DNA of 44,370 nucleotides, taken from contig JAHEHE010000014.1 of NCBI GenBank assembly GCA_024644725.1, positions 1 through 44,370 on the forward strand. The letters are read 5' to 3'. This document shows, piece by piece, positions 1 to 44,370 of the stretch. Every line of letters begins with the position of its first letter. Positions within the stretch are counted from its first letter, which is position 1. The translations under genes were made by a program, and so were the position numbers. Source of the stretch: Flavobacteriaceae bacterium. Lineage in GTDB: Bacteria; Bacteroidota; Bacteroidia; Flavobacteriales; Flavobacteriaceae. A model generated the notes under the pieces. The model had not been told where the DNA came from. It did not search any database and saw only the letters and a program-made list of their open reading frames with translations.

Positions 1-1113
1 GTTTTTTCGTCTTTTCATCTCGTTGAAGAGCTGTACGGAGAGTTTGGCTCCAGTGCATCCCAGTGGGTGTCCGAGTGAGATTGCCCCTCCGTTCACATTA
101 ACCGTTTCAGGGTTCATGCCGAGTTCCCGAATGACCGCCAATGATTGTGAGGCAAAGGCTTCATTGAGCTCAATGAGCTCAATGTCATTAAGTTTCAGTC
201 CGGCAAACTCCAGTGCTTTGGGAACGGCCTTGACGGGTCCTATCCCCATGATTTTCGGATCCACGCCCACGGCTGCATACGATACCATGCGGGCGATGGG
301 TTCCAGGTTCAGCTCTTTGACCATTTCCTCAGACATGACCAGGACAAAAGCGGCTCCGTCACTCATTTGCGAGGAATTTCCTGCAGTAACACTTCCGCGA
401 TTCGCAAAAACGGGTCTGAGCTTGGCTAGAGCTTCGATGCTTGTTCCCTTCCTCGGCCCTTCATCCGATTTTACCGTATAACTTTTTGTCGCTCTCTTCC
501 CCTTGTCATCCAGGTATACCTGTTCGACCTCAATGGGCACGATGTCTTCATCAAACAGACCCTCTTTCTGCGCTTTCAGGGATTTCATATGCGAACCGTA
601 GGAAAATTCGTCCTGATCTTCACGGCTGACTTTGTATTTCTGCGCCACGGCTTCGGCTGTGAGTCCCATACCCCAATAGTAGTCTTCATGCCCTTCTTTG
701 GCTGACTGGTAATTGGGAACCGGCCTGTAGCCTCCCATGGGAATGTAACTCATGCTTTCAACACCGCCCGCAATGATGCAATGGGCCATGCCCGACTGTA
801 TTTTGGCCGTTGCGATGCTTATCGTCTCCAAACCAGAGGCGCAGTAGCGGTTCACGGTCATGCCCGCCACTTCATCGCTTTTGATTCCCATCAAAGAGAT
901 CAGTCGTCCGACGTTGAGCCCCTGCTCGGCTTCCGGCATGGCGTTTCCGACGATTACATCGTCAATTCGGCTCTTATCCAGAGCAGGAACTTGTCCCAGC
1001 AGATGTTCTATGGTTTCAGCGGCCAGCTCATCCGGTCTTTTGAATCTGAAGGTTCCGCGGGGTGCTTTTCCGACCGCGGTCCTGTATCCTTTAATTATAT
1101 AGGCTGTCTTCAT
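1..1113 (-). CDS. fadA: Acetyl-CoA acyltransferase (thiolase II), partial
   Basis: This thiolase performs the last step of beta-oxidation, cleaving 3-ketoacyl-CoA to acetyl-CoA and a shortened acyl-CoA. It begins at ATG 1113 and runs off the left edge after 371 codons; thiolases are about 390 residues, so only around 20 C-terminal residues are missing. The acylated cysteine is Cys91 in NRYCASG, the LNEAFA motif follows, and the GHPLGCTGAK motif with the catalytic histidine lies close to the edge. It starts 3 bases after the stop of the upstream FadN-type gene, so the two are surely co-transcribed and probably form a trifunctional-like complex. The C-terminal catalytic cysteine is outside the window and cannot be checked. 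Confidence 0.93.
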   Translation of the reverse strand, partial: MKTAYIIKGYRTAVGKAPRGTFRFKRPDELAAETIEHLLGQVPALDKSRIDDVIVGNAMPEAEQGLNVGRLISLMGIKSDEVAGMTVNRYCASGLETISIATAKIQSGMAHCIIAGGVESMSYIPMGGYRPVPNYQSAKEGHEDYYWGMGLTAEAVAQKYKVSREDQDEFSYGSHMKSLKAQKEGLFDEDIVPIEVEQVYLDDKGKRATKSYTVKSDEGPRKGTSIEALAKLRPVFANRGSVTAGNSSQMSDGAAFVLVMSEEMVKELNLEPIARMVSYAAVGVDPKIMGIGPVKAVPKALEFAGLKLNDIELIELNEAFASQSLAVIRELGMNPETVNVNGGAISLGHPLGCTGAKLSVQLFNEMKRRKN

Positions 1114-1116
1114 AAT

Positions 1117-3522
1117 CTAGTTTCTAAGAGGTTTACCTGTTTTCAAGGTGTGTTCTATGCGCTCAAGTGTTTTTCTCTCGGTCAAAAGCGAGAGAATGGC
1201 CTCACGTTCAAGGTCCAGCAGATATTGCTCACTCACCATTGTTGGTTCCGAGAGATCTCCACCGGCCATGACATAGCCCAGTTTGTTTGCGATTTTCTTG
1301 TCATGTTCAGAGGCGTATTTGCCCTGGAACAAGCTGTCGGTTCCAACCAGGAACATTCCCATTGCCTGCTGGCCCAGTACCTTGACCTGCTGAGGTGCAG
1401 GTTGGGTGTATCCGTCTTCGAGCATTTGAAGCGCGTGCCTTTTTGCAGTGGCAATCTGCCTGTCTGCATTGACTACAACCAGGTCCTTGCCGTGCTGATA
1501 GTATCCCATATCATAGGCTTCCACAGCCGAGGTGGCCACTTTGGCCATGGCAATATTGATAAACGCATCTCGCAGTCGATTCAGTTTTACATCATCTTTG
1601 GCCCAGAGATCCGAGACCCGTTTGGTCATTTCTTTGGTTCCGGCTCCTGCAGGAATGATACCCACTCCGAATTCGACCAGTCCTGTATAGGTTTCGGCTG
1701 CGGCAATCACCTTGTCAGCGTGCATGCTCATTTCACAGGCTCCGCCAAAGGTCATCCCCCGCGGGGTGATCAGTGTAGGCACAGAGCTGTAGCGAAGACG
1801 CATCACGGTGTCCTGAAACATCTTGGTTGCCATTGCGAGCTCGTCGTACTCCTGTTCTATGGCAAGCATGAAGGCCATGGCCAGGTTGGCTCCCACTGAA
1901 AAATTTGCCGCCTGGTTCCCTAAAATCACGGCTTCGTATTCCTGTTCAGCCAGGTCAATTCCTTTATTGACCGCTTGAAGGACCCCGCCTCCAATTGTAT
2001 TCATTTTCGACTGAAATTCAACGTTTAAAACTCCATCACCTAAATGTTGAATTGAAGCCTCGCTGTTGTTCCAGATCGTTTGGGCCCCACGAATGTTGTC
2101 AAGTATGATAAAGGCATCCTGCCCGGGTACTTTGAGCTGTTCGTTTTTCTCCAGGTCGTAATAGAATGAGGCGCCATTCTGAACTGTGTAGAAAGATTTC
2201 TGTCCATTCTTCAGCATCTCTTTCACCCACTGTCCCGCTTCATAGCCTTCTTCAGAGATGAGTTCCAATCCTTTTTCGACACCTATGGCATCCCATATCT
2301 GGAAGGGTCCGTGCTCCCAGCCGAATCCCGCGCGCATCGCATCGTCGATTCGATAGAGTTCATCGGAGATTTCCGGAATTCTGTTTGATGCGTAAGCGAA
2401 CAGGGCAGCGAGGGTTTTTCTGTAGAACTCTCCAGCCTTGTCCTGACCCGTGATCAGAACCGCAAACCTGTCGATTACCTTGTCAATGTTCTTGGTCAGG
2501 TTGAGGGTCGCGAATTTCACTTTTTTTGATTCTTTATACTCCAGGGAGTTTAGATCCAGGGCCAGTATTTTCTTTTTCCCATCCGCATCAGTTATTTTCT
2601 TGTAGAAACCTTGCCCGGATTTGCTGCCCAGCCATTCCTTATCCATCATGGTTTGAACAAAATCAGGAATTTTGAACGTCTCCTGCATTTCATCTTCAGG
2701 GGCATTGTTGGCAACTCCATTGGCCGTGTGCACAAGCGTGTCAAGCCCAACCACATCAATTGTTCTGAAGGTTGCTGATTTGGGCCGCCCGATCAGGGGA
2801 CCCGACAGTTTATCAACTTCCGCCACCGTCAAATCGAGTTCTTTCACAATGTGAAACAAGCTCATGATACCAAATATCCCAATTCGGTTTCCAATAAAAG
2901 CCGGGGTGTCTTTGGCCAGCACTGAGGTCTTGCCTAAAAACTTTTCACCGTATTCCATCAAAAAATCGACGACTTTTTGATCACAATTAGGTCCGGGTAC
3001 CACTTCAAACAACTTCAAGTATCGGGGTGGGTTGAAAAAATGGGTTACCGCAAAGTGTTTCTGAAAATCTTCGCTGCGTCCCTCGTTCATCATGCTAATG
3101 GGGATACCCGAGGTGTTTGATGTGACCAAAGTGCCTTTTCTCCTGTGGGCCTCAATCTTTTCAAATACCTGCTTCTTAATGTCGAGTCTTTCAACTACCA
3201 CTTCAATCACCCAATCGGCTTTCTCAATGCGCTGTATGTCGTCTTCAAGGTTTCCTGTAGAAATCCGATGGGCATAGGAGGCACTGTAGATTGGCGAAGG
3301 TTTTGACTTGAGTGAGGCCTGGAGACTGTCATTTACGATTCGGTTTCTTACCTGTGGATTCTTGAGATCCAATCCTTTGGCTTTTTCCTTTTCGGACAAT
3401 TCTCTGGGCACAATGTCCAGTAAAAGGACTTCTACCCCGATGTTGGCGAAATGACAGGCGATGCCTGAGCCCATGATCCCGGAACCGATAACAGCTACTT
3501 TTTTAATGCGTCGTTTTTTCAT
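1117..3522 (-). CDS. fadN: 3-hydroxyacyl-CoA dehydrogenase / enoyl-CoA hydratase (FadN type)
   Basis: This bifunctional beta-oxidation enzyme has 801 residues. The NAD-binding Rossmann motif GSGIMGSG is at residues 13-20 and the HAD motif THFFNPP near residue 160, followed by two HAD C-terminal repeats. The crotonase (hydratase) domain sits at the C-terminal end, roughly residues 490-700, and both acidic catalytic positions seem present (GGACE and GLVEFGVG). This order, dehydrogenase then hydratase, is the reverse of E. coli FadB and matches Bacillus FadN-like proteins. It lies between a MarR regulator (34-base gap) and fadA (3-base gap), so it is part of a regulated fatty-acid degradation operon. 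The symbol rests on domain order and length. Confidence 0.92.
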   Translation of the reverse strand: MKKRRIKKVAVIGSGIMGSGIACHFANIGVEVLLLDIVPRELSEKEKAKGLDLKNPQVRNRIVNDSLQASLKSKPSPIYSASYAHRISTGNLEDDIQRIEKADWVIEVVVERLDIKKQVFEKIEAHRRKGTLVTSNTSGIPISMMNEGRSEDFQKHFAVTHFFNPPRYLKLFEVVPGPNCDQKVVDFLMEYGEKFLGKTSVLAKDTPAFIGNRIGIFGIMSLFHIVKELDLTVAEVDKLSGPLIGRPKSATFRTIDVVGLDTLVHTANGVANNAPEDEMQETFKIPDFVQTMMDKEWLGSKSGQGFYKKITDADGKKKILALDLNSLEYKESKKVKFATLNLTKNIDKVIDRFAVLITGQDKAGEFYRKTLAALFAYASNRIPEISDELYRIDDAMRAGFGWEHGPFQIWDAIGVEKGLELISEEGYEAGQWVKEMLKNGQKSFYTVQNGASFYYDLEKNEQLKVPGQDAFIILDNIRGAQTIWNNSEASIQHLGDGVLNVEFQSKMNTIGGGVLQAVNKGIDLAEQEYEAVILGNQAANFSVGANLAMAFMLAIEQEYDELAMATKMFQDTVMRLRYSSVPTLITPRGMTFGGACEMSMHADKVIAAAETYTGLVEFGVGIIPAGAGTKEMTKRVSDLWAKDDVKLNRLRDAFINIAMAKVATSAVEAYDMGYYQHGKDLVVVNADRQIATAKRHALQMLEDGYTQPAPQQVKVLGQQAMGMFLVGTDSLFQGKYASEHDKKIANKLGYVMAGGDLSEPTMVSEQYLLDLEREAILSLLTERKTLERIEHTLKTGKPLRN

Positions 3523-3556
3523 CTATACATGAATTTTCATATGAATTCTCCAGTGG

Positions 3557-3997
3557 TTAATCCTCAAAAATGGCCCTTTCCTGAATGAGTTGGTTGATCA
3601 TTTCCGTCACCTCGAAAAAGTGATCGATTTTAATTTCATCCACCTTGTCTCTGATGGCCTGGTTAAACTTGTACACGGAAGCTTTGGATATTTCCCTTTT
3701 CTCCCTTCCGAGATCCGTCAGTTTGATAAAAACTCCTCTTCCATCCTGAGGATTTCGTTCCCTGCAGATGAGACCTTTTTCTTCCATGCTTTTCAGGGTT
3801 CTGGAAAGACTTGTAGCTTCCATTCCCATGGAAGGTCCAAGAGAGGTTGATGGAGTTCCATCTTCCTGGTCTATGTAGAGAAGGGCCATTGCCATCGCCA
3901 TGGTGCTCTGGTGTTTTGCTGCCTGTTCATTATAGGATTTGGCCACTGCCTGCCATGTGGCTCGCAATGCATGATCAATGGTTTTCTCTTTCTGCAT
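3557..3997 (-). CDS. MarR-family transcriptional regulator
   Basis: A winged-helix repressor of about 146 residues. The core MEATSLSRTLKSMEEKGL is a typical MarR recognition helix and the RNPQDGRGVFIKLT stretch that follows is the beta wing. I chose ATG 3997 over the in-frame TTG at 4003 because a perfect -7 box (minus strand, 4008-4001) lies just upstream. The resulting transcript would be leaderless or nearly so. It is the first gene of the beta-oxidation operon, so by context it likely represses fadN-fadA and itself and responds to an acyl-CoA or fatty acid. The ligand is inference. Confidence 0.9.
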   Translation of the reverse strand: MQKEKTIDHALRATWQAVAKSYNEQAAKHQSTMAMAMALLYIDQEDGTPSTSLGPSMGMEATSLSRTLKSMEEKGLICRERNPQDGRGVFIKLTDLGREKREISKASVYKFNQAIRDKVDEIKIDHFFEVTEMINQLIQERAIFED

Positions 3998-4000
3998 GCC

Positions 4001-4008
4001 CAAATATA
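4001..4008 (-). promoter_or_regulatory. -7 promoter box of marR-fadN-fadA
   Basis: On the minus strand this reads TATATTTG, an exact match to the Bacteroidetes -7 consensus TAnnTTTG. It ends only 3 bases before the ATG at 3997, so transcription would start at or very near the start codon. No clear -33 TTTG is seen. Confidence 0.6.
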
Positions 4009-4019
4009 AAAAATAATAC

Positions 4020-4031
4020 TATGCACGCATA
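4020..4031. promoter_or_regulatory. Operator-like palindrome upstream of marR
   Basis: TATGC-AC-GCATA: two perfect 5-bp arms around a 2-bp spacer. It lies 11 bp upstream of the -7 box of the marR operon, inside the 115-bp gap shared with the divergent gene at 4113. Position and symmetry fit a MarR binding site giving autorepression; the protein-site match is inferred. Confidence 0.5.
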
Positions 4032-4068
4032 ATAAAATTAAAAAAAGTTGTCATTCAAATAATATTTG

Positions 4069-4077
4069 TAATTTTAG
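4069..4077 (+). promoter_or_regulatory. Possible promoter of the 4113 gene
   Basis: TAATTTTAG resembles TAnnTTTG with one mismatch, and a TTG at 4048-4050 lies 18 bases upstream, within the spacing known for Bacteroidetes promoters. The predicted transcript would have a leader of roughly 30 bases. It faces away from the marR promoter. Confidence 0.35.
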
Positions 4078-4112
4078 AACACAACGAATAATCAACCTAT
4101 AACTGGCACTTT

Positions 4113-4808
4113 ATGGAAGTAAGAGAATTAATCGGTAAAATCACTTTGCAAGAAAATGTGAGCCCCATTGAAAGGAATAAGATCAGTGGTACCTTCGTTA
4201 TCCACATTCCCAACCCGTTAGCTACATATTACAGTCGTTTTACAGAGGTTAACCGGCCCAATTCCATTGTTTTCGTCACAAAAGATGCAGTCTCCTTCGA
4301 GAAGATTCTAAGGGCGACGAGCAAGATCAATGCACAGTTCGACTATGGAATAAGTGGGGCCAAGTGTGAGGTGATGATTGGTAAAAACAAATACAGCGGA
4401 ATTCGTGTCTTTGGCATAAAACGCTATTCCAACATCGACACAATCCAGAAAGCATACAAGGATTCGGGGTTCGACTTTCATAAGAACGTTAGGATGAGCA
4501 AAGGTACCGACGCCCTTATTCGCGTGAACAAATTTTTCAACATCATCGATGTTGAAGAGGCTATCTACAGATCGCCGAATAACCCGGATCGTTTTTATTT
4601 TGAGGTGCCTCGTTACATGGACTGGCCGGAGTTCAGGGAACTCACCTTCGATATAAAAAACAATATTTCAGTCATCAACTACGACATCGCCAAGGGTATT
4701 TTCTACGAAAACGAAGGCATCACCGACATGCTTCGTGTCATCAAGCCAAACATCAGTGTGGATATGGTCAAGACCATTCGTGAAAAGTACCTCGACCGGC
4801 TCTCCTGA
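4113..4808 (+). CDS. Conserved-looking cytoplasmic protein of unknown function
   Basis: I do not recognise a family. The 231-residue product has no signal peptide or membrane segment, is rich in aromatic and charged residues and is spread evenly along its length, suggesting one or two compact alpha/beta domains. It is divergent from the MarR beta-oxidation operon and 57 bases upstream of a NatA-like ABC ATPase that appears to have its own promoter. It could be read through into the ABC operon, but nothing in the sequence ties it functionally to either neighbour. Confidence 0.75.
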   Translation: MEVRELIGKITLQENVSPIERNKISGTFVIHIPNPLATYYSRFTEVNRPNSIVFVTKDAVSFEKILRATSKINAQFDYGISGAKCEVMIGKNKYSGIRVFGIKRYSNIDTIQKAYKDSGFDFHKNVRMSKGTDALIRVNKFFNIIDVEEAIYRSPNNPDRFYFEVPRYMDWPEFRELTFDIKNNISVINYDIAKGIFYENEGITDMLRVIKPNISVDMVKTIREKYLDRLS

Positions 4809-4840
4809 TTTTTTATATTCGGATTCGCCTGAGATATTCC

Positions 4841-4848
4841 TATATTTG
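4841..4848 (+). promoter_or_regulatory. -7 promoter box of the ABC exporter operon
   Basis: TATATTTG matches TAnnTTTG exactly and lies 17 bases before the ATG at 4866, giving a short leader. It would drive the ATPase, permease and response regulator genes separately from the upstream unknown gene. The -33 element is not obvious. Confidence 0.55.
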
Positions 4849-4865
4849 AATTTCTAAAATTCAAA

Positions 4866-5819
4866 ATGGAAAAGATACTCATCGCCGATAAAGTCGTAAA
4901 GAACTTCGGTAATTTCAAGGCTCTTAACGAAGTTTCCATTTCGGTTCCGAAAGGAAGTATTTTCGGCCTGCTCGGACCTAATGGCGCAGGCAAGACAACT
5001 TTCATTCGCATTATCAATCAGATCACCATGCCGGATGAAGGAGAGGTTCTTTTCGACGGTCGAAAGCTCAGGCCAGAAGACGTGCACCAGATCGGTTATC
5101 TGCCGGAAGAAAGAGGACTCTACAAAAGGATGAAGGTAGGCGAGCAGGCACTTTACCTGGCCCAGCTCAAAGGGATGTCTAAAAATGATGCAAAAACGAA
5201 GCTCAAGGAATGGTTCGAGAAATTCGACATCGGACCCTGGTGGAATAAAAAAGTGGAAGAGCTATCCAAAGGCATGGCTCAAAAGGTTCAATTCATAATT
5301 ACGGTTCTTCACGAACCGAAGCTCTTGATCTTTGACGAGCCCTTCAGTGGTTTTGATCCGATAAACGCGAACCTGATCAAAGATGAGATTCTCGACCTGA
5401 AAAAGAAAGGCGCTTCGATCATCTTTTCTACGCATCGCATGGAGTCTGTAGAGGAGCTCTGCGAGTACATTGCCCTGATTCACGAGTCGAACAAGGTTTT
5501 GGACGGACGGCTTCTGGACATTAAAAAACAGTTCAAGACCAATACCTATGAAGTAGGTTTGGTCACCGACCAGAAAGATGACCTTATGCGGGATTTGAAT
5601 GAACGCTTTGTCGTGAGTGAAGCGGATTTCAAATCGCTTGAAGATGACTTGAAACTCAACATCAAACTGGCAAACGGGGACACCTCCACCGAACTGATTC
5701 GCTATCTCAATACCAAGGCCACCATCAATCACTATGTGGAGCTTATCCCAAGCGCAAATGATATTTTCATCCAAACGGTAAACAGTAATTCCAAGACGAT
5801 ACAGGCAAACGCATTATGA
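4866..5819 (+). CDS. ABC transporter ATP-binding protein, NatA-like
   Basis: The cytoplasmic ATPase of an ABC-2 type exporter (317 residues). Walker A is GPNGAGKT at 37-44, the signature is the degenerate LSKGM, and Walker B reads LLIFDEP followed by SGFDP; the switch histidine is in STHRM. The 100 residues after the nucleotide-binding domain match the extra C-terminal domain (DUF4162 type) common in NatA-like exporters. Its stop overlaps the permease start by 4 bases (ATGA), so ATPase and permease are translationally coupled. The substrate is unknown; Na+ export is known for Bacillus NatAB but cannot be assumed here. Confidence 0.92.
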   Translation: MEKILIADKVVKNFGNFKALNEVSISVPKGSIFGLLGPNGAGKTTFIRIINQITMPDEGEVLFDGRKLRPEDVHQIGYLPEERGLYKRMKVGEQALYLAQLKGMSKNDAKTKLKEWFEKFDIGPWWNKKVEELSKGMAQKVQFIITVLHEPKLLIFDEPFSGFDPINANLIKDEILDLKKKGASIIFSTHRMESVEELCEYIALIHESNKVLDGRLLDIKKQFKTNTYEVGLVTDQKDDLMRDLNERFVVSEADFKSLEDDLKLNIKLANGDTSTELIRYLNTKATINHYVELIPSANDIFIQTVNSNSKTIQANAL

Positions 5820-7138
5820 AAAAACTTCTTTTGATCATCGAAAGGGAATTTCTGTCGAAGGTGAGGAATCGAACCTTCATCATCATGACCTTTCTCAGCC
5901 CTGTGCTTATGGTGGGCATGATTGCCCTGGTTGTTTTGTTGACCAAGAGCAGCATTGAAAAGAACACCTCTGTTGCCTATGTTGATGCTTCTGGGCTTTT
6001 TTCTCCGGATGACTTCGACAGCAAGACGATTGACTTTGAAAACATGACGGAAATTGGTTTTGAAAAAGCGAAAATCATCGTTCAGGAATCTTCACACGAA
6101 GGTCTGCTTTTCATTCCCAGAGGAGATTCCATTGATGTCATCGCAGAGGGGGTTCAATTCTTTTCGGAGGAGTCTCCGAGCATGATCACTGTCGGGGAAG
6201 TCGAGAATTTGTTGCGCACCAAGCTCGAGAGCGAGAAAATGGTCCAGTCGGGCATTGATCTGAACAAGCTCGAGACTTCCAAGGTGAAACTCGACATTAA
6301 ACTCTCCAATTTCAGCGGAATCAAATCTTCGAAGCTCATCAACGGCATTCGAATTGCCATTGGAATGGGTGCAGGGTATTTGATCATGATGTTCATCCTG
6401 ATTTACGGTGCGATGGTCATGCGAAGCGTGATCGAAGAGAAGACAAGTCGTATCATCGAGGTGATCATCTCGTCGGTCAAGCCCTTTCAACTTATGTTGG
6501 GCAAAATTTTTGGAACAGCAGCAGCCGGGCTTACCCAGTTTTTGATCTGGGGCCTTTTGATCACCATGATCTTTGTAGGGAGCTCTTATTTCTTTGGGGT
6601 CGATCTCAGCGAGGCTTCCAACGCAAATCCCAATATGGCGGTCCAGCAAATGGATGCTCAAATGGAGATGATTTCCCAGGATGAGAATCAAACCCTCTTC
6701 ACCGAGCTACTCAATCTTCCTCTCGTGAGCATGTTCGTGTATTTCATCCTTTATTTCCTGTTGGGATACTTGTTGTACAGCTCCCTGTATGCGGCCATTG
6801 GGGCTGCCGTAGACAATGAAACCGATACGCAGCAGTTCATGCTCCCTGTTCTTCTTCCACTGGTGCTCGGGGTTTACGTTGGTTTTGCAACTGTCATCAA
6901 TGATCCACATGGCACGATTGCCACTGTTTTCTCGATGATTCCTTTTACCTCGCCGATTGTCATGCTGATGCGCATTCCCTTTGGCGTACCCTGGTACCAA
7001 ATCCTGATTTCACTCATCCTGTTGCTCATGACATTTATCGTGGTGGTTTGGATTGCGGCCAAAATCTATCGAGTTGGAATCCTTATGTACGGAAAGAAGA
7101 CGAATTACAAAGAATTGATGAAATGGATCCGATACTGA
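5816..7138 (+). CDS. ABC-2 type permease, NatB-like
   Basis: The membrane partner of the preceding ATPase (440 residues). One membrane helix near residues 22-45 is followed by a long extracytoplasmic domain (about 45-180) and then five or so helices: near 185-205, 230-255, 305-335, 345-365 and 385-415. This layout, with a large loop after helix 1, is the NatB/CcmB-like ABC2_membrane_3 form. The sequence VIEEKTSRIIEVIISSVKP after the second helix is the conserved cytoplasmic coupling segment. The next gene, a response regulator, begins 16 bases later. Confidence 0.9.
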   Translation: MKKLLLIIEREFLSKVRNRTFIIMTFLSPVLMVGMIALVVLLTKSSIEKNTSVAYVDASGLFSPDDFDSKTIDFENMTEIGFEKAKIIVQESSHEGLLFIPRGDSIDVIAEGVQFFSEESPSMITVGEVENLLRTKLESEKMVQSGIDLNKLETSKVKLDIKLSNFSGIKSSKLINGIRIAIGMGAGYLIMMFILIYGAMVMRSVIEEKTSRIIEVIISSVKPFQLMLGKIFGTAAAGLTQFLIWGLLITMIFVGSSYFFGVDLSEASNANPNMAVQQMDAQMEMISQDENQTLFTELLNLPLVSMFVYFILYFLLGYLLYSSLYAAIGAAVDNETDTQQFMLPVLLPLVLGVYVGFATVINDPHGTIATVFSMIPFTSPIVMLMRIPFGVPWYQILISLILLLMTFIVVVWIAAKIYRVGILMYGKKTNYKELMKWIRY

Positions 7139-7154
7139 TCTAAAATATAATACC

Positions 7155-8318
7155 ATGTCAAGAATACTGATTGTTGAAGATGAAGACGCCATAAGAAGGG
7201 TTTTGTCCAAGATTATTCTCAATGAAGATGGCGAAATGGTCGTCGAGGAGGCCAAAGATGGGGCAGAAGGTTATGAGATGATCCAGAAAACGGATTACGA
7301 TCTTGTATTGTGTGACATCAAGATGCCCAAAATGGATGGGGTAGAGGTCCTTCAAAAGGTTCAGGAGATCAAACCTGAGATTCCTTTCATCATGATATCT
7401 GGGCACGGCGAGCTCGAGACAGCTGTTGAGACCATGCGTCTGGGTGCCTATGACTATATCTCAAAACCCCCGGATTTGAACAGGCTCCTCAATGCCATTC
7501 GAAATGCGCTTGACAAGAAGAGCCTGATCGTCGAGAACAAGAGGCTGAAAAAGAAGGTAGACAAGAACTATGAGATGATTGGTCAGGGGGAAGCCATACT
7601 CAAGATCAAAGAAATCATTGACAAGGTCGCTCCGACGGACGCACGGGTCCTGATCACAGGAGACAACGGTACTGGAAAGGAACTCGTTGCTCACTGGATT
7701 CATCAGAAAAGTGAACGATCGAAGAAACCCATGGTTGAGGTGAATTGCGCAGCTATACCATCCGAACTCATCGAGAGCGAGCTCTTTGGTCACATGAAAG
7801 GTTCCTTCACAGGAGCCAGCAAGGACCGGGCCGGGAAGTTCGAAGCGGCCAATAGTGGGACCATTTTTCTGGATGAAGTTGGTGACATGAGTCTATCTGC
7901 TCAAGCCAAGGTGCTTCGTGCCCTTCAGGAAAACAAGATCAATCGGGTCGGCAGTGACAAGGACATTAAAGTTGATGTTCGTGTTGTCGCAGCTACTAAT
8001 AAGGACCTCAAAAAAGAAATAGAGAAAGGGAAGTTCAGGGAGGATCTTTATCACCGACTTGCGGTAATTCTCATTCACGTTCCGTCCCTTGATGAGCGAA
8101 AAGAGGATATCCCGGAGCTCGTTTCACACTTTTGCAACCTAATTGCGGAAAGCCAGGGAAGCAGCACGAAAAAGTTCAGCAAAGATGCCCTGGGCCAGTT
8201 ACAGAACTACAGCTGGACCGGTAACATTCGCGAATTGAGAAATGTGGTTGAACGTTTGCTCATTCTGGGTGGAGAATCCATTTCCAAAGAAGACGTACTA
8301 AATTTTGCGGGTAAATAG
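7155..8318 (+). CDS. Sigma-54-type response regulator without DNA-binding domain
   Basis: A two-component response regulator of 387 residues. The receiver domain (1-120) has the acidic pocket EDED at 8-11, phospho-acceptor Asp54 in LCDIKMP and the conserved lysine in ISKPPD. An AAA+ sigma-54 activator domain follows from about residue 140 with Walker A GDNGTGKE, GSFTGA (Ser for the usual Ala of GAFTGA) and Walker B TIFLDEVGDM. The protein stops right after NIRELRNVVERLLIL and VLNFAGK, where NtrC-family proteins of 440-470 residues continue into a Fis-type helix-turn-helix. The convergent neighbour begins 9 bases on, so no HTH is hidden downstream. It may act without a specific enhancer or need a partner. 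No sensor kinase is in the window. Confidence 0.9.
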   Translation: MSRILIVEDEDAIRRVLSKIILNEDGEMVVEEAKDGAEGYEMIQKTDYDLVLCDIKMPKMDGVEVLQKVQEIKPEIPFIMISGHGELETAVETMRLGAYDYISKPPDLNRLLNAIRNALDKKSLIVENKRLKKKVDKNYEMIGQGEAILKIKEIIDKVAPTDARVLITGDNGTGKELVAHWIHQKSERSKKPMVEVNCAAIPSELIESELFGHMKGSFTGASKDRAGKFEAANSGTIFLDEVGDMSLSAQAKVLRALQENKINRVGSDKDIKVDVRVVAATNKDLKKEIEKGKFREDLYHRLAVILIHVPSLDERKEDIPELVSHFCNLIAESQGSSTKKFSKDALGQLQNYSWTGNIRELRNVVERLLILGGESISKEDVLNFAGK

Positions 8319-8327
8319 TTCGTCCAT

Positions 8328-8786
8328 TCAATTGCCCTGATGGTTGGGCCCCCGGCGTTTGAATTCAGAGAGCAATCGCCTGTTGAAATCCGCCTCAGCC
8401 TTATAGAGAAGGAGAAGTTTTCTAGGAGACAACACCTTTCCCAACTCCTTGTATTGCTCCTGTTTTGTCTCAAGAATATCCACTTCATTCTCAAACAGAC
8501 CCTTAAGGAAATCTGATGCCTGCGCATCCGAGAGAGCCTCTGGTCCTCCCATGGAATTCATCTTTTCTCGTTCAGCCCTTCGCTTTTCTACCCGTAGCTC
8601 GAATATCTTTTTTTCATAGGTGTTGTAGATGGGCCAGAATTTTTCTGCCTCTACCGAACTCAGGTCCAGTTCCTGGGTCAGATAGCCTGTCTTGAAGGCT
8701 TTCACTCTCTCGTGTTGGCCTCTCCCTTGAGACCAGGCTGCCATGCTCAGGCACAAAACGATTCCAAAAAACACTATTTTTTTCAT
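8328..8786 (-). CDS. Spy/CpxP-like periplasmic protein
   Basis: A secreted helical protein of about 152 residues, starting with MKKIVFFGIVLCLSMAAWSQ, a clear signal peptide. An upstream in-frame ATG at 8801 would overlap the preceding gene; I prefer 8786 because it lies 4 bases after that gene's stop and gives a normal signal. The mature part is charged and helical, with LDLSSVEAEKFWPIY and an LSPRKLLLLYKAE motif like those in Spy/CpxP-like proteins, often labelled sensors of ECF sigma factors in Flavobacteria. It is the third gene of the sigma operon and may bind misfolded proteins or metals in the periplasm and feed back on the sigma system. Confidence 0.8.
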   Translation of the reverse strand: MKKIVFFGIVLCLSMAAWSQGRGQHERVKAFKTGYLTQELDLSSVEAEKFWPIYNTYEKKIFELRVEKRRAEREKMNSMGGPEALSDAQASDFLKGLFENEVDILETKQEQYKELGKVLSPRKLLLLYKAEADFNRRLLSEFKRRGPNHQGN

Positions 8787-8790
8787 AATC

Positions 8791-9234
8791 TCAGTTTTCA
8801 TAGAGGATTTGATCCAGCTCTGTTTCGTTTAAATATGCGTTCAATTCTTCATTGCTCAGGTTCGGGACATTCAGCTCTACCTCCGGATAGGCTTCTGCAA
8901 TATCATAGGCATTGAGTTCTACAAGATCAGATTCTATCCAGGAACTTATTTCTTCCTGCTCCAAATCATTCCAATCCAGGGTCCTCTGATTTGTGTCCAT
9001 GTACTGAAGACCAAAAAACAAGAGAATGGAGGCCGCGGCTGCCAACCAAATCAAATTTTTGACATCGGGTCTGTTTCTCGGTGGTTTTACCTCAAATTCC
9101 TCAAAATAACCCTCGGGAACTTTTAAACCCTTTTTTGAATCCGATTTCAGACGGGTCATCAATCGGGTATCCAAAGAGTCAAAATACTCCTCCGGCACAC
9201 GAAACCCTTTTCTGTTTTCATCTGTTTTTTTCAT
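8791..9234 (-). CDS. Membrane protein, putative anti-sigma factor
   Basis: A 147-residue protein with one membrane helix (about 61-78), a basic cytoplasmic N-terminal half and an acidic extracytoplasmic half. The N-terminal part has a repeated motif, FRVPEEYFDSL (11-21) and LKVPEGYFEEF (37-47), found in many Bacteroidetes proteins encoded beside ECF sigma factors. It overlaps the sigma gene by 4 bases (ATGA) and precedes the Spy-like gene. Position and topology suggest a membrane-bound regulator that holds the sigma factor. No zinc-binding anti-sigma motif (HxxxCxxC) is present, so the role is inference. Confidence 0.72.
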   Translation of the reverse strand: MKKTDENRKGFRVPEEYFDSLDTRLMTRLKSDSKKGLKVPEGYFEEFEVKPPRNRPDVKNLIWLAAAASILLFFGLQYMDTNQRTLDWNDLEQEEISSWIESDLVELNAYDIAEAYPEVELNVPNLSNEELNAYLNETELDQILYEN

Positions 9235-9788
9235 CCTTCCGCATTTTTCAATATCCTTGATTCTATTTTCTTTTTAGCGTGGTGATACGAAGCTTTGAGA
9301 GCACCCACGGAGGTACCGAGAATCTGAGACATCTCTTCGTATTTCATTTCCTGAAAGTATTTCATCCGAAATACCATCTGCTGCTTCTCAGGCAATCTGA
9401 CAATGGCCTCCTGCAAGCTGAGTTCCAACTCGTCCCCGTCGAAATAGGGATCACTCTTGAGGTTCCTTACGCTTTCCTGCTGGACGTCTTCAAAACTCTG
9501 GTTCATTTTTTTTGCCCTGGTTTTCAATAAGCTAAGGGACTCATTGGTCGCAATTCTGAACATCCAGGTGAAGAGAGCGCTGTCACCCCTGAATTTGTCT
9601 ATGTTTCTGTAGATTTTAATGAATGTATTCTGCAAAACATCATCAGTATCGTCGTGCAGCAGGACCAGAGTGCGAATATGCCAGTAAAGCCTTTTTTTAT
9701 AAAGGTTTATCAAGATTCGGAACCCCTCCTCCCTTTGAAACGGGTTTCGCAACATTTCTATGAGCTCTTTATCTTCCAGGTCGATCAC
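9231..9788 (-). CDS. RNA polymerase ECF-type sigma factor
   Basis: A 185-residue sigma-70 family protein of the ECF group. Region 2 includes DTDDVLQNTFIKIYRN and the melting segment LFTWMFRIATNESLSLL; region 4 includes LPEKQQMVFRMKYFQEMKYEEMS and a helix-turn-helix with SVGALKASYHHAKKKI. The start is GTG at 9788; an ATG further in would remove part of region 2. It leads a three-gene operon with a membrane protein and a Spy-like protein, typical of cell-envelope stress regulons. Confidence 0.92.
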   Translation of the reverse strand: MIDLEDKELIEMLRNPFQREEGFRILINLYKKRLYWHIRTLVLLHDDTDDVLQNTFIKIYRNIDKFRGDSALFTWMFRIATNESLSLLKTRAKKMNQSFEDVQQESVRNLKSDPYFDGDELELSLQEAIVRLPEKQQMVFRMKYFQEMKYEEMSQILGTSVGALKASYHHAKKKIESRILKNAEG

Positions 9789-9839
9789 TTTATTATAAGA
9801 CGGCTACAAAGCCAAAAGGTTTAATCCCAAATCGAGAAA

Positions 9840-12296
9840 TCAGAACCGCATGGAAAGCTTCAGATTGAGAACTCGGCTCGTCAAATAATTGGGTATTCCT
9901 ACGTAACGGTCTGCTGAAACGTCACGAACCCAGGTGTTGGTAATCGAATTCTGATTGTCAAACATATTGAAAAGCTCCAGTCCTGCAATCAACTCCCTGA
10001 AGGGCTTTTGCCAATTTTTTCGCGGGGGATTCTTTGGATCCACGATAACATAGGATATGCCCAAGTCGGTTCTGAAATAATCGGGTAGTCGATTCTGATA
10101 AAGATACGGATCTGCGTAAGAAGGAGACCCACCCGGAACTCCGGTGCTGTAAACAAGGTTCAGATACATACGCAGGGTGGGGACCGCCGGGACATAGTCC
10201 TGAAACAGAATGGCTGCTTTGAGCCTTTGGTCGGTCGGTCTTGAGATATAGCCCCTGTCATCTATATTCTCTTTGGTTTGAAGGTACCCCAAACTTATCC
10301 AGGATTCTGTTCCCGGAACAAACTCACCATTCCATCTCAGGTCCAATCCGGCTGCATAGGCAATGGCATTGTTTCTGGCCCTGTAACGTATGCGCACATT
10401 GTCGATGGTGAAGGGATTGACATCGGTAAGATCTTTGTAGTAGACCTCACTGACCAATTTAAAAGGACGTCCCCAAAGCGAAAAGCTATAGTCGTTTCCA
10501 ATTACAATGTGAATGGCTTGCTGGGCTTTCACCTCGGGATGAACTGTTCCGAGTGAGTCCCTGAGCTCCCGGTAAAAAGGAGGTTGATGATAGTATCCTC
10601 CTGAAATGCGGAACAACATGTCCTTGTCCCAATCCGGTTTGATGCTGAATTGGGCTCTTGGACTGACCACAGTGTGATCTGTGGTTTGCAGTCCCTCGCC
10701 ACTGACGGTCCAGTGTTGTGCCCGAATACCGAGATTGAACCAGACCTTATGTTCTCCCAAAAATGATTTTTTGCTCCATTGAGCAAATCCCGAAATCCTG
10801 TCAATGTCGACATCGTTCTCCGCATTGATTCCAATGAAAGGCTCAAGAGGACCCGTGTAGGGCTCATAAGGCTGGTCATTGCGCGGTAAGAGTCCGGGTG
10901 GTCTCAGGGAGAATCCTGAAGAATCGACAACCTGCCATTCGTCGACCCTGTCCTTGATGTTCTCTCGCTGATATTTCAAACCTGCTTCGATCAGGTGGTT
11001 TCCCTTCACCCAGGTAGCTGTTGCGCGGATGTTGCTTATGGTTGCAATCAGGTCGTTTCTGGCATGATCCAGCTGGGATCCGATGGATTGTGTAGAGATT
11101 GGCTGCCCAAAATCTCCTGAGTCGAAGTCTCTATTGACCTCTCCCAGACTGTAAAACGAAAGGATATCATAGTATTCCTGCTCTTTTGTCTGATAGGTTG
11201 AAGCCGTAAGCGTGAGAGAGAGGTTGTCCGAGGCTTCATAGCGAGCGGTCAGAGCTCCCAAAACAGTTTCATAGCGATCCTCCTCCTTGCCCTGGTAGTT
11301 GACCACTACCGAAAGGGGCTCATTGAGGGTGCCAAAATTGGTACGCCGGGAAACAGGGGTCACCTCGTAGTTGTTCAGGGCATAAGAGCCCAGAAAGTCC
11401 AGGGACAGCCTGGGAGTCAAATCATACGACAAGAAAGTTTGAATATCGGTGAAATTCGGATTGAAATTCGCATCTACATCTGTGCTGTTCAGAAGAAGCG
11501 AATTGTTTCTGTAACGGGCACCGACCAGGGCTTTGAACCTTTCATTCTTAGAAAGGCCTTCGACGGTCGCCGACGCGCCAAGAAAACTGGCCTCAATGCG
11601 CGTAGAGAATCGCTGTGGTTTTCTGTATGTGATGTCTAGCACCGAGGACATTTTGTCCCCGTATTTCGATTGAAACCCGCCCGAACTGAATTCAACCTTC
11701 TGTGTCATGTCAGGATTGACAAAGCTCAGACCCTCTTGTTGCCCGGATCGAACCAAAAAAGGACGATACACCTCTATGCCGTTGACATAGACCAAGTTCT
11801 CTTCAAAACTCCCTCCACGCACATTGTACTGGGTGCTGAGCTCATTGTTGAAACTCACTCCCGGCAGGGTTTTCAATACACTTTCAATTCCCGGGTTCGC
11901 AGAGGGAAGATTCTGGACCAATGCAGGATCCGCTCTAAATATCCCTTCAGCATCGTCACCGTCATCTTTCAAGATGATCTCAGTCATTTTCTCGGCCCTG
12001 AGATAGAGTCGGGGTGAAAAATTCATGGTCTTGCCCCGATCTAGCCTAAAGCTTCGCGAAAGCATTTTATAGGAGATGTGCCTGAAAACAATGACAACTC
12101 TCTTGTCGCCAATAACGGTAAGTTCATAACGCCCGTCAGCATCTGTAACCGTACCCTGGTCATTTACTGTGACAGAAACATTTTCAATCGGCTGATTGAT
12201 GCTGTCAGTGACCCTTCCTCTGATAATCGATTGCTGTGCCGACAGTTGCTGGATAATCAGACAAAGAACAAAAAAGGGGAGGAGTTTTGCCTTCAA
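9840..12296 (-). CDS. TonB-dependent receptor with carboxypeptidase-like N-terminal domain
   Basis: An outer-membrane active transporter of about 818 residues. TTG 12296 gives a compact signal peptide (MKAKLLPFFVLCLIIQQLSAQ) and starts 13 bases after the M23 gene; a second TTG at 12338 would add 14 residues and overlap that gene. After the signal comes a carboxypeptidase regulatory-like beta domain (IIRGRVTDSINQPIENVSVTV), then the plug (ESVLKTLPGVSFNNE, YNVRGGSFEENLVYVNG) and a long barrel ending in phenylalanine. The substrate is unknown and there is no SusD partner, so this is not a SusCD glycan system. It follows the peptidase gene in the same direction. Confidence 0.92.
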   Translation of the reverse strand: MKAKLLPFFVLCLIIQQLSAQQSIIRGRVTDSINQPIENVSVTVNDQGTVTDADGRYELTVIGDKRVVIVFRHISYKMLSRSFRLDRGKTMNFSPRLYLRAEKMTEIILKDDGDDAEGIFRADPALVQNLPSANPGIESVLKTLPGVSFNNELSTQYNVRGGSFEENLVYVNGIEVYRPFLVRSGQQEGLSFVNPDMTQKVEFSSGGFQSKYGDKMSSVLDITYRKPQRFSTRIEASFLGASATVEGLSKNERFKALVGARYRNNSLLLNSTDVDANFNPNFTDIQTFLSYDLTPRLSLDFLGSYALNNYEVTPVSRRTNFGTLNEPLSVVVNYQGKEEDRYETVLGALTARYEASDNLSLTLTASTYQTKEQEYYDILSFYSLGEVNRDFDSGDFGQPISTQSIGSQLDHARNDLIATISNIRATATWVKGNHLIEAGLKYQRENIKDRVDEWQVVDSSGFSLRPPGLLPRNDQPYEPYTGPLEPFIGINAENDVDIDRISGFAQWSKKSFLGEHKVWFNLGIRAQHWTVSGEGLQTTDHTVVSPRAQFSIKPDWDKDMLFRISGGYYHQPPFYRELRDSLGTVHPEVKAQQAIHIVIGNDYSFSLWGRPFKLVSEVYYKDLTDVNPFTIDNVRIRYRARNNAIAYAAGLDLRWNGEFVPGTESWISLGYLQTKENIDDRGYISRPTDQRLKAAILFQDYVPAVPTLRMYLNLVYSTGVPGGSPSYADPYLYQNRLPDYFRTDLGISYVIVDPKNPPRKNWQKPFRELIAGLELFNMFDNQNSITNTWVRDVSADRYVGIPNYLTSRVLNLKLSMRF

Positions 12297-12309
12297 AGAT
12301 ATCTGAGAG

Positions 12310-14007
12310 TTAATTCTTCTTATTGAATTTAGTTTCAAACGTGGTTTTGTTGTTCACATTGTCCACAACTACAACTTTCAGGCTGTGTTCTGTCTCTGTG
12401 AGCTCCCGATCACTGAAATCATAGGTAAGGGTTCCATTCTTGGGGTTAAACGCCATCCGAATCCAGGAGCCGTCTAATTCTCCCCTAAAGGATTTTATTC
12501 CCGACCCTTTATCGTAGATCTTCACCTTCAAACTTTTGTACTTGGTGAGCCATTGCCCTTCTTTAAACCCTACCGGACTAATTTTTGGAGCTTCATTATC
12601 TGTTTTTAAACTAAATTCACCTAAACTTTTACTTGAAGTGTATAAGGTGTTCTCTTTCTTCTTGGTGCTCACGTAATACCACTTTCCATGGCGGTTCTTT
12701 TTTGCTATGTAGGTCTGTTTCAGCTCATCTCTTGGAACGTCGGAGACGTCAAAAGTCAATTTGAAATAATTATGCACCGGAACAGTTGAATTGTGAAGCT
12801 TCGCGATCCCGTCCTCATAGCTGTAGTCGAAATAGAAATCTTCGTAGAAAATATTTTTGGGAAAATATGCTGTGACAACCGAGTCTTTGATCTGGTTGAT
12901 CTGATCGGATTTGAAATAATACGGTGTTTTTTTAATCTCATTTCTTGCTACAATGGTGTCTTTTTTACCCACCACCGGAATGATGAGGCGCGTGAAGTTT
13001 CCCTCATAATCCCGAGCTGTCACGACGACTTCGTACTCCGTACTGTCTTTGACACTGATGACTCCCTTGTCTTTGATTTCCTTGTAGAGACTCAGCTTGT
13101 TTTGTTCGTGGTCGAGAAAACATTTCTGAACACGTTGTCTCATGCGGGCGAGTCGATCGTAGTCAATATACGAGTTTATCCACCGGGACTCGCTAAACGA
13201 AAACTTATCCACTTTGAACTGGAACATTTCTTTTCCGTTCACACTCATCTCCAACTCGTATAGCCCGTTTCGATTCAGGGCTCCGTCAAGACGATCATAG
13301 GCGTTGATTCCGAATCCGATAGCGCCATGGGCATATATCGTATTGGCCTGCAGATCTCCATCCAGTTTTCTGTTTATGACCAGTTGTACGACCTTATTCG
13401 ACTGATTCACCTGGGAAGTGTCATTCCGACTGTAGGCGAAGGCAGCCTGAATCGATGGGTTTTTGTGATCAGGAACCTCAAGTCCAAAATCAAAGGGATT
13501 CAAAATGTCTTGCTTGACGTCTCTGATTTCATAATGCAGGTGCGGCCCTCCCGAGCTCCCGGAATTTCCGCTTAGGGCAATTGTCTGACCCTGAGAGACC
13601 TGAAGCTCGCCGGCTTTGGGGTAGAGCCGGATCGTAAAACTCTCTTTTTCGTATTGCTTCTTTCGGACATAGGCATCGATCTCCGGAGAGAACTGCTTCA
13701 AATGCCCGTAAACGGTAGTGTATCCATTGGGATGGGTGATGTACAATGCATTCCCATAGCCCCATAGTGAAACATTGATTCGCGAGATGTATCCGTCAGC
13801 TGTAGCCTTAACGGGAATCCCTTCTTTTTGTTGAGTTTTAATGTCTAAACCCGCGTGAAAATGATTGGTGCGCAGCTCTCCAAAAGTTCCTGACAGGACC
13901 AGAGGAATTTCCATCGGGTTGATGAAATAATCCTTGGGATACGGGTTTTGAGCCAGAACAATATTCAGAATGAACACACAGCAAAAAGACAGCAGGATTT
14001 CGCGCAT
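12310..14007 (-). CDS. M23-family (LytM) peptidase, secreted
   Basis: A zinc metallopeptidase that probably cuts peptidoglycan cross-links. I chose ATG 14007, which gives the signal peptide MREILLSFCCVFILNIVLAQ and 565 residues; an earlier in-frame start at 14091 would place this signal internally. The zinc ligands are visible in the N-terminal third: His and Asp in NHFHAGLDIKT, and HLH in GPHLHYEIRD, with GHL between. A long C-terminal region of beta-rich repeats without known motifs follows. A one-mismatch -7 box, TATTTTAG, lies at 14022-14015. The TonB-dependent receptor gene starts 13 bases after the stop. Confidence 0.9.
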   Translation of the reverse strand: MREILLSFCCVFILNIVLAQNPYPKDYFINPMEIPLVLSGTFGELRTNHFHAGLDIKTQQKEGIPVKATADGYISRINVSLWGYGNALYITHPNGYTTVYGHLKQFSPEIDAYVRKKQYEKESFTIRLYPKAGELQVSQGQTIALSGNSGSSGGPHLHYEIRDVKQDILNPFDFGLEVPDHKNPSIQAAFAYSRNDTSQVNQSNKVVQLVINRKLDGDLQANTIYAHGAIGFGINAYDRLDGALNRNGLYELEMSVNGKEMFQFKVDKFSFSESRWINSYIDYDRLARMRQRVQKCFLDHEQNKLSLYKEIKDKGVISVKDSTEYEVVVTARDYEGNFTRLIIPVVGKKDTIVARNEIKKTPYYFKSDQINQIKDSVVTAYFPKNIFYEDFYFDYSYEDGIAKLHNSTVPVHNYFKLTFDVSDVPRDELKQTYIAKKNRHGKWYYVSTKKKENTLYTSSKSLGEFSLKTDNEAPKISPVGFKEGQWLTKYKSLKVKIYDKGSGIKSFRGELDGSWIRMAFNPKNGTLTYDFSDRELTETEHSLKVVVVDNVNNKTTFETKFNKKN

Positions 14008-14111
14008 AATTGCGCTAAAATAGGAATTCGAAGCGATAGAAAAAAATGCAGATTTTAACTGATTCTGACTCAATATTTTGTTGAGAATCACAGTGAATTA
14101 TGACAAAATAG

Positions 14112-14142
14112 TTGTTTTATAGGTTCAGGTATACTAAATTTG
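14112..14142 (+). promoter_or_regulatory. Promoter of the coiled-coil/zapA/6S/rny locus
   Basis: TTG at 14112-14114 and TAAATTTG at 14135-14142 match both elements of the Bacteroidetes promoter (TTG, 17-23 bases, TAnnTTTG) with a 20-base spacer. The ATG at 14169 would follow a leader of about 20 bases. This is one of the best promoter matches in the window. Confidence 0.65.
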
Positions 14143-14168
14143 TTGGAATAGTTTGATTCTTTGAGTTG

Positions 14169-14459
14169 ATGCACGATTTGTTTGAAATAGTCAATGGCCT
14201 GGAAGCAAAAATATCGAAATTGATAGAGCGCCAGACTGAACTGCAAGGGAAGTACGAAAACCTTTTGCAAGAGAACAAAGGGCTTCAGCAGGAAGTGGCG
14301 AGCAAACAGAGGAAAATTGAAGACCTGGAAAACCAGTATGAATCCTTGAGAATCGCGCGAACCATGGTAGGCAGCAAAGAAGACAAACATATGACCAAGC
14401 TAAAGATCAATGCACTGATTCGAGAGATTGACAAATGTATCGTAGAATTAAGCGATTAG
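14169..14459 (+). CDS. Coiled-coil protein upstream of zapA, ZapB-like by position
   Basis: A 96-residue protein that is almost entirely heptad-like helix (roughly residues 5-70), with LIERQTELQGKYENLL and a glutamine/lysine-rich stretch. ATG 14169 is used rather than the adjacent TTG at 14166. It ends 7 bases before zapA, so the two are co-transcribed. In other bacteria short coiled-coil proteins such as ZapB work with ZapA at the division ring; here that role is inferred from size, fold and position, since sequence similarity to ZapB cannot be judged by eye. Confidence 0.8.
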   Translation: MHDLFEIVNGLEAKISKLIERQTELQGKYENLLQENKGLQQEVASKQRKIEDLENQYESLRIARTMVGSKEDKHMTKLKINALIREIDKCIVELSD

Positions 14460-14466
14460 CATAATT

Positions 14467-14757
14467 ATGACAAATAGTCTTAGAATTAAAGTTACAATAG
14501 GCGACAGAGTCTATCCGTTAACCATAAGAGACGAAAGTGAAGAAGAGGGAATCAGGGCAGCTGTTAAGAAAATCAATGATCTGGTCAAGAAGTTTGAACA
14601 GAGTTATGAAGTGAGAGACAAACAAGATGTGCTAGCCATGTGTGCCTTGCAATTCGCATCTCAGCAAGAAGTGAAATCGGTTCAGGAAAATGTCGTTTCA
14701 GAACAGGTGGAAAATAAATTACGGGAATTGAGCAGTTTGCTCGATTCACACCTGTAA
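14467..14757 (+). CDS. zapA: Cell division protein ZapA
   Basis: A 96-residue FtsZ-ring stabiliser. The N-terminal beta domain (LRIKVTIGDRVYPLTIRDESEE) is followed by RAAVKKINDLVKKFEQSYEVRDKQDVLAMCALQFA, the conserved ZapA head, and a C-terminal helix for dimer and tetramer formation. Length matches the family. It follows the coiled-coil gene by 7 bases and precedes the probable 6S RNA and rny. Confidence 0.9.
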   Translation: MTNSLRIKVTIGDRVYPLTIRDESEEEGIRAAVKKINDLVKKFEQSYEVRDKQDVLAMCALQFASQQEVKSVQENVVSEQVENKLRELSSLLDSHL

Positions 14758-14784
14758 TACGTTCTTTAAAAGAAAACAATTACT

Positions 14785-14965
14785 GCCTACATTAGTTATT
14801 TGTTTAATAAACTCAACACTATCAATTTAAAAAGGATGAGTTTTTTTAGTGAAAGCGTGCCTATTTAAGCGATTTATCGCCATAAAATTGGATACTTGAC
14901 CTTTAAGTTAGTCCTAAACTTGTTAACAGGAGTTTACAAAACCGTAACCGATGTAGGCTTTTTTT
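14785..14965 (+). ncRNA. ssrS: Probable 6S RNA (6S-Flavo type)
   Basis: A 181-base element fills the gap between zapA and rny. Its ends pair perfectly: GCCTACAT (14785-14792) with ATGTAGGC (14951-14958), directly followed by seven T residues, so the closing stem also acts as terminator. Nested pairings include GTTA/TAAC, TTTG/CAAA and TAAACTC (14806-14812) with GAGTTTA near 14930, leaving a large, mostly unpaired centre and an apical hairpin GCGA-TTTA-TCGC. A long rod with a central bubble and length near 180 is the 6S form, which binds RNA polymerase. Proteobacterial ssrS also sits beside zapA. Family assignment is from structure and position. Confidence 0.72.
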
Positions 14966-14978
14966 ATATATAAAAGTC

Positions 14979-16538
14979 ATGATAGCAACAACGATAACAA
15001 TAGCGATCGTAGCCCTTGTCCTGGGTTATTTCATCGCCAAAGTACTTGAAAAGAAAAAGGCTTCCTCGACTCTGAAGAACGTGGGGGAACAGGCAGCGAC
15101 CATACTCAAAGAAGCCAAAATAGAGGCTGACGGGATAAAGAAAGACAAAATCCTGCAGGCGAAGGAAAAGTTCATTGAACTGAAGTCGGAACATGAAAAA
15201 GTCATCCTTTCAAGGGACAAAAAGATAGGAGAGGCCGAAAAGAGAATCCGCGACAAGGAATCTCGCGTGTCTCAGGAGTTGGACAAGGGAAAGAAGCTCA
15301 ACAAGAGCCTGGAGGAAAAGAACAAACAATTGAATTACCGTCTTGAGCAAATCGAGAAGAAAAACGCAGAAATTGAAAAGCTGCACAAAAGACAGGTGGA
15401 GCAATTGGAGACCCTTACGGGCCTTTCAGCGGAAGAAGCTAAGAAAGAGCTTGTGGAATCACTCAAGGAAGAAGCCAAGACAGATGCCATGACTTTCATC
15501 CAGAGCACTCTCGAAGAGGCAAAGCTGGGAGCCCAACAAGAAGCGAAAAAGATCGTACTCAATACGATCCAAAGAATCGGAGTGGAGCAGACCATTGACA
15601 ATTGTGTATCTGTTTTCAACCTGGAGAACGATGACGTAAAGGGACGAATCATTGGTCGTGAAGGGAGAAACATTCGGGCGCTTGAGGCGACTACGGGTGT
15701 GGAGATCATCGTTGATGATACTCCGGAGGCCATAATTTTGTCCTGTTTTGATCCTGTTCGAAGAGAAATAGCGCGCTTGTCCTTGCACAAGCTTGTTACG
15801 GATGGAAGAATTCACCCGGCCCGAATTGAAGAGATCGTGGCCAAGACCACCAAAGAAATCAATGAAGAGATCGCTGAAGTTGGAAAGCGAGCGATGATCG
15901 ATCTCGGCATCCATGGACTGCATCCCGAATTGATAAAAACGGTTGGACGCATGAAGTACAGGTCGTCCTACGGTCAGAACCTCTTGCAACATTCACGTGA
16001 AGTAGCGAATCTTTGTGCCGTCATGGCCGCCGAGCTGGGTTTGAATGCCAAAGTGGCAAAACGTGCAGGCTTGCTGCACGACATCGGAAAAGTGCCCGAC
16101 ACAGACTCCGAGCTTCCGCATGCAATTATGGGAATGCAATGGGCAGAAAAGTACGGTGAAAAACCGGATGTTTGCAATGCCATCGGAGCTCACCATGACG
16201 AGATCGAGATGAAATCCCTCTATGCACCCATCGTTCAGGTATGTGACGCCATTTCAGGGGCAAGGCCGGGTGCAAGACGACAGGTCGTGGATTCTTATAT
16301 CCAGCGCTTGAAAGAGCTTGAAGACGTTGCCTTCTCTTTCAACGGTGTTCAAAAGGCCTACGCCATTCAGGCAGGACGTGAATTGCGGGTCATCGTGGAA
16401 AGTGAAAAGGTAGACGACACCAAAGCGGCAGAACTCGGTTTCAACATCACGCAGAAGATTCAGAATGACATGACCTACCCGGGTCAGGTGAGGGTCACTG
16501 TAATTCGTGAAACTCGTGTGGTCAACGTAGCCAAATAA
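14979..16538 (+). CDS. rny: Ribonuclease Y
   Basis: A membrane-anchored endoribonuclease that initiates mRNA decay (519 residues). The N-terminal membrane helix is at about 3-20, a long coiled coil runs to about 180, the KH domain contains [17 protein letters not shown], and the HD domain carries [17 protein letters not shown] and LLHDIGK. It begins 13 bases after the T run of the probable 6S RNA, so expression must come from read-through, 6S processing or an unseen promoter. The gene converges with a DUF4421-like gene 11 bases beyond its stop. Confidence 0.96.
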
Positions 16539-16549
16539 TAAAGAATGAC

Positions 16550-17659
16550 CTAGTTTTTATCATCCTTCAGAATCGGGACCTTGTCTTCGATCATATCAAC
16601 CGGTGCACTGACTGTTTTAGGGGCTCTGAACCGATAACCAAAATAGACGCTGAATGTATATTTTTGAGGTTGGATGTTGATTTTGTCTTTGTTGAACTTC
16701 TCATTGGTCCATCTGTTTTTTATTTTTCCGCCAAAGAAGAATTTTTTACCGTTGTATCCGATTCCGGCACCGTAATCCAGGGAAGTAAAAAAGTCTTGGC
16801 CATGTCTTGTTTTCTGTTGTTCTCCAGCAGTTGTTTTCGTCTGATGCATGTCAATACCGGCACTCGGCAATGCAAAACCGTTGAGAAACCAGTTTTGGTT
16901 CATAACAAAGGTGTAATAATAGCCTCCTGTAGCTGCTAGACTCGCTCCGTAATACTCATTGAATGGATCTCGTTGCTCAATCTCTTCGCCGGGGTAAAGA
17001 ATGCGATCCAATCCAACAAGTTTGTACACATTGTATAAGACTCCTAAAACGAAAGAACCTGCGCTTTTTGTCTGAATCTCGGTCTGTGATTCTATGGCCC
17101 GAATAGAATAGTTTTCATTCCATTTATATACAGAAGTGCCGAAAAATACATTCGTGGTCATATATGGAAATTGAATGCGAACAGGTTCTGAACCCTTCAA
17201 CAGGGCGCTTGTGTTGTCCAGATAGAAGCCACGATCATAATCGTATTGAAGAAGATGCGACCAATTGTCAAAAAGAAGCTGTATTCGAAAGCGATAGGTA
17301 TCAGACTCACCTTTGTTCTCCTGATCTTCCTTGCTTGTGTTGGGCCTTAAGCCGAGACGTACACTCAGAAACTTGTAACTGAAAACAAAGGCATACCTCA
17401 AATTGAGGTTGGGTCTCAAGGTGAGGTCTGTTCCGCCATCCTCAACCGAAAACTCATTGATGTCATTACTTACTTCAAACTTGATGTTCAGCTGTTTTTT
17501 ATGGTCCTCAATATATTCGTTGAATGTTGGAAGGATAGAATCTGGCTCCGACGACACACCCGTGTCTTGGCCAAAGAACAAAAAAGGAAAAAAAAGGAAC
17601 ATGCAGATCGAGAGCAGCCAATAGTTATGATTTCTTATGCGCCGCCCCCTTCGTATCAC
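16550..17659 (-). CDS. DUF4421-like envelope protein
   Basis: A 369-residue secreted protein. After a positive N-terminus and a hydrophobic segment (about 13-30, ending FFGQD) the sequence alternates in short beta-like stretches rich in Tyr, Phe and Gly (YAFVFSYKFLSVRLG, SLDYGAGIGYNGKKFFFGG) and ends in YFGYRFRAP plus a polar tail, fitting an outer-membrane barrel. It resembles DUF4421 proteins from memory, not by search. It starts at GTG 17659 with a GTGA overlap with the AlbA_2 gene, so it is translationally coupled to that membrane protein. Confidence 0.7.
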   Translation of the reverse strand: MIRRGRRIRNHNYWLLSICMFLFFPFLFFGQDTGVSSEPDSILPTFNEYIEDHKKQLNIKFEVSNDINEFSVEDGGTDLTLRPNLNLRYAFVFSYKFLSVRLGLRPNTSKEDQENKGESDTYRFRIQLLFDNWSHLLQYDYDRGFYLDNTSALLKGSEPVRIQFPYMTTNVFFGTSVYKWNENYSIRAIESQTEIQTKSAGSFVLGVLYNVYKLVGLDRILYPGEEIEQRDPFNEYYGASLAATGGYYYTFVMNQNWFLNGFALPSAGIDMHQTKTTAGEQQKTRHGQDFFTSLDYGAGIGYNGKKFFFGGKIKNRWTNEKFNKDKINIQPQKYTFSVYFGYRFRAPKTVSAPVDMIEDKVPILKDDKN

Positions 17660-19194
17660 TTGAATCTTTTATTGATATAATCGTTTACTTCGGCCATCGA
17701 TACGATTTCCTGGGATGAATTCCCGCTCCTAACATAGAATTTTTCATCTTGTTTGCCGTTTTTGTCCTTTACTTTTAAAAATAGAGGTTCATCCCCGGAA
17801 ATGACTTTTATTTTACAAACGATCATTCCATTGGCAGCGGTTTCGAATTGTGTTCGGATGTATTTGCTAACGTATTTCACTCCCATTTCCTTGTGCAAGA
17901 GGTTCCTCAAGTGGATTTCGTAATAATCGGAGTCTTGGCGTTTCAGGCTTTGAAAGTCCTTCTCAAGTCCAATTGCATTTTTGTCATCATCTACACCGAT
18001 GAGAAGTATGCCCCCGTCGGTGTTACCAAAGGCCGCCAGCGTCTTCAGAATGACTTTTTCCAATTCTGGATTCGTCTTCTCAAGCCTGTAATCCCAACGG
18101 AGGGAGGATTTGAACTCCAGGTAGCGGTTTTCATCATCTTCCAACAATTTTTCCAGGGACGGCATATCCATGCGGTTCGGCCTGTAAAAAAATCTTTTGC
18201 GAATGGCTGTAAGAAGTATGCCCAGCACAAGCAATGCTCCCCCAATCCACAGATAAAAGCGGGATTCGGAAGCAGCCGTATACGAAGAAAGATTCTTGTT
18301 GTTAATCGTAAACAAGTAATACTTCAACCCGGACTCTTTTTCAAATCTCCGGAACGCATTCCAGTAGACATCATTTTTGAAGCTAAAATTGAAAGTTCCG
18401 GCTTGTAAGGAATCAAATCTCTTGAAATGATTCGATGAGGCCATCTCTAGACTGTCCTTATAGCTTTCTGACATGGAACTTACAGGAGTGAATTCAAGTG
18501 TTCTTCCGTCCGTTGTTTTCACTTTCAAAAGGGGTGAAAGGTTTTTTACCTTGTTTCCAAATCGCTTCATCAACCTGTCTTTGGAAAATTCCAGGACAAC
18601 AATGGATTTCGCACCGTCAGCCTCGTAGGCATAACCGCAAAAAATGGATTCTCCTTCTTCGTCCGGTAAGTTTAAATCTGTGTCTTCATTTAGGCTGAAC
18701 CAAATCGATTGGTCACTGAAACGGATTAATTTTCTATACCAGTCGCTCTTTTCCACTTCATCTTCGAAGCTTTCGTTCCAGCTGCTGATGTATTTCGAAT
18801 CTTCGAAGCGTTGCCATCGCACAACATCCATTTGTGCAGTACTGTCTACAGCGAAAACCAAGCTTGAACCATCACGGCGTCCGACAACCTTAAATCGGTG
18901 CTGAAAAAAGGCAATAGTAACCAGTTCCTCAGAATTCCTTAACTCGTTGAGGAAGAACTCCCGATTGCGAAGCGTGTCTTTAATCTGCAACGTATCACTG
19001 TAAATCTCTCGGACCCGTGACAGGTCTTTTTGGACTACACTGGTGAATCCATTGAAAATCGTATCAAAATCCTTTACGTGCTGTGCAAATGCATTTTCAG
19101 CGTAAACATTCTTATTGCTTCTCTTGGAAAAACCTAAAAAAATAAGAAGAAGCCCTGTCGCGATGAATAGAAACGCAATGATGTATTTTCTCAT
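17656..19194 (-). CDS. Membrane sensor-like protein with Schlafen AlbA_2 domain
   Basis: A 512-residue protein with membrane helices at about 4-22 and 313-331 and a 290-residue extracytoplasmic domain between them, a layout like that of sensor kinases and chemoreceptors. The cytoplasmic C-terminal domain (about 355-490) is not a kinase but an AlbA_2/Schlafen domain: RYLEFKSSLRWD, AAFGNTDGGILLIGVDDD, and FYVRSGNSSQ are its three hallmark motifs. AlbA_2 domains are linked to nucleic-acid binding or cleavage. The downstream DUF4421-like gene overlaps by 4 bases. The role is unknown; a signal received outside the membrane acting on RNA or DNA inside is inference. Confidence 0.85.
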   Translation of the reverse strand: MRKYIIAFLFIATGLLLIFLGFSKRSNKNVYAENAFAQHVKDFDTIFNGFTSVVQKDLSRVREIYSDTLQIKDTLRNREFFLNELRNSEELVTIAFFQHRFKVVGRRDGSSLVFAVDSTAQMDVVRWQRFEDSKYISSWNESFEDEVEKSDWYRKLIRFSDQSIWFSLNEDTDLNLPDEEGESIFCGYAYEADGAKSIVVLEFSKDRLMKRFGNKVKNLSPLLKVKTTDGRTLEFTPVSSMSESYKDSLEMASSNHFKRFDSLQAGTFNFSFKNDVYWNAFRRFEKESGLKYYLFTINNKNLSSYTAASESRFYLWIGGALLVLGILLTAIRKRFFYRPNRMDMPSLEKLLEDDENRYLEFKSSLRWDYRLEKTNPELEKVILKTLAAFGNTDGGILLIGVDDDKNAIGLEKDFQSLKRQDSDYYEIHLRNLLHKEMGVKYVSKYIRTQFETAANGMIVCKIKVISGDEPLFLKVKDKNGKQDEKFYVRSGNSSQEIVSMAEVNDYINKRFK

Positions 19195-19225
19195 ACCTAT
19201 TGATAATCCTGAACGGGGTATTGTC

Positions 19226-19233
19226 CAAAATTA
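19226..19233 (-). promoter_or_regulatory. -7 promoter box of the AlbA_2/DUF4421 pair
   Basis: On the minus strand TAATTTTG matches TAnnTTTG exactly, 31 bases upstream of the ATG at 19194, so the pair appears to form its own transcription unit separate from the envelope genes upstream. No -33 TTG is visible. Confidence 0.5.
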
Positions 19234-19286
19234 AGAAAAACTGGCAGGGCAGCCATGCAGGAACAGCTATATATTATTCAATCAAA

Positions 19287-20327
19287 CTAGAGTAGAAAAC
19301 GATAATTCAATGAGATTAGGAATGATTTTCGATTTCCAATGATTCCTCCTTCAGACCTGAGCATCCATCTCTTATTGAGCTGATATTGGATCCCGACGAT
19401 ACCGTTCCATTTTTGTTCGACTTGCTTGTCCATGCCATAGCGAATAATCGTGCTGCCGTCTGCCGCATCCAGACGCTCCACAATAGGTGTAAGAACCCTG
19501 TCGGCAACAATTCTTTGTGGCGGTGTTGCTTCGTTCTCGTACCAGTTGTAATAATCCTGTACAATTTCGTCACGCCTTTCCCAGGCATCTGGGGGAAGCG
19601 CGTCGATTAATTGAATCTCCCCACGTGTTTCCGAGCTCATACTGGCTCGCATGCCTCCAGCCCATATAGCAAGATTGCTATGGGGACGATTCTTGAATTC
19701 AAAGGTGTGTCCAAGCCTCACTCCCAATACATTGACCAGCACGGCCTCGTCGAGCAGTGCCGGTTTGTTCCATGTGAAATTGAAGTCTGCTGAAATCCAA
19801 ACGGGTCCTATGCCTCCGGCGCCCATAAGCCCAACTCCTGCTGTCCTTAAATCCTGATTCACAACGGACTGTAACTCGACAGGAAAGGTCAAATTCACTT
19901 CTGTATCTGAATTTCCATAACCGAAAATTCCATAAACGTTGAGAAAAGGAAATATCCAAAGATCAGGGCGCACATTTACAGAATATGAGGTATTTAAATT
20001 GTCACCAAATTCAACAAAATCAACGGGTGTCAAAGGAATGTCGAGATCGTCTGTTTTCACACCGAGCTGCAGATTGTCTATAACTATTCCTTGGCGCATC
20101 CACATATAATTGCCCATCAATCCAGCCGGGTAGGGGATGTCAAACCCTTTTGAATACGCCTGCTGACCCCAAATTGGGAAAACATAATTGTACTCCACCT
20201 GTTTGAGACTATCTGTGTAGGCCTGATATTTGTCCTTGACACGGGTCGAAGCGTATTGCTGACCTGAGACATTTGCTGTTGAACACACGAAAATCAACAG
20301 AATTACTAAGTACTTGAAACATTTCAT
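19287..20327 (-). CDS. Putative outer-membrane protein, family unknown
   Basis: A 346-residue protein with a signal peptide (MKCFKYLVILLIFVCSTANVSGQ). The mature part contains repeated amphipathic beta stretches (TSYSVNVRPDLWIFPFLNVYGIFGYG, NGIVGIQYQLNKRWMLRSE) and ends in ISLNYRFLL, typical of a barrel strand. I do not recognise a family. It starts 11 bases after the end of another barrel gene and is the last of five same-strand envelope genes. Confidence 0.72.
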   Translation of the reverse strand: MKCFKYLVILLIFVCSTANVSGQQYASTRVKDKYQAYTDSLKQVEYNYVFPIWGQQAYSKGFDIPYPAGLMGNYMWMRQGIVIDNLQLGVKTDDLDIPLTPVDFVEFGDNLNTSYSVNVRPDLWIFPFLNVYGIFGYGNSDTEVNLTFPVELQSVVNQDLRTAGVGLMGAGGIGPVWISADFNFTWNKPALLDEAVLVNVLGVRLGHTFEFKNRPHSNLAIWAGGMRASMSSETRGEIQLIDALPPDAWERRDEIVQDYYNWYENEATPPQRIVADRVLTPIVERLDAADGSTIIRYGMDKQVEQKWNGIVGIQYQLNKRWMLRSEGGIIGNRKSFLISLNYRFLL

Positions 20328-20338
20328 TGGACGGTGTG

Positions 20339-21142
20339 TTAAATTCGTTCTTCTGAAGAATTGTTCTTTTTTTCTTGTTTAGCCGCCTTTTTAGCTTTCT
20401 TCTTCTCCGCCTTCTTTTCTTTCTTTTCTGCCTTGAACTCTTTTATTTCGTCCTTTTTCTCAACACTTAGACCGATGGGAATATTGAGCTTTAGGAAAAG
20501 TGAGTTGACATTGGTGCCTGAGCGATCCTTGTAAACATTCAGAAAGCCATAATAATATCGGGCACCCAGCGTCCAACCCATTCCCTTGAGTAATCTGTAT
20601 CCGACTCCAGCTGACAATCCCATGTCAAATCGATTGATGGCATCTTTATTCTTCTCGCGGATCCTTGCCGAATTACCATCAATTTCGGAGGTGAATTCGA
20701 TATAGGCATCATACATCAATCCAAACTGCGGCCCAATTTCAGCATACATATTGTTGTCAAACTTGTATTTCGCCAAGGCGGGAACCATAAAATAACTTAT
20801 TCTTTGCCGGTATTCCCCGTCTGTATCATAGGTTGTGGCATTGAGAAATTCCAGATCAGCATCCGAGAGATCATCCAATCCGAAATTAGATTTGACCAAT
20901 ACTCCGGTATTGAGGAACCATTGCTCCTTCATTCGGATGTCAAAATAAAAGCCCAGATTGAAATTACGTGTCCAGGTATTGGACTCCATGCCAGCAATTG
21001 TAGCATAATTCAAGCCCCCATCCAGGCCGAATTCAATCTTTCCGGTGTTGAGCTTGTCTCCCAAAAGAAGTGCAATTAGCACTTGAGATTGCATCGACAA
21101 ACCCATGAACAGGAAAAGAATCAGAATTATTTTCTTTTTCAA
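20339..21142 (-). CDS. PorT-like outer-membrane beta-barrel protein with lysine-rich tail
   Basis: A protein of 267 residues if it starts at TTG 21142, which gives the signal peptide MKKKIILILFLFMGLSMQSQ and a 49-base gap to the preceding gene. A longer in-frame reading to 21310 overlaps that gene and is unlikely. The body matches outer-membrane beta-barrel (PorT/OmpW-like) proteins: FGLDGGLNYATIAG, FNLGFYFDIRMKEQWFLNTGVLVK, KYKFDNNMYAEIGPQFGLMYDAY. After the last strand comes an unusual tail of about 35 residues with alternating Lys, Ala and Glu; the tail's function is unknown. Confidence 0.75.
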   Translation of the reverse strand: MKKKIILILFLFMGLSMQSQVLIALLLGDKLNTGKIEFGLDGGLNYATIAGMESNTWTRNFNLGFYFDIRMKEQWFLNTGVLVKSNFGLDDLSDADLEFLNATTYDTDGEYRQRISYFMVPALAKYKFDNNMYAEIGPQFGLMYDAYIEFTSEIDGNSARIREKNKDAINRFDMGLSAGVGYRLLKGMGWTLGARYYYGFLNVYKDRSGTNVNSLFLKLNIPIGLSVEKKDEIKEFKAEKKEKKAEKKKAKKAAKQEKKNNSSEERI

Positions 21143-21191
21143 AATACAGATTTTTTGGAACGGGTTTGAATTTGGTGGAATGAAAAGAATC

Positions 21192-21698
21192 CTACTGAAC
21201 CTTATATCCCTTTCCTTCCATACAGGCTGAAAACGCCTTGTTGTAGTCCTGAGCCAAACGTTGTGTTTCAGCCGCCGCAGCCTGATCGTTTGCCTGTTGC
21301 TCCATTTCATCGCCCACTACTTTTGACCTTCTTCCGCGAACACCTCCGACCACAGCACCGATTGCAGCACCTTTTCCAGCATCTCCGGCGATAGCTCCGA
21401 TGGCAGCTCCGCCCGCAGCGCCAACAGCGGCTCCTCCTACGGCACTTCCATCTGCAGATCTATCAACCTCCTTTCCAACAGCTATAGTTGGATTCAAAGG
21501 ATCATATCCTGATTGTTGCTTGGCCCACTTGAAGCATTCTGCTTCATCTGCATCTTGCTGTGCTGCATCCTGTCCTTCTGATGGAAAAACATAAAGCCCC
21601 AAGCTTCTGGAAATGCTCGAACTTTGAGCTTGCATGGTGAAGACTCCAAAACTGAGGAGTACAAAGGAAAGAATACTAAAGTTTATATTTTTTTTCAT
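21192..21698 (-). CDS. Glycine-zipper envelope protein
   Basis: A 168-residue secreted protein with a signal peptide (1-24) and a central glycine/alanine repeat from about 85 to 120 with the spacing of a glycine zipper (GGAAVGAAGGAAIGAIAG, GAAIGAVVGG), followed by a charged helix and a C-terminal ACMEGKGY motif. Glycine zippers pack as helical hairpins in membranes; two cysteines, in AECFKWA and SACMEG, may pair. It resembles YMGG/YmgG-like proteins and sits between a lipoprotein and barrel genes. Confidence 0.75.
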   Translation of the reverse strand: MKKNINFSILSFVLLSFGVFTMQAQSSSISRSLGLYVFPSEGQDAAQQDADEAECFKWAKQQSGYDPLNPTIAVGKEVDRSADGSAVGGAAVGAAGGAAIGAIAGDAGKGAAIGAVVGGVRGRRSKVVGDEMEQQANDQAAAAETQRLAQDYNKAFSACMEGKGYKVQ

Positions 21699-21724
21699 TT
21701 TCTTATTGTTTGTGATATTCTAAT

Positions 21725-22216
21725 TTATAAATCAGCTGGATTAATAAAGACATAGCCTAACTGCTCCATCGCATCAGCCTCGTTGTAAAAAGTATAACTC
21801 TTTATGATTTTCCCATTTTTAATTTGGTATACCGAGTTGGTCCATAAGCGAACACGATTTTGATCTTCCTTGTAGGTAATGGTCAATTCGGCCCAGGTCG
21901 AAACCCAGTCTCCTTTTTCAGGACCATCAGTTATAGTAACTGCAATGCTATTTGATCTGTCGTAGTCAATGCTCTCATACAGGTGCTCAAAATTGATCTT
22001 AAGGGTTTCAATTACTTCAGGTTTACGAATCGAATCACCAACCGATGGTCCCAGTCCCAGGTAGTTCTCGTCCAGGACATTCTCGATCGACTCGTAGTCC
22101 AATTCTTCAACGGCCTTGACATATTTTTCAATTAAAGCCACATTGGCCTTATTGTTTTGTTGACCGCAACTGAACAAAAGAGCGGCTCCAATCAGAAGAA
22201 AGAAAAAGTGTTTCAT
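21725..22216 (-). CDS. Lipoprotein with SnoaL/NTF2-like domain
   Basis: A 163-residue lipoprotein: the lipobox LLFSC puts lipid on Cys17. The mature part fits the SnoaL/NTF2-like cone fold: helix VALIEKYVKAVEELDYESIENVLDEN, then paired strands ending VRLWTNSVYQIKNGKIIKSYTFYNE. Such proteins bind small ligands or act as accessory domains; no catalytic residue set is evident. A one-mismatch promoter box may lie near 22251 on the minus strand. Confidence 0.78.
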   Translation of the reverse strand: MKHFFFLLIGAALLFSCGQQNNKANVALIEKYVKAVEELDYESIENVLDENYLGLGPSVGDSIRKPEVIETLKINFEHLYESIDYDRSNSIAVTITDGPEKGDWVSTWAELTITYKEDQNRVRLWTNSVYQIKNGKIIKSYTFYNEADAMEQLGYVFINPADL

Positions 22217-22286
22217 GGAAAATAAATTGATTTTTAAATGATTGTCAAGGCTATGCAGCCCTGGATTTTTTGCAAGATACTAAAAA

Positions 22287-22931
22287 CTACTTTTTACTCT
22301 TGCCGAACTTCCAGTAAAAACTCAGAATAAACTGTTGATGGGAGGTATCCACATTTAGTGCTACAGGATTGTCTCCATCAATAGAATCCCCTATGAAGTC
22401 AGCTTCACTTTCCGTAAATCCTGACTCCCAGCGAACATCTGCTCCAAATCGGCCAAAGTTCAGACCGATTCCGACTTGCCCCGAAACGGTAAAATCATCA
22501 GAATCTAGATTCCGGATCTCATCCAGGGATTCTGTTGGAGACAGATCTGTATTGACAATGTATTGAAAAGAGGGGCCAAAAAAGAAGCGACCAATCCGGA
22601 GTACTCTGAATCCAAGTAAAACAGGCGCCTCAATCTTATCCATTTTAAGTCTTGTTCGCTCTCCACCACTGGAATAACTGCTTTCCGTATGCGTATAGAT
22701 CAGCTCCGGGCGTATATACAAAAAAAGAGGAAGTTTGATCTCGGCCAACAAACCCAGGTGATATCCGGTTTCTTCACCAGATCCGATTTTTGCAAAATCT
22801 GAAAAGTCTGTGGCTCGAAGATCACCGTTGGAATTGTAGTTGATACCTCCTTTGACTCCCCAATTCAAAAACTGGGCATGTCCATGGATCATCCCTGCGA
22901 AAAGAGCAACAAGAAGGATGAGTTTTTTCAT
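22287..22931 (-). CDS. PorT-family outer-membrane beta-barrel protein
   Basis: A protein of about 214 residues starting at ATG 22931 with signal peptide MKKLILLVALFAGMIHGHAQ; an upstream start at 22952 would only extend into the promoter. The barrel motifs are WGVKGGINYNS near the N-terminus, YHLGLLAEIKLPLFLYIRPELIYTH, and VSGQVGIGLNFGRFGADVRWE, and it ends FILSFYWKFGKSKK. Members of this outer_membrane_beta-barrel family (PorT/OmpW-like) are common in Bacteroidetes; a specific role in type IX secretion is not implied. Confidence 0.82.
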   Translation of the reverse strand: MKKLILLVALFAGMIHGHAQFLNWGVKGGINYNSNGDLRATDFSDFAKIGSGEETGYHLGLLAEIKLPLFLYIRPELIYTHTESSYSSGGERTRLKMDKIEAPVLLGFRVLRIGRFFFGPSFQYIVNTDLSPTESLDEIRNLDSDDFTVSGQVGIGLNFGRFGADVRWESGFTESEADFIGDSIDGDNPVALNVDTSHQQFILSFYWKFGKSKK

Positions 22932-22949
22932 TGTAAAGTGCTTTTCAAA

Positions 22950-22957
22950 CAAAAATA
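22950..22957 (-). promoter_or_regulatory. -7 promoter box of the PorT-like gene
   Basis: Minus-strand TATTTTTG matches TAnnTTTG exactly, 18 bases upstream of ATG 22931 and just outside the end of the transketolase gene. The same 10-base string, with GC in front, occurs upstream of the transketolase C-terminal gene. Confidence 0.5.
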
Positions 22958-22961
22958 GCGA

Positions 22962-23915
22962 TTATTTCCGTAGAAGCACTTTTTTCGCTGCTGCTTGAAC
23001 AGCCTGATCGTTGAGTTTGTATTTTTCCATGAGTTGAGCCGGGGTGCCTGATTCACCAAACTTGTCGTCAACGGCGACAAATTCCTGCGGGACCGGATGA
23101 TTTTTGGCCAGGGTTCTGGCAACACTTTCGCCAAGTCCTCCAAGTACATTATGCTCTTCTGCCGTCACAACACATCCTGTTTTCCTGACGGATTCCAATA
23201 TAGCTGCTTCATCCAGCGGCTTGATTGTATGAATGTTTATGACTTCTGCGCTTATTCCCTCTTCATTCAGCTTTTCGGCGGCTTGAAGAGACTCCCAAAC
23301 GAGATGGCCCGTAGCAATGATCGTCACGTCAGATCCCTCTGTAAAACGAATGGCTTTACCAATTTCAAATTGCTGGTCCTCCGGAGTGAATACCGGAACA
23401 GCAGGTCGACCGAAACGAAGATAGACCGGGCCTTCATGCTCGGCAATAGCCAAAGTGGCCGCTTTCGTCTGATTGTAATCACAGGGATTGATGACCACCA
23501 TGCCCGGCAGCATTTTCATCATTCCGATATCTTCCAAAGTTTGATGCGTGGCGCCATCTTCACCAAGTGTCAAACCCGCGTGGGAAGCGCAAATTTTAAC
23601 GTTTTTTCCTGAATAAGCAATGGACTGACGCACCTGATCATAGACCCTTGAAGTCGAAAAATTCGCGAAGGTTCCCGTAAACGGGATTTTGCCGCCAATC
23701 GAGAGACCGGCAGCGATTCCCATCATGTTTGCTTCGGCAATTCCTACCTGGAAGAACCTTTCGGGATTCTCCTTGATGAACTGGTCCATTTTGAGTGACC
23801 CCACCAGGTCGGCGCATAGCGCCACAACTTTGTCATTGGTTCTACCAAGTTCTGTCAATCCCGCACCAAATCCGGAACGCGTGTCTTTTTTCTCTGTAAA
23901 GGTGTATTTTTTCAT
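22962..23915 (-). CDS. tkt: Transketolase, C-terminal subunit
   Basis: The second half of transketolase (317 residues), covering the pyrimidine-binding and C-terminal domains: [25 protein letters not shown], then [29 protein letters not shown] and the C-terminal domain with [21 protein letters not shown]. The catalytic Glu is in GIAEANM. The N-terminal thiamine-binding half is a separate gene at 33235-34080 on the opposite strand. The two subunits must assemble to form active enzyme in the pentose phosphate pathway. Confidence 0.94.
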
Positions 23916-23964
23916 CTTCCCGTATTAACAAATTGCCCTTGTAGTTCTTTTTAAATGGGCACGG

Positions 23965-23972
23965 CAAAAATA
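23965..23972 (-). promoter_or_regulatory. -7 promoter box of transketolase C-terminal gene
   Basis: Minus-strand TATTTTTG matches TAnnTTTG exactly, 50 bases upstream of ATG 23915, giving a leader of about 40 bases. It lies between maf and this gene and would let the transketolase subunit be expressed independently of the smpB-ubiA-maf cluster. Confidence 0.5.
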
Positions 23973-23982
23973 GCAATTAAAC

Positions 23983-24564
23983 TCAAAATTTTCGGATACT
24001 CTCGTAAAACTTCTGAACAGGAAATCCCATCACGTTGAAATAACTTCCGTGGATCCATTCGATGCCGATATAGCCGATCCATTCTTGAATCCCATAACTT
24101 CCCGCTTTGTCAAAGGGCTTGTAGTTCTCTATATAAAAGTCAATTTCCTCAGGCTGAAGTACCTTGAATTTGACTCGGGTTGTCTCGTTTACAATCTCCT
24201 GCGCACGAGCTGTAGTAATGGCAACGGAGCTTATGACTTCGTGTTCAATACCCGACAATTTGGTCAGCATTTCCTTCGCATGATCCTTGTTTTCAGGCTT
24301 GTTCAGAGCCTTATTGTCACACCATACAATAGTATCTGCCGTAATCAACACATCTCTGGACCCGAGTTCTTTTAGAAAAGGCCGAGCCTTTGAAACAGCC
24401 AGGTAATCACTGATCTCGTGCCCTTTTAATTCGGAAGGAAAGTCCTCTTCTATGGGTTTTAGCCTGACTTCAAAGTCAAGTCCCAGCTCTTCCAAAAAGA
24501 ACTTTCTTCTGGGAGATGCCGAGGCAAGTATCAGGTTTTTTCCTTTAAGACCGCTTTTAAGCAC
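23983..24564 (-). CDS. maf: Maf-like nucleoside triphosphate pyrophosphatase
   Basis: A 193-residue Maf/YhdE protein that hydrolyses non-canonical or modified nucleoside triphosphates to monophosphates. It has the signature ILASASPRRKFFLEELGL near the start, ITADTIVW in the middle and DKAGSYGIQEW toward the C-terminus. The start is GTG 24564, overlapping the UbiA gene by 8 bases; no better start is available because the signature follows within 15 residues. Confidence 0.94.
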   Translation of the reverse strand: MLKSGLKGKNLILASASPRRKFFLEELGLDFEVRLKPIEEDFPSELKGHEISDYLAVSKARPFLKELGSRDVLITADTIVWCDNKALNKPENKDHAKEMLTKLSGIEHEVISSVAITTARAQEIVNETTRVKFKVLQPEEIDFYIENYKPFDKAGSYGIQEWIGYIGIEWIHGSYFNVMGFPVQKFYESIRKF

Positions 24565-25471
24565 TTTTAATCAACAGTAAGGTTAAGATGCCCAGCAGCA
24601 TGACTATTTTCAGAATGCCGCTGCTGCGATGCAATTCATTTTGACTCTTCGCCTTCCATAGATAGAACATGAAATAGAGCAGTGGAGCCAGGACAAAAAT
24701 ACTCAAATAAACAGTTGCGATTCTGTCGAAACTTACCAACATGACCGCAAAAAACGCAATTGCTGAACTCAGGAGAAGAGTAGACACCAAAACTACCCCT
24801 TTTGTTTTTTGAATGCCAATCACAATGGGAAGAGACCGGACACCAATTTTCTTGTCACCTTTAACATCCTCGATGTCTTTTACAAATTCGCGAATGACGG
24901 TTAGAAAAAATCCAAAAAGAGCCAGGACACCGATTAGCTTGAAAACCACCACTTGCCTGGATTCATTCAACGGATTCGTTACCGGAAGCAAGTCAAATAC
25001 CAGAGGAAGCACGATACTCAAAAAAACCGCAAATGCAACCAACAGGTTCCCGATCAATAACTTCTTCTTGAGGTACTTTGCATATTGGTAGAGCAGGAGT
25101 GAGGTAAGCACGTAGATAATAAAATACGAAGTATGTCCAACGTGGTATGAGAGATACATCCCTGCGAGGAGCCCAATAGAGTTGAAGACAATGAAGAGAT
25201 TGTAAGAACGGGTCCTTGAAATTTTGCTGCCTACAAAGAGGCGTTTTGGTTTATTGATTCGGTCGGCTTCGACATCATTGATGTCGTTGATGATATAACC
25301 CGCAATTGCAATGCAGATGGTTGACAGTGCCAATACGGAATAGTGGAAGTGATCCAGTGCCACGTTCAGTTCGAAGCGTTGAAATAATACGTACTTGATC
25401 AGGAACAGGAGAACACCGATCATAACGACATTCTTCCATCGAATGAAATTCAAATAATCTTTAGGGGTCAT
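24557..25471 (-). CDS. UbiA-family prenyltransferase (possible DGGGP synthase-like)
   Basis: A membrane prenyltransferase of 304 residues with about eight helices. The first Mg2+-diphosphate motif is NDINDVEAD (62-70) and the second is DIEDVKGDKKIG near residue 200, both complete. In Flavobacteria similar proteins next to maf are often labelled geranylgeranylglycerol-phosphate geranylgeranyltransferase, an enzyme of archaeal-type ether lipid synthesis; menaquinone or heme prenylation are alternatives. It overlaps smpB by 4 bases (ATGA) and maf by 8 bases. The exact substrate cannot be read from sequence. Confidence 0.88.
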   Translation of the reverse strand: MTPKDYLNFIRWKNVVMIGVLLFLIKYVLFQRFELNVALDHFHYSVLALSTICIAIAGYIINDINDVEADRINKPKRLFVGSKISRTRSYNLFIVFNSIGLLAGMYLSYHVGHTSYFIIYVLTSLLLYQYAKYLKKKLLIGNLLVAFAVFLSIVLPLVFDLLPVTNPLNESRQVVVFKLIGVLALFGFFLTVIREFVKDIEDVKGDKKIGVRSLPIVIGIQKTKGVVLVSTLLLSSAIAFFAVMLVSFDRIATVYLSIFVLAPLLYFMFYLWKAKSQNELHRSSGILKIVMLLGILTLLLIKSA

Positions 25472-25926
25472 TTATAGTTTTTCTTTAACCTGTCCAGGGA
25501 CCTTTTCTGTTCCCTGTCTTTGAGGACCTGTCTCTTGTCGTAGAGTTTCTTCCCTTTACACAGAGCGATCTTCAATTTGGCCCATCCCTTGTCTGTGATA
25601 AAAAGTTTCAGAGGAATGATGGTCAGACCGACATTCTGGACTTCCTTTTTCAATTTTTTTAGTTCGTTCTTATTCAGAAGGAGTTTTCTGGCTCCCTTGG
25701 AAGCGTGATTGTAAAAGCTTCCGTGGCTGTATTCTTCGATGAACATATTGACGACGAAGAGTTCCCCTTTGTCATTGAATTCACAAAAGCTCTCGGTTAT
25801 TCGAGCTTTGCTCTCCCGGATCGATTTGATCTCGGTCCCCGTAAGTTTGATGCCAGCAATGTAGGTATCCAGAATCTCGTACTCGTGTCGCGCCTTTTTG
25901 TTCTGGATGTTTATCGGTTTTTGCAT
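25468..25926 (-). CDS. smpB: SsrA-binding protein SmpB
   Basis: The tmRNA partner that rescues stalled ribosomes (152 residues). The oligonucleotide-binding barrel begins INIQNKKARHEYEILDTYIAGIKLTGTEIKS, and the family's basic C-terminal tail (KGKKLYDKRQVLKDREQKRSLDRLKKNYK) is present. Length is normal. The tmRNA gene itself is not in the window. Confidence 0.97.
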   Translation of the reverse strand: MQKPINIQNKKARHEYEILDTYIAGIKLTGTEIKSIRESKARITESFCEFNDKGELFVVNMFIEEYSHGSFYNHASKGARKLLLNKNELKKLKKEVQNVGLTIIPLKLFITDKGWAKLKIALCKGKKLYDKRQVLKDREQKRSLDRLKKNYK

Positions 25927-25961
25927 GGGGCAAAGCTAATAAAACTTTCTTGCGCACCCGC

Positions 25962-26354
25962 CTAGTTTAAACCTTTCCAGTCTATTTTGATGTAACCCGG
26001 GTCGCCGAGCGAATTCAATCCTGACTTGGCTTCACTCCCCGAATCGGCCTCAAACATCAGAACCAGGTTGTTTCGCAATTCGGATCGCGAGGTTCCAATG
26101 GTCTCAACACCAATTTTCGCGTGGTAGTTTGAGGTTCTGTCCAGTTTTACATTTTCAAAAACTTGGACTTCACCGTTGTTCGGACCGACTATGGTCACGG
26201 TAGCTTCGATGTTTTCGGCATTGATGTGAAATTCATGGTCCCCGAAATCATTGAAAAGCAGGGTCCCGGAAATTTCTTTGACGTCATTGGTCGAACAGGA
26301 AATAAACAGTAGGGCATAGCAACAGAGAACACCCATCGCAACAATCTTCTTCAT
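25962..26354 (-). CDS. Small lipoprotein, unknown family
   Basis: A 130-residue lipoprotein starting at ATG 26354; an upstream start at 26363 adds only three residues. The lipobox LLFISC puts lipid on Cys20. The mature part is predicted beta-rich (ISGTLLFNDFGDHEFHI, EATVTIVGPNNGEVQVFENVKL). I do not recognise a family. The gene stands alone between smpB and ppc; a one-mismatch -7 box (TAGGTTTA) lies roughly 30 bases upstream. Confidence 0.7.
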   Translation of the reverse strand: MKKIVAMGVLCCYALLFISCSTNDVKEISGTLLFNDFGDHEFHINAENIEATVTIVGPNNGEVQVFENVKLDRTSNYHAKIGVETIGTSRSELRNNLVLMFEADSGSEAKSGLNSLGDPGYIKIDWKGLN

Positions 26355-26483
26355 AGCATCCACGTTAAAGGTTATTGTTAATGATTAAACCTATAACGCT
26401 TGCTAACAGGTGTTTATTGCGTTTGAGTTGATGTTTTCATTTGCTCCAATCCCCTGTTGCCGATTCGAGTCGTAAATTCGGCC

Positions 26484-29069
26484 TTATGCCGAGTTTCTGC
26501 TGGCGTTGATGTTGCCGAAGAGTGATCTTGTTATGATCTTTTCATAAACCGCTCTTTTCGACTGATCCGCCTCAGATTCACCCTGGAGGTCCTTGACCTT
26601 CTTGAGTGCGTACTGTTGAATGGTCAGGAGCGGCAGCACAATCTCCTCGCGGACTTCAATGGAGGCTTTGCTCTCCGGATAGTCCTGCATCAGTTCGGTT
26701 TGGTTGGCCAACTTCAACACCAAACGCTTCGAATTTAGGAACTCAGCGTAGATCAAACGCCAAAACTCTCCGAATTCGGGATCGTTTTCCATGTAACGCG
26801 TCAGGTCGAAAAAGGATTTTTTCATGGACATCATGCTGTTGTCAATAAGGCTTTTGAAAAATTTGGAGTTGTTATAGAAACGAACCACTTCTTCGAAACG
26901 CCCTTCATCTTCAAATTTCTGCAAGGCTGAGCCCACGCCAAAGAATCCCGGGACATTTTGTTTGAGCTGACTCCATGAGCCAACAAAGGGAATGGCCCTG
27001 AGATCACTGAAATCCAACGTGTCGGAACTCTTGCGTTTCGAGGGACGACTGCCTATGTTGGTCTTTGCATAGTATTTCAAGGTGCTCATTCTCTCCAGGT
27101 AAGCCAAAAACTTGGGATGACTCTTAAAATCACTGTAGGCCTTATAGCTGCGTGTCGCAAGATCGTTCATCAAAGCCACTTCATCCTCATTAAGTCGATT
27201 GTTCCCGGCGTCAAAAATCTCATTGCTGACTCCGGAGCTCATCAATTGCTCCAGGTTGTACTGGGAAGAGTCAATCGTGCCAAAGTTGGAGCTGATGGTT
27301 TGACCCTGGATGGTGAGTTGAATTTCCTGATTCTCAATTGTCGGTCCTAAAGAGGCATAGAATTGATGTGTTTTACCTCCACCCCGGGCGGGTGGGCCGC
27401 CTCGTCCGTCAAAGAAAATGACCTTTATATTGTGCTTTCTCGATATTCTGCTGAGTTCTTCCTTGGCCTTGAAAATCGACCAGTTTGCCATCAGGTAGCC
27501 TCCGTCTTTCGTTCCGTCGGAAAAACCCAGCATAATGGTTTGCTGGTTTCCTCTTTGGCGAACGTGTTCCCTGTAAACTTCATCCCTGTAAAGTATTTCC
27601 ATTACGTTTGAGGCCCTTTTCAAATCATCTACCGTTTCAAAGAGCGGAATGATGTCAACCGGCAGCTGATCAGGAAAACCCGACATCTTCAGCATGGCAA
27701 ATACTTCCATGACATTGACGGCACTTTGGTTGTTGCTGATGATGTATCGATTTGCTCCTTTTTCACCGTTTTTATACTGGATTTCTTTGATGGCTTGCAT
27801 CGATCCCAGAGTTTTCCGAACCATTTCATCTTTGAAAGAAGACTTGTCAGCCGATACGGAAAGCCCGCCGAGGATTTTAACCCGGTCTTTCTCGCTGAGC
27901 TCTTCGTAATCACCTGGAAGCGCATTTGGATCTTTCTTTAGAATATGATCGACGATCTTTTCAAATACTCCATGGTGAACCCGGCTGTCCTGGCGAATGT
28001 CAAGAGAAGCAAAGTGAAACCCAAAAATCCGAACCTTGTGAATCAGGTCTTTCAGCTCAGTCAGATAGAGCGATTGATATTCCTCGATCAAAAGCTTCTT
28101 AATGCTTAACAGCCCTTCCATGAATTCATCGAGACCGATAATGATCTTTCCGGGTTCAATAAAGCTTTGATAGAGTTTTTTCTCAAGATCCAGAACAATA
28201 TCGGAGACCTTCCTAAAGGTGAGCTTTCTCCGCAACTTCCTGAGGTCGCGATAGTAGTTTCGCAAAATCGCCTGACGGAGACGATCCGCTACTTGAAGGG
28301 TGATCTCCGTAGTAACAAAAGGATTTCCATCCCGATCTCCTCCCGGCCAGAACCCAAGGTTGACAAATTCATTGTGTACATCCTTGTCTTCGTAAATGTT
28401 GCTTTCGATATAATTGTAAATACTGCTGGCTGAATGGTAAAAGATGTTTTCCAGGTACCAGATGAGATTGATAGCCTCATCGTATGGCGTGGGCTTTTCG
28501 GATTTCAAGAACGGCGTGATGCCCAATTGAGCCAATAGTTTTTTTATTCGGGTAATGTCATTCTCTTCAATGGCCGTGGTCAAATCCGTGATAATTCCCA
28601 GAACGGAACCTGGATAGAATTGGGTGGGGTGGGCGGTAAGAACGATACGTACTTTGAATTCATCCAAAAAATTCTGAAGCGCCTCTTTTTTGTTCTGTGC
28701 AAAGGCCTCCTCCTTTACATTTCGCAGGGTGCCTTTTCCATCGAGGTTGTTCATGATCGGAAACGCGGCATCCTCAATGGCATCAAAGAGGACCACTTGC
28801 CTCTCTATGTATTGAATGAACTTGAACATCAGATCGATTTTGTCCTGCTCCGTTGCGTCTTCCTGGTATTTTTCGAAAAAGCGGTCCAAAATCTCCACAG
28901 GGGTGCGCCCCTTCTCAAAACCCTTTCTACACTCGTTGTTCAACAAGGGCATCATTACCCCCGTGTTGCTGATGTTGTCAAAAGGCAGGGTTATGAAGAT
29001 GCTGTTAAAGATCTGGTATTTGGTAAGTACGTTCTGATTGAACCTTTTCGATTTCGGTTGTGCGTTCAT
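26484..29069 (-). CDS. ppc: Phosphoenolpyruvate carboxylase
   Basis: Converts phosphoenolpyruvate and bicarbonate to oxaloacetate to refill the TCA cycle. I chose ATG 29069 (861 residues) because a perfect -7 box lies between it and an earlier ATG at 29108. Catalytic motifs are present: VLTAHPTQFYPGS with the active histidine, GFWPGGDRDGNPF, LGFSDGTKDGGYLMANW, and FFDGRGGPPARGGGKTH. HPTQ replaces the more usual HPTE and the protein ends RNSA rather than the usual Asn-Thr-Gly; see findings. It is separated from clpB by a strong terminator. Confidence 0.96.
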   Translation of the reverse strand: MNAQPKSKRFNQNVLTKYQIFNSIFITLPFDNISNTGVMMPLLNNECRKGFEKGRTPVEILDRFFEKYQEDATEQDKIDLMFKFIQYIERQVVLFDAIEDAAFPIMNNLDGKGTLRNVKEEAFAQNKKEALQNFLDEFKVRIVLTAHPTQFYPGSVLGIITDLTTAIEENDITRIKKLLAQLGITPFLKSEKPTPYDEAINLIWYLENIFYHSASSIYNYIESNIYEDKDVHNEFVNLGFWPGGDRDGNPFVTTEITLQVADRLRQAILRNYYRDLRKLRRKLTFRKVSDIVLDLEKKLYQSFIEPGKIIIGLDEFMEGLLSIKKLLIEEYQSLYLTELKDLIHKVRIFGFHFASLDIRQDSRVHHGVFEKIVDHILKKDPNALPGDYEELSEKDRVKILGGLSVSADKSSFKDEMVRKTLGSMQAIKEIQYKNGEKGANRYIISNNQSAVNVMEVFAMLKMSGFPDQLPVDIIPLFETVDDLKRASNVMEILYRDEVYREHVRQRGNQQTIMLGFSDGTKDGGYLMANWSIFKAKEELSRISRKHNIKVIFFDGRGGPPARGGGKTHQFYASLGPTIENQEIQLTIQGQTISSNFGTIDSSQYNLEQLMSSGVSNEIFDAGNNRLNEDEVALMNDLATRSYKAYSDFKSHPKFLAYLERMSTLKYYAKTNIGSRPSKRKSSDTLDFSDLRAIPFVGSWSQLKQNVPGFFGVGSALQKFEDEGRFEEVVRFYNNSKFFKSLIDNSMMSMKKSFFDLTRYMENDPEFGEFWRLIYAEFLNSKRLVLKLANQTELMQDYPESKASIEVREEIVLPLLTIQQYALKKVKDLQGESEADQSKRAVYEKIITRSLFGNINASRNSA

Positions 29070-29087
29070 GCTGATGCTTTGGTTTGA

Positions 29088-29095
29088 CAAATTTA
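29088..29095 (-). promoter_or_regulatory. -7 promoter box of ppc
   Basis: Minus-strand TAAATTTG matches TAnnTTTG exactly, 18 bases upstream of ATG 29069, with a TTG 23 bases further upstream at the outer limit of the known spacing. It decides the start codon: an ATG at 29108 would be upstream of the transcript. Confidence 0.6.
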
Positions 29096-29162
29096 ACAAG
29101 ATTAGCATGAAATCATCTCAAGTGTTTGAGATTTGACAAGATTTGAATCTATGTACGATATC

Positions 29163-29194
29163 AAAAAAATGGCCGACTGTTCAATCAGTCGGCC
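29163..29194 (-). terminator. Intrinsic terminator after clpB
   Basis: A perfect 9-bp stem GGCCGACTG / CAGTCGGCC with a 6-base loop (29171-29194), followed on the minus strand by an A and then seven Ts (29169-29163). It sits 23 bases beyond the clpB stop and would end that transcript before ppc. Confidence 0.88.
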
Positions 29195-29216
29195 AAAGCA
29201 ATTAGAAAACCTTTTG

Positions 29217-31808
29217 TTATTCCTTGTTTCTGAATACGAGTTGGTCATCAAAAGCATCCAGAAGTATTTTGCTCGTTGCTGTTATATTTCCCTTGAGCAG
29301 TTCTTTCGACAGGTTGTTGAGCACTTCCTTTTGAATGACACGTTTGATCGGACGAGCTCCAAATTGAGGATTGAATCCTTTCACAGACAGACTGTCAAGG
29401 GCGTCATCGGTCCAGGTCAATTCGATGTTCTTTTCCTTGAGCATTCGTGACAAGCCATGCAACTGAAGTTCAACTATGCTTCTCACTTCTTCCTTATTCA
29501 AGGGAGTGAACATGATGATCTCATCGATTCGGTTCAAAAACTCGGGTCTAATGGTCTTTTTCAAAAGGCCCAGAACCTCAAGTTTTGTGGTTTCCAGAAC
29601 TACGTCGCGAGCTTCCATGTCCATATTCTCAAAATTCTCCTGTATGATATGGGCCCCCATATTCGATGTCATGATAATGATCGTATTTCTGAAATTGGCC
29701 ACGCGACCTTTGTTGTCAGTCAGACGCCCCTCGTCCAGCACCTGCAACAGGATGTTGAAGGTGTCGGGATGGGCCTTTTCGATCTCGTCGAGAAGGATTA
29801 CCGAGTAAGGCTTTCGCCTAACCGCTTCGGTCAACTGCCCTCCTTCATCATAGCCAACATAGCCTGGAGGCGCACCGATCAACCGGCTTACGGCATGACG
29901 CTCCTGGTATTCGCTCATGTCAATGCGGGTCATGGCACTCTCATCATCGAACAGGTAATCCGCCAATGCTTTTGCAAGCTCTGTTTTTCCAACGCCGGTC
30001 GTACCTAGAAAAAGGAAGCTTCCGATTGGCTTTTTACTGTCCTGCAAACCAGCACGTGAACGACGTACTGCATCCGAAACCGCTTCGATGGCCTCATCCT
30101 GACCGATGACGCGCTTGTGCAGTTCCTCTTCGAGATGCAACAGCTTTTCGCGGTCACTTTGAAGCATCTTCTGAACGGGAATCCCGGTCCATTTAGCCAC
30201 GACTTCTGCGATGTCCTCGCTGGTCACCTCCTCTTTGATCAGGGAATTCTCCTGACTCTTGTCCATTTCTTCCTGCAGTGCAGCCAGTCTTTCCTCTTCC
30301 TCTTTGATTTTTCCATATCGGATCTCAGCGACGAGCCCATAGTTTCCTTCGCGTTCGGCACGTTCTGCCTCCAATTTGTAAGTTTCGATCTTTTCTTTTG
30401 TTCCCTGCACCTTGTCAACGATCTCCTTTTCACTGGTCCATTTGGCATTGACCTCATTGCGCATTTCCTTCAAATTGGCCAGTTCTTCCTGCAACAGCTT
30501 CATCTTCTTTTTGTCATTCTCTCTTTTAATGGCCTCGAGCTCAATTTCAAGCTGCATGATTTTTCGATCCAACACATCGAGTTCCTCAGGTTTGGAATTG
30601 ATCTCCATTCGAAGTTTGGAAGCGGCCTCATCCATGAGATCGATCGCCTTGTCGGGAAGGAAACGATCCGAAATATATCGTTGCGACAACTCAACGGCAG
30701 AAATGATTGCGCTGTCTTTGATCTGCACCTTGTGGTGATTCTCGTACTTGTCTTTGATTCCCCTGAGAATGGATATGGCACTCTCGGTGTCGGGCTCATT
30801 GACTACCACTTTTTGAAACCTACGCTCAAGCGCCTTGTCCTTTTCAAAGTGCTTCTGATACTCATCCAGTGTAGTTGCCCCAATGGCACGCAGTTCTCCC
30901 CGGGCGAGAGCAGGTTTCAGAATATTCGCAGCGTCCATCGCACCCTGGCCGCCACCAGCTCCTACAAGAGTGTGAATCTCATCGATGAACAAAACGATTT
31001 CTCCATCCGAAGAAATCACTTCTTTGACCACTGATTTCAATCTTTCCTCGAATTCACCTTTGTACTTGGCACCTGCGATCAGGGCGCCCATATCAAGGGA
31101 ATAGATCACCTTGTTCTGAAGGTTTTCAGGCACATCGCCTTTTACGATCCTGTGAGCCAATCCTTCGGCAATTGCCGTCTTACCCGTACCGGGTTCACCG
31201 ATGAGGATAGGATTGTTTTTGGTTCTTCTGGAAAGGATTTGCAAAATTCTTCGAATCTCCTCATCCCGTCCGATTACGGGATCCAGCTTTCCGTCATTTG
31301 CCAATTGATTCAGGTTCTTTGCGTATTTGCTGAGTGCATTATAAGTTTCCTCTGCGCTTTGGGAAGTGACTTTGTTGCCCTTTCTGAGTTCCTCAATGGC
31401 GTTGAGCAAATCTTTCTCATTAATGCCATTGTCCTTCATCAACTGGGAAGTTTCGCCTTTTGATTTAAAAATGGCCAGGATGAGATGTTCAAGTGACACG
31501 TACTCGTCCTTCATTTTCTTAGCAATGTTCCCAGCTTCAATTAAAGTCTTGTTGCTCTCCCTCGAGAGCATAACATCTCCTCCTTCAACCTTCGGAAAAC
31601 TTTTGAGAATGCTGTCCAGCGTGTTTTGGAAGAGATCCACGTTCACCCCCAATTTATTTAATATAAAAGGAGTAACGTTCTCGTCAATCTCGAAAATCCC
31701 TTTGAGAATATGGGCATTTTCGATTTGTTGTTGACCATGGCCCTGGGCGATCTGTTGCGCCTGTTGCACGGCCTCTTGTGATTTTATTGTATAGTTGTTA
31801 AAGTTCAT
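29217..31808 (-). CDS. clpB: ATP-dependent disaggregase ClpB
   Basis: A 863-residue Hsp100 chaperone that pulls aggregated proteins apart together with DnaK. It has the N-terminal Clp repeat domain (1-145), first AAA+ domain with Walker [10 protein letters not shown] near 207, the long middle coiled coil (about 410-530) and second AAA+ domain with Walker [10 protein letters not shown] and [20 protein letters not shown]. Length and domain order are standard. It starts at ATG 31808. I see no CIRCE element upstream but there is a short perfect inverted repeat about 66 bases before the start. Confidence 0.97.
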
Positions 31809-31873
31809 CTGTTCTCTTTTTGTTCAATGCAACAATGTCAAATAGTGTTCCAATAAGACATTCAGAACAAATG

Positions 31874-31888
31874 CAGACAAAATGTCTG
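31874..31888. repeat. Short perfect inverted repeat upstream of clpB
   Basis: CAGACA-AAA-TGTCTG: 6-bp perfect arms around 3 bases, in the 130-base gap between clpB and the terminator of the TlpA-like gene. It may be an operator or a small leader hairpin of clpB. It is not CIRCE (TTAGCACTC arms). Confidence 0.4.
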
Positions 31889-31937
31889 AAATTAAGCCGG
31901 TTAAGTGACTTTTTGACGGACTTAAACCTTAAGGCAT

Positions 31938-31962
31938 AAAAAAACCCGTGACAGAGCACGGG
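31938..31962 (-). terminator. Intrinsic terminator after the TlpA-like gene
   Basis: A CCCGTG / CACGGG stem with a 6-base loop (31962-31945 on the minus strand) followed by seven Ts (31944-31938). It lies 27 bases after the stop of the TlpA-like lipoprotein gene and separates it from clpB. Confidence 0.88.
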
Positions 31963-31989
31963 CTTGGTATGGATTTCGAAAATCGAATT

Positions 31990-33003
31990 TTAAATATTCA
32001 GACTGCTCAAAAGTTCCTTGAGTCTCGGGTCTGAGGGTCTCGGTGCATTGGCATCGTAAATGTTGCCTTCCGGATCGATTAGAATGAACCTAGGAATCCC
32101 GGTGATGTTGTAAGAGGTCACGAAATCGGAGTTCCAATCCTTGTCCGCCATGATCTGAATGCCCTGGAGGTTCTGATCCTTAACCATCTGCAACCATTTT
32201 TCCTTGTTCTCGATTTTGTCGATGGATAGGCTGACAATAGCGAGGTCCTTCCCGTCATACTGCTCATCCAACTCCTTTAAGAAAGGTATTTCTCTCTTGC
32301 ACGGACCGCACCATGTCGCCCATACATCAACGTAGACAAATTTTCCCTTCAAGTCTTCCAGGGAAATATTTTTTCCATTGATGTCAGGGTAGTTGAATTT
32401 GGGTGATGGCTGCCCTTTTTTCAGGCTGGTGACATTGTAATGCTCCGAGGGATAGTTTGACACATAAAAATTAATCAGGTCGTTATTGGCTTTTCTTTCC
32501 AGTTCAATCACTTCCGGATCGAGTCCCTCGGCCTCATCGAGCATCGACTCCATTTTGTATTTCACATCCATGATCTTTGCATCGAAATCCTCTTTATCCA
32601 ATTCAAAGTATGCCTGGTAATTGTTGAGCTCTTCTCTATTTATGAATTGCAGTTTCTCGTTGAGGTAGTTGTTTGTAACGGCTCCGTTCCCTTCGAAGCG
32701 TACTGAAGCAGGAAAATCTTTCGCATCAAAATTCATTGACAGGTCGTATCCGTTCTTCAGGTAAAGAAAAGACTGCAAGGTTCCATCGTTGAATCCGTGA
32801 AAACCATTGGTCACCTTCAAGGTGTCCTGAAAACTTCCATCTTCATCAATGGCAATTTCTTTTTTATAATTCTTTCCCATTACAGTCAGCATGCTGCTTT
32901 GGGAGTTATCCACTTTTCCCGTCAGCATAACGTAGTTCTTGGGCGCTTCGTTGGCACATGAGAGCAACCCAAGGCTGATCAGCAGGATCAATAATTTCTT
33001 CAT
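31990..33003 (-). CDS. TlpA-like thioredoxin-fold lipoprotein
   Basis: A 337-residue lipoprotein: lipobox LLSC with Cys16. The N-terminal part (25-195) is a DUF4369-like beta domain and helical linker, common in Bacteroidetes thiol reductases; the C-terminal thioredoxin-like domain (about 197-330) carries the redox motif WCGPC at 231-235 and a cis-Pro in TGIPRFILID. Its role is disulfide reduction in the periplasm, perhaps cytochrome c maturation or repair. It is divergent from the transketolase N-terminal gene and ends at a clear terminator. Confidence 0.92.
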   Translation of the reverse strand: MKKLLILLISLGLLSCANEAPKNYVMLTGKVDNSQSSMLTVMGKNYKKEIAIDEDGSFQDTLKVTNGFHGFNDGTLQSFLYLKNGYDLSMNFDAKDFPASVRFEGNGAVTNNYLNEKLQFINREELNNYQAYFELDKEDFDAKIMDVKYKMESMLDEAEGLDPEVIELERKANNDLINFYVSNYPSEHYNVTSLKKGQPSPKFNYPDINGKNISLEDLKGKFVYVDVWATWCGPCKREIPFLKELDEQYDGKDLAIVSLSIDKIENKEKWLQMVKDQNLQGIQIMADKDWNSDFVTSYNITGIPRFILIDPEGNIYDANAPRPSDPRLKELLSSLNI

Positions 33004-33027
33004 TTTTCTTTATTTTTTTGATTGCTG

Positions 33028-33035
33028 CAAATTTA
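33028..33035 (-). promoter_or_regulatory. -7 promoter box of the TlpA-like gene
   Basis: Minus-strand TAAATTTG matches TAnnTTTG exactly, 24 bases upstream of ATG 33003. No well-spaced -33 element is seen. Confidence 0.55.
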
Positions 33036-33108
33036 GGCTATTCCATCAAATAAAAAGTGTCACATTTGTTAAACTAAAAATAAATCATGTGCTCAGTTAG
33101 CTTGTTTC

Positions 33109-33149
33109 GACCGGTTTCCGTTGAATCTGAAACGGTGAGAATGACGTCA
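33109..33149. other. Inverted repeats in the divergent tlpA/transketolase gap
   Basis: The 231-base gap (33004-33234) holds, besides two promoter boxes, an imperfect repeat ACCGGTTTC (33110-33118) / GAAACGGT (33129-33136) with one bulge, and 6 bases later a perfect 8-bp palindrome TGACGTCA (33142-33149). They lie about 60-95 bases before the transketolase -7 box and could be regulator sites; nothing identifies the regulator. Confidence 0.3.
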
Positions 33150-33205
33150 CTTTCACTTCCGAAAATAATTTTCACGAAAAATTCGACATATCCCTTCGAG
33201 TTTAC

Positions 33206-33213
33206 TAATTTTG
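33206..33213 (+). promoter_or_regulatory. -7 promoter box of transketolase N-terminal gene
   Basis: TAATTTTG matches TAnnTTTG exactly, 21 bases upstream of ATG 33235, giving a leader of about 15 bases. Confidence 0.58.
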
Positions 33214-33234
33214 CCACCTTAAAAGTGCTTCAAT

Positions 33235-34080
33235 ATGCCTACAGTAAGTGAGTTAAAGGATTTTGCAACCCAGGTCAGACGAGACATAGTACGAATGGTG
33301 AACGCCGTAAATTCAGGCCATCCCGGCGGTTCCTTGGGATGCACCGAATTCATGACAGCCATGTACCAGGAGATTCTCGACTACTCTGCTGATTTTGACA
33401 TGGACGGAAAAGGGGAGGACCTTTTCTTTTTGTCGAATGGACATATTTCTCCCGTACTTTACAGTGTTCTGGCCCGAAGTGGATTTTTTCCTGTGAAGGA
33501 GCTGTCTACGTTCAGAAAGATCAATACTCGTTTGCAAGGTCATCCAACAACTCATGAGGGTTTGCCGGGAGTTCGGATGTCAGCCGGCTCTCTTGGTCAG
33601 GGATTGAGTGTGGCCATCGGTGCGGCCTGTGCGAAAAAATTGAATGGTGACGATCACCTGGTGTATTCACTCCACGGTGACGGGGAGCTTCAGGAGGGTC
33701 AGATCTGGGAAGCTGCTATGTTTGCCGCCGGTAAAAACGTGGACAACCTGATCTCGACCGTGGACTACAACCTCAAACAAATTGACGGAGCGACTGACGA
33801 CGTCATGCCGTTAGGGGATCTTCGAGCCAAATTTGAGGCTTTCGGTTGGATCGTCCTGGAAATTGAAAATGGAAATGACATGGAGCAGGTGCTGGAAGGC
33901 ATGCGCCGGGCTCAAAAAGAAACAGGACAAGGAAAACCTGTTTGCGTGCTGATGCACACGGAAATGGGCAACGGAGTGGACTTCATGATGGGCACCCACG
34001 CCTGGCACGGAAAAGCGCCTAATGATGAGCAATTGGAAATTGCCCTTGCGCAGAACCCTGAAACCCTGGGAGACTACTGA
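33235..34080 (+). CDS. tkt: Transketolase, N-terminal subunit
   Basis: The thiamine-diphosphate binding half of transketolase (281 residues). It has NSGHPGGSLGCTEF near residue 25, GSLGQGLSVAIGAA, and the cofactor motif HGDGELQEGQIWEAAMFA followed by STVDYNLKQIDG. Length equals the usual N-terminal subunit of split transketolases. Its partner is at 22962-23915 on the other strand. The gene's 3' end overlaps that of the convergent TRIC gene by 7 bases. Confidence 0.94.
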   Translation: MPTVSELKDFATQVRRDIVRMVNAVNSGHPGGSLGCTEFMTAMYQEILDYSADFDMDGKGEDLFFLSNGHISPVLYSVLARSGFFPVKELSTFRKINTRLQGHPTTHEGLPGVRMSAGSLGQGLSVAIGAACAKKLNGDDHLVYSLHGDGELQEGQIWEAAMFAAGKNVDNLISTVDYNLKQIDGATDDVMPLGDLRAKFEAFGWIVLEIENGNDMEQVLEGMRRAQKETGQGKPVCVLMHTEMGNGVDFMMGTHAWHGKAPNDEQLEIALAQNPETLGDY

Positions 34081-34679
34081 TAGAAAGTAGGAAGTTGCCA
34101 CTTGAAACGCACGGCGATCAAACGTACAATGATCACCATCAGCGTTGTCAGGAGTTGATTCACCCATACTTCAACCTGAAGGTAATTCAGAACAATGAAG
34201 GTTGTAGCGCCGATAATGCAAGCTGTAGCATAGATTTCTCTGTGAAATATAAGCGGACTCTCGTTACTGAGGGTGTCGCGAATCACTCCACCGAAAGTAG
34301 CTGTGATCATTCCCAGTGATACACATATAATAGAGTGAAAGCCATGTTGAATTCCAATCTCGGTTCCGATAATGGTGAAGATTCCCAATCCGATGGCGTC
34401 AAACAAGAAAAGAGAGCGACTGAGATATCCGATTTTCTTTCTGAGCAAAATGGCCAGAACGACTGAGATGAAGATGGTGTAGATATAATTCAGGTCAGAC
34501 ATCCAGGTGATGGGATAGGTATTGATCAGCACATCGCGCAAGGTTCCACCACCCACAGCCGTAACGAAGGCGATAACAAAAATACCGAAGCCATCCATTT
34601 TTTTGTTGATCGCAAACAGCGCCCCTGAAATTGCGAAGGCAGCCGTTCCTGCCAGGTCCCAAATATTGAAAATAGTCAT
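34074..34679 (-). CDS. TRIC/UPF0126 family membrane channel
   Basis: A 201-residue integral membrane protein with seven helices arranged as two similar halves. The paired motifs FVTAVGGGTLRDVL and ITATFGGVIRDTL are the hallmark of UPF0126, the bacterial relatives of trimeric intracellular cation channels (YadS, YicG). It is thought to move cations such as potassium; some members have been linked to glycine transport. The start ATG 34679 lies 26 bases after the MltF stop on the same strand. Confidence 0.9.
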   Translation of the reverse strand: MTIFNIWDLAGTAAFAISGALFAINKKMDGFGIFVIAFVTAVGGGTLRDVLINTYPITWMSDLNYIYTIFISVVLAILLRKKIGYLSRSLFLFDAIGLGIFTIIGTEIGIQHGFHSIICVSLGMITATFGGVIRDTLSNESPLIFHREIYATACIIGATTFIVLNYLQVEVWVNQLLTTLMVIIVRLIAVRFKWQLPTFYQ

Positions 34680-34705
34680 TGCTTGAAGGTTTGAGAAAAA
34701 GGCTA

Positions 34706-36157
34706 TCAGAGACTGGTCACGATCGTCTTGTAATTTCTGTAACGTTCAAAAATATCTTGAACATAGTTATAGGGTTCCGAGCCTCTTGCGTAACCGTACT
34801 TGACGATTGGATCATTGAAGTATTTTGGGTTGGACAGGTTCTTCACAAAAAAGTCAACTCCGTCATCCCAGCTCAGTGAGTTCCTGCCGTATTTCTCTGC
34901 AAGGCGTTGTGCATCTTTGATATGGCCCAATCCGCAGTTGTAAGAAGCCATGGCAAACTTGATGCGTTGAATTGAATCCGGAATCTGCTCCCAGGAGCTG
35001 TGCATCTTCTTCAAATACAGGCTACCGGCCTTGATATTCTGCTCCGGGTCATTCAGGTCATTGACGCCTAATTCTTCGGCCGTTCCAGGCATCAATTGCA
35101 TCAGTCCCTGGGCCCCCGACCAGCTGGTGCGGTTGTTACGAAACATCGACTCCTGGTAAATCAGTGACTTGACAAGAATCCAGTCCCAACCCAAATCTTT
35201 GGAGTATTTTTTGACCATCTCATCATATTTGCTGAACTTCCCGGTGACCCCAGTGTAATACTCACTGTCCAGACGCCTGTTGAAGTACTTCCTGTTCTCG
35301 AAGTATCTTCTGTAAATGACATTGTAGTCGGGCTTCGACTTGAGCTCTGCCAATCCTTCGTTGATGGTTTTTAAAAGTTCAGGAGAAGTTTTCCGAACGG
35401 CCCAGCCGATACGTTGAGACAGACTTACCGGGGTACCCACGTCAATAACTGGAAAATAACTCTTGTGAATGGCAGCTTTGTTATAATCGATCACTGAATA
35501 GCGAATCTCACCCATGGCCACTTTCTGAATGATTTCTTCATCGCTCAAGGATCCGGGCAGGATATCGATATGAACCTTTCCCCCGATTTCATTGCTCAAC
35601 TGCTTGACTCTTATGTAATAAGAGGAATTCTTTCTCACACTGATCGTGTCACCAATGAGTTCCGTGACATCTTTGATCAGGGTTTCGTCGATCTGATCCA
35701 GTGTCATTTTTCTCCAATTGTCAGGTTTCTTTTGGATCAGGGCCTGGTGGGTGATCAGGTAAGAATCCGTGAAGTTGACCAATTCCTTTCTATCCGAAGT
35801 GATGGTATAGCCGAGTGCGATGATGTCACCTTCGCCACGGTTCAACATCGGGATCACAGAATCCACATTTCTCGCCAGAACTACTTCCAGTCTCACTTTC
35901 AGATGATCCGCCAGACGTTTGAACAATTCATATTCAAATCCCATGGTTTTCCCCTTGTAGATGAAATATCCTGTTGGGGAGTAGGTCGTGATCACCCGGA
36001 GGACACCCTTATCGACAATCTGGGGAAGGTCGTAGGCCACAGGGTCATCAGCCCGCTCAGACCGCTTTGAGGCATTCCTGTCTGGTCCACAAGCAGTTAA
36101 AGCCCAAAGACAAACCAGTGGAAGGATCAGACTTTTAGTCAGATAGGTTGTTTTCAT
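34706..36157 (-). CDS. mltF: MltF-like lytic transglycosylase lipoprotein
   Basis: A 483-residue lipoprotein (lipobox LTAC, Cys23) with two domains. Residues about 45-270 form a bacterial extracellular solute-binding (SBP_bac_3) domain (GVLRVITTYSPTGYFIYKGKTMGFEYEL), and about 290-470 an SLT lysozyme-like domain with catalytic Glu in LIYQESMF and the AQGLMQLMPGTAEELGV motif. In MltF the binding domain senses muropeptides and controls cell-wall cleavage. ATG 36157 is used; a TTG at 36163 is in frame. It precedes the TRIC gene. Confidence 0.93.
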   Translation of the reverse strand: MKTTYLTKSLILPLVCLWALTACGPDRNASKRSERADDPVAYDLPQIVDKGVLRVITTYSPTGYFIYKGKTMGFEYELFKRLADHLKVRLEVVLARNVDSVIPMLNRGEGDIIALGYTITSDRKELVNFTDSYLITHQALIQKKPDNWRKMTLDQIDETLIKDVTELIGDTISVRKNSSYYIRVKQLSNEIGGKVHIDILPGSLSDEEIIQKVAMGEIRYSVIDYNKAAIHKSYFPVIDVGTPVSLSQRIGWAVRKTSPELLKTINEGLAELKSKPDYNVIYRRYFENRKYFNRRLDSEYYTGVTGKFSKYDEMVKKYSKDLGWDWILVKSLIYQESMFRNNRTSWSGAQGLMQLMPGTAEELGVNDLNDPEQNIKAGSLYLKKMHSSWEQIPDSIQRIKFAMASYNCGLGHIKDAQRLAEKYGRNSLSWDDGVDFFVKNLSNPKYFNDPIVKYGYARGSEPYNYVQDIFERYRNYKTIVTSL

Positions 36158-36218
36158 TTTCAAAGCTTGAGTTGACTTGAAAAAACAAGCCGATCAAATA
36201 TAGGAATTTATAAAAAGA

Positions 36219-37217
36219 CTAGATATCTGAGAACTTCTTCTTTCTCAAGATGAAATGCTGCCAAACAATACTGAAACAATGGAAGTAGCGCGTTTGTTTG
36301 AAGGAGAGTTTCCTTCTCTTTCTCATCATTGCGGGCAAATGAGCGTAAAAGCTTAAATGGGCCTTAACGATAGACCAGGTGTGAATCGGCCTCAACTCAA
36401 CGACAAACTTTATGCCCGCCACAGCATCGAGAAGAAGCCGAAACAAGACCACGATAAAAACATAGCGTTTCGGTACATTCTTGGCAATCGTGAAAAGAGA
36501 GTTTCTAAAATTTAAAAAGGTCTTTCGCGGGTGTGATTCACGGAGTGTTGCTCCTCCTACGTGATACACGCTTGAGCCGCCGACATATCTGACCTCCATG
36601 CCTTCATTCTGAACTCTCCAGCACAGATCAATCTCTTCCTGGTGCGCAAAGTAATCCTCGTCAAAGCCCCCAAGCTGATGATAAATTTCGGATCGAATGA
36701 AGAAACAGGCCCCTGAAGCCCAGAAGATGTTGGCACTGTCATCGTATTGGCCCTTGTCCTTCTCAAGCTCCATAAATATGCGGCCCCGACAAAAGGGATA
36801 TCCCATAAAATCGACAAAACCACCTCCTGCTCCCGCATATTCGAACTTCGACTTGTCCTTGAAATCCAGTAGCTTTGGCTGAACTATTCCCGTTTTCCTG
36901 TTTTTTTTGAATTCTTCGATCACGGGATTGAGCCAACCCTCGGTTACCTCGATGTCGGAATTGACCAGGGCATAGACGTCGGCATTTATTCTGGCCAATG
37001 CGTCGTTGTATCCTTTTGCATAGCCCCCGTTGGTCTTGTTTTGTACGATTTCGACTTGTGGATAATTCTTGAGCAGAAACTTTGTCGAGTCATCGGAGGA
37101 GTTGTTGTCAGCCACATAAATATCAGCTTGACCCTCGGAAAATTGCACTACAGATGGCAGAAACTTTTCCAACAGTTTCCGTCCGTTCCAGTTCAAGATA
37201 ACAATTGCAATTTTCAA
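36219..37217 (-). CDS. Family 2 glycosyltransferase
   Basis: A 332-residue GT-A glycosyltransferase, likely adding sugars to surface glycans. The start MKIAIVILNWNGRKLLEKFLPSV is typical for rhamnosyltransferase-like GT2 proteins; DxD-type region is VYALVNSDIEVTEGWL, and the acceptor motif GGFDEDYFAHQEEIDLCWRV follows. A C-terminal hydrophobic/basic segment (RYVFIVVLFRLLLDAVAG) may anchor it to the membrane. The start codon is TTG 37217, since no ATG lies near in frame. No other glycan genes are nearby. Confidence 0.9.
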   Translation of the reverse strand: MKIAIVILNWNGRKLLEKFLPSVVQFSEGQADIYVADNNSSDDSTKFLLKNYPQVEIVQNKTNGGYAKGYNDALARINADVYALVNSDIEVTEGWLNPVIEEFKKNRKTGIVQPKLLDFKDKSKFEYAGAGGGFVDFMGYPFCRGRIFMELEKDKGQYDDSANIFWASGACFFIRSEIYHQLGGFDEDYFAHQEEIDLCWRVQNEGMEVRYVGGSSVYHVGGATLRESHPRKTFLNFRNSLFTIAKNVPKRYVFIVVLFRLLLDAVAGIKFVVELRPIHTWSIVKAHLSFYAHLPAMMRKRRKLSFKQTRYFHCFSIVWQHFILRKKKFSDI

Positions 37218-37292
37218 TGCTCTCCTGCCTTTGATTGAAGCACTGCAAACATAGGATATTTAAGGAACCTGCGCCACATTCGAAAACAAATA

Positions 37293-37736
37293 TTAAATGT
37301 AGCCTGGAATGTCTCTCAAAAACTTGTATTCGCGAGCTTCGTGATCCATTTGACAATAGAAGTGCTCGAGGCCGTTGGTGACGATCAGATAATTGGCTTT
37401 CAACTCTAAATTATATCGTGCTATCTGATCAAAAGTATCTTGATTTATCTCGATGCCGGGCGCCTTGCACTCGACGATGATTTCAACTTCTCCTTTCCTG
37501 TCAAATACTAGGATATCGGTCCTTTTGGTCATTTGTCCCACCTGGCATTGTTTTTCCACAGCTACCCTTGAACGAGGATAGTTCTTGCCTGTTACAAGGT
37601 ATTCAACGAAGTGCTGCCGGACCCATTCCTCCTCTGTCAATAGAACCTCTTTTTTTCGATTCTGGTCAAAGATGTAGAGCTTATTTTCTTTACTTTTGAT
37701 TCGAAACGGATACCTGGGAAGATTTAAACGTATCAT
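37293..37736 (-). CDS. Lone HsdR N-terminal-type nuclease-fold protein
   Basis: A 147-residue protein resembling the N-terminal PD-(D/E)xK nuclease domain of type I restriction subunit HsdR (HSDR_N). The signature reads TDILVFDRKGEVEIIVECKAP (Asp, then Glu-x-Lys), with QIARYNLELKANYLIVTNG after it, the usual sequence of this fold. No motor, methylase or specificity gene is in the window, so it is not part of a type I system here. It diverges from holA with 29 bases between start codons. Function unknown; a role in DNA processing is inference. Confidence 0.85.
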   Translation of the reverse strand: MIRLNLPRYPFRIKSKENKLYIFDQNRKKEVLLTEEEWVRQHFVEYLVTGKNYPRSRVAVEKQCQVGQMTKRTDILVFDRKGEVEIIVECKAPGIEINQDTFDQIARYNLELKANYLIVTNGLEHFYCQMDHEAREYKFLRDIPGYI

Positions 37737-37743
37737 GCAGTAA

Positions 37744-37755
37744 AAATACGTATTT
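37744..37755. promoter_or_regulatory. Palindrome in the holA / HsdR-N divergent gap
   Basis: AAATACGTATTT is a perfect 12-bp palindrome in the 29-base space between the divergent ATGs at 37736 and 37766. It occupies the place where both promoters must lie and could be a shared operator or core promoter. Confidence 0.45.
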
Positions 37756-37765
37756 GACCTTATTT

Positions 37766-38770
37766 ATGAATAGAATTCGACAGATCGTAGAAGATATTAA
37801 CACAGGGAACACCAAACCCATATATTTCCTCATGGGGGAGGAGGCCTATTATATCGATATGATCTCGAATTACATCGAAAAAAATTTGCTTTCGGAAGAA
37901 GAAAAGGGATTCAATCAAATGGTTTTCTACGGCAGGGACGTTTCTATCGAAGACGTAGTGTCGCAGGCCAAACGTTACCCGATGATGGCTGAAAAACAAG
38001 TGGTTATTGTCAAGGAAGCCCAGGACCTGTCCAGAACCATGGACCGCTTGCTGCCATATGCTGAAAATCCCCAGCCAACCACGGTGCTTGTAATTTGTTA
38101 CAAGTACAAGTCACTCGACAAAAGAAAGAAGCTGGGCAAGGTCATCTCTGAGAAAGGCGTTCTCTTCGAAAGCAAAAAGCTCTATGAGAATCAGGTGGGC
38201 GACTGGATCAGTTCCAACCTGAGGGAAAAGGGCTATGACATTGAACCCAAGGCAGCCCATATGCTCGTGGAGTTTCTCGGGACCAACTTGTCCAAGATTG
38301 ACAATGAACTGCAAAAGCTGGCGCTCATCCTGGAAAAGGGAACCGTGATCAATGCCAATGATGTCGAGCAGAATATAGGGATCAGCAAGGATTTCAATAA
38401 TTTTGAGTTGCGAAAGGCAATCGGAGAGAAGCAATTTGTTCGAGCCAATCAGATCATCAATTACTTTGCAGAGAATCCCAAAACCCACCCGTTGGTAGTG
38501 ACGATTTCACTTCTCAATAATTATTTCACACAGTTGCTTCTGTATCACGGTCTGAAGGACAAGGGCAGGATCAACACGGCCAAGATGTTGAAAATAAACC
38601 CCTATTTCGTACCTGAGTATCAAAAAGCGGCACTCAATTACCCCATGCGCAAAGTCGCTCAGGTCATATCTCATCTTCGGGATGCGGATCTTAAAAGCAA
38701 AGGGGTGGGAGCGAGTAATTTATCCCAGGGAGACATACTCAAGCAGCTTCTCTTCAAAATCATGCATTGA
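37766..38770 (+). CDS. holA: DNA polymerase III delta subunit
   Basis: The delta subunit opens the sliding clamp in the clamp loader. The 334-residue form starts at ATG 37766; an in-frame TTG at 37754 is less likely. Motifs: KPIYFLMGEEAYYIDMISNYI near the N-terminus, the beta-clamp-interacting region (EEKGFNQMVFYGRDVSIEDV), and C-terminal FNNFELRKAIGEKQFVRANQIINYF. Length and order match HolA. The gene ends 10 bases before the convergent yggS stop. Confidence 0.92.
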   Translation: MNRIRQIVEDINTGNTKPIYFLMGEEAYYIDMISNYIEKNLLSEEEKGFNQMVFYGRDVSIEDVVSQAKRYPMMAEKQVVIVKEAQDLSRTMDRLLPYAENPQPTTVLVICYKYKSLDKRKKLGKVISEKGVLFESKKLYENQVGDWISSNLREKGYDIEPKAAHMLVEFLGTNLSKIDNELQKLALILEKGTVINANDVEQNIGISKDFNNFELRKAIGEKQFVRANQIINYFAENPKTHPLVVTISLLNNYFTQLLLYHGLKDKGRINTAKMLKINPYFVPEYQKAALNYPMRKVAQVISHLRDADLKSKGVGASNLSQGDILKQLLFKIMH

Positions 38771-38780
38771 CCTCTTCTAA

Positions 38781-39449
38781 TCACTGGCCTGCGATATAGT
38801 TGCGCTCTCCGAAGATGGCGCTTCCGACCCGGATCATGTTGCTGCCGTGATCCAGGGCTATTTTATAGTCGCCACTCATTCCCATGGACAACACCTCCAA
38901 TTTGCAGCCCTTCGAGCGCAGACTTTCATAGAACTCACCGAGACCTGCGAATTCGGAGGCAATCTGTTCTTTATCATCCGTAAAGGTAGCCATGCCCATC
39001 AGTCCTATAATCCTGACATGATCGAGCGCTTTGAGTTCTGAGGATAACAGAATCTGTTCTATTTCATTGAATTCCAACCCGAATTTGGTGTCCTCTTTTG
39101 CTATTCGCGCCTGCAGAAGGCAATCGATGACCCGGTTATTCTTTTTGGCCTGTTTATTGATTTCGACGAGCGTGCTCATTTTGTCTACCCCGTGGATGAG
39201 GCTCACGAAACTGGCCATGTATTTGACCTTGTTTCGCTGAAGATGTCCGATCATGTGCCAAGTGATGTCCTTGGGTAATGCCTCATATTTATTGACCATT
39301 TCCTGCACCTTGTTCTCTCCAAAAACACGATGTCCGGCCCGGTACGCTTCCATGATGTCTTCAATGGGCTTGGTTTTGGATACGGCTACCAGGACCGCCT
39401 TTTGCGGGATTGATTTAATTATCTCTTTATAATTATGATCTATAAACAT
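38781..39449 (-). CDS. yggS: YggS-family PLP-binding protein
   Basis: A 222-residue PLP homeostasis protein (PLPBP/ProY family). The PLP lysine is in LVAVSKTKP near residue 25; VFGENKVQEMVNKYEAL, WHMIGHLQRNKVKY, LSMGMSGDYKIALDHGSNMIRVGSAIFGERNY are all typical. It binds but does not turn over pyridoxal phosphate. It is the last gene of the serC-serA-DUF1015 operon, fitting since SerC needs PLP. Confidence 0.94.
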   Translation of the reverse strand: MFIDHNYKEIIKSIPQKAVLVAVSKTKPIEDIMEAYRAGHRVFGENKVQEMVNKYEALPKDITWHMIGHLQRNKVKYMASFVSLIHGVDKMSTLVEINKQAKKNNRVIDCLLQARIAKEDTKFGLEFNEIEQILLSSELKALDHVRIIGLMGMATFTDDKEQIASEFAGLGEFYESLRSKGCKLEVLSMGMSGDYKIALDHGSNMIRVGSAIFGERNYIAGQ

Positions 39450-39458
39450 TTAGAACAT

Positions 39459-40709
39459 CTATTTAAATAATGATTTTAAATTATAAATCGTTAGGGCGCT
39501 TCTCAGTTTGGGCTCGACATAGGTGCTTTTTGGCGGCATGATCAGCCCGAGGTCAGCCACGTTCTTCATCTGTTCAACTGAAACAGGGTAGGTGGCAAAC
39601 CCTACTTGAAAATCTCCCGAATCCACCAGGTTCTTAAGCTGCATTTCATTGCCGCTCTCGGGAAGATAATACAAATTTTTATCGCCTCTCGGATCATCTA
39701 TTTTCAATATGGGATGCAATACCGTATTGTAGAGAACCTGAGGATCGAGATCGTCAAGGACCGATTCGGATCTAAATAATGATTTTCGAAGATAGAGCTT
39801 GTAGTACTCCCCATCCAGGTACATGGAGAAATGATGTTTCCTAGAGGGGCGATAATACTGATTTCCCAGGTTTTTGATCCTGAAATAAGCATCTAACCGG
39901 ATCAGAAACGTATCCTTGTCCATGTCTCCGAGAGTCCTGATAAAACGATAAAACGGAGTGATTCTCAGCTGAGACTCGGGTATGAAATAGGCCATGAAAC
40001 TTGAGTAGTCCTCTTCATTGCTTCTGGCACTCAGATCTTGTTGCTTCTTGTTTCTCAAATAGAGGGAAGAGGCTGTTCTGTGATGTCCATCGGCAATGTA
40101 GAGCGTCTCTATTTCCTTGAAGGCCCTGGAAATCTCTTCGATTTCCTTCGGATCCTGAACCAACCACAACTTATGCGTTCTTTCCTTGTTCGTGGTGAAT
40201 TCGTACTCAGGACGTTGCTGACTGTATTTTACGTAAACCGAATTGAGGTAGGAATTGTCTTTATGCGTGATCAGCACCGGCTCGGCATTGAAGCCTGTGA
40301 TCTCGAGGTATTCGCCAAACAATTCCTCGCGATCCTGAATTGTTCGCTCGTGTTTTTTGATGACATCTTTTTCGTAGTCATCCAGCGAAGCCAGGCCGAT
40401 TATGCCCCAGAACCGCGTGTTCATATATTCCTTCTGATGGAGATAGTAAGCGGGTTTGTCATCCTGTTGCAAAATCCCATTCTCTATGAATTCCTCATAG
40501 CGGTTGTGCACCATTTTGAATCGCTCTTTTCCGGTAACGCGCTTGTGATATTTGAATCCCGGTCGCAACACATGCAGAAAGGAGTAGGGGTTGTACTCCA
40601 AAATGCAGTTGCGTTCTTTCTTTCTGTAAAGCTCGTAGGACCGGGTCGTTACAAGAGAAACCTTGTCACGGGTCGGCCGAACCGCCCTAAAGGGATTGAC
40701 CGTCGCCAT
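39459..40709 (-). CDS. DUF1015 protein in serine operon
   Basis: A 416-residue cytoplasmic protein of the DUF1015 family, recognisable by FRAVRPTRDKVSLV at the N-terminus, LYIADGHHRTASS in the middle and DDPRGDKNLYYLPESG further on. The biochemical function is unknown to me. It is 6 bases after serA and 9 bases before yggS, so it is translated from the same operon as serine biosynthesis genes. A link to serine or PLP metabolism is inference from context. Confidence 0.9.
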   Translation of the reverse strand: MATVNPFRAVRPTRDKVSLVTTRSYELYRKKERNCILEYNPYSFLHVLRPGFKYHKRVTGKERFKMVHNRYEEFIENGILQQDDKPAYYLHQKEYMNTRFWGIIGLASLDDYEKDVIKKHERTIQDREELFGEYLEITGFNAEPVLITHKDNSYLNSVYVKYSQQRPEYEFTTNKERTHKLWLVQDPKEIEEISRAFKEIETLYIADGHHRTASSLYLRNKKQQDLSARSNEEDYSSFMAYFIPESQLRITPFYRFIRTLGDMDKDTFLIRLDAYFRIKNLGNQYYRPSRKHHFSMYLDGEYYKLYLRKSLFRSESVLDDLDPQVLYNTVLHPILKIDDPRGDKNLYYLPESGNEMQLKNLVDSGDFQVGFATYPVSVEQMKNVADLGLIMPPKSTYVEPKLRSALTIYNLKSLFK

Positions 40710-40715
40710 TGAGGA

Positions 40716-41666
40716 TCAGTTGAGGATCTTGATGATCTGCTCTGCCAACTCTTCTCCGATTCGAGTTTGCGCTTCCTGCGTAGCTGCACCTATATGAGGC
40801 GTAAGTGAGATTTTCGGATTCATCAACAATCTGATCTCCGGCGTAGGCTCGTTCTCGAATACATCCAAAGCTGCATTCGACACCTTGCCCGACTCAATTG
40901 CTTCGATCAGGGCTTCTTCATCAATAACTCCACCGCGGGCCGCATTGACGATTCCCACACCTTCTTTCATGATCTCGAACTCCTTGGTGCTTATCACGTA
41001 ATCATCCTGGGCAGGTACATGAAGTGAGATAAAGTCAGCTTGTTCCAGGACGGCCTCTTTCGAAATCGTGTCAATCGTAAAATTGACTTCCTGTCCATCG
41101 AAGAAATCAATCTCAATATGGGCGCTGTCGATGAAAGGGTCATAGGCCACAACCCGCATGCCGACTCCCAAACCTACTTTTGCTGTTGCCTGTCCGATCC
41201 GGCCAAAACCGAGAATACCCAGAGTTTTTCCTTTGAGCTCAACCCCTTTTGCGTAAGCTTTCTTCAATTCCTTGAATTTTGAATCTCCTTCGAGAGGCAT
41301 ATTTTGATTGGAATCGTGAAGGAACCTGACCATGCCAAACAAATGCGCAAATACGAGCTCTGCCACCGAATGGGAGGAAGCAGCAGGGGTATTGATCACT
41401 TTGATCCCTTTATCCTTGGCGTATTCGACATCGATATTGTCCATGCCGACACCCCCTCTTCCGATGATCTTCAAACTGGGGCAGGCATCGATGAGATCCT
41501 TTCTTACTTTGGTAGCACTGCGCACAAGCAGAACATCGATCTGGTTGTCGTCTATGTATTTGGCCAGTTGTTCCTGAGCCACAGTATTCAGTAAAACCTC
41601 ATATCCCGCTTTTTCCAGCGCCACGATCCCGGAAGTTGCAATTCCGTCATTTGCCAATACTTTCAT
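40716..41666 (-). CDS. serA: D-3-phosphoglycerate dehydrogenase (short, no ACT domain)
   Basis: Oxidises 3-phosphoglycerate, the first step of serine synthesis (316 residues). The NAD-binding motif is GILGFGRIGQATAKVG, the catalytic residues are in AARGGVIDEEAL (Arg), ENEPTPE (Glu) and LTPHIGAATQEAQ (His). It lacks the C-terminal ACT domain used for serine feedback in longer enzymes, so regulation must differ. The serA assignment, not another 2-hydroxyacid dehydrogenase, is supported by its position directly after serC. Confidence 0.92.
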   Translation of the reverse strand: MKVLANDGIATSGIVALEKAGYEVLLNTVAQEQLAKYIDDNQIDVLLVRSATKVRKDLIDACPSLKIIGRGGVGMDNIDVEYAKDKGIKVINTPAASSHSVAELVFAHLFGMVRFLHDSNQNMPLEGDSKFKELKKAYAKGVELKGKTLGILGFGRIGQATAKVGLGVGMRVVAYDPFIDSAHIEIDFFDGQEVNFTIDTISKEAVLEQADFISLHVPAQDDYVISTKEFEIMKEGVGIVNAARGGVIDEEALIEAIESGKVSNAALDVFENEPTPEIRLLMNPKISLTPHIGAATQEAQTRIGEELAEQIIKILN

Positions 41667-41686
41667 CTTTATTAAACTCTTAAATT

Positions 41687-42745
41687 TTACAATGATTTCA
41701 TTATCTCTACCAAAACCTCAACACTCTCGATCGGCATGGCGTTGTATATACTTGCCCGGTAACCACCAACTGACCTGTGTCCATTGATGCCATTGATGCC
41801 CTTCGCTTTGCAGATGGCATCGAATTCCTCTTTTCTCGAACCATCGGTCAGCAAGAAAGTAACGTTCATGTTAGATCGATCCTCTGTCGCAGCCGCTCCT
41901 TTGAAAAGAGGGTTTCTGTCTATTTCATTATACAGCAGCTGAGCCTTTTCCACGTTTCTCTTTTCGATCTCCTCAATGCCCCCGAGTGACTTCAACCAGT
42001 CCAGGGTGAGCATGGAAACATAAACCGGAAAAACGGACGGAGTGTTGAACATGCTGTCTTTTGAAATATGCACCTGGTAATCCAACATGGATGGAATTTT
42101 TCGCCCCGTTTTGCCCAATATCTCATCTTTAACCACGACAAGCGTAGTTCCCGCGGGGCCCATGTTTTTTTGCGCGCCGGCGTAAATCAGGTCGAACTGT
42201 GTGAAATCCAACTTTCTTGAGAAAATATCGGAACTCATGTCACAGACCAGGGGCGCCTCGGTTTTGGGAAATTCCTTGATCTGGGTCCCAAAAATTGTAT
42301 TGTTGCTGGTGCAGTGTACGTAATCTACTCCACTGGGCACATCATAATCCTTGGGTATGTAACTGTAGTTCTTATCCTTAGAACTTGCCACCACCTCAAC
42401 TTCTCCCAGGATTTTTGCTTCTTTTATGGCCTTGCTGCTCCAAGTGCCCGTATCCAAATAGGCTGCTTTACCGCCAATAGTCATAACGTTGTAGGGTACC
42501 ATTAAAAATTCGAGACTGGCTCCTCCCTGGAGAAAAAGAACCGAATACCCTTTGCCTTCGAGGTCCATCAACTCGAGAACCAAATTTCTCGCCTTTTCCA
42601 TCACAGCGACAAAATCAGCACTGCGATGGGAGATTTCTATGAGCGAAAGATCCAGGTCGTTGAAATTTACGACGGCTTCTGACGCCTGCTTCAATACACT
42701 TTGGGGAAGGATGCAGGGACCTGCACTGAAATTGTGTTTTTTCAT
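41687..42745 (-). CDS. serC: Phosphoserine aminotransferase
   Basis: A PLP enzyme that converts 3-phosphohydroxypyruvate to phosphoserine (352 residues). N-terminal HNFSAGPCILPQSVLKQA and the PLP lysine motif YAGAQKNMGPAGTTLVVV are diagnostic; GINGHRSVGGYRASIYNAMP near the C-terminus completes the family signature. ATG 42745 is used; a TTG one codon upstream is in frame. It is the first gene of the four-gene serine operon. Confidence 0.95.
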   Translation of the reverse strand: MKKHNFSAGPCILPQSVLKQASEAVVNFNDLDLSLIEISHRSADFVAVMEKARNLVLELMDLEGKGYSVLFLQGGASLEFLMVPYNVMTIGGKAAYLDTGTWSSKAIKEAKILGEVEVVASSKDKNYSYIPKDYDVPSGVDYVHCTSNNTIFGTQIKEFPKTEAPLVCDMSSDIFSRKLDFTQFDLIYAGAQKNMGPAGTTLVVVKDEILGKTGRKIPSMLDYQVHISKDSMFNTPSVFPVYVSMLTLDWLKSLGGIEEIEKRNVEKAQLLYNEIDRNPLFKGAAATEDRSNMNVTFLLTDGSRKEEFDAICKAKGINGINGHRSVGGYRASIYNAMPIESVEVLVEIMKSL

Positions 42746-42844
42746 CAATTTTGATTTTACAGAAGAGTTTTGTCTCTACTGCAAAATTGATAAAATTCTT
42801 TGACAAATGCCGTATCTCAAGGTTAAAAAAAAGTTGCCTAATCT

Positions 42845-44370
42845 CTACTTGGCTTCGTAGCTAATACAGGGAATGATCATCTCTTCAAGTGATATTCCTC
42901 CGTGCTGATAGGTATTCTTGTAATACTTGACATAATGATTGTAGTTGTTCGGATAGGCGAAGAAGAAATCTTCTTTCGCAAAGATGAACGAGCTGCTCAG
43001 GTGAAGGGCAGGAAGGAAGATGTCTTTTGGATCTTTTACCTCATAGACCTCCTTCTCATTGTAGCTTAAGCTTTTTCCCGTTTTGTAACGGAGATTGGAA
43101 CTTATATTCTTGTCTCCGACCACCTTGGAGGGCCGTGAAGTGTTTATGGTGCCGTGATCGGTGGTTATGATCAGGTTCAGTCCCATTTTCTGAGCATTCT
43201 GAATGATTTCGAGCAGTGGCGAATTTCGAAACCAACTCAGGGTCAATGATCTGTAGGCCTTGTCATCGCTGGCCAGTTCTTTGATCATATCCATTTCGGT
43301 TCGCGAATGAGATAGCATGTCTACAAAGTTGTACACGACTACCGTCAGGTCATTGTCCTTGATTTTTGCCAGGTTGGAGGCAAGGTCCTTGCCCTTGCCT
43401 ACGGTGGTAATTTTGTAATACTCATGGGAGATGCTCATGCCCAGCCTTTTCAGGTTCTCCGTGAGGAATTCCCCTTCGAAAAGGTTCTTTCCGCCTTCAT
43501 CGGTATCATTCTTCCAGTATTGTGGATACTTTTTTTCCATCTCCAAAGGGGTCAGCCCGGAAAAGAGCGCATTTCTCGCGTACTGGGTGGCCGAAGGCAG
43601 GATGCTGAAATAGGCAACTTCCTCTGTTGGCTTGTAGTATTCGTTGATAACGGGTTCGAGTACTCTCAATTGATCATAGCGCAGGTTGTCAATCACAACC
43701 AGAAGCGTTCCCTTGTCCTTTTTCAATTTCGGAGCAATCACCTCCTTGAATAGTTTATGAGACAATACCGGGGCATCGCCACCGTGGAACCAGTCTCTGT
43801 AATTTTTCTTGATGAACTTGTAAAACTGGGAATTGGCCTCTTCTTTCTGGCTTTCCAGTATTTCGGTCATCCCGGGATCAGATATGGATTCGAGCTGTAT
43901 TTCCCAGTGCACCAGTTTCTTGTAAAGATCGATCCAGTCCTGGTACGTGTTGACCATGGCCAGGTCCATGGAAATCTTTCTGAATTCCTGCTGATAGTTC
44001 GAGGTTGTCTTTTCCGACACCAAACGTCCAATGTCGAGGTTCTTCTTCAGGCTCAGCAGTATTTGGTTCGGATTGACGGGTTTGATCAGGTAGTCAGCAA
44101 TCTTCGAGCCGATGGCTTCCTCCATAATATACTCTTCCTCACTCTTAGTAATCATGATGACGGGAAGGTTCGGGTGCTTCTCCTTGATCTGGGACAAGGT
44201 TTCAAGACCCGAAAGACCGGGCATGTTCTCATCGAGAAAGACAATGTCGAACTGTTCCTCATTCACGCTTTCAACCGCGTCGGCGCCATTGGTGCAGGGA
44301 ACCACCTCGTAATTCTTCTTTTCCAAAAAAAGCATGTGAGGTTTGAGAAGTTGAATTTCATCGTCTACCC
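42845..44370 (-). CDS. porX: PorX-like response regulator with PglZ domain, N-terminus cut
   Basis: A response regulator of type IX secretion signalling in Bacteroidetes. The frame is open to the window edge, reading VDDEIQLLKPHMLFLEKK upstream of an internal Met at 44335, so probably under ten residues are missing. The receiver has phospho-acceptor Asp in FLDENMPG and lysine in YLIKPVNP. After a helical linker, a PglZ-type alkaline phosphatase domain shows VVIDNLRYDQ, LPSATQYARNALFSG, TTDHGTIN and YQHGGISLEEMIIP. PorX works with sensor kinase PorY and sigma factor SigP; none is adjacent here. The enzymatic role of PglZ is known only from family work. Confidence 0.92.
   Translation of the reverse strand, partial: VDDEIQLLKPHMLFLEKKNYEVVPCTNGADAVESVNEEQFDIVFLDENMPGLSGLETLSQIKEKHPNLPVIMITKSEEEYIMEEAIGSKIADYLIKPVNPNQILLSLKKNLDIGRLVSEKTTSNYQQEFRKISMDLAMVNTYQDWIDLYKKLVHWEIQLESISDPGMTEILESQKEEANSQFYKFIKKNYRDWFHGGDAPVLSHKLFKEVIAPKLKKDKGTLLVVIDNLRYDQLRVLEPVINEYYKPTEEVAYFSILPSATQYARNALFSGLTPLEMEKKYPQYWKNDTDEGGKNLFEGEFLTENLKRLGMSISHEYYKITTVGKGKDLASNLAKIKDNDLTVVVYNFVDMLSHSRTEMDMIKELASDDKAYRSLTLSWFRNSPLLEIIQNAQKMGLNLIITTDHGTINTSRPSKVVGDKNISSNLRYKTGKSLSYNEKEVYEVKDPKDIFLPALHLSSSFIFAKEDFFFAYPNNYNHYVKYYKNTYQHGGISLEEMIIPCISYEAK

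Follow-up and report, generated by a model that had tools for sequence, protein, structure and literature searches.

A conserved transmembrane receptor of Lutimonas with a predicted double-Cache sensor and a Schlafen AlbA_2 output domain

Receptor gene and conservation

The window, a 44,370-nucleotide stretch of a Flavobacteriaceae genome of the Lutimonas group, encoded a transmembrane receptor that is genuine and conserved and whose output is unusual. Its architecture was well supported by the open reading frame, Pfam, transmembrane helices, fold and 16 aligned orthologues. The gene (17656..19194, minus strand) encoded 512 amino acids, arranged as a short cytoplasmic start, a first transmembrane helix (residues 5–23; 19126..19182, minus strand; hydropathy 2.61), an ectodomain, a second helix (residues 313–331; 18202..18258, minus strand; hydropathy 2.25), a 22-residue linker and a Schlafen AlbA_2 domain (residues 355–496; 17707..18132, minus strand). 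According to hydropathy, approximately 289 residues separated the two helices. A preliminary description of this DNA had placed at the same coordinates a protein with two membrane helices, an extracytoplasmic domain of approximately 290 residues and an AlbA_2 domain in the cytoplasmic part. The AlbA_2 domain was identified with Pfam as SLFN_AlbA_2 (PF04326; 60.2 bits against a cut-off of 25.3, E=3.7e-16). Domains and helices both supported the reading of the protein as a membrane receptor whose sensor lies outside the cytoplasm and whose output, a Schlafen AlbA_2 domain, lies inside it. Between the second helix and AlbA_2, neither a HAMP nor a kinase domain was seen. The receptor gene was the single PF04326 gene detected in the 2.8-Mb genome, which was approximately 90% complete.

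Full-length orthologues were found in 14 of 22 Lutimonas genomes and in four of six genomes of a sister genus. Some of the genomes of these two genera without a match were incomplete, and genome G619 (95% complete) also had no receptor. Outside the two genera, only the AlbA_2 region was matched in samples of 249 genomes of the family and 395 genomes of the order. A single-sequence scan found no relatives in genome contigs; they were recovered with a three-sequence profile. The alignment contained 16 orthologues, all matched by PF04326, of which 14 were complete and two were shortened by masking or a contig end. Since both helices were kept in all 14 complete orthologues, the loss of helices in homologues, which had been named beforehand as grounds for abandoning the earlier reading, did not apply. 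The mean identity among orthologues was 76% for AlbA_2 versus 39% for the sensor, and such faster evolution of the sensor than of the output would be as in known receptors.

The dN was well below the dS in both the sensor half and the AlbA_2 half, and the gene is under purifying selection. This, together with orthologues in the isolates Lutimonas halocynthiae and L. saemankumensis, ruled out a misassembly or a spurious open reading frame. The locus was largely syntenic across Lutimonas in a housekeeping neighbourhood, and a horizontal or mobile origin was therefore rejected. Upstream of the receptor (19287-22952, minus strand), consecutive genes for outer-membrane-type beta-barrels and one for a glycine-zipper protein were observed, an arrangement that was syntenic in many Lutimonas genomes.

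Sensor and output domains

The ectodomain (residues 26–308; 18271..19119, minus strand) is predicted to adopt a double-Cache (dCache) fold between the two helices. The AlphaFold model was computed from five sequences and had a mean pLDDT of 56, with most of the ectodomain at approximately 70 and a poor, unreliable AlbA_2 part. The top Foldseek match of the ectodomain model was 3lie (E=1.3e-6, prob 1.0), and VIA-align superposed it on 3lie_B with a Z of 13.4 and an rmsd of 4.3 over 237 residues. All 50 structures among the matches listed were Cache sensors or receptors, the best solved structures by both methods being dCache histidine kinases and chemoreceptors. Pfam Cache models gave no match in the window protein or any of the 16 orthologues, and the dCache assignment is therefore based on the predicted fold. 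By that measure, the dCache guess of the preliminary description, for which structure prediction and fold comparison had been proposed, was right. A sub-threshold match to 7TMR-DISMED2 (E=0.018) was superseded by the dCache fold match. Five ectodomain residues (R129, W139, E141, H256 and W278) were invariant in the orthologue alignment and may have ligand-related or structural functions.

Profile searches with the AlbA_2 domain reached the mammalian Schlafens SLFN8/13-type (5yd0), SLFN11, SLFN12 and SLFN14; by sequence, the nearest solved relatives were Schlafens, several of which are RNases. Residues E355, E360 and D402 matched the positions of E205, E210 and D248 in rat SLFN13, the mutation of which diminishes or abolishes cleavage (PMC5862951), with the equivalence of the two glutamates (E355-x4-E360) read from the motif spacing. 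The triad was invariant in all 16 orthologues. In some other membrane AlbA_2 types, D402 was replaced by N or K with the neighbouring D403 constant, and the claim of a triad is therefore firm only for the orthologue group of the window. Since AlbA_2 domains in general have the E-x4-E-F-K and D motifs, these alone are no proof of a nuclease. A two-lobed, pseudo-dimeric core within a single chain was not found. Because the window protein and its orthologues carried one AlbA_2 domain per chain, a Schlafen-like groove would need dimerization of the receptor. Taken as a Schlafen-type module that acts on nucleic acid, the output is probably an RNase, and RNA cleavage would be the likeliest mechanism of the receptor.

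Promoter and operon

A Bacteroidota-type -7 box, TAATTTTG (19226..19233, minus strand), was present upstream of the receptor gene, as had been described for the receptor and its downstream neighbour; it started 39 nt upstream of the ATG and ended 32 nt before it. The consensus TAnnTTTG occurred within 150 nt upstream in nine of 14 orthologues versus approximately 1.5 expected (P ~3e-6, assuming an independence that related genomes violate), which suggests that the box is not only due to chance. In two Lutimonas genomes and two of the sister genus (L079:3765-4256, L081:8242-8736, L052:7425-7958, L053:7427-7960), the receptor was preceded at a distance of 37–54 nt by the gene of a small lipoprotein with a collagen-like GPPG segment. 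Their receptor genes were among the five orthologues without their own TAnnTTTG box, and the receptor may therefore be co-transcribed with the lipoprotein there.

Downstream, the GTG start (17659) of a gene with the DUF4421 domain (16550..17659, minus strand; PF14391, 139 bits against a cut-off of 32.1, E=3e-40) overlapped the receptor stop codon TGA (17658-17656) by 4 nt, the GTGA overlap of the preliminary description. The gene product is a predicted beta-rich outer-membrane protein; its low-confidence model was all-beta, with a pLDDT of 38 (too poor for use). DUF4421 adjoined the receptor in all 14 sensor-bearing Lutimonas genomes, and the pair was kept where other neighbours differed (L054/L088, L075, L080, L082, L083). 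In the sister genus, the receptor was without an adjacent DUF4421 gene in 4/4 genomes; the window's DUF4421 subtype was located away from it, beside an asparaginase/beta-aspartyl-peptidase-like gene. Elsewhere in the family, no DUF4421 locus among those examined adjoined a relative of the receptor. DUF4421 is thus an operon mate of the receptor at the level of Lutimonas and not an obligate partner. Of the paired system proposed earlier, for which a neighbourhood search had been suggested, the adjacency held throughout the sensor-bearing Lutimonas genomes and failed in the sister genus and at the DUF4421 loci examined in the rest of the family.

The DUF4421 of the receptor locus was a distinct subtype, well apart from a second Lutimonas paralogue. 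Five Lutimonas genomes were without both receptor and subtype, and three had the subtype with no receptor detected: G622 (at a contig edge), G621 (unlinked) and G630 (beside the peptidase-like gene mentioned above). The co-occurrence of receptor and subtype was significant in a Fisher test (p=0.002, uncorrected for kinship). The arrangement of the subtype beside the asparaginase/beta-aspartyl-peptidase-like gene was observed at five loci (L179, L180, L181, L182, L185) in the sister genus and one Lutimonas genome. An open frame of 13,534 amino acids with a DUF4421 match turned out to consist of consecutive masked N. No literature on DUF4421 was found among open-licence papers, which is a weak absence.

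Proposed mechanism and alternatives

We lean towards a one-component transmembrane receptor, in which the periplasmic dCache domain would bind a small molecule and structured RNA, for example tRNA or rRNA, would be bound and most likely cut by the Schlafen AlbA_2 output. Ligand binding would cause a conformational change that is passed through the second helix and the short linker to the cytoplasmic AlbA_2. A pair of AlbA_2 domains across a receptor dimer could restore the kind of two-lobed groove that is formed within one chain in mammalian Schlafens. RNA cleavage would then tune translation to the outside signal. In Lutimonas, the receptor would be expressed together with the DUF4421 outer-membrane protein, which may share the response or the route of the ligand. 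The preliminary description had likewise suggested that a signal from the envelope acts on nucleic acid, and we infer the same.

It is possible, although rather unlikely, that the protein does not cut and is a membrane-tethered regulator, in which a ligand alters the affinity of AlbA_2 for DNA or RNA as in ToxR-like one-component regulators. The AlbA_2 domain is frequently annotated as a DNA-binding module (PMC6299218, PMC5445408), and the paired DUF4421 operon could be the regulated target. However, the three catalytic-type carboxylates are invariant in the 16 orthologues, as for an enzyme, and the nearest solved sequence relatives are Schlafens, of which several are RNases. The invariant triad, along with the strong purifying selection, also argues against a catalytically dead AlbA_2 that acts as a scaffold by protein contacts, for instance by sensing the state of the envelope for its operon mate. 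A small number of Schlafens, SLFN5 among them, are described as being without RNase activity, and partner binding by AlbA_2 may occur in other proteins; even so, we regard a scaffold as very improbable.

In a tree of 56 AlbA_2 domains, in which part of the group naming came only once the loci had been inspected and several branches were weakly supported, the window AlbA_2 group was placed beside soluble modules in DUF262/restriction-type loci (support 94/93). This placement would fit an effector of abortive infection against phages, which would respond to envelope damage or adsorption by stopping translation through Schlafen cleavage, and a passage of PMC12839542 cites reports of bacterial Schlafens in phage defence. 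Such a role appears improbable in view of the vertical, genus-wide conservation among largely syntenic housekeeping genes, the small-molecule-type dCache fold of the ectodomain and the lack of a notable defence-gene match among the neighbours. Of 10 receptor neighbours analysed with PADLOC, only the HD domain of RNase Y was matched; a defence island at the locus was rejected, as no relevant neighbours were found.

Comparison with known systems and other AlbA_2 proteins

Bacterial membrane receptors feed kinases, chemotaxis proteins, cyclic-di-GMP enzymes, phosphatases and transcription factors. The dCache receptors, such as the histidine kinase vpHK1S-Z8 (3lie) and the chemoreceptors TlpA and PctD, share with the window receptor the order of helix, double-Cache domain and helix and the periplasmic input. 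Whereas their output is a kinase, MCP, GGDEF, phosphatase or HTH domain, that of the window receptor is Schlafen AlbA_2, which is not among the output classes of Cache proteins tabulated in PMC4822843. The Schlafen RNases SLFN11, SLFN13 and SLFN14 have the AlbA_2 fold family and the positions of the E, E, D triad in common with the window receptor. Unlike these two-lobed proteins, the receptor has one AlbA_2 per chain, a membrane anchor and an outside sensor. The AlbA_2 effector is also shared with bacterial Schlafens of phage defence and BREX-linked Schlafens; those described are soluble and encoded in defence loci, whereas the window receptor is membrane-bound in a housekeeping context. In the open-licence papers searched, the Schlafens of animals and those of bacterial defence are described as soluble effectors, and no description of a membrane- or Cache-linked Schlafen receptor was found there, a weak absence. 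Annotation databases may hold such architectures already.

Other proteins also carried AlbA_2 of the same general type behind varied inputs. A very similar design, with a periplasmic SBP_bac_3 sensor, one helix and the same type of AlbA_2, was encoded at three Flavobacteriaceae loci (L009:1477-2886, minus strand; L014:754-2100, plus strand; L018:1474-2820, minus strand). Here the sensor was a Venus flytrap in contrast to dCache, and AlbA_2 came from another branch of the tree. At L192:421-2142 (plus strand), TPR repeats and one helix preceded AlbA_2. Many proteins of approximately 260 amino acids consisted of two helices and AlbA_2 only. A cNMP-binding domain was fused to AlbA_2 at L097:1156-2046 (plus strand), L108:1483-2454 (minus strand) and L193:1492-2409 (minus strand), and these proteins are possible soluble receptors of the same kind. 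At L035, AlbA_2 followed a region judged receiver-like by sequence; the Pfam receiver model gave no match.

A distant family of the class was represented by a protein of 535 amino acids (L190:466-2073, plus strand) with the window receptor's order of helix, dCache-like domain, helix and AlbA_2. Its sensor had a sub-threshold dCache_1 match (E=8.8e-4), could not be aligned with that of the window and showed no detectable homology to it by profile. One clade of both dCache types was rejected (p-AU 0.006), and the L190 receptor was apparently fused independently. A single clade of all membrane AlbA_2 types was also rejected (p-AU 6e-5); one clade of the window, SBP and two-helix types was not (p 0.07). 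Separate fusions of AlbA_2 to varied inputs thus fit a switchable output domain. Given the repeated fusion to dCache, SBP_bac_3, TPR and two-helix inputs, we tentatively raise the idea, which we hold somewhat doubtful, that Schlafen-type AlbA_2 is a general output of bacterial transmembrane receptors, by which envelope signals would control tRNA or rRNA cleavage directly, without a kinase or second messenger.

In this receptor of a marine bacterium, an outside part that looks like a common nutrient-sensing domain is joined to the catalytic residues of human antiviral Schlafen RNases inside, which suggests that RNA cutting could be switched directly. If true, an outside chemical would be linked straight to RNA cleavage, or to RNA or DNA binding, through a Schlafen-type receptor end, and Schlafen chemistry, known from antiviral immunity, would be placed in ordinary environmental sensing.

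The surroundings of the other AlbA_2 genes differed by type. The SBP_bac_3 sensors of L009, L014 and L018 were each located near a pantothenate-kinase-like gene. The protein of L192 resembled Bacteroidota TPR sensor proteins in layout, except that it ended in a Schlafen domain. Judged by sequence, one set of two-helix AlbA_2 genes (L006, L008, L010, L012, L017) appeared recurrently beside PII-, Fur-, STAS-like and heavy-metal transport ATPase-like genes. In another set (L011, L016, L019, L020), the neighbours were a gene for a multi-helix protein and, in many cases, a UspA-like gene, these labels coming from a reading of the sequences.
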